A stretch of DNA of 23,296 bases from a virus, in the IMG/VR virus record IMGVR_UViG_3300046694_000385, positions 1 through 23,296 of that record, one strand, 5' to 3'. The notes beneath the pieces were generated by a model. The model saw only the letters and a program-made list of their open reading frames with translations, did not search any database and was not told where the DNA came from. Both the position numbers and the translations under genes were made by a program. Below are positions 1 to 23,296 of this stretch, one piece after another; positions within the stretch are counted from its first letter, which is position 1, and the number at the start of each line of letters is the position of its first letter.

Positions 1-165
1 GACTCGGCCAGCGTGAGCGCCTCCGGCTCGGCCAGCGTGCGCGCCTTCGACTCGGCCAGCGTGAGCGCCTTCGACTCGGCCAGCGTGAGCGCCTCCGGCT
101 CGGCCAGCGTGAGCGCCTCCGGCTCGGCCAGCGTGCGCGCCTTCGGCTCGGCCAGCGTGCGCGCC
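1..165 (+). repeat. 24-bp tandem repeat, about seven copies
   Basis: Units begin at 1, 25, 49, 73, 97, 121 and 145, each built on gactcggccagcgtgagcgc with changes at a few positions (ga/gg at the start, gag/gcg in the middle, tcc/ttc at the end). There are no spacers, so this is a coding tandem repeat and not a CRISPR. It probably continues upstream of the window. Confidence 0.9.
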
Positions 166-633
166 GGCACCCACGTCGCCGTGCACCTGCACTCCGCCCA
201 GGCCACCGTCACCGGCGGAGTCCTCATCGACCTCACCCAACTCGACCTGTCCGACCCGGCCGCATGGTGCGCGCACCACGGCGCTGACGTCGTCGACGGT
301 GTGGCCGTGCTGTACAAGGCCGTCGACCAGGGCCTCACCGCCGGACAGAACTACACGCCGACCGTCTACCCGCTCGGGGCGAGCGTCGAATGCGACGACT
401 ACCGGGCTGACGGCGAGTGCGGCGGCGGTCTGCACCTGTGCCCCACGCCGGAGCAGGCCGCCGAGTACCGGCCGCAGGGTGAGAAGTCCCGGTACCTGAA
501 GGTGCGGGCCGCGCTGGTCGACATGTCGCCGATCGTCGACGCGGGTGGTCCGGCGAAGGTGAAGGCCCGGCGGGTGGATGTGCTGGCCGAGGTTGACCAG
601 TTCGGTCGTGAGCTGACCACTTCCGCTTCCTGA
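1..633 (+). CDS. Beta-solenoid octapeptide-repeat protein, DUF7666-like C-terminal part (5' partial)
   Basis: The frame is open from base 1, so the gene starts upstream of the window. The first 55 or so codons are a tandem octapeptide, (D/G)-S-A-S-V-(S/R)-A-(S/F), encoded by 24-bp units. Alternating small and beta-branched residues of this kind suggest a beta-solenoid, and the motif fades into a longer V-x-A-x stretch. The following domain has the order LYKAVDQGL, then GGGLHLCPTPEQA, then SRYLKVRAAL and KVKARRVDVLAEV. That order resembles the phage/actinobacterial DUF7666 family, where a short GLHxCP motif is typical; the family name is recalled, not searched. Function is unknown. The minus strand through the repeat also reads as a helical octad, but the downstream domain and codon use favour the + strand. 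Confidence 0.75.
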   Translation, partial: DSASVSASGSASVRAFDSASVSAFDSASVSASGSASVSASGSASVRAFGSASVRAGTHVAVHLHSAQATVTGGVLIDLTQLDLSDPAAWCAHHGADVVDGVAVLYKAVDQGLTAGQNYTPTVYPLGASVECDDYRADGECGGGLHLCPTPEQAAEYRPQGEKSRYLKVRAALVDMSPIVDAGGPAKVKARRVDVLAEVDQFGRELTTSAS

Positions 634-757
634 TCTGCCGGGCCTGGCGGCTACCTCTCTGGTCGTCGGACCCGGCACCCGGCCCGGTCCGTGGGCGGTG
701 CTAGCGCTCGCGGCCCGGGCCACCCAACCCGAATACGCACGACCGAAGGACATAGAG

Positions 758-1249
758 ATGCAGATCAACGTCACCGTCGAGGACATCGAGTCCGTCGACC
801 TCACGACCGTCGTCGGCGAGCGCAGCCGCTACGACCGCGACCTTGAAGAGCGCGTCAGCGAGGACGTGACGCTGGGCGATGAGGTCGCCAAGCGGATCAC
901 CGCGAAGCTGACCAAGGACGAAGAGTATCCAGGCCTGCGCAAGCGGTTCCTGCAGATCCGCGACGAGGAGATCCGCGCGGCACTCCGGCCGATCGTCGAT
1001 GAGACGATCGCCGGGCCGCTGCAGAAGACCAATAGCTACGGCGAGCCGGTCGGCGAGACCACGACGCTGCGAGCTCTGATCATGGCCGAGACGGAGAAGC
1101 TGCTCCGGACCAAGGCCGACTCGTACGGCCGGGACAGCGAAACGGTTCTCGGCAAGTTCGTCCGCGAGCAGATCGCCCACGCGTTCACCAAGGAGCTGGC
1201 CGCCGTGGTCGCCGACGACCACCGCGCACGCCCGGCGGCCGAGCGATGA
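758..1249 (+). CDS. Conserved phage hypothetical protein, charged helical
   Basis: This is a 163-residue protein of unknown function. I chose ATG 758 because an AAGGA box lies 7 bases upstream; an in-frame start at 698 would add a tail that does not look coding. The protein is rich in Asp, Glu, Arg and Lys, with a predicted beta start (QINVTVEDIE) and then long amphipathic helices. A recognisable middle segment, NSYGEPVGETTTLRALI, has the look of proteins found near recombination genes in Streptomyces phages, although I cannot name the family. It overlaps the next gene by an ATGA junction. A role in the neighbouring recombination or replication module is inference from position only. Confidence 0.8.
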   Translation: MQINVTVEDIESVDLTTVVGERSRYDRDLEERVSEDVTLGDEVAKRITAKLTKDEEYPGLRKRFLQIRDEEIRAALRPIVDETIAGPLQKTNSYGEPVGETTTLRALIMAETEKLLRTKADSYGRDSETVLGKFVREQIAHAFTKELAAVVADDHRARPAAER

Positions 1250-1482
1250 CCGCCGAGCAGATGGCCAAGCTCACCGAGCAGGTCCTCGCCCGCTACCGGG
1301 AAGAGCTCATCGAGGCCGACGACCGGCAGCTCATCCACCTCGCCCAGCGCGCCGAAGCCCGCTACTCCAGCGTGCTCGGCCAGCGGATGCGCGGCCTGGT
1401 CGACGACGAGCGTGACCGCCGGGTGCGCCGCCACGTCGAGCTGTCGCCGCTGACCAACCGCTACCGGGCCTGGGTGAGCTGA
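1246..1482 (+). CDS. Small hypothetical protein
   Basis: A 78-residue protein that starts at the ATGA overlap with the preceding gene, so translation is probably coupled. It is mostly alpha-helical and highly charged, with a C-terminal Arg-rich stretch (DDERDRRVRRHVE). I see no zinc ligands, membrane segment or signal peptide. The family is not recognised. It is likely co-transcribed with the exonuclease gene downstream. Confidence 0.7.
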   Translation: MTAEQMAKLTEQVLARYREELIEADDRQLIHLAQRAEARYSSVLGQRMRGLVDDERDRRVRRHVELSPLTNRYRAWVS

Positions 1483-1634
1483 TGCATTGGAGGTTGTGGC
1501 GCATCCTGCGCGACCAGACCGGCCACGGCGAGCTGGGCAAGCAGCCTCCGAAGCGGCTGAGCAAGAAGACGTCCAAGCAGATCAAGTCCGGCAAGGACGC
1601 GCGCGGTAAGCGGCGCGGCTCAGCCGAGAACTAG
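1482..1634 (+). CDS. Small basic protein
   Basis: A 50-residue ORF whose ATG overlaps the stop of the previous gene by one base (TGATG). The product starts MHWRLWRILRDQ and then becomes very basic (KRLSKKTSKQIKSGKDARGKRRG), which fits nucleic-acid binding, though this is inference from charge alone. The coupled start and G/C-biased third positions support it being real. It stops 27 bases before the exonuclease start. Confidence 0.6.
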   Translation: MHWRLWRILRDQTGHGELGKQPPKRLSKKTSKQIKSGKDARGKRRGSAEN

Positions 1635-1647
1635 CGCCGAGAACTAG
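1623..1647 (+). repeat. Short direct duplication at the end of the basic gene
   Basis: The 12-mer gccgagaactag occurs at 1623-1634 and again at 1636-1647, one base apart. The first copy contains the stop codon of the small basic gene. The second supplies the first two bases of the Shine-Dalgarno box of the next gene. It looks like a slippage duplication. Confidence 0.7.
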
Positions 1648-1651
1648 GAGG
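1646..1651 (+). promoter_or_regulatory. Strong ribosome binding site (AGGAGG)
   Basis: A perfect AGGAGG lies 10 bases before GTG 1662 and fixes the start of the exonuclease gene. It is one of the strongest sites in a window where most genes rely on overlapping stop/start codons. Confidence 0.8.
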
Positions 1652-1661
1652 ACCAACGCGC

Positions 1662-2522
1662 GTGAAGATCACCCGCAGGAACAGCGGCAAAGGCCACTCG
1701 TACATCGACGTCGAAACCGGCCAGCGCATCGACGGCGTCACCACCATCAACGGCAACGGCATGCCGAAACCCGCACTGCTCAACTGGGCCGGCAACGCCA
1801 CCGCCGAATACGCCGTCGACAACTGGGACGAGCTGGCCAAGCTGTCCTACTCGGAGCGCCTCACGAAGATCAAGGGCGGCCGGTACGAGAAGCGCGACGC
1901 CGCCGCGAACAAGGGCACCCAGGTCCACAAGATGGCCGAACGCCTGACCGCCGGCGAGAAGGTCACCGTGCCCGACGCCCTGGTCGGCTACGTCAACGCC
2001 TGCGTGCGCTTCCTCGACGAGTTCGACCTGCAAGCCGAGCACGTCGAGGCCGTCGTCTACTCCGAGACCAACCGGCACGTCGGCACCACCGACCTGATCG
2101 GCCGGGTGCTGCTGCCGGACATGCCGGAGTACGACCACATCCCCCGCGACGACGACGGCTACTCGCTGGGGCTGTTCGACTGGAAGACCAGCAAGTCGGG
2201 CATCTTCGGTGACGTCGCCCTGCAGCTGGTGGCGTACCGGTTCTCGGAGCGGCTGATCCTGCCCGACGGTACGGACGTCGAGATGCCGCAGGTTGACTTC
2301 TGTGCGGGTATCCACCTGACGGCGACCGGCTACAGCTTCGTCCCGCTGACCTGCGACGAGGATGTGTACCGGGACTTCCTGTACGTGAAGGAGACGGCCC
2401 GGATCGTCGACGGGCTGCGGGATCTGGTCGGTGAGCCGATCGTCCCGCCGACCGCCTCGGCGTACGTGCTCGCCAAGGCCGGCGAGGATGCGCCGGCCGA
2501 GCCCGAGACGGCGTCGTTCTGA
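1662..2522 (+). CDS. PD-(D/E)XK exonuclease, RecB/Cas4-like
   Basis: A 286-residue nuclease, probably the 5'-3' exonuclease of a phage recombination pair that resects double-stranded ends. The fold signature is clear and in order: GTQVHKMAE with His89, GTTDLIGRV with Asp144, LFDWKTSK with Asp173-x-Lys175 as the (D/E)xK motif, and ALQLVAYR with Gln188 and Tyr192 as the QxxxY motif. An acidic residue near 129 precedes the Asp144 strand. No Cys cluster of the Cas4 iron-sulfur type is visible (only Cys114, Cys214 and Cys231), so it is closer to phage RecB-type exonucleases. The start is the GTG behind AGGAGG. The stop overlaps the ATG of the ERF gene by one base, which supports a functional pair. 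Confidence 0.88.
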   Translation: MKITRRNSGKGHSYIDVETGQRIDGVTTINGNGMPKPALLNWAGNATAEYAVDNWDELAKLSYSERLTKIKGGRYEKRDAAANKGTQVHKMAERLTAGEKVTVPDALVGYVNACVRFLDEFDLQAEHVEAVVYSETNRHVGTTDLIGRVLLPDMPEYDHIPRDDDGYSLGLFDWKTSKSGIFGDVALQLVAYRFSERLILPDGTDVEMPQVDFCAGIHLTATGYSFVPLTCDEDVYRDFLYVKETARIVDGLRDLVGEPIVPPTASAYVLAKAGEDAPAEPETASF

Positions 2523-3295
2523 TGGCCGACCCGAAGAGCCTCGACGAGGCGTTGCTGATGCTGCAGGCCGATCCGCCGGTGCTCACCAAGAGCAAAGACG
2601 GGCAGGTGGGCAACCAGCGGACCAAGTACGCCGACCTGGTGCAGGTGAACAAGCAGGTCCTGGCCCGGCTCAACGAGCTGGGTCTGGTCTGGAAGTGCGC
2701 GCCCGACCTGATCCCGGACGGGGCGCATCCGCTGCGGTTCGTGCTGCGCTACGAGCTCATGCATGTGGCGACCGGTGAGTTCGAGCGCGGTGCGTTTCCG
2801 CTGCTCGGGTCGACGCCGCAGCAGCATGGGTCGGCGATGACCTACGCCCGCCGGTACGCGCTGCTGGCCGTGACCGGTATCGCGGCCGAGGATGAGGACG
2901 ACGACGGGGATATGGCGTCCGGCCGACAGACTGCCCAGCGGGCTACCCAGCAGCGCGCTGCCGCCCGTGCTGGTGGACGGGAGCAGGGTGCCGGCCAGAC
3001 CGCGCAGCGTGCCGCTCAGCGTCCGCGCGGTGGCCGCCCGGCGCTGCCCGGTGAGGATCCGGACGGTCCGGTTGGAGCCGACCAGCACCGGCATATGCGT
3101 GCGTTGTGGGCCGACCTCGGGTTCGCTGGTGACGAGAACCGGTACAACCGGCTCGCCATCACCGCGAAGATCCTCGGCCTGCCAGAACTTGACAGCAGCG
3201 CGAGCCTCACCCGGGCGCAGGCCGACACGGTGATCGCCGCGCTCGTCGAGCGCAAGGAGCAGACCGCGCCAGTGCCGGACGGCGGTGACCGGTGA
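2522..3295 (+). CDS. erf: ERF-family single-strand DNA annealing protein
   Basis: A 257-residue protein of the ERF recombinase superfamily, which anneals complementary single strands made by the partner exonuclease. The ERF core spans about residues 3-130: YADLVQVNKQV near 36, a GL beta turn near 54, HVATGEFERGAFPL, and then the diagnostic Q-Q-H-G-S-A-M-T-Y-A-R-R-Y-A-L block at 100-114, followed by an acidic EDEDDDGD. Residues 131-185 are an Ala/Gln/Arg-rich flexible linker. Residues 187-250 form a small helical domain (DQHRHMRALWADLGF to LTRAQADTVIAAL) of the sort seen at the C-terminus of other phage recombination proteins. It is translated directly after the exonuclease with a TGATG junction. 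Confidence 0.88.
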   Translation: MADPKSLDEALLMLQADPPVLTKSKDGQVGNQRTKYADLVQVNKQVLARLNELGLVWKCAPDLIPDGAHPLRFVLRYELMHVATGEFERGAFPLLGSTPQQHGSAMTYARRYALLAVTGIAAEDEDDDGDMASGRQTAQRATQQRAAARAGGREQGAGQTAQRAAQRPRGGRPALPGEDPDGPVGADQHRHMRALWADLGFAGDENRYNRLAITAKILGLPELDSSASLTRAQADTVIAALVERKEQTAPVPDGGDR

Positions 3296-3447
3296 TGCGC
3301 GCGCTGGCCCGGTGCGCGGTGGTCGTAGCGGCCGTCATCGCCATCTTCGCCGTCCCCGCGATCGTGTCGCGGCTGGACCCGGCCCCGGCACCGTGCGGGA
3401 CTCCGGTCCCGTCGCCATACGGCTATCCGCCGCAGGTGCGGCGGTGA
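3295..3447 (+). CDS. Small single-pass membrane protein
   Basis: A 50-residue ORF starting on the TGATG overlap with the ERF stop. Residues 1-24 are a short basic start (MRALAR) plus a hydrophobic helix (CAVVVAAVIAIFAVPAIV). A Pro-rich tail with one Cys follows. It could be a membrane-anchored peptide or a secreted/lipoprotein-like leader, but I see no clear lipobox. Function is unknown. It ends in a GTGA overlap with the next gene. Confidence 0.6.
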   Translation: MRALARCAVVVAAVIAIFAVPAIVSRLDPAPAPCGTPVPSPYGYPPQVRR

Positions 3448-3629
3448 GCCGCCAGGATCCCGGCGCGGCGACCGGGCAGCTGCCGTACGAGCCGGGCCGT
3501 TGCGGGTGCGGCGACCTGGAGACGTTGCACGTGCTCAACGACAAGGGCGAGCGGAAGGCGTGTTCGTCGTCGACGTGCGGCTGCCGCCGGTACGCCGCGC
3601 AGGCGCTCGCCGAGGCGGTGAGCCGCTGA
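3444..3629 (+). CDS. Small zinc-ribbon-like protein
   Basis: A 61-residue protein starting at GTG 3444 in a GTGA overlap. Potential zinc ligands lie in the order C-G-C-G, H, C-S-S-S-T-C-G-C within residues 19-50 (GRCGCGDLETLHVLNDKGER then ACSSSTCGCRRY). This Cx1C...H...C...CxC spacing is common in tiny actinobacteriophage proteins of unknown role. A nucleic-acid or protein interaction role is only inferred. Confidence 0.7.
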   Translation: MSRQDPGAATGQLPYEPGRCGCGDLETLHVLNDKGERKACSSSTCGCRRYAAQALAEAVSR

Positions 3630-3904
3630 TGGCCGGGAGGTGGCGCCGTAAGCCCGTTCCGGTCGTGCTGCCGGTGCCGGACGAGGTGCCCGCGATGCGC
3701 GCGTCCGCGCTGTTCGACATGCACGACCGGCGGACCCGGGCGTTGACGCTGATCGAGGCGGGTTTGACCGCCGAGCTGTCGCGTACGGCGATGCGGGATC
3801 TGCTGCTGGACGTGCGCAGCGCGCTGCTGCCGCCGGAGCCGCTCAAGGTGGAGCCGTTGCCGTTGCGCCCGGCGGTGCCGGTCATCCCAGGGCGGTCGTC
3901 GTGA
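3629..3904 (+). CDS. Hypothetical protein, basic N-terminus
   Basis: A 91-residue protein. The ATG at 3629 overlaps the previous stop by one base, and an upstream in-frame start at 3500 only reads through the zinc-ribbon gene. The N-terminus is basic (MAGRWRRKPVPVV). The middle is helical (DMHDRRTRALTLIEAGLTAELSRTAMRDLLLDVRSAL) and the tail is Pro-rich. No family is recognised. Confidence 0.65.
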   Translation: MAGRWRRKPVPVVLPVPDEVPAMRASALFDMHDRRTRALTLIEAGLTAELSRTAMRDLLLDVRSALLPPEPLKVEPLPLRPAVPVIPGRSS

Positions 3905-4659
3905 ACGCGGCCGAGCGGGCGGCGGCGCTGACCGTCCGGTGCGGACTGCCCGGCTGCGATCAGCCGCCGGGTGAGCCGTGCGTCAGCACAGCCGACAGCA
4001 AGTTCCAGCGCGATAACCCGCACTACAACCGGTGGGCGCGCGGGCTGCAGGCGACCTCGCAGCAGCTGGCCGAGCTGGCCAGCGCGCGGCAGGAACTCGA
4101 TCAGGCGCGCGGCCGTGCGCATACCTCGGTCGTCACCCTCTCCCAAGAGGTCGTGAGGCTGCAGGGCCAACTCGCCGCCGCGCGGGCGGAGATCGCCCAA
4201 CTGCGCGTCGAGTACGGCCTCGACCGCGAAAAGAGCCGGCGTTCCGGCTGTCCGAATCCGATCACCGACGAAGGAGCACCGACCATGACCACGACCAACC
4301 CGGGCGGCGAGGGCGGCAGCGTGCCGAAGAACATAGCCCGCGCGGCCGACAACTTCGAGGAGATCCAGGCTGTCCCGGCGGGCAAGCGCCTCGCGCTGGA
4401 CTGGACGCCGTGGATGGGTGACTGGTTCGTCTCGTCGAGTCCGCGCAACGGCAACAGCAACGCCGAGGGTCAGTGGGACCAGTGGGTCGACCTCGCCATC
4501 GGCATCCTCAAGGATCAGCTGACGGCGCTCGTGCGGCCCGAGGCGCACGCTGCGGCCCAGGCGCTGGCAACGTTCGGCTTCTACTCCGAGGCGAACCGTT
4601 GCCTCACCGACGGTGAGCTGAACCAGCGGTTCGGCCACGCGGACGACACCGATGGCTGA
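3901..4659 (+). CDS. Zinc-finger/coiled-coil protein, possibly two genes fused in frame
   Basis: One open frame of 252 residues from GTG 3901 (GTGA overlap). Residues 1-30 carry a small zinc finger, C14-x4-C19-x7-C27 (GLPGCDQPPGEPC), typical of actinophage proteins that bind short Cys motifs. Residues 45-107 are a predicted coiled coil (QQLAELASARQELDQARGRA, then LSQEVVRLQGQLAAARAEIA). From residue 129 the character changes to a Trp-rich globular domain (LDWTPWMGDWF, GQWDQWVDLAIGIL). A good internal AAGGAG at 4271-4276 sits 8 bases before ATG 4285, so the second half may also or only be made separately as a 124-residue protein. Confidence 0.65.
   Translation: MNAAERAAALTVRCGLPGCDQPPGEPCVSTADSKFQRDNPHYNRWARGLQATSQQLAELASARQELDQARGRAHTSVVTLSQEVVRLQGQLAAARAEIAQLRVEYGLDREKSRRSGCPNPITDEGAPTMTTTNPGGEGGSVPKNIARAADNFEEIQAVPAGKRLALDWTPWMGDWFVSSSPRNGNSNAEGQWDQWVDLAIGILKDQLTALVRPEAHAAAQALATFGFYSEANRCLTDGELNQRFGHADDTDG
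4271..4287 (+). promoter_or_regulatory. Internal ribosome binding site and start codon
   Basis: AAGGAG at 4271-4276 with ATG at 4285 lies in frame inside the 3901-4659 frame. The residues just before it (SGCPNPITDEGAPT) look like a protein tail, and those after it (MTTTNPGGEGGS) look like a fresh N-terminus. Confidence 0.55.
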
Positions 4660-4918
4660 CACCGACCTCTACCCGACCCCGGCCCGGCTGGCGCTGCTAC
4701 GCGACGTCGAGTCCGGCAGGGTCTACGACAACGCCGACGCCGTCCCGATGCTGGACCTCGGCGACGAGCCACACGCCCGCGTCGCCGACGCGATCTGGGC
4801 GATGGGCCGCGCCGGCTGGGTCGAGCTGGACCCGCCGGCGGGTTTCAGCCGTGTGAAGCGGTGGCCGTGGCGGCTGACCGACGTAGGCCGCACGGTCCTC
4901 GAGGCTGGTGCGCCGTGA
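4652..4918 (+). CDS. Winged-helix-like small protein
   Basis: An 88-residue protein that overlaps the previous gene by 8 bases. The layout is helix (ARLALLRDVESG), helix, recognition-like helix (HARVADAIWAMGRAGWVEL), beta wing (KRWPWRLTDVGRTVLEAG). The closing W-x-L-T-x-x-G-R-x-x-L motif is very common in small actinobacterial winged-helix proteins. It may bind DNA. No further specificity can be seen. Confidence 0.7.
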   Translation: MADTDLYPTPARLALLRDVESGRVYDNADAVPMLDLGDEPHARVADAIWAMGRAGWVELDPPAGFSRVKRWPWRLTDVGRTVLEAGAP

Positions 4919-5169
4919 GCGACCTCATCGACCGCGAGGCCCGGCAGGTCCGCGACGGCGGCAGCGTCCACAAGCTCCACACCGCCCGCACCGGGCCTGA
5001 CGGCCGGGAGTACTGGACGCGCTGCGGCCGGACCCTGCACGCGGCGCAGGGGGCGGTCCTCACCACCACCGAGGCGGGCTGCCAGGGCTGCGCGCGGGGC
5101 CGGGCCACGACGACCGCCGACCGGCTGCTCGATGAACTGCCGACGGCGGAGATGGCAGGTGTGCGATGA
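4915..5169 (+). CDS. Small Cys-motif protein
   Basis: An 84-residue protein from GTG 4915 in a GTGA overlap. It carries H-K-L-H-T-A-R near residue 20, RCGRTLH near 42-48 and a CQGC pair near residue 61. This is the H/C...CxxC layout of a degenerate zinc finger that recurs in short actinobacterial proteins. Function is unknown. The upstream in-frame start at 4861 would duplicate coding of the winged-helix gene and was not used. Confidence 0.65.
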   Translation: MSDLIDREARQVRDGGSVHKLHTARTGPDGREYWTRCGRTLHAAQGAVLTTTEAGCQGCARGRATTTADRLLDELPTAEMAGVR

Positions 5170-5375
5170 GCGACCGTCTGCGCTGGTGGATCGCCCGCCA
5201 GCTCGACCGGCTCCCCGGGCAGTGCCGCACCGACCTGCACGTGTGGGCTGTGCGCGGCACCCCGCGCACCATGCCCTGGTCGCCGCTGTCGATCGGCTGC
5301 AGGCTCGATGTGGCCGAGCGTGGCACGTGCAGCTGCGGGAAGCTGCGGCGCGCGCCGGAGGTGTCCCATGGCTGA
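5166..5375 (+). CDS. Small hypothetical protein with a C-terminal CxC
   Basis: A 69-residue protein that starts at an ATGA overlap. It is basic and Trp-rich at the N-terminus (MSDRLRWWIARQLDRL), has single Cys residues at about 20 and 45, and ends with GTCSCGKLRR. The Cys residues could bind metal. The family is not recognised. Confidence 0.6.
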   Translation: MSDRLRWWIARQLDRLPGQCRTDLHVWAVRGTPRTMPWSPLSIGCRLDVAERGTCSCGKLRRAPEVSHG

Positions 5376-5592
5376 CACCGCCGAGATCATCGCGATCATG
5401 CGTCATGCCGCTGCACGCCTCGAAGAAGAGGACGCGCAAGAGATCGTGCCGGTCGGCGCAGGCTCCTACAGCTGGGGCACCGAGGCCCGGGCCAGAGCGC
5501 TATCCGCCGACCTGGCCATGACCTACGCAGCGGTCGTGCTGCGGATGGTGGCCGCCGTGATGGACGAGACGCCGGAGGTGCCCGGTGCCTGA
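5368..5592 (+). CDS. Small hypothetical helical protein
   Basis: A 74-residue protein from ATG 5368, overlapping the previous gene by 8 bases. It is a two-helix type protein (AEIIAIMRHAAARLEEEDAQ and ALSADLAMTYAAVVLRMVAA) with no Cys and no strong membrane segment. I do not recognise it. It belongs to the same overlapping run and is likely translated by coupling. Confidence 0.6.
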   Translation: MADTAEIIAIMRHAAARLEEEDAQEIVPVGAGSYSWGTEARARALSADLAMTYAAVVLRMVAAVMDETPEVPGA

Positions 5593-5842
5593 GATCCCGT
5601 TCCCCGCCAAGGCTTGCTGCGGCTTCCACAACGTGCACTGCGAGCCGCCGGGAGACCTGTGCTGCCGGGCGTGCACCGAGGCTGGACATCCGCAGCATCC
5701 GCCGGGCGTGTCGTGCGTGCTCGCCGACCGCTGCCCGCGGTGCCGCGAGCTGCTCTACAGCCCGGCCGAAACCGACGCCCACAACCGGCTGCACCACGGT
5801 GTGGGGCCGGTCGCCACCACCAGCTGGGGCGCAGAGCCGTGA
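5585..5842 (+). CDS. Cys-rich (multi-zinc) small protein
   Basis: An 85-residue protein from GTG 5585. It is densely packed with potential metal ligands: CC near 11-12, H15, H18, C19, C26-C27, C30, H35, H38, C44, a CPRC pair at about 50-53, and H66/H70/H71. The ACCGFHNVHCEP and DRCPRCRELL segments look like two zinc fingers, the second close to a C2H2-like CxxC-x(n)-HxxxH. The zinc-finger call is from spacing only, and function is unknown. Confidence 0.65.
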   Translation: MPEIPFPAKACCGFHNVHCEPPGDLCCRACTEAGHPQHPPGVSCVLADRCPRCRELLYSPAETDAHNRLHHGVGPVATTSWGAEP

Positions 5843-6231
5843 CCTCCATGCGCAAGCTCAACCGCTGCCTCGGCCGCTGGGAGCGCTACGCCGTCCGCAC
5901 CAGCTTGCGGCTCACCCGGCCCACCTGGATGCGGGCGCCGGCCATGCCGCGCGGCCACGATCGCGCCTGGCACCGCCGCGAGCACGAGCGGGAACGCCGC
6001 CAGTGCTTCCGCTTCTACGACGTCGACGCGCTCGACGACGACGAACCGCAGTGCAACGTCGACAGCGCGCCCGGCGAGGTCTGCTACTGCACCCACCGCG
6101 AGGGCTGCCCGTTCGCTGATGGGGACGACGGGCCGGACGACGACGCGGGCCACGGCGACGACTGGCCGTCCGACGTGGTCACCGAGCACGTGGTCACCGA
6201 GCACGCCTTCGCCGAGCGGGGGCTGCTGTGA
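5839..6231 (+). CDS. Hypothetical protein, basic start and acidic tail
   Basis: A 130-residue protein from GTG 5839 (GTGA overlap); ATG 5848 is an alternative start. The first 55 residues are Arg-rich (RREHERERRQCFRFYDVD). The middle has C-x-C and C motifs (GEVCYCTHREGCPF). The tail is strongly Asp-rich (DGDDGPDDDAGHGDDWP) and ends with a perfect duplication of the five residues VVTEH, encoded by a 15-bp tandem repeat at about 6174-6203. Such acidic tails can mimic DNA, but that is speculation. Confidence 0.55.
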   Translation: MTSMRKLNRCLGRWERYAVRTSLRLTRPTWMRAPAMPRGHDRAWHRREHERERRQCFRFYDVDALDDDEPQCNVDSAPGEVCYCTHREGCPFADGDDGPDDDAGHGDDWPSDVVTEHVVTEHAFAERGLL

Positions 6232-6650
6232 TCGAGCCGACCGTCGAGATGCGCCGGGCCGCCTACGACGCCATGCCACCCGAGGTGCGCATCGCGCCAG
6301 CCGCGCTTGACGAGGTGCTGGCCGCCGTGCTCGCCCTCGCCGAGCGGGACCAGGCCGCCGAACTTACCGAGCTGCGCGCCCTGTTCCAGCTCCAGTGGAC
6401 CCGCTCGCGCGAGGCCGACGCGAGGTGGCGCGCCGAGGACCCCGAAGCGCGGGCGAACGTATGGCCCGACCTCGGCGTGTTGCTGAAATGGCTGATGGAC
6501 GACGCCGACCAGGCGCGCGCCGAGCTGGCCATCGCCACGCGCGACAACCGGCGCCAGGGCCAGCCGAAGGGCTGGCTGATCGAGCACGTCGACCATCACG
6601 GCGTCGCGGCCGTCGAGGGCTGCACGTTCTGCGGCGGGCCGACGCCATGA
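6228..6650 (+). CDS. Helical protein with a C-terminal CxxC
   Basis: A 140-residue protein from GTG 6228 with a GTGA overlap. It has long amphipathic helices (ALDEVLAAVLALAERDQAAEL, LRALFQLQWTRSREADARW) and ends GCTFCGGP. Helix-rich proteins with one terminal CxxC are frequent in actinophage early regions. Function is unknown. The chain of GTGA/ATGA overlaps continues on both sides. Confidence 0.65.
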   Translation: MIEPTVEMRRAAYDAMPPEVRIAPAALDEVLAAVLALAERDQAAELTELRALFQLQWTRSREADARWRAEDPEARANVWPDLGVLLKWLMDDADQARAELAIATRDNRRQGQPKGWLIEHVDHHGVAAVEGCTFCGGPTP

Positions 6651-6862
6651 CCCAGCCCGCCCGCCAGCACCGGCCCACGAAGAGCACCATCCGGCCGCAC
6701 CTGTTCGTGCTCGACCCGGACGTGCCAGCCGACGTCAACGGGGTCGGGGCGTGCAGCGTCTGCCACTGCATGGGCAAGGCGGGCGATCCACGCCACACCC
6801 TGCCGCCGGCGGGCCCGGAGCAGGCGGAGCACCTGCGTCGCTACGAAGGAGGCGAGCGGTGA
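6647..6862 (+). CDS. Small zinc-finger-like protein
   Basis: A 71-residue protein from ATG 6647 (ATGA overlap). Residues 36-50 (ACSVCHCMGKAGDPRH) give C-x2-C-x-C...H, a plausible single zinc site, and a second HL pair lies near the end (EQAEHLRRYEGG). The upstream in-frame start at 6395 runs through the previous gene and was rejected. Function is unknown. Confidence 0.65.
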   Translation: MTQPARQHRPTKSTIRPHLFVLDPDVPADVNGVGACSVCHCMGKAGDPRHTLPPAGPEQAEHLRRYEGGER

Positions 6863-7215
6863 CCGACTGGCTGATCCTCGCGGTCTACGTCGCCGTCTGG
6901 CTGGTCTACGGCTGGCGGCTGACCATCCACATCCTCGACGTGCAGGTGCGGCGGTCGAAGTCCCTCTACGGCGACGCGGAGAAGGCCGCCAAGGAGTGGC
7001 TCGGCATCAGCATGTACGGCGGCTTCGCCCTGGCCCTGTTCTGGCCGGTCGTGGCGCCGGTCCGGTTCATCTACCGGCTGGCCAGCACGGGCGGACTGTT
7101 CCGGACCCCAGCCGAGCGCGAAGAGACGGAGCGGCGCGAGCTGGAGCAGCTTCGAAAGCTCGCGAAAGAGCACGGTCTACCAATGCCCGAAACGGACAGG
7201 AAAGGAGCTGCCTGA
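6859..7215 (+). CDS. Membrane protein with two predicted helices
   Basis: A 118-residue protein from GTG 6859 behind a strong AAGGAGG at 6846-6852. Residues 2-24 (TDWLILAVYVAVWLVYGWRL) and about 50-72 (GISMYGGFALALFWPVVAPV) are hydrophobic, followed by a charged cytoplasmic-type helix (EREETERRELEQLRKLAKEH). Small two-pass proteins like this are common upstream of replication genes in actinophages. Superinfection exclusion or holin-like roles cannot be told apart here. It ends the first overlapping run. Confidence 0.7.
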   Translation: MTDWLILAVYVAVWLVYGWRLTIHILDVQVRRSKSLYGDAEKAAKEWLGISMYGGFALALFWPVVAPVRFIYRLASTGGLFRTPAEREETERRELEQLRKLAKEHGLPMPETDRKGAA

Positions 7216-7534
7216 CATTGGCCCGTGCCATTCCGTGAGCATTTGCGGCCGGGCCGCATTCGGATTGAAACGTCACATGATCAGCGGGTGGAAATAGAGT
7301 GATCGATAAGACACGGCAACCGGCGCGCCGGGAGATCCACATGCGGCGTGAGCTGGGACAATGGGATGTCATAAATAGGGCGACCGGACGAGCGTTTGCG
7401 CCGCCCATCCGGTCTGGAGCCCTTATCCCATGCTTCCCAGCAGGAAGGGGCTATGCCCTCATGCTGCCATGCCGCGCTAGAAACGTGCGCATCTGCAACA
7501 CCGTGTCTTGCGCCACCGAACAGGCGTACGCCTG
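7216..7534 (+). other. Non-coding gap before the replication gene
   Basis: 319 bases with lower GC and scrambled third positions. A frame at 7299-7535 is open and would end TGATG with the next gene, but its codon use is unlike any neighbour. An inverted repeat, gaccgga at 7382-7388 and tccggtc at 7408-7414, flanks a 19-base loop. A TAGAGT (7295-7300) fits an actinobacterial -10 box but has no matching -35. The gap ends with a 14-bp palindrome next to ATG 7535. This is the likely control region for the replication block. Confidence 0.5.
7521..7534. promoter_or_regulatory. 14-bp perfect palindrome abutting a start codon
   Basis: CAGGCGTACGCCTG is perfectly self-complementary and touches ATG 7535. 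Its central CGTACG is shared with the iterons inside the following gene, which would fit self-regulation by the initiator. CGTACG is also common in coding sequence here, so the match alone is weak. Confidence 0.35.
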
Positions 7535-8293
7535 ATGGGCGCCTCGAATGCGCTCGCCGCGTTCCGCCGCTGGGCCGGGAAGGTCCCCGGCGCCTCGATG
7601 ATGCTGCTGACCTACATGTCCCTGGTCTCCAAGGACAAGGACGACTGGCCGTGGTACGGCCAAGGACAGGAAGCGCTCGCCGAGTTCGCCCTTGGTCGCG
7701 AGAACCCGGACCGCGCCGACCTCCGCGCGGTCTCGCGCGCGATGCAGCCGCTGCTCGACGCCGGAGCGGTGACCGTGGACCGCGGGTCGGCCGCCCGAGC
7801 GGACGGGAATACGACCGCTCGCTACCGCCTGAACATCTCCGACCGGGCCGACTCCGAGCGCCAGAAGTGGGAGGAGACGCACGACGGAAAGCGTCGCACG
7901 TCGAAGCCCGCCAAAGATCCACAACGTACGACGGTTTCTGGCAACGACGTACGACGGAAAGTGACGCAACGTACGACGGTTTCTGACGCGACGTACGACG
8001 GAAACCGTCGCACTAAGGAGGAAGAGGATCAAGAGGAGCGAGAAAACCAAGGAATAAGTGTTGATCTTCAGACGACCTCTCGCCCTTTGCGCGCGAAGCC
8101 GCCCGACGCAAAGCCTGCCCCCGTCATCGCACTCTTCCCCGGCACCGCCAACGCGCCCAACGAGCAGCCCTACCGGCCGCCGCCACGACGGACCACCCGG
8201 GCCCAGGACGCCATCGCCGAAGCCATGGCCCGCGTCGCCGCCCGCAAAGCCGAACACCAAGCCCAGCTCGCCGAGTCCAAGGAGATCTCCTGA
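7535..8293 (+). CDS. Winged-helix replication initiator-like protein
   Basis: A 252-residue protein. Residues 1-101 form a winged-helix domain of the phage replication-initiator type: ALAAFRRWAGKVPGASMMLL, a helix with GQGQEALAEFALG, a recognition-like helix DLRAVSRAMQPLLDAGAV and a wing ending TARYRLNI. Residues 110-185 are a charged, low-complexity linker. DNA repeats in the linker look like iterons, much as lambda O carries its origin inside its own gene. Residues 186-252 are Pro-rich and then helical (RAQDAIAEAMARVAARKAEH), possibly a partner contact. ATG 7535 was chosen over the upstream TTG. Assignment as the initiator is inference from domain plus repeats. Confidence 0.7.
   Translation: MGASNALAAFRRWAGKVPGASMMLLTYMSLVSKDKDDWPWYGQGQEALAEFALGRENPDRADLRAVSRAMQPLLDAGAVTVDRGSAARADGNTTARYRLNISDRADSERQKWEETHDGKRRTSKPAKDPQRTTVSGNDVRRKVTQRTTVSDATYDGNRRTKEEEDQEERENQGISVDLQTTSRPLRAKPPDAKPAPVIALFPGTANAPNEQPYRPPPRRTTRAQDAIAEAMARVAARKAEHQAQLAESKEIS
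7878..8070 (+). other. Putative replication origin (iterons plus purine/A-rich tract)
   Basis: Four exact copies of cgtacgacgg begin at 7925, 7948, 7970 and 7992, giving 22-23 bp spacing (two helical turns). A one-mismatch copy is at 7878. The 19-mer caacgtacgacggtttctg at 7922 recurs at 7967. The last copy forms a perfect hairpin, cgacgg-aaa-ccgtcg (7996-8010). The array is followed by a purine-rich, AT-rich tract (about 8014-8060) unusual for this GC-rich DNA, which fits a melting region. All of it lies inside the initiator gene. Confidence 0.6.
7925..8001 (+). repeat. Iteron array, four copies of cgtacgacgg
   Basis: Copies are at 7925-7934, 7948-7957, 7970-7979 and 7992-8001. The bases after each copy alternate ttt/aaa/ttt/aaa, so the array is also two copies of a 44-45-bp composite unit. 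The spacing is not a multiple of three throughout, so the encoded protein does not show a matching amino-acid repeat. This argues that the DNA, not the protein, is under selection. Confidence 0.75.
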
Positions 8294-8661
8294 TGGCCGA
8301 CCTGCCGCCGACGCAGTACCTGATCATGGAAGTCCTCGCGGCCCGCCACCGCCTCGGCGAGCACCTGTGGTCGTTCCCCTCCGAACTCCGCCGCCCGCTC
8401 GATGTGCTGGTGCGCTCAGGTCTCATCGACGTGCTCAGCAGCCCCGCCCCCGGCACGCTGCGGGCCCGGCTCACCAGGGCCGGTCGCGAGCATGCGCTGA
8501 AGCCCGGTTACGTGCCGCCGACCGTCGAGGTGTACGACACCGCGTTCGACCAGATCGACGGGCACCTCGACCAGTACCGAGGCGCGAAGGTTCTGCGCGA
8601 CGGCGTGCGGGCTGCCGTCGACGGCGCGCGCTCCCGCCTCGCCGAAACGGAGGTCTCCTGA
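8293..8661 (+). CDS. Small winged-helix-like protein
   Basis: A 122-residue protein from ATG 8293 with a TGATG overlap; the AAGGAG lies within the palindrome ggagatctcc (8281-8290). Residues 5-65 have the layout of a winged helix: QYLIMEVLAARHRLGEHLW, a helix PLDVLVRSGLIDVL and a wing RARLTRAGREHAL. The C-terminal half (DQIDGHLDQYRGAKVLRDGV) is helical. It may assist the initiator upstream, but that is context only. Confidence 0.65.
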   Translation: MADLPPTQYLIMEVLAARHRLGEHLWSFPSELRRPLDVLVRSGLIDVLSSPAPGTLRARLTRAGREHALKPGYVPPTVEVYDTAFDQIDGHLDQYRGAKVLRDGVRAAVDGARSRLAETEVS

Positions 8662-8663
8662 CC

Positions 8664-8948
8664 ATGGCCCGCCACGTCGAAACCCTCACCGCCCAAGCCA
8701 CCCCACCCGTCGCCGCCCTACCCGACCGGGCCTGCGCCGACACCGACCCGAAGGTCTTCTACCCCGACCACCACGCCCAAGGCCGCCAAGCCCGCGACAT
8801 CTGCGGACGCTGCCCCCACCGCCAGCCCTGCCTCGACTGGGCCCTCGAAACCCGGCAGGCGTTCGGAATCTGGGCCGGAACCAGCCCCGACGAACGCGCC
8901 GCCATGATCGACGGCGCACGACCCACCGGCACCGGATGGCCGGCATGA
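8664..8948 (+). CDS. WhiB-like iron-sulfur transcription regulator
   Basis: A 94-residue WhiB-family protein. Four cluster-binding cysteines are in place: C24 (ACADTDPKVFYP), C47, C50 (ICGRC) and C56. They are followed by the LDWALE helix and GIWAGTS (68-74), the G-(I/V)-W-x-G turn of the family. Known relatives bind a 4Fe-4S cluster and the housekeeping sigma factor; mycophage-borne ones can shift host gene control. ATG 8664 is preceded by GGAGG at 8649-8653. It lacks a long basic C-terminal tail, so its own DNA contact may be weak. It overlaps the XRE-type gene by ATGA. Confidence 0.9.
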   Translation: MARHVETLTAQATPPVAALPDRACADTDPKVFYPDHHAQGRQARDICGRCPHRQPCLDWALETRQAFGIWAGTSPDERAAMIDGARPTGTGWPA

Positions 8949-9178
8949 TCCGCAAGCGGCTCGACGTCGCCGCGCTGCACTCCGCGCTCGACTACGTACG
9001 CGCCCACCGGCGCATGAGCTGGAAGACCGTCGCCGACGAAGCCGGCCTCTCGCCCTCGACACTCAGCCGCCTCGGACAAGGCCACGCACCCGACGCCGAC
9101 GGGCTATGCGCGCTCATCGCCTGGCTCGGCCCTCTGCCGCTGTCGCGCTTCACCATCGACGTCGAGGAGCAGCCGTGA
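8945..9178 (+). CDS. XRE-type helix-turn-helix protein
   Basis: A 77-residue protein with a Cro/C1-type HTH at about residues 14-60: MSWKTVADEAGLSPSTLSRL is the helix-turn-recognition-helix core, followed by PDADGLCALIAWLG. It is a single domain, too short for a full repressor with an oligomerisation domain, so a Cro-like or accessory regulator is more likely. ATG 8945 (ATGA overlap with the WhiB gene) is preferred over ATG 8936. Co-translation with the WhiB-like protein suggests they act in one regulatory step, which is inferred. Confidence 0.82.
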   Translation: MIRKRLDVAALHSALDYVRAHRRMSWKTVADEAGLSPSTLSRLGQGHAPDADGLCALIAWLGPLPLSRFTIDVEEQP

Positions 9179-9540
9179 CCTACCGCACCGGCAACCACTG
9201 GGGCGTCACCATCGTCCGCGAGGGCGACCAGCCCGCCGACGCCCAACTCGTCGCCGTGGTCGTCAACGGCGACCAGGCGCTCGCCGAGCGGATCTGCACG
9301 CTGCTCAACGCCGACGACGACGACTCGGAGGCCGGACCCTGCATCGGGCTATGTGCGGGCTGCTCACCTGACTGCCGGCTCGTCGGCGACTCATGCAGCT
9401 GCACCGTCGTTGGACCCGACCCGGGCTGCGTAGTCCACCGGGGCCGCCGCGCACGCGGACCCAAACCGCCGCCGGTCGGGCCCGGCTGCGTCTGCGACGG
9501 CTCCGGCCGACGCTGCCCACGACACGGCGAGGTGATCTGA
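9175..9540 (+). CDS. Cys-rich hypothetical protein
   Basis: A 121-residue protein from GTG 9175 (GTGA overlap). Residues 1-48 look globular (NHWGVTIVREGDQPADAQLV). From residue 55 it is packed with Cys: CIGLCAGC, C, CSC, then GPGCVCDGSGRRCPRHG at the end. The last block resembles a DnaJ-type CxCxGxGxxC half-finger. It probably binds zinc. No function is recognised. Confidence 0.65.
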   Translation: MTYRTGNHWGVTIVREGDQPADAQLVAVVVNGDQALAERICTLLNADDDDSEAGPCIGLCAGCSPDCRLVGDSCSCTVVGPDPGCVVHRGRRARGPKPPPVGPGCVCDGSGRRCPRHGEVI

Positions 9541-9717
9541 GTGGACCTCGAAGACCAGCACCGGTTCCTCACGCCACAGGAAATCGCCCTCAACCGGCTA
9601 CGCCTAGCCGCCCTCAACGCCCTCGAAAACGGGGCAACCCCCGACGCCATCCAGCACGAGATCACCACCGCCCGACAGGTGCACGCCCGAACCGTGGTAC
9701 CAGGGAGAGGCGCGTGA
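9541..9717 (+). CDS. Small helical hypothetical protein
   Basis: A 58-residue ORF from GTG 9541, directly after the previous stop with no gap, ending in a GTGA overlap with the next gene. It is helical (TPQEIALNRLRLAALNALE, ATPDAIQHEITTARQVHA). Its codon use matches its neighbours. I do not recognise it. The neat fit between neighbours is the main support. Confidence 0.6.
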   Translation: MDLEDQHRFLTPQEIALNRLRLAALNALENGATPDAIQHEITTARQVHARTVVPGRGA

Positions 9718-10826
9718 ACGACCCGATCTGTGTGGTCTGCGAGAAGCGCCCGACGCCCGACGGGTACGCCTGCCACGGCTGCGCCAACCGGGCCGACGAC
9801 AAGCTCGCCATCATCGCCGACCTGACACCCGACGCACGCCTCGTCGCCGCCGGCCTCGTCCGCCGCGGCGGCGGCAGCGGCAGCAACAAGCCCGGCTCAC
9901 GCCCGCCGCTCAACGACGGCGCCACCGACGCGCTCGACGAGGTCCAGAACACGCTCACCACGCTGGCCCGCGACATCGCCGAGACGCGTGGCCAGCGCGC
10001 ACCGCGGCCCCGACACCTCGGCGGCGACCCGATGATCGTCGCCGCCCGGGCGCTGCAGGCCCAGATCGAGTGGATGCGGCACGCGGTCGACGGGGCCGAG
10101 CCATATGCGATCCGGGCGTTCGACGAGATCGCCGACTGCGCCGGCCGGGTGCGCGGTGTGGTCAACGGCCCCGGCGAGCAGAAATTCCTCGGCCCCTGCG
10201 GCTCCGTGCTGGCCGCAACGGCCACGCCCTGCCCCGGGGAATGCTCATGCCGCCCCGAGACTCCCACGGCGAAGCTGGCGGCCTGCGCGGCCTGCTTCTG
10301 CTTCACGGGCTGCCACGCGAAGGTGGCCACCGACGCCGAAGGGCAGATTTGCGTCGGCGACGTCTACGGCTATCACGGCGCCAAGACCGGCCGGTGCAAG
10401 GCCTGCGGCGCGGAGGTCGCCACCAGCGAACGCGAGGCATGGCTGAACGGCGAGGTGCGCGACCACGCCTTCCGCGCTGCCCACATCGCCGAGGCGTACG
10501 GCGTCAACGTCAACACCATCCGGACGTGGTCCACCCGTGCACGCCCCGATACGGGCGTGCCGCCGCTGTCCAGCTACTGGCGCACGGCGGCCGGATTGGT
10601 CGCGCCCTGGGTCGACCCGCCGCTCGACCCGAAGCTCAAGGGCGACGAGCTGAAGAAGCGGCTGGGCGAGATCTCCGACGAGATCCAGGCACGGGGCGGC
10701 CGTCTGCATTACGTCGGGGACGTCCTCGACCTGGCCGCCGCCGACGCGGCACGACGCGCCACCGAGCAAGCCAAGCGAGCACGACGAGCGGCCGTCAAGG
10801 CCGAGGAAGCGAGCGAGGCCGCATGA
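9714..10826 (+). CDS. Multi-zinc, helix-turn-helix DNA-binding-like protein
   Basis: A 370-residue protein from GTG 9714. Residues 6-23 are a zinc ribbon (C6xxC9...C20xxC23). Residues 75-160 are helical (DALDEVQNTLTTLARDIAE, AQIEWMRHAVDGAEPYAIRA, FDEIADCAGRVRGVVNGP). Residues 162-231 carry many Cys (C162, C173, C177, C179, C191, C194, C196, C200, C213, C228, C231), enough for two or three zinc sites. Residues 255-275 are an HTH (AAHIAEAYGVNVNTIRTWST). The C-terminus is basic and Ala-rich. This layout recurs in actinophages as a helix-turn-helix protein of unknown target (I recall DUF7341, unchecked). Confidence 0.75.
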   Translation: MNDPICVVCEKRPTPDGYACHGCANRADDKLAIIADLTPDARLVAAGLVRRGGGSGSNKPGSRPPLNDGATDALDEVQNTLTTLARDIAETRGQRAPRPRHLGGDPMIVAARALQAQIEWMRHAVDGAEPYAIRAFDEIADCAGRVRGVVNGPGEQKFLGPCGSVLAATATPCPGECSCRPETPTAKLAACAACFCFTGCHAKVATDAEGQICVGDVYGYHGAKTGRCKACGAEVATSEREAWLNGEVRDHAFRAAHIAEAYGVNVNTIRTWSTRARPDTGVPPLSSYWRTAAGLVAPWVDPPLDPKLKGDELKKRLGEISDEIQARGGRLHYVGDVLDLAAADAARRATEQAKRARRAAVKAEEASEAA

Positions 10827-11035
10827 AGCTCTGGGTGCTCGTGGCGAAAGGTCCCGGGTTCTACGTGGCCCTCTCGCTGCACCGGACGCTCGACGGCGCA
10901 CAGCGCAAGGCATCGGGCGAGCGAGGCGATGACACCGCCGAGCTGCAATGGGAGACGGCCGGAGATGATGACTGGGCTGCCAGGATCGGTCCTGGGTGGC
11001 TGTATCAGATCTACCCACGCACCGTTGAGGAGTGA
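10823..11035 (+). CDS. Small hypothetical protein
   Basis: A 70-residue protein from ATG 10823 with an ATGA overlap. It begins with a beta strand (MKLWVLVAKGPGFYVALSL) and ends with GPGWLYQIYPRTVEE. It may be a small beta-type fold. No known family is recognised, and it has no Cys. It is the last gene of the second overlapping run. Confidence 0.6.
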   Translation: MKLWVLVAKGPGFYVALSLHRTLDGAQRKASGERGDDTAELQWETAGDDDWAARIGPGWLYQIYPRTVEE

Positions 11036-11248
11036 CCGGCGTGGACGACCTGGTGACCTGGCTGCGGGCTGCGCTCGATGACGACGAGCGGGCGGCACGG
11101 CGTCTGCCCGAGGGCTATCGGCTCTACGTCTGCGACGGTGGACGCCAAGCGGCGGATCTGGCCATGCACCACCCTGCGGCTGCTCGCCCTGCCGATGGCC
11201 GAGCGGGACGGCTACCAGGCAGAATGGCGTCCGGACGACCCCACTTGA
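11032..11248 (+). pseudogene. Decayed DUF6221-like gene (frameshift and internal loss)
   Basis: From GTG 11032 (or 11041) the first frame gives DDLVTWLRAALDDDERAARR, the usual N-terminus of actinobacterial DUF6221 proteins. After about residue 35 the homology jumps to another frame at 11138: VDAKRRIW, then PCTTLRLLALPMAERDGYQAEWRPDD with a stop at 11246. That is the usual DUF6221 C-terminus. The central HIARHDPARVL-type segment is missing. The original frame runs on to 11379 with unrelated sequence through the promoter and hairpin described below. Family identity is recalled, not searched; the frame jump is seen directly. Confidence 0.6.
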
Positions 11249-11274
11249 CGGAAGTTGTCAAGGGCTGCAATGAT
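11244..11274 (+). promoter_or_regulatory. Candidate promoter with a dyad over the -35 box
   Basis: TTGACG (11245-11250) and AATGAT (11269-11274) are separated by 18 bases, matching the housekeeping sigma consensus at 5/6 and 4/6. The -35 is one arm of an inverted repeat, cttgac (11244-11249) and gtcaag (11257-11262) with a 7-base spacer, which would suit an operator. It points toward the HNH and packaging genes. Confidence 0.45.
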
Positions 11275-11312
11275 CCTTTGCAGTGGGAGTTAATCTCTCC
11301 AGACCTCAACTC

Positions 11313-11336
11313 AGCCCCTGCCCAACGGCGGGGGCT
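11313..11336 (+). terminator. Strong hairpin, terminator or attenuator
   Basis: agcccctgcc (11313-11322) and ggcgggggct (11327-11336) pair as a 10-bp stem with one G-U pair and a CAAC loop. It is followed by ttcgtcgtat, which is only weakly T-rich. It lies between the candidate promoter at 11245 and the HNH gene, so it may end early transcription or act as an attenuator. Confidence 0.6.
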
Positions 11337-11400
11337 TCGTCGTATCCAAGGTCACGGAGTCGGAGCTATCCGGACGTGACCACCACAGGCAGGTGTGACC

Positions 11401-11736
11401 ATGCCCCGCCGGCCATCCACCGCATGCAGCAAGTCAGGATGCCCTAACCTCAGGCCCTGTCCTACCCACACCAGGCAGGATGAGCAGGCCAGGGGCAGTA
11501 GACACGAGCGTGGATACGGTACCAAGCACGACGCAATACGTGACGCCCTGCGCAGAGCCCACGTGCCAGGAACACGCTGCCCTGTGTGTGACCTGCCCAT
11601 GTGGTCATCGGACACTCTGGACGCTGCTCACAGCGAGGACCTGAGGGTCAACCTTAACGCGAAGGCCGATCACCTCGAGCACGCATCGTGCAACAGGGGA
11701 TGGAGACGCGCACAGCACCAGGGTTACACACGGTGA
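11401..11736 (+). CDS. HNH endonuclease
   Basis: A 111-residue HNH nuclease. After an N-terminal Cys/His cluster (C9, C14, C20, H23) come YGTKHDAIRDAL, then CPVC (C60, C63), DAAH with the likely catalytic His77, and HLEHASCNRGW with H94, C97 and N98. In HK97-type phages an HNH protein next to the terminase helps cut DNA at cos, and the position here fits. ATG 11401 was chosen; GTG 11395 is in frame. Third positions are less G/C-biased than in neighbours (for example gga, gta, aca, caa codons), which suggests a separate origin. Confidence 0.85.
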   Translation: MPRRPSTACSKSGCPNLRPCPTHTRQDEQARGSRHERGYGTKHDAIRDALRRAHVPGTRCPVCDLPMWSSDTLDAAHSEDLRVNLNAKADHLEHASCNRGWRRAQHQGYTR

Positions 11737-11842
11737 CGGGTGGGGGTGTCCCCCCAAGGGGTGAGGACTGCGTACCGCCGGAGAGGCCAGCGGCCACCGG
11801 CTCGACTAATTGACTTTGCGCGGACTACGGAGGGTGACTGCC
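11737..11842 (+). other. HNH-terminase gap, candidate cos region
   Basis: 106 bases without a gene. At 11742-11761 the sequence reads ggggg-tgt-cccccc-aa-gggg, with two nested inverted repeats (ggggg/ccccc and cccc/gggg). G/C-rich dyads of this type between HNH and small terminase genes are frequent sites of cos cleavage. An ATT-rich ctaattgactttgcg at 11804-11819 follows, then GGAGGG at 11829-11834, the ribosome site of the small terminase. Confidence 0.4.
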
Positions 11843-12343
11843 GTGGCTGATCCGGTCCGCAAGAAGCCCGTCCTGCAGGTCGTCCGCGAGGGCAACCCGG
11901 GCCATCGGGCGATCCCCGAGTCGCTGGTCCTGCCGCCGGCCGAACTCGCAGAACCGGACTGGCTGGACACCTTCGCGACCGTGCGTGACAAGGACGTGCA
12001 GGCCGCGAACCGCCGGGCCCGCGAGGTCGCCCGTCGCGAATGGCGCCGCATCGTGCCGGTGCTCAAGCACACGGCCGGCCTCGCCGAGGTCGATGCGTCG
12101 CTTCTGCACGACTACTGCGTCTGTGTGGCACGACTGGACCAGTGCGAGCGCGAGCTCTCGGCGAACGGTCTGCTGATCCAGGGCGAGCGCGGCTGGCAGA
12201 AGAACGGCGCGACGACGATCGCGAGCCAGTACCGGGCGCAGCTGAAGGTCTACATCCGCGAGCTCGGTCTCTCCCCGTCGGCCCGGGCGAGCTTCACGCC
12301 ACCGAAGGGCGGCGACGATGACGACGGGGACCCCTTCGACTGA
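11843..12343 (+). CDS. terS: Terminase small subunit, P27 family
   Basis: A 166-residue protein that recognises the packaging site and hands DNA to the large subunit. It has the P27-type order: basic N-terminus (VRKKPVLQVVREGNPGHR), the P-x-x-W-L motif (PPAELAEPDWLDTF), a helix with REWRRIVPVLKHTAGLAEVD, LLHDYCVCVARLDQCERELS, GLLIQGERGWQKNGATTIAS and the closing KVYIRELGLSPSARASF. GTG 11843 sits 8 bases after GGAGGG, while the frame could start earlier at 11810 or 11834. It overlaps the large subunit gene by 26 bases. Confidence 0.85.
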   Translation: MADPVRKKPVLQVVREGNPGHRAIPESLVLPPAELAEPDWLDTFATVRDKDVQAANRRAREVARREWRRIVPVLKHTAGLAEVDASLLHDYCVCVARLDQCERELSANGLLIQGERGWQKNGATTIASQYRAQLKVYIRELGLSPSARASFTPPKGGDDDDGDPFD

Positions 12344-14060
12344 GCGGCCGCTGCCGGTTCCGTACGAGGCGCTGCTCGAGCTGGGTCTGACGCCGGAGCA
12401 GATCGTCGAGGCGCTCGAGTCGACCCCGCTGGTGGTGGCGTTCCAGGCCGAGCAGGCCGAGGGCGCCTGGTTCGACGTCGAGCGGGTCCGCAAGGCGCTC
12501 AAGGGCCTGGCCAGCTTCCGGCACACGAAGGGCCGCTGGGCCGGCAAGCCGCTGCGCCTCGGCCAGGGCCTCGACCCGTGGCAGGTCGTCTGGGTCATCG
12601 CCCCGGTGTTCGGCTGGGTGCGTTACGACGAGGAGGTCGACCAGGTCGTCCGGGTAATCCGGACCGTCTGGATCGAGATCCCGCGCAAGAACGGCAAGTC
12701 GACCCTCGCGTCGGGTGTTGCGAACCTGCTGCTGCTGGCCGACGACGAGATCGGCGCCGAGGTGTACGCCGCGGCCGGCGACAAGCTGCAGGCCCGGCGG
12801 GTCTTCGACGACGCGAAGAAGATGCTGCTGACGTCGCCGTTCGCGCGCCGGCGCACGCGTCCGCTCGCCGACGTGGTCATCGACAACAAGCGCGGCGGCA
12901 TCTTCCGGGTGCTGAGCAAGATCGCCGAGGCCGCGCACGGCCTGAACGTCTCGGGCGCGGCGATCGACGAGATCCACGTCCACAAGTCGCGGCATCTGAT
13001 CGACGCGATCGAGACCGGCACGGGCGCGCGGTCGCAGCCGCTGATCGTGTTCTTGACCACCGCGGACGAGGCCACCGAGGGCTCGATCTACGACGAGAAG
13101 CACAACTACACGCGCAAGGTCGCGACCGCGATCGTCGAGGACGCGACGCACTACGGCGTGATCTGGGCGGCCGAGGACACCGACGACCCGTTCGCCGACG
13201 CGACGCTGAAGAAGGCGAACCCGGGCGTCGGGGTCTCGCCGAGCTGGTCGTATCTGCGCAAGGAAGTCCAGAAAGCGCGCACAACGCCGAGCTACTTCCC
13301 GACGTTCTGCCGGCTGCACCTCAACCGGCGTATGCGCGACGCGGCCCGCGCGATCGACCTGCGGCAGTGGGACGCCTGCGCGGGCATCGTGGACCTGGCG
13401 CGGCTGCGCGGCCGGTCGGCGTGGGGCGGTTTCGACCTGTCGGCGGTCAGCGACTTCACGGCGTGGTGGATGGGCGTGGAGTCTCCGGCGCGGGGCGTGG
13501 ACATCGAGATGTTCTGGCGCTATTTCGTGCCTGAGGATCGCGTCGAGGACCTGGAGCGGCACCTGCAGGTGCCGCTGTCGCGGTGGATCGCCGAGGGCTT
13601 CGTGACCGCGACCGAGGGCGACGTAATCGACTACGCCAAGGTCCGCGACGCCGCACTGGCCGACTGCAAGGTCGTCAACATGCGCCGGATCAGCTACGAC
13701 CGGATGTTCGCCGGCCAGATGGTTCAGGAGATCGACGAGAAGCTGCGCGGCGTTGAGGTCGTGCCGGTGGCGCAGACCTACCTGGGGCAGTCGCCGAGCA
13801 TCAAGGAGCTGTGGCGGCTGCTCGGCAAGACCGACGCGGGCACGGTGGCCGGCCGGATGCGGCACGCCGGCGACCCGGTCACCCGCTGGATGGCCTCGGT
13901 GGTCGAGACGACCAGCGACGGCAACGACAACTACCGCCTTGTGAAGCCGCACCGCGGCAAGTCGCAGGCCCGCATCGACGGCCTGGCCGCGATGACCACC
14001 GGACTGGACGGCTACGTGCGCCGGCGCCGGGTCAAGGCCGCGTCCGCCTACAGCGCATGA
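12318..14060 (+). CDS. terL: Terminase large subunit (ATPase-nuclease)
   Basis: A 580-residue packaging motor with the full two-domain layout. ATPase: PRKNGKST (122-129) as the Walker A-type loop, AIDEI (215-219, D217/E218) as Walker B, and VFLTTAD (244-250) as the coupling motif. RNase H-type nuclease: GFDLSAVSDFTA with Asp373 and Asp379, and a late acidic residue in ARIDGLAAM (about 554). Length and motif order fit the phage terminase_1/HK97-like family. Start ATG 12318 lies inside the small subunit gene. It ends 14 bases before the chosen portal start. Confidence 0.93.
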   Translation: MTTGTPSTERPLPVPYEALLELGLTPEQIVEALESTPLVVAFQAEQAEGAWFDVERVRKALKGLASFRHTKGRWAGKPLRLGQGLDPWQVVWVIAPVFGWVRYDEEVDQVVRVIRTVWIEIPRKNGKSTLASGVANLLLLADDEIGAEVYAAAGDKLQARRVFDDAKKMLLTSPFARRRTRPLADVVIDNKRGGIFRVLSKIAEAAHGLNVSGAAIDEIHVHKSRHLIDAIETGTGARSQPLIVFLTTADEATEGSIYDEKHNYTRKVATAIVEDATHYGVIWAAEDTDDPFADATLKKANPGVGVSPSWSYLRKEVQKARTTPSYFPTFCRLHLNRRMRDAARAIDLRQWDACAGIVDLARLRGRSAWGGFDLSAVSDFTAWWMGVESPARGVDIEMFWRYFVPEDRVEDLERHLQVPLSRWIAEGFVTATEGDVIDYAKVRDAALADCKVVNMRRISYDRMFAGQMVQEIDEKLRGVEVVPVAQTYLGQSPSIKELWRLLGKTDAGTVAGRMRHAGDPVTRWMASVVETTSDGNDNYRLVKPHRGKSQARIDGLAAMTTGLDGYVRRRRVKAASAYSA

Positions 14061-14074
14061 CGAGGGGGGACCGC

Positions 14075-15613
14075 GTGGCACTGACCGCCCAGCAGGCCCT
14101 CACTCAGACCCAGGCCTTGTACGAGCAGGTCGCCGACCGCCGCACCGCGGTCTTGCTGGCCGACGAGTACTACCGCGGCAAGCAGAAGCTGCGGTTCGCG
14201 TCGGCGAAGTGGTCGGAGTACTACGCGCACCGCTACCAGGAGTTCTGCGACAACTGGTGCGGTCCGGTGGCGAACTCGCCGAACGAGCGGCTGCGCGTCG
14301 ACGGTTTCCGCCTCGACGACGACCCGAACGACTCGGACGCCGAGAAATCGCTGTGGCGCGACTGGCAGCTCAACAACATGGAGGCCCAGTCCTCGCAGGG
14401 CTGGCTGGCGTCGATCATCACGGGCCGGTCGTACGTGATGGTGTGGGGCTCGCCGGACGATGAGCCGATCGCCACGTGGGAACGCGCCGATCAGGTGACG
14501 ATCGCCTACGATGTGGAGCAGCCGGGCCTGGCCGTCGCCGCGTTGAAGACGTGGCACGACGGCAGCACCGAGTTCGCGACGCTGTATTCGGCGGACCAGG
14601 TGTGGAAGTGGGAGCGGTCTTACTCCGATCGCAAGCCCAGCCGCATCGATCCTGCTCAGCTGCCGCCACGCGCGGCAGGTTTCTTCGGCGCCGGACCGTA
14701 CGAGACCAGCTCGGGCCTGATCGTGCCGGCCATCGACGAGTCGGGCTGGAAGCCGCGGCAGCCGGACGGCGACAACGCGTGGCCGCTGCCGAACCCGCTC
14801 GGTGTCGTGCCGATCGTGGAGATGCCGAACCGGCCGATGCTCGGCGGTGAGCCGCTGTCGGACATCAGCGGCACCATGGCCATGCAGGACGCCATCAACC
14901 TGCTCTGGGCGTACCTGTTCACCGCCGCCGACTTCGCCTCGATGTCGGCGCGGGTGGTGATGGGGCAGGAACCCCCGTCGATCCCGATCCTGGACGCCGA
15001 CGGGCAGGAGATCGGCCGGCAGCCGGTCGATCTGAAGAAGCTCGCCGAGGACCGCATCATGTGGCTGACCGGCGAGAACACGAAGATCGGCCAGTGGGAC
15101 GCGGCGAAGCTCGACGTGTTCACCGGCGTCATCGAGACCGCCGTGACCCACGTCGCCGCGCAGACCCGCACGCCGCCGCACTACCTGGTGCTCGGCAAGG
15201 GCATGGTGAACGTCTCCGCCGACGGCATGAAGGCCGCCGAGACCGGCCTGGTGAAGAAGGTCGGCGAGATGCAGCTGTTCCTGACGCCGCCGACCCGGGG
15301 CGTCTTCCAGCGGTTCGCGCTGGTGCGTAACCAGAAGGCGCTCGCCGACCAGGCCCGCCTCGGCGCCGTGAAGTGGAAGGACGCCGAGAACCACTCGGAA
15401 TCCCAGCTGGTCGACGCGCTGGTGAAGCTGCAGCAGATCGGCTTCCCGTTCGCCTGGCTCGCCGAGCGGTACGGCCTCGGCCAGACCGAGCTGACCCGGG
15501 TCATGGCCATGCGCGAGACCGAGGCCGAGCGGGACCCGCTCGGCGCGTTGTCCCGCGCGGCCGGCCAGCAGCTGCCCGCGGTCCCGGCCGGCCAGCAGCA
15601 ACCACAGGCGTAG
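14075..15613 (+). CDS. Portal protein
   Basis: A 512-residue portal of the SPP1 Gp6-like family, forming the ring through which DNA enters the head. Recognisable parts are ADEYYRGKQKLRFASAK near the start, CGPVANSPNERLRVDGF, a DISGTMAMQDAINLLWAYLF helix, and the C-terminal LVDALVKLQQIGFPFAWLAE, RVMAMRETEAERDPLGA region. It ends with a Gln-rich tail. GTG 14075 is chosen because GAGGGGGGA lies just upstream; ATG 14057, overlapping the terminase stop, is the alternative and adds 6 residues. It is followed after 3 bases by the MuF gene, the usual order. Confidence 0.9.
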   Translation: MALTAQQALTQTQALYEQVADRRTAVLLADEYYRGKQKLRFASAKWSEYYAHRYQEFCDNWCGPVANSPNERLRVDGFRLDDDPNDSDAEKSLWRDWQLNNMEAQSSQGWLASIITGRSYVMVWGSPDDEPIATWERADQVTIAYDVEQPGLAVAALKTWHDGSTEFATLYSADQVWKWERSYSDRKPSRIDPAQLPPRAAGFFGAGPYETSSGLIVPAIDESGWKPRQPDGDNAWPLPNPLGVVPIVEMPNRPMLGGEPLSDISGTMAMQDAINLLWAYLFTAADFASMSARVVMGQEPPSIPILDADGQEIGRQPVDLKKLAEDRIMWLTGENTKIGQWDAAKLDVFTGVIETAVTHVAAQTRTPPHYLVLGKGMVNVSADGMKAAETGLVKKVGEMQLFLTPPTRGVFQRFALVRNQKALADQARLGAVKWKDAENHSESQLVDALVKLQQIGFPFAWLAERYGLGQTELTRVMAMRETEAERDPLGALSRAAGQQLPAVPAGQQQPQA

Positions 15614-15616
15614 GCC

Positions 15617-17551
15617 GTGGGCATCCGCCGGGTGCTGCAGCTGGCCATCGAGCATCTGCGCCGGCGTCGGAACCTCGCCCGAGCCGCTGCCAGTCGGATC
15701 GGCCGGCTGTGGGCCGCAGTCGACCGCGGCAACATCGCCCGCTCGTGGCAGCAGATGCTGCCGGAGGCCGTCACCGTCGCGGCCCGCGCGCAGGCCCTCG
15801 CCGCCGACGCGTCGGGCGGCTACCTCGACACGATCCTGCGCGAGTACGGCCTGCCGGCCGAGGCCGAGGGCCGGGTGCGTGCGACCAGCCTCGCCGCGGT
15901 GGCCTCCGACGGGCGGCCGCTGGACAGCCTGATCTACCAGCCGGCCATCACCGCCCTGCAGACCATCCAGCGCGGCGGCACGGTCACGCAGGCGATGGCG
16001 GCGGGCGCGTTCGCCACGGACCTGATCGTGCGGACCCAGGTGGCCGACGCCGGCCGTGTGGCCGACGGCGTGGCTCTAGTGGCGGAGCCGAACCTGCACG
16101 GTTATGTGCGGATGCTGAACCTGCCGTCCTGTTCGCGGTGCATCATCCTGGCCGGCAAGTTCTTCGAGTGGAACGCCGGTTTCGAGCGGCACCCGGCGTG
16201 CGACTGCGTGCACGTCCCGGCGCCTGAGGACAACCTCGACGACCTGCGGACGAACCCGAAGAAGCTGTTCGAGTCGATGACCGAGGCCGAGCAGAACAAG
16301 ACCTTCACCATCGCGGGCGCCCAGGCGATCCGTGACGGCGCCGACATGAACCAGGTCGTCAACGTTCGCCGCGGCGCGGCCGGTCTCGCGCCGGCGGGCG
16401 GGCGGGTCACGGCGGCCGAGGTGAAGATCCTGCGCGGCGGGCGCGGGATGGCCCGGCTGCAGCCGACGACGGTGGGCGGCGAGCAGGTGCTCGTCAGCAC
16501 TGAGGGCACCACGCGCCGCGGTTTCGCTGGGCGGCGCCTGCGCGGGGCGCCGCGGTTGATGCCGGAGCAGATCTACAAGATCGCCGGTGACGACCGCGAC
16601 GAGGCCCTGCGGCTGCTGTACCGCAACGGCTACCTGCTCGAGCGGCCCGCACCGCTCAAGCGCCCGGCGCCCACTGTTGCCGCACCTCCCGCTCGGCCGG
16701 TAGTCGTGCCCGCGGCGCCCAAGACCGCACCTCGGCCGGAGCCCGTCGTACCGCCGAAGCCCGTGGCCCCCACGGAACCGGCCGCACCCGATGCTCACGC
16801 GGCGCTCGAGCGCAGCATCGCCAGTGGCATCCGCGAGTCGGAGAAGCTGTCGGGCGGCGCCATCGGCGACGTGAGCCTGGTGACGTTCAACGACGGCAGC
16901 CAGGCGGTCCGCAAGGTAGCCCGCGAGCCGATCTTCGGGTATTCGAATGTGCGGCTGACCGAGAACGAGGTGCTGGCGGAGAAGGTCGGCCGCGCCCTGC
17001 GCGCACCGATCCCGGCGGTCGTCCGCACCGGCGAGACCGAGATCTTCATGCAGTACGTGCCGGACGCCAAGCCGGGCATCTGGCTGTTCCGGGGCATGGG
17101 GCGCGCCGAGCAGATCCCGGCGATCAGCGAGTTCGTCAGGGAGTCCGGCGATTCGGGTCACAGGCTGGGTCTGCTGGATCTGCTGATCGCCAACGACGAC
17201 CGGCACGACGCGAACTGGCTGGTGCGTCCCGACGGCAGCATCGTGGGCATCGACCACGGCCTGGTCTGGCCCATCTCGTGGATCAAGCCGGAAGTGATCG
17301 AGCGTCAGGAGCCGCGCTTCAAGAGCGGGTTCGCCAAGCTGTTCAACCAGGGTTTCCCCGAACTGCCGAACCAGGGCTACATCCCCAACGACCTGACCCC
17401 GGCGGACATCGACTGGGTGCAGGCGCGCCTGGAGGCGCTGCGGCCCGACTTCGACGAGCTGGGCCGGGGCAACTACCTCGACTACTCGCTTGCCCGGCTG
17501 CGACAGCTGCGGCCGTGGGCGCGCGGCACCGTGAACAGGATCAAGCCATGA
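15617..17551 (+). CDS. MuF-like head protein with a C-terminal kinase-like domain
   Basis: A 644-residue fusion. Residues 1-210 are the MuF/VG15 head-morphogenesis region with its metal-type motif C172xxC175...H192-P-x-C195-D-C197. Residues 211-343 continue as a linker domain, and 344-392 are a Pro/Ala-rich tether. Residues 410-560 resemble PI3/4-kinase-like enzymes: QAVRKVA with a candidate ATP lysine (K433), Glu449/451 in LTENEVLAEK, hinge IFMQYV, LLDLLIANDDRHDANWLV with catalytic-type D528 and N533, and IDHGLVW with metal-type D546. All the expected kinase residues appear intact. MuF proteins are packed inside the capsid, so the kinase could be delivered into the cell with DNA. Start GTG 15617. 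Confidence 0.82.
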   Translation: MGIRRVLQLAIEHLRRRRNLARAAASRIGRLWAAVDRGNIARSWQQMLPEAVTVAARAQALAADASGGYLDTILREYGLPAEAEGRVRATSLAAVASDGRPLDSLIYQPAITALQTIQRGGTVTQAMAAGAFATDLIVRTQVADAGRVADGVALVAEPNLHGYVRMLNLPSCSRCIILAGKFFEWNAGFERHPACDCVHVPAPEDNLDDLRTNPKKLFESMTEAEQNKTFTIAGAQAIRDGADMNQVVNVRRGAAGLAPAGGRVTAAEVKILRGGRGMARLQPTTVGGEQVLVSTEGTTRRGFAGRRLRGAPRLMPEQIYKIAGDDRDEALRLLYRNGYLLERPAPLKRPAPTVAAPPARPVVVPAAPKTAPRPEPVVPPKPVAPTEPAAPDAHAALERSIASGIRESEKLSGGAIGDVSLVTFNDGSQAVRKVAREPIFGYSNVRLTENEVLAEKVGRALRAPIPAVVRTGETEIFMQYVPDAKPGIWLFRGMGRAEQIPAISEFVRESGDSGHRLGLLDLLIANDDRHDANWLVRPDGSIVGIDHGLVWPISWIKPEVIERQEPRFKSGFAKLFNQGFPELPNQGYIPNDLTPADIDWVQARLEALRPDFDELGRGNYLDYSLARLRQLRPWARGTVNRIKP

Positions 17552-17748
17552 CCGTCATCCAGCTCATCGACGCCCGAACCGGCGAGGTGTACGACACGGT
17601 CACCGTCGACGGTGACCGCATCACCTACGACACCGGCGACGCCCGCGACCTGATCGAGTCCCGGGCCCGGCTCGCCGACGGCACCGACCAGCTGATCGCC
17701 TCCCTCGACGGCTGGTCCAACGGCTACGTGGCCACGCGGCTGCGCTGA
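17548..17748 (+). CDS. Small hypothetical virion-region protein
   Basis: A 66-residue protein from ATG 17548 with an ATGA overlap. Beta strands at the start (MTVIQLIDARTGEVYDTVTV, DRITYDTG) are followed by SRARLADGTDQLIASLDGWSNGY. Proteins like this often sit between portal/MuF and scaffold genes in actinophages. Function is unknown. A 9-bp hairpin follows the stop. Confidence 0.65.
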   Translation: MTVIQLIDARTGEVYDTVTVDGDRITYDTGDARDLIESRARLADGTDQLIASLDGWSNGYVATRLR

Positions 17749-17756
17749 AACAGACT

Positions 17757-17779
17757 TCCCGGCGCGCAAGGCGCCGGGA
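17757..17779 (+). terminator. Perfect hairpin before the scaffold gene
   Basis: tcccggcgc (17757-17765) and gcgccggga (17771-17779) form a perfect 9-bp stem with a GCAAG loop. No U-run follows, so it may be a leaky terminator, a processing site or a barrier raising expression of the scaffold and capsid genes. The scaffold's GGAG (17793-17796) lies just after it. Confidence 0.55.
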
Positions 17780-17804
17780 CCGACCCCGCAACGGAGTCAC
17801 CGCA

Positions 17805-18530
17805 ATGAAGATCCACCTCCCGGTCGTTGGGCCGGAACTGCCCGTGCACCACTTCACCGGGCTGGCCGCGCTCGGGCTGCGCCGCAACGGCGCTCCGATC
17901 TGGCCGGTCCGTGGTGGCGCACCTGACGACGCCGATCCCGCTGATGACGTCGACCCGGATCCGGCCGACGGCGACGGCGCCGATACGGACGACGGCGCCG
18001 ACAAGCTCGGCGACGCCGGCAAGCAGGCCCTCGACCGGATGAAGACCCGGCTACGCGAAGAGCGGACGGCGCGCAAGGCGCTCGAGGCTCAGATCGCCGA
18101 CGCGAACAATAAGCCGGCGAAGGACGAGGACGCACCGGACCCGGCCGAACTCCGCAAGACGGCGCGGGCCGAGGCCCGCGCCGAGGTCCTGAACGAGCGG
18201 GCCCTCGACAAGGTCGAGGCGAAGGCGGCGAAGCTCTTCGCCGACCCCGAGGACGCCCGCGCGCTGCTGGCCGGCCGGGTCGACGAGTTCGTCGACGACG
18301 GCAAGGTCGACGTCGAGGCCATCGAAGAGGCCCTCGGCGAACTGTTGAAAAAGAAGCCCCACCTGGCCGCCGCAACGGCGAAGAGGTTCCAGGGCGGAGC
18401 GGACGGCGGTGCCCGCAAGGGGTCCGGGGTCTCGCAAGTCACTGAGCAAGACCTCAAGCGAATGAACCCCGAGCAGATCGTCAAGGCCCGCGAAGAGGGC
18501 CGGCTGACCGAGCTGCTCGGAACAACCTGA
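17805..18530 (+). CDS. Capsid scaffolding protein
   Basis: A 241-residue, strongly acidic and helical protein placed directly before the coat gene, the usual spot for a scaffold that guides procapsid assembly. It starts with a conserved-type segment (HLPVVGPELPVHHFTGLAAL, then GAPIWPVRGG), passes through an Asp-rich stretch (residues 40-65), then a long coiled coil (ALDRMKTRLREERTARKALE). It ends with the scaffold-type MNPEQIVKAREEGRLTELLG. No protease motif is visible. ATG 17805 follows GGAG by 8 bases. Confidence 0.85.
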   Translation: MKIHLPVVGPELPVHHFTGLAALGLRRNGAPIWPVRGGAPDDADPADDVDPDPADGDGADTDDGADKLGDAGKQALDRMKTRLREERTARKALEAQIADANNKPAKDEDAPDPAELRKTARAEARAEVLNERALDKVEAKAAKLFADPEDARALLAGRVDEFVDDGKVDVEAIEEALGELLKKKPHLAAATAKRFQGGADGGARKGSGVSQVTEQDLKRMNPEQIVKAREEGRLTELLGTT

Positions 18531-18544
18531 CCCGAGAGGCAGAC

Positions 18545-19387
18545 ATGGCCATCACCCGGTTCCGGCCGGAGATCTGGTCTGCGGAACTCCTCGTCGCGCT
18601 TCGCAAGAAGCTGGTCTACGCCGGTCCCGGCGTGGTCAACCGCGACTACGAGGGCGAGATCGCGCAGGCCGGTGACACCGTCCGGATCACCTCCATCTCC
18701 GACCCGACGATCGGCACGTACTCGGCGAACGTCACGGTCGTGACGCCCGAGGAACTGACCGACGCGCAGCGGACCCTGGTCGTCGACCAGGCGAAGTACT
18801 TCGCGTTCTTCGTCGACGACGTCGACCAGCGCCAGGCCAAGGGCAACGTGATGCCCGAGGCGATGCGGCGTGCCGCGTACAAGCTCGCCGACCAGGCCGA
18901 CCAGTTCGTCGCCGCGTTCTACACCGGCGCGCAGGCCGCGAACGCCCTGGGCACCGTCTCGGTGACTACCGCGGCCATCGCCGAGGCGCAGATCATCGCG
19001 CTCAAGGTGAAGCTCGACGAGGCGAACGTGCCCAGCGAGGGCCGGTATGTTGCAGTGCCGCCGTGGTACCACGGCCTGCTGCTGGGCTCCGACCACTTCG
19101 TGCGGCTCGACGCATCGGGCACCACCGAGGCGCTGCGCAACGGCACCGTGATGCGCGGCTTCGGCTTCGACATCCTCGTGACCAACAACGCGCCGCTGGT
19201 CACCGGCGACGACTACGCCGTCATGGCTGGCGTCGACTCGGCGATCAGCTTCGCCGAGCAGATCAACAAGGTGGAGGCGTACCGGCCCGAGGCCAAGTTC
19301 GCCGACGCCGTCAAGGGCCTGTACCTCTACGGCGCCAAGCTGGTGCGGCCCGACTCCATCGCCACGCTCGTCGCGAGCAAGACCTGA
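18545..19387 (+). CDS. Major capsid protein
   Basis: A 280-residue coat protein, probably of the HK97 fold. Matching features are an N-arm (FRPEIWSAELLVALRKKLVY), the E-loop-like AQAGDTVRITSISDPTIGTY, a long spine helix region (VMPEAMRRAAYKLADQADQF), and late A-domain strands (VMRGFGFDILVTNNAPLVTG, KLVRPDSIATLVASK). The wording ISDPTIGTY and FVDDVDQRQ is close to the P22-coat-like branch, but this subgroup is tentative. It follows the scaffold with GAGAGG at 18534. No separate capsid protease is seen in the cassette. Confidence 0.9.
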   Translation: MAITRFRPEIWSAELLVALRKKLVYAGPGVVNRDYEGEIAQAGDTVRITSISDPTIGTYSANVTVVTPEELTDAQRTLVVDQAKYFAFFVDDVDQRQAKGNVMPEAMRRAAYKLADQADQFVAAFYTGAQAANALGTVSVTTAAIAEAQIIALKVKLDEANVPSEGRYVAVPPWYHGLLLGSDHFVRLDASGTTEALRNGTVMRGFGFDILVTNNAPLVTGDDYAVMAGVDSAISFAEQINKVEAYRPEAKFADAVKGLYLYGAKLVRPDSIATLVASKT

Positions 19388-19404
19388 GAAGGGGCTGATC
19401 TGAC

Positions 19405-19791
19405 ATGGCTCGCGTTGCGCTGCCTTACAGCAACCTCACCCCGAACGCCGACATCCTCGACCCGACCGGCGTGGCCACCGTTGCCGGCGCCGGCAACGGG
19501 CTGCAGATCCCGGACATCTCCCCGAACCGGCGCCAGTCCCTGCCGGAGCTCACGCTCCTGCGCGTGGCGAACGCCTCCGGCGGCTCCGGCACCATCTCAC
19601 TGCTGTCCAGCACCAACCCGCCGAACGTCGCGGGCGGGTTGGGCAACCTCGTCACCACGGTGGCGAACGGCGCGACCCGCTGGATCGGGCCCTTCGAGTC
19701 CAACCGGTTCATCCAGTCCGACGGCTCCCTGATTCTGGAGAGCTCGGTCGTGATGACCGTGACGGCATTCAAGGTCCCTCGGAACACGTGA
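19405..19791 (+). CDS. Probable head/virion beta-rich protein
   Basis: A 128-residue protein after the coat gene, with AAGGGG 10 bases before ATG 19405. It has no Cys and alternates hydrophobic and small residues (LLRVANASGGSGTISLLSST, NRFIQSDGSLILESSVVMTV), as in a beta-sandwich. Genes in this slot often encode capsid decoration or head-stabilising proteins. That role is inferred from position and composition only. Confidence 0.7.
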   Translation: MARVALPYSNLTPNADILDPTGVATVAGAGNGLQIPDISPNRRQSLPELTLLRVANASGGSGTISLLSSTNPPNVAGGLGNLVTTVANGATRWIGPFESNRFIQSDGSLILESSVVMTVTAFKVPRNT

Positions 19792-20084
19792 TGGCCGAGA
19801 TCGGATTCTTCCGCGGCGCCGGCGGGACCGTCTTCGAGATGAACCTGCCCCTCTCGGAGGTCATGCAGGATCAACTCACCCGCGGCCAACTGGTCCGGGT
19901 CAACGAGGACGGCTCACCGTACGGGGCCCACGGCGCGATGGATCTCGTGAACGGCGAGATCCGCCGGCCCGGCGTGAACGCCCCGAAGAACGAATGGATC
20001 GGGTACGCCGTCAGCCAGGGCATGAGCGTCGACGACGCCGACGCCATGACCAAGAGCGACCTCATCGAGAAGTTCACGAAATGA
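19791..20084 (+). CDS. Small virion-region protein with a LEM/HeH-like tail
   Basis: A 97-residue protein; ATG 19791 overlaps the previous stop by one base (GTG 19788 is also in frame). The N-terminal half is beta-type (GFFRGAGGTVFEMNLPLSEV, LVRVNEDGSPYG). The last 25 residues (GMSVDDADAMTKSDLIEKFT) resemble a helix-extended-loop-helix (SAP/HeH-like) module that often ends phage head proteins. Role in head or connector assembly is inferred. Confidence 0.7.
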   Translation: MAEIGFFRGAGGTVFEMNLPLSEVMQDQLTRGQLVRVNEDGSPYGAHGAMDLVNGEIRRPGVNAPKNEWIGYAVSQGMSVDDADAMTKSDLIEKFTK

Positions 20085-20102
20085 TCGAGGGGGCGAGCTC
20101 CG

Positions 20103-20675
20103 ATGGCTGACCAGTTGGTGACGCCGGAGGAACTCGCCTCCTTTCTGCAGCGCGATCTGGACCTGGCCACGGCCCAGCTGCTCATCCAGATGGCCACCGG
20201 CAAGGTCCAGGCCGCCGCCGGGCAGCTGCTCATCCAGGGCACAGCGACGGTCACGATCGATGTCGACATCTGCGACTTCGACCCGTGGCTGCCGCTGCCG
20301 CAGATGCCCGTCCGGTCGGTGGCGAGCGTGCTCATCGACGGCGTCGCGGACACGTCGTGGCGGCTACGCAAGCAGATGCTGTGGCGGCTGAACGGCTGGT
20401 CGACGAACGGCAGCGCACCGACCCAGGTGACGCCGACGTTCACCTACGGCTACCCGGCCGGCGCGCAAAAGCTGCAGCTGGCCCGCGACTTCACGCTCGC
20501 CCTGGCCGGCCTGGGCTACGGCAACCCCGGCGGCGCCGTGTCGTCGGAAGCGCTCGACGACTACAAGATCGACTACAACACCGCCAACTCCCTGATGGTC
20601 GTCAGCGACGGGATGCGCGACCAGCTACGCGCCGCGTACGGCGTCACCGCCTACATCACCAGCTCGAGGACCTGA
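20103..20675 (+). CDS. Head-to-tail connector (adaptor) protein
   Basis: A 190-residue protein behind GAGGGGG (20087-20093). It starts with the usual adaptor helix pattern (LVTPEELASFLQRDLDLATA, QLLIQMATGKVQAAAGQ), then beta strands with LPLPQMPVRSVASVLIDGV, a FTYGYP turn and closing helices (QLARDFTLALAGLGY, VVSDGMRDQLRAAYG). The Y-x-Y-P / LPxxPV combination is typical of HK97 gp6-like adaptors joining portal and tail. Position after the coat genes agrees. Confidence 0.8.
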   Translation: MADQLVTPEELASFLQRDLDLATAQLLIQMATGKVQAAAGQLLIQGTATVTIDVDICDFDPWLPLPQMPVRSVASVLIDGVADTSWRLRKQMLWRLNGWSTNGSAPTQVTPTFTYGYPAGAQKLQLARDFTLALAGLGYGNPGGAVSSEALDDYKIDYNTANSLMVVSDGMRDQLRAAYGVTAYITSSRT

Positions 20676-20686
20676 CAGGAGCATCG

Positions 20687-21055
20687 ATGGCCAACATCGG
20701 CAACGGCCGCATCGTGCGGGTGTGTGACCTGTGCGGCGGTGTGGACGACCACCCGCGGCACGTCATCGCCGGCACCGCGGGCGGCCCGGACGCGATCGCC
20801 GCGCCGAGCGACGAGATCCTGGCGAAGGTGATCGCCGCCGCGCCGGAGGCCGACCGGGCCCGGCTGGTGCGCGACCTGATGGACACCTCGTCCTCGGATC
20901 GGCACCTCGACTGCTGCGCCGCGGCGGGCTGCCCGAACGGCCTGTGCGGCCCGCAGGTCGCCGGCACGCCCGGCGCCGGCGCGGCGATGCTCGAGCACCT
21001 GATGTCGCTCGCCGATCCGTTCGGCGGCCGGCCCGACGTCGTGACGGGAGCCTGA
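20687..21055 (+). CDS. Zinc-binding protein in the connector region
   Basis: A 122-residue protein from ATG 20687, 5 bases after AGGAG. Potential ligands are C13, C16, H22 and H25 (VCDLCGGVDDHPRHV), then H74, C76, C77, C82 and C87 (DRHLDCCAAAGCPNGLC). They flank a helix (DEILAKVIAAAPEADRARLV) and leave a C-terminal GAAMLEHLMSLADPFGG. Related-looking Cys proteins recur between connector and tail genes of actinophages. Role unknown. Confidence 0.7.
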   Translation: MANIGNGRIVRVCDLCGGVDDHPRHVIAGTAGGPDAIAAPSDEILAKVIAAAPEADRARLVRDLMDTSSSDRHLDCCAAAGCPNGLCGPQVAGTPGAGAAMLEHLMSLADPFGGRPDVVTGA

Positions 21056-21056
21056 T

Positions 21057-21449
21057 ATGGCCCGCGGACTGAGTGCCGTCAACACCGCGAACGCGTGGCT
21101 GAACGTCATCTCTGGCACCACCTTCACCGGCGCGGCCGGCTCGTTCATCCAGCTGCACACCGGCGACCCTGGATCGGCCGGAACGGGCAACGTGTCGTCG
21201 GTGACGACCAGGCCGTCGGCGACGTGGAACGCCGCATCGGCCGGCTCGAAGTCCATTTCGAACACGCCGTCGTGGACGTCGTGGGCGGGCACCTCCCCGG
21301 AGACGGTCACCGACGTGTCCGACTGGGGCGCCAGTTCGGCCGGCACGTTCTACTTCTCGGTGGCGCTGACCGCGAGCAAGGCCGTGCAGACGGGCGACAC
21401 GCTCACCCTGAACACCCTGTCCGTGTCGCTCGCCCCGCTGGCCGCGTAG
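21057..21449 (+). CDS. Gp80-like tail fibre/virion protein
   Basis: A 130-residue, Cys-free, Ser/Thr-rich beta protein. The QLHTGDPGSAGTGNV segment near residue 30-45, a central TWNAASAG and a late ETVTDVSDWGASSAGTFYF, plus AVQTGDTLTLNTLSVSL, match the general layout of the mycophage Gp80-type tail-fibre family (recalled, unchecked). These proteins likely form part of the outer virion. ATG 21057 follows CGGGAG. Confidence 0.65.
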   Translation: MARGLSAVNTANAWLNVISGTTFTGAAGSFIQLHTGDPGSAGTGNVSSVTTRPSATWNAASAGSKSISNTPSWTSWAGTSPETVTDVSDWGASSAGTFYFSVALTASKAVQTGDTLTLNTLSVSLAPLAA

Positions 21450-21458
21450 GAGGTTCGG

Positions 21459-22034
21459 ATGCCTCGTCAGAGCTGGACCGGCCTGCTCGTCTCGCAGCAG
21501 GCCGACGGGACCGCCCTCAACACCTCGACCACCGAGACGTCCATCCTGTCCGGGCAGGCCAAGTACACGGTGCCCGCGAACTTCCTCAGCGATGTCGGGC
21601 AGACGCTGCGGATCCGGGCGATGGGCCGCATCTCGAACATCGTCACCAGCCCGGGCACGCTGACGCTGCGGGTGAAGATGGGGCCGACGAGCACCATCAT
21701 CGCCGCCACGTCGGGCGCGCTGGCGCTGAACATCGTGGCCAAGACCAACGTGACCTGGATCCTCGACTGGGACCTCACGGTCCGCTCGGTCGGCTCCAGC
21801 ACGGCGGCGACGTTCATGCACAGCGGCTCCTGGCAGTCCGAGTCGGTGATCGGCTCGCCGGCCGCCGGTGCGGGCGGCGCGTCAGCGCACATCATCCCGG
21901 CGTCGGCGCCCGCCGTGGGCACGGGCTTCGACTCGACGGTGGCGAACGTCCTCGACCTGACCGCACAGTGGTCGACCAGCAACGCTGCGAACAGCATTCA
22001 GGTCCACAGCTTCAAGCTCGAAAGCCTGAACTAG
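21459..22034 (+). CDS. Beta-rich virion structural protein
   Basis: A 191-residue Cys-free protein starting behind a perfect TAGGAGG (21447-21453). It alternates strands typical of a jelly roll (TLRIRAMGRISNIVTSPGTL, TNVTWILDWDLTVRSVG, NSIQVHSFKLESLN). Such proteins are common as minor capsid or tail surface proteins. I cannot name a family. It ends 4 bases before the next start. Confidence 0.65.
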   Translation: MPRQSWTGLLVSQQADGTALNTSTTETSILSGQAKYTVPANFLSDVGQTLRIRAMGRISNIVTSPGTLTLRVKMGPTSTIIAATSGALALNIVAKTNVTWILDWDLTVRSVGSSTAATFMHSGSWQSESVIGSPAAGAGGASAHIIPASAPAVGTGFDSTVANVLDLTAQWSTSNAANSIQVHSFKLESLN

Positions 22035-22038
22035 CCCC

Positions 22039-23296
22039 ATGTTCGACCGGCCGGACGCTGACCTCTGGTGGCCGGGCGACGGCCCGTACCCGGCCAGCCG
22101 GTTCCTGCCGGACCCGAGCTCCACCAGCCGGCCCACCTTCCTCAGCTCCACGATCGTCGACCAGTTCACCGACGGCACGGTGGACACGGCTCTGTGGACG
22201 AACAACTACGGCACAGTGTCGGAGACCGGCGGCCGGGGCCGGATCACCTGCGACACCGGCTACAGCGGCTTCTCCACCGCCATGCTCTACACCTGGGACG
22301 ACGTCTACGCCGGACTGTTCCCGCCCGCGCTCGCCAGCGCGACCAGCGAGTGCTACCTCGAGATGCTGCTCTACTCGCCGGGTCAGGCGCTGGGCACCGA
22401 CGTGGGTTTCTACATCGACCAAACCGGTGGCGTCTTCTACTGCGTGAGCCGGGTCGGCTACTTCGACGGCACCGCCTCACCGATCACCTACAGCGGCACG
22501 ACGCACGCGTGGATGCGGATCCTACGCAGCGGAACCGACATCCTGTTCCAGACCGCACCCGACGGCAGTACCTGGACGACCAGGCGCACGCTGGCCGCGC
22601 CGTCCTGGCTGCTCGCCGCCACCGACCTGCAGCTGTTCTTCGAGTCGCACCGCAGCGACGGAACGAACAACTTCGCCGAGATCGACAACGTCAACTCGGC
22701 CGGGCTCACCACGCACACCGCCGACGCGGCCCTGGCCGTCACGGCGACGCTGAGCGCGGACACCTCGGCGGCGCGCCCGGCCGACGCCGCACTGGTAGCG
22801 ACCGCGACCCTGACGGCCGACGCGACCCGCACGGCGATCGTCGACGGCGCCCTGGCGGTCACCGCCTCGCTGACAGCCGCGGCCACCCGCACCGCGATCG
22901 TGGACGCCGCGCTGACAGTCACGGCGACGCTCACCGCGGCGGCGGTCACCGCCCGGCCGGCTGATGCGGCGCTCGCGGTCACGGCAACGCTCTCGGCGGC
23001 GGCGACCCGTACGGCACTGGTCGCGGCGTCGGTCGCGGTGACCGCGACGATCGCCGCCGCAGCGACGCGGACCGCGCTCGTATCCGCCGCGCTGCCGGTC
23101 ACGGCGACCCTGTCGGCGACCGCGATCGTCGGCACCGCCCCGATCCTCGCCGACGCGGCACTCGCGGTGCCCGCCACGCTGAGCGCCGCGATCGGCCGCA
23201 CGGCGACCGGCGCCGCGACGCTGGCGGTCACCGTCACGACGACAGCGGCGGCATCCCGGACGGCACCGGCCACGGCCTCGCTCACCGCGACCGTCA
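22039..23296 (+). CDS. Large repeat-bearing virion/adhesin-like protein (3' partial)
   Basis: The frame from ATG 22039 stays open to the end of the window (419 codons seen). Residues 38-218 look like a concanavalin/laminin-G-type jelly roll (VDQFTDGTVDTALWTNNYG, GFYIDQTGGVFYCVSRVGY, AWMRILRSGTDILFQTAPDG, NFAEIDNVN), which often bind sugars. From residue 228 (about base 22720) there are at least nine imperfect repeats of 19-21 residues built on D-A-A-L-A-V-T-A-T-L-S-A-A-A-T-R-T-A. The missing 3' end hides any tip domain. A tail fibre, tail or surface adhesin is the best guess. Confidence 0.75.
   Translation, partial: MFDRPDADLWWPGDGPYPASRFLPDPSSTSRPTFLSSTIVDQFTDGTVDTALWTNNYGTVSETGGRGRITCDTGYSGFSTAMLYTWDDVYAGLFPPALASATSECYLEMLLYSPGQALGTDVGFYIDQTGGVFYCVSRVGYFDGTASPITYSGTTHAWMRILRSGTDILFQTAPDGSTWTTRRTLAAPSWLLAATDLQLFFESHRSDGTNNFAEIDNVNSAGLTTHTADAALAVTATLSADTSAARPADAALVATATLTADATRTAIVDGALAVTASLTAAATRTAIVDAALTVTATLTAAAVTARPADAALAVTATLSAAATRTALVAASVAVTATIAAAATRTALVSAALPVTATLSATAIVGTAPILADAALAVPATLSAAIGRTATGAATLAVTVTTTAAASRTAPATASLTATV
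22720..23296 (+). repeat. Coding tandem repeat of about 57-63 bp
   Basis: Each unit encodes A-A-L-x-V-T-A-T-L-(S/T)-A followed by a variable 7-10 residue part, often A-x-x-T-R-T-A. The repeat is imperfect at DNA level, and the amino-acid pattern is better kept than the codons, which argues for selection on protein shape. It runs off the window. Confidence 0.75.

Follow-up and report, generated by a model that had tools for sequence, protein, structure and literature searches.

Replication origins of actinobacterial phages have rarely been mapped, and a virus record from IMG/VR (IMGVR_UViG_3300046694_000385; the whole stretch of 23,296 nucleotides was analyzed and is hereafter called the window) raises the question of whether a group of short direct repeats inside one of its genes is such an origin. 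The preliminary description of this DNA had read the repeats as the iterons of an origin placed, as in phage lambda, within the gene of the initiator protein. Judging from sequence comparison, we consider it highly probable that positions 7878–8071 are the theta-type replication origin of the phage and that the gene containing them encodes an origin-binding initiator.

The Iterons Are Read in All Three Frames of a Predicted Winged-Helix Gene

The core CGTACGACGG has exactly four exact copies in the whole 23,296-base record, all on the + strand, within 77 bp, and at spacings of 23, 22, and 22 bp (Table 1). These are the four iterons of the preliminary description, and its degenerate fifth copy was confirmed as well, with a single mismatch. 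When 12-mers with at most one mismatch were counted, five copies were found in the 260 nt behind the winged helix, compared to a maximum of two in 60 dinucleotide shuffles and one in the preceding coding stretch. The terminal hairpin noted earlier was also recovered, with a DNA fold of −6.5 kcal/mol (z −3.4). Dyad centers in the window array numbered 2 vs. 2.2 expected, i.e., chance level, and clear symmetry is confined to the outer copies. An Rfam search gave no match.

Table 1. Positions of the putative origin, its gene, and adjoining features in the window
Feature	Position	Strand	Remarks
Leader exchanged with the initiator	7200..7534	+	Holds small ORF 7299-7535
Predicted initiator gene	7535..8293	+	252 aa: N-terminal winged helix, linker holding the putative origin, variable C-terminal part; homologues in about 28 genomes/records
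Predicted winged-helix DNA-binding domain	7535..7843	+	Alignment A5, AlphaFold2 element order, weak fold matches
Degenerate iteron CGCACGACGG	7878..7887	+	One mismatch to CGTACGACGG
Inverted degenerate copy of iteron core	7892..7903	-	12-mer, one mismatch
Weak DnaA-box-like site AGATCCACA	7915..7923	+	Two mismatches; alone not significant
Iteron 1, CGTACGACGG	7925..7934	+	Frame 0, read RTT
Iteron 2, CGTACGACGG	7948..7957	+	Frame 2, read VRR
Iteron 3, CGTACGACGG	7970..7979	+	Frame 0, read RTT
Iteron 4, CGTACGACGG	7992..8001	+	Frame 1, read TYDG
Terminal hairpin CGACGG-AAA-CCGTCG	7996..8010	.	Most symmetrical iteron; 7996-8001 pairs with 8005-8010
A/purine-rich tract, proposed unwinding element	8012..8071	+	AT-richest 60 nt of the window; comparable tract and AGGAACCAC-like motif in the family

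Repeats within a coding sequence can be a by-product of a repetitive peptide. The linker of this protein is indeed of low complexity, and the other strong repeat arrays of the window (1–160 and 22816–23200, with weaker ones at 17.9 and 21 kb) behave like protein repeats, their spacings being multiples of 3. In contrast, the iteron core is read in all three frames of a single gene (0, 2, 0, and 1) and is not in codon register, and in several relatives the repeats are not coding at all (see below). Frame usage, together with the members whose stop codon precedes the array, refutes a protein tandem repeat, to which we assign practically no probability. The two strong arrays elsewhere, which lie near the record ends with spacings of 24 and mostly 57–63, are probably protein repeats, and the assembly may have broken within them.

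The preliminary description had placed the iterons in the low-complexity linker of a winged-helix protein, and structure prediction supported the winged helix. An AlphaFold2 model of the product gave the element order H-H-H-H-E-E at a modest pLDDT of 61 and serves only as a guide, and fold comparison returned weak, general winged-helix matches that include the initiator domains 4pt7 (plasmid), 5kbj, RctB domain 1, and DnaD, as well as MarR/PerR types. The window protein matched nothing in Pfam, PHROGs, or NCBIfam, so genes for initiators of this kind likely stand as hypothetical; a sequence search of solved structures likewise returned nothing meaningful.

The Repeats Are Kept as DNA across a Divergent Gene Family

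We collected about 28 divergent homologues, mostly in Actinomycetes genomes, with proteins 25–52% identical to that of the window. The homologue in Kribbella catacumbae, with a winged helix 51% identical to the window's, was the only new one to emerge from scans with the degenerate pattern WPWYGQG/PWYGQGHE, which otherwise gave mostly chance matches; a pattern for MGAAN...A[VIM] starts yielded none. About 20 more came from profiles built stepwise on Actinomycetes genomes, each locus being inspected directly, and weak profile matches (L032–L037) were left out of the family. Relatives were sampled in part, with 1,923 genomes counted and some overlap between searches. An early, narrow profile had no match in 246 Streptomyces genomes, and tblastn with five different family queries found no convincing homologue in public phage and plasmid collections. 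PHROGs returned no match for the proteins of two relatives, nor did Pfam above its curated cut-off, and the literature searched, with incomplete coverage, contained no description of the family.

According to the check proposed in the preliminary description, the iterons should be conserved as DNA in relatives even where the protein varies, and this is what we found. To pass the strict count, the 260 nt behind the domain had to contain a 12-mer in at least three copies, with either strand and up to one mismatch allowed. By this measure, repeats lie directly behind the winged helix in 16 of the 21 first members and in 3 of the 7 later ones, which were found in further genomes with a new profile (A5). 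The others (5/21 and 4/7) fell below three copies, and several of the members failing the count show shorter repeats by eye (L169–L171), which were left uncounted. Shuffles of the family loci reached a maximum of two copies, except for three in one locus where five were observed, while control stretches of the same loci, coding or downstream, held one or two copies and once three.

The repeat sequence differs from member to member, with a spacing of mostly 22–25 bp. In most relatives the array lies inside the coding sequence, and most of these coding members read their repeat in two or three frames; in others it lies directly behind the gene. Two Kribbella-family genomes and one other element have a gene that ends ahead of the repeats. 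In K. catacumbae (L020/L031), a TAG stop precedes the array CACCGGACGG(AAAC/TTTG), which is hence non-coding: four copies of a related core, CGGACGG plus AAAC or TTTG/TTTC, follow the stop and are followed in turn by an A/G-rich tract. The arrays of L141 and L175 are likewise non-coding since a stop codon comes before them, and in L175, a Kribbella-family locus that passes the strict count, the whole array, the tract, and a DnaA box all lie after the stop. The same repeat in two or three frames in some members, and outside the coding sequence in K. catacumbae and others, bears out the earlier suggestion that it is DNA rather than protein that is kept. One kind of array that is part of the coding sequence in some relatives but not in others, with an iteron of its own for each initiator, amounts to a natural experiment.

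We also counted dyad centers in the array regions of the family, the ends of which were set partly by eye, and obtained 99 vs. 45.6 ± 5.4 in shuffles. Because of this excess, the repeats of the family appear to tend toward interrupted palindromes, a form that would fit a dimeric winged helix.

An A-Rich Tract and, across the Family, DnaA Boxes Accompany the Arrays

The purine/A-rich tract reported next to the iterons proved to hold the lowest-GC stretches of the window at three lengths, i.e., 30 nt (8041–8070, 33%), 45 nt (8028–8072, 40%), and 60 nt (8012–8071, 43%), compared to about 70% for the window. An unsupervised motif search of the 75 nt behind the family arrays, with array ends again set partly by eye, returned a AGGAACCAC-like A-rich element with a log-likelihood ratio of 81, as against 60 or less in shuffles. 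This element occurs in all three codon phases and also in the non-coding members, after their stops.

Near the arrays of the family, 11 DnaA boxes (TTRTCCACA with at most one mismatch) were counted, compared to 1.4 expected and a maximum of 5; five of the 11 have no mismatch. The window itself has no DnaA box at this threshold, and a DnaA-box reading was rejected for it since the sole candidate is a two-mismatch site (Table 1). DnaA-trios are expected to show a 3-nt periodicity. An A-to-A period of 3 reached z 5.8 in the tract of coding members, where it is confounded by codons, and was weak in non-coding members (z 2.0, with 2.6 at lag 4), so the idea of DnaA-trios was not established. GC skew had no clear turning point at the array and was uninformative as an origin signal in the window.

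Leader, Putative Initiator, and Array Are Exchanged as One Block

The only close relative of the window is the 44.6-kb record IMGVR_UViG_3300047446_000185 (L005), which is 97% identical across 7200–8298 and differs on both flanks. Leader, initiator, and array have therefore been swapped as one block between two otherwise unlike phages. Only one substitution separates the two records in 7535–8142, while 22 fall in 8143–8293, the last 151 nt of the gene. Since the two are identical across the iteron array, this pair cannot separate selection on DNA from selection on protein. The TGA of the small leader ORF (78 aa) overlaps the initiator ATG as TGATG, a junction also seen in the Kribbella and L126 relatives, which suggests translational coupling of the two genes.

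The window carries exonuclease and Erf genes (1662–3295) and, further on, HNH, terminase, portal, and major head genes (11.4–19.4 kb); an ORF at 8664–8948 has a cysteine pattern that looks WhiB-like. Neighbors of the gene in relatives include exonuclease VIII, RecT-like, and RuvC-like genes, tyrosine integrases, and a terminase or tape-measure gene, and the gene therefore travels in phages and integrative elements. On one small contig (L165), an excisionase-like ORF, the initiator, and a weak array with its tract are followed by a ParA-type gene, an arrangement that looks plasmid-like.

This context bears on two other functions that the repeats might have. They could be operators through which the winged-helix protein represses or regulates its own gene with no part in replication; repressors commonly have winged-helix domains, the fold matches include MarR/PerR types, and palindromic sites would suit a dimeric regulator. 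The arrays, however, are not at the promoter but past the start codon, within the 3′ half of the gene, and a search of 7100–8400 revealed no sigma-70-like promoter around the array. A-rich tracts and DnaA boxes follow the arrays in the family, and the gene belongs to recombination/replication modules or has an integrase gene, and once a parA-type gene, as its neighbor. We therefore regard operators as improbable.

Still less probable, to the point of being very unlikely, is a partition site (centromere), to which the protein would bind for the segregation of a plasmid-like prophage. Arrays that resemble iterons can serve as parS sites, and parS loci of mycobacteriophages hold direct repeats (PMC7157519); one relative, L165, has a parA-type gene beside its initiator gene. 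However, no parA was seen in those ORFs of the window that were searched, nor in most of the relatives inspected, and many relatives lie beside integrase genes, so that partition is not obviously needed. An adjoining AT-rich tract, moreover, is not a usual feature of partition sites.

No DnaB-type helicase (DnaB_C) was detected in the window, the 44.6-kb relative, or the Kribbella phage record, which suggests that a host helicase is used. A helicase loader (P or DnaC-like) was not seen among the ORFs searched in the window, which is a fragment.

Comparison with Known Origins and a Proposed Mechanism

In lambda, the origin lies in the middle of the O gene, with four to six iterons and a flanking AT-rich tract (PMC7466680). 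The layout of the window is alike in that the iterons lie within the predicted initiator gene beside an AT-rich tract, as they also do in Stx-phage origins, and in both groups the iteron number varies between relatives (PMC7466680). The lambda-O-like label of the preliminary description thus held for the layout but not for descent: no sequence relation to O was detected with Pfam, PHROGs, or NCBIfam, and as no family in these collections matches the window protein, we do not file it as an O homologue, nor did PHROGs or Pfam match it to any other initiator. Unlike lambda, the present family has Actinomycetes as hosts and sets an A/purine-rich tract in high-GC DNA; DnaA boxes are enriched, the gene stops before the iterons in some members, and no helicase loader like P was identified.

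Iteron plasmids with winged-helix Rep proteins (RepE, Pi, and TrfA; PDB 4pt7, 5kbj) resemble the window in their winged-helix initiator, phased iterons, and adjacent AT-rich region, and they share nearby DnaA boxes with part of the family. Whereas plasmid Reps have at least two winged helices (PMC10797057), a single one is predicted in the window protein, for which there is no sequence match; the present iterons, unlike those of the plasmids, lie inside or directly behind the coding sequence. RepA of extrachromosomal mycobacteriophages is likewise an actinobacterial phage initiator with an N-terminal HTH, and its authors suggested an origin in or just upstream of repA (PMC7157519). The region searched in those phages yielded no repeated motifs (PMC7157519), in contrast to the clear iterons of the present family.

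We propose that the winged helix would bind the iterons, phased at 22–23 bp or about two helical turns per step, as a co-oriented array, probably in the form of dimers at half-palindromic sites. Strain from the bound array on the adjacent A-rich tract would cause the tract to melt, whereupon host factors would load the host helicase. The helicase would be host DnaB, a choice made because no phage DnaB was found, and in relatives with DnaA boxes host DnaA probably takes part. Since a single cassette carries both initiator and origin, every initiator would keep its cognate iterons when phages recombine.

A broader possibility, which we offer tentatively and with considerable doubt, is that the family is an undescribed, widespread class of initiators of actinobacterial mobile elements. 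Their cognate iterons would be palindromic and fast-evolving and would lie within the initiator gene or just behind it, and the initiators would leave unwinding to host DnaA by way of a conserved AGGAACCAC/trinucleotide tract that resembles DnaA-trios. If so, initiator-plus-origin cassettes would be traded among phages and integrative elements, which would borrow the unwinding machinery of the host. The combination of a winged-helix gene, an array behind the wing, and an A-rich tract offers a simple search rule for origins of actinobacterial phages and integrative elements, and the pattern could yield small replicons for vectors.

Two further features were seen among the relatives. In L129/L132 (L158), two tandem initiator genes of the family lie back to back near an integrase gene. 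The C-termini of L138, L140, L142, and L143 have in common a short segment (like DEEYxxAR...RDAVIEAA) behind the linker that bears the putative origin, and this segment is possibly a partner-binding domain.

What the first reader, a model, noticed from the sequence alone, without database searches (positions are those of the whole stretch)
15617..17551. Kinase-like domain fused to the MuF head protein
The C-terminal 230 residues hold a full set of PI3/4-kinase-like motifs: a candidate ATP lysine at K433, helix glutamates 449/451, hinge IFMQYV, NDDRHDAN with D528/N533, and IDHG with D546. They are tethered by a Pro-rich linker to a MuF domain. MuF proteins carrying toxic or modifying C-terminal domains are known as a class; a kinase cargo here would suggest a capsid-delivered effector acting on host protein, lipid or nucleotide at infection. 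The kinase call is from motif order; the delivery role is inference.
Basis: partly seen in the sequence, partly recalled or inferred. Interest (0 to 1): 0.8.

Follow-up and report, generated by a model that had tools for sequence, protein, structure and literature searches.

The report
Virion-head kinase with small partner protein
A bacterial virus has fused a real, apparently intact kinase domain to a protein that sits inside its head, next to a tiny previously undescribed gene that follows this kinase family from virus to virus, which suggests an enzyme injected into the host together with a dedicated inhibitor made in the producing cell.

Summary
ORF 15617-17551 is a MuF-type minor head protein (phrog_1522, 1.8e-81) with a Pro-rich linker and a C-terminal PI3/PI4-kinase-like domain (PF00454 above cut-off; AF2 pLDDT 86, pTM 0.85; kinase folds in the PDB at probability 1.00). 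K433, E451, D528, N533 and D546 are conserved in 25-26 of 26 diverse relatives. The kinase behaves as exchangeable cargo: a relative with 79% identical MuF carries an ADP-ribosyltransferase instead; 27 other MuF relatives carry no detectable cargo; another phage has the same kinase (92% aa, dS 0.15) on a diverged MuF (55%, dS 0.75). Related kinases are fused to at least three MuF-type head families, a portal protein and haloviral neck-gene-region proteins.

Fetched by its motif alone, 52/55 such genes in IMG/VR lie beside a kinase of this family, against 0/28 control matches. Most likely: a capsid-packaged effector kinase with its cognate inhibitor/immunity protein, a new variant of MuF toxins. 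Catalysis, toxicity, packaging, injection and inhibition are not shown.

The parts
15617..17551 (+). MuF-kinase fusion gene (644 aa)
15617..16651 (+). MuF-type minor head protein domain (residues 1-345)
   Evidence: phrog_1522 1.8e-81 over residues 5-351; 28 IMG/VR relatives
16652..16789 (+). Pro/Ala-rich linker (residues 346-391), the point where cargo changes between relatives
   Evidence: sequence; 48% identity to L006 between a 55% MuF and a 92% kinase
16790..17548 (+). PI3/PI4-kinase-like (PKL fold) domain, residues 392-644; K433, E451, D521, D528, R529, N533, D546
17548..17748 (+). 66-aa 'GWSNGY' partner ORF, ATGA overlap with the kinase stop; AF2 pLDDT 97; candidate inhibitor/immunity protein
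11810..12343 (+). terminase small subunit (by position and sequence; not searched)
   Evidence: gene order
12318..14060 (+). terminase large subunit (by sequence; not searched)
14057..15613 (+). portal protein, ending 3 bases before the MuF-kinase gene (by sequence and order; annotated actinophage relatives have portal next to MuF)
17805..18530 (+). probable scaffold protein (inferred from order and composition)
18545..19387 (+). probable major capsid protein (inferred from order)

Best explanation
The gene encodes a capsid-packaged effector. The MuF half is recruited by the portal into the procapsid and carries an intact protein-kinase-like (PI4KII-related) domain as exchangeable cargo. On infection the kinase would enter the host with or ahead of the DNA and phosphorylate a host target. 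The co-transcribed 66-aa GWSNGY protein, which travels with the kinase domain, binds and inhibits the kinase (or otherwise neutralises it) in the cell that makes the phage, so that the kinase is only active after delivery. Shown by computation: kinase fold and catalytic set, MuF fusion, cargo swap, joint transfer and tight linkage of kinase and partner. Inferred: catalysis, packaging, injection, target, inhibition.
For: Kinase: PF00454 above cut-off, catalytic residues conserved in 26 homologues, profile hit to PI4K2A 4.6e-13, AF2 pTM 0.85, Foldseek prob 1.00 to PRPK, RIO2, PknB, VPS34. Cargo behaviour: L008 has MuF 78.6% identical but C-terminus ADPrib_exo_Tox 1.1e-12; 27 further MuF relatives end 0-39 aa after the MuF match, two of them cut by contig ends; window vs L006 MuF dS 0.75, kinase dS 0.147, partner dS 0.219, and DNA similarity stops at the end of the partner gene. 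Recurrent fusion of the domain to Phage_min_cap2 (pMLP1, 1.7e-75), Phage_Mu_F (6 loci), portal, haloviral proteins in the head/neck gene region, and ADP-ribosyltransferases in polyvalent proteins. Partner: downstream or near in the kinase lineages first examined; absent from all 28 MuF-first loci; 52/55 GWSNGY genes have a kinase domain within 3 kb on the same strand vs 0/28 for the same DNA pattern coding another residue (Fisher 4e-19, inflated by duplicates; 40 non-redundant kinase ORFs). Precedents: SPP1 gp7 is targeted to the procapsid interior by the portal (PMC6316719); MuF toxin Apk2 is neutralised by IapK encoded just downstream (PMC12226406).
Against: No experiment shows kinase activity, toxicity, packaging or injection. 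Toxin-immunity pairs usually diversify rapidly, yet the partner keeps a near-invariant GWSNG(Y) motif (partly because most were fetched by it), which also fits a conserved regulator or substrate. The window is a 23-kb fragment with no lysogeny gene recognised, and related kinases occur in haloviruses whose lysogeny is not established here. Phage_Mu_F-fused kinases have a different small downstream ORF or none clear, and one WSNG homologue stands alone in an Actinoplanes-type chromosome.
Confidence: 0.6

Rival explanations
1. The kinase and the GWSNGY protein form an enzyme-substrate or enzyme-activator pair: the small protein is phosphorylated (S57/Y60) or activates the kinase rather than protecting the producing cell.
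For: A hydroxyl residue at the centre of GW[S/T]NGY in every pattern-fetched, kinase-linked case (52 S, 3 T); very tight linkage; partner sometimes upstream.
Against: The search pattern allowed only S, T, C, W, R or stop at that position, so A or G were never looked for; haloviral small ORFs after the kinase read NWDNG or SWDGS. Joint mobility fits both views.
Confidence: 0.2
2. The kinase acts during assembly inside the producing cell or virion (for example phosphorylating scaffold or capsid) and is not delivered.
For: Located in the head operon; T7-like phages use kinases intracellularly (general knowledge); lies beside the scaffold and capsid genes.
Against: Most MuF relatives assemble without it, it is replaced by an ADP-ribosyltransferase in L008, and it is combined with ADP-ribosyltransferases in polyvalent proteins: cargo behaviour, not an assembly requirement.
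Confidence: 0.12
3. The domain is a pseudokinase or nucleotide-binding structural module.
For: Identity to characterised kinases is low; only the catalytic-loop segment matches Pfam.
Against: All catalytic positions conserved over about 20-35% identity in 26 sequences and invariant in 35 kinase+partner proteins; dN/dS about 0.35 between window and L006 kinase.
Confidence: 0.06

Closest known systems
MuF polymorphic toxins of temperate phages (Jamet 2017, PMC5576092; Apk2/IapK, PMC12226406)
   Same: MuF-type N-terminus, variable C-terminal enzyme, small ORF right downstream that travels with it
   Different: The cargo is a PKL-fold kinase, a term absent from the main text of PMC5576092; the partner is a new family; toxicity and immunity untested; temperate lifestyle of this phage unknown
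Polyvalent proteins and MuF-fused effectors (PMC5512222, PMC9503650)
   Same: MuF or portal fused to effector enzymes thought to be packaged and injected, ADP-ribosyltransferases among them
   Different: The protein kinases described there lack the C-terminal subdomain and are mainly from Verrucomicrobia-Chlamydia/Bacteroidetes elements; no PI3/PI4-type kinase was found by term search
Phosphatidylinositol 4-kinase type II (4pla, 4hnd) and Fam20 kinases (4kqa, 5xom)
   Same: Best sequence-profile relatives (4.6e-13; 3.6e-8), DRHxxN and IDxG order
   Different: Viral head-protein cargo; substrate unknown, so lipid activity is not implied
HipBST (kinase HipT with small antitoxin HipS; PMC9325769, PMC10627512)
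   Same: A kinase paired with a small, separately encoded protein; HipS inhibits HipT
   Different: No HipS-like match of the GWSNGY protein in the PDB by sequence or fold; partner usually downstream; no HipB-like gene sought or seen

Membership tests
MuF polymorphic toxin | MuF-type N-terminal domain encoded among head genes, next to portal | tested here: met
   phrog_1522 1.8e-81; portal ends 3 nt upstream. Pfam VG15 just under its cut-off
MuF polymorphic toxin | variable C-terminal effector domain exchanged on a conserved MuF | tested here: met
   kinase / ADP-ribosyltransferase / none on related MuFs
MuF polymorphic toxin | small downstream ORF linked to the effector domain | tested here: met
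   66-aa ORF co-transferred; 52/55 linkage; 0/28 in MuF-first loci
MuF polymorphic toxin | C-terminal domain is toxic and the small protein neutralises it | not testable with these tools
   needs expression assay
MuF polymorphic toxin | encoded by a temperate phage | tested here: inconclusive
   window is a fragment; relatives lie in bacterial genomes (L072, L077)
PI3/PI4 kinase family (PF00454) | score above curated cut-off | tested here: met
   30.8 vs 27.1 bits
PI3/PI4 kinase family (PF00454) | catalytic DRxxxN loop, metal-binding IDxG, N-lobe Lys and helix Glu | tested here: met
PI3/PI4 kinase family (PF00454) | phosphorylates phosphoinositide | not testable with these tools
   substrate unknown; Fam20 and PIKK protein kinases are also profile relatives
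HipBST/HipA toxin-antitoxin | HipA/HipT-type kinase domain | tested here: not met
   no HipA family match for the window protein in Pfam or NCBIfam at E<=1; HipA_2 hits only in a few relatives
HipBST/HipA toxin-antitoxin | small partner with HipS fold | tested here: not met
   no PDB sequence or Foldseek match

The most novel reading that the evidence does not exclude
Kinase plus GWSNGY protein is a previously undescribed, mobile two-gene kinase-inhibitor module used by many tailed viruses of bacteria, with a possible counterpart in archaeal viruses, mounted on whichever head, portal, neck or polyvalent protein is at hand, delivering a phosphorylating effector into the host at infection.
Probability: 0.5. 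Interest if true: 0.85.

Novelty: new variant of a known kind. Interest (0 to 1): 0.72.

Why it matters
Virion-delivered kinases would let tailed phages rewire host proteins or metabolites before any phage gene is expressed. The dedicated partner gives a simple handle: a family of at least 40 non-redundant kinase-partner pairs in uncultured viruses, plus one in the sequenced actinophage pMLP1, whose toxicity and neutralisation can be tested directly in laboratory strains. The partner motif is also a marker for finding more such effectors.

Tried and rejected
phmmer with the single domain found only sub-threshold PI4K2 hits (0.17); the profile was needed. NCBIfam SCO1664 family: weak (2.4e-4, far below cut-off). 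Searching the partner with a mixed alignment failed for lack of conserved columns, and the single-sequence search found only near copies; the DNA motif scan worked. A HipS-like identity for the partner was considered and not supported. Fold search of the partner in viral structures gave nothing significant (best 0.12). S57 as obligatory phosphoacceptor was considered and left open, because the search pattern excluded Ala/Gly and haloviral ORFs have other residues there. PHROGs and actinophage records call this MuF family 'head/capsid maturation protease'; the portal-MuF-scaffold-capsid order fits MuF better, but a protease role was not tested.

Full report
OBSERVATION. The ORF at 15617-17551 (+) is 644 aa. 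Its N-terminal 350 residues match a MuF-type head protein family (phrog_1522, 1.8e-81, residues 5-351; Pfam VG15 22.5 bits, cut-off 26), and it lies between portal (ending 15613) and probable scaffold/capsid genes. The C-terminal domain scores above the curated cut-off for PF00454 PI3_PI4_kinase (30.8 bits whole protein, 32.8 domain alone, cut-off 27.1).

KINASE. Homologues from phage records, IMG/VR and bacterial genomes were aligned (26 sequences, 19-89% identity to the window). E451, D521, N526, D528, R529, N533, I545 and D546 are invariant and K433 is over 90% conserved. The profile finds PI4K type II-alpha in the PDB at 4.6e-13, then Fam20-type kinases (3.6e-8) and PIKK kinases such as ATM and mTOR around 1e-3. 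AlphaFold2 gives pLDDT 86.2 and pTM 0.85; Foldseek matches PRPK, RIO2, PknB and VPS34 with probability 1.00 at TM about 0.4. This is a protein-kinase-like fold whose nearest sequence relatives are type II PI4-kinases; the substrate cannot be told.

CARGO. Relatives of the MuF half in IMG/VR show three states: L008 has a MuF 78.6% identical in protein but ends in an ADP-ribosyltransferase exoenzyme domain (1.1e-12); L009-L035 end 0-39 aa after the MuF match (two are cut by contig ends); L006/L007 carry the kinase. Window versus L006: MuF 54.8% aa with dS 0.75, kinase 91.7% aa with dS 0.147, downstream small ORF 92.4% aa with dS 0.219, and DNA similarity stops at the end of the small ORF. The drop in synonymous divergence means recent transfer of kinase plus small ORF as one block, not merely stronger selection on the protein.

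RECURRENCE. The same kinase family sits at the C-terminus of Phage_min_cap2 (Micromonospora phage pMLP1), Phage_Mu_F proteins (L051, L058, L066, L068, L070, L071; several below the Phage_Mu_F cut-off; L071 with a weak ADP-ribosyltransferase match in between), a portal protein (L061; Phage_portal below cut-off), ADP-ribosyltransferase proteins (L072, an Actinoplanes-type genome; L039, giant), a 2235-aa protein two genes after the portal in Microbacterium phage Pumpernickel, and gp16 of haloviruses in the head/neck gene region.

PARTNER GENE. The ORF 17548-17748 (66 aa) starts within the kinase stop (ATGA). Homologues were found next to the kinase in L006/L007, L072, pMLP1/L038 and L037, and upstream in the L041 group. 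It matches no Pfam, PHROG or PDB family but folds confidently (pLDDT 97.1, pTM 0.82), without a significant fold match in the PDB or BFVD. To test linkage without using the kinase, IMG/VR was scanned with a degenerate DNA motif for GWSNGY. Where the motif codes GWSNGY with at least 30 residues upstream in frame, 52 of 55 loci have a kinase domain of this family within 3 kb on the same strand; with T, 3 of 9; where the same DNA pattern codes any other residue, 0 of 28; in short frames, 0 of 7. Duplicates inflate the count; there are 40 non-redundant kinase ORFs. None of the 28 MuF-first loci has the partner. Of 35 non-redundant kinase+partner proteins, Pfam sees VG15 in 8, Phage_min_cap2 in 4, Phage_Mu_F in 3 and ADP-ribosyltransferase in 5; the catalytic residues stay invariant or nearly so. 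In about 100 genomes related to the L072 host and 395 of its class the partner is rare; four genomes had a significant match: two have the kinase adjacent (L193, L196), one homologue is an orphan with a changed motif (L197), and the fourth, weak match (L195) was not confirmed by the partner profile.

MECHANISM. Known: SPP1 gp7 (MuF class) is drawn into the procapsid by the portal in a few copies and supports the start of infection (PMC6316719). MuF toxins have variable C-termini and downstream immunity genes; Apk2 is blocked by IapK (PMC12226406). MuF-ADP-ribosyltransferase fusions are thought to be packaged and injected (PMC9503650). By analogy the kinase is packaged cargo that phosphorylates a host target after injection, and the GWSNGY protein restrains it in the producing cell or lysogen. 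All steps after 'fusion, swap, co-transfer, linkage' are inference.

NOVELTY. MuF-fused effectors with immunity genes are a known kind. No PI3/PI4-type kinase cargo or GWSNGY family was found in the papers searched; the library covers only open-licence papers, so prior mention elsewhere is possible. The haloviral gp16 is already annotated 'phosphatidylinositol kinase' in GenBank records. I rate it a new variant of a known kind with a new partner family.

Noticed in passing
L002 7965-8195; L062 1154-1381; L065 5668-5895: Haloviruses related to HSTV-2 have a 76-aa ORF right after the kinase gene with a WDNG/WDGS-like C-terminal motif, possibly a distant version of the GWSNGY partner.
   Followed up: partly
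L058 5475-5720, L066 5495-5749, L068 5525-5770, L070 5492-5764: Kinases fused to Phage_Mu_F are followed by a different 81-90 aa ORF family (PSDG...DAL...F motif), perhaps a second type of partner.
   Followed up: no
L087, L088, L091 (Nocardia genome of L078): The same kinase domain occurs inside giant open frames of 8166 and 10113 aa in a Nocardia genome.
   Followed up: no
L073, L074, L075, L076: Nocardiopsis/Streptomonospora proteins over 1400-2200 aa end in this kinase domain; in L075 the middle matches many DNA-binding HTH families, which may be artefacts of repetitive composition.
   Followed up: partly
L197 5288-5551 (-): A GWSNGY-family homologue stands alone in an Actinoplanes-type chromosome with a changed motif (DWCDG) and no kinase in the 11 kb fetched: a possible orphan immunity gene.
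   Followed up: partly
window 22039-23296: Probable tail/fibre ORF whose C-terminal part is a run of degenerate ADAALAVTATLSA-type repeats, cut by the contig end.
   Followed up: no
window 1-200: Low-complexity repeats (SASGSASVRAF) at the left contig end.
   Followed up: no
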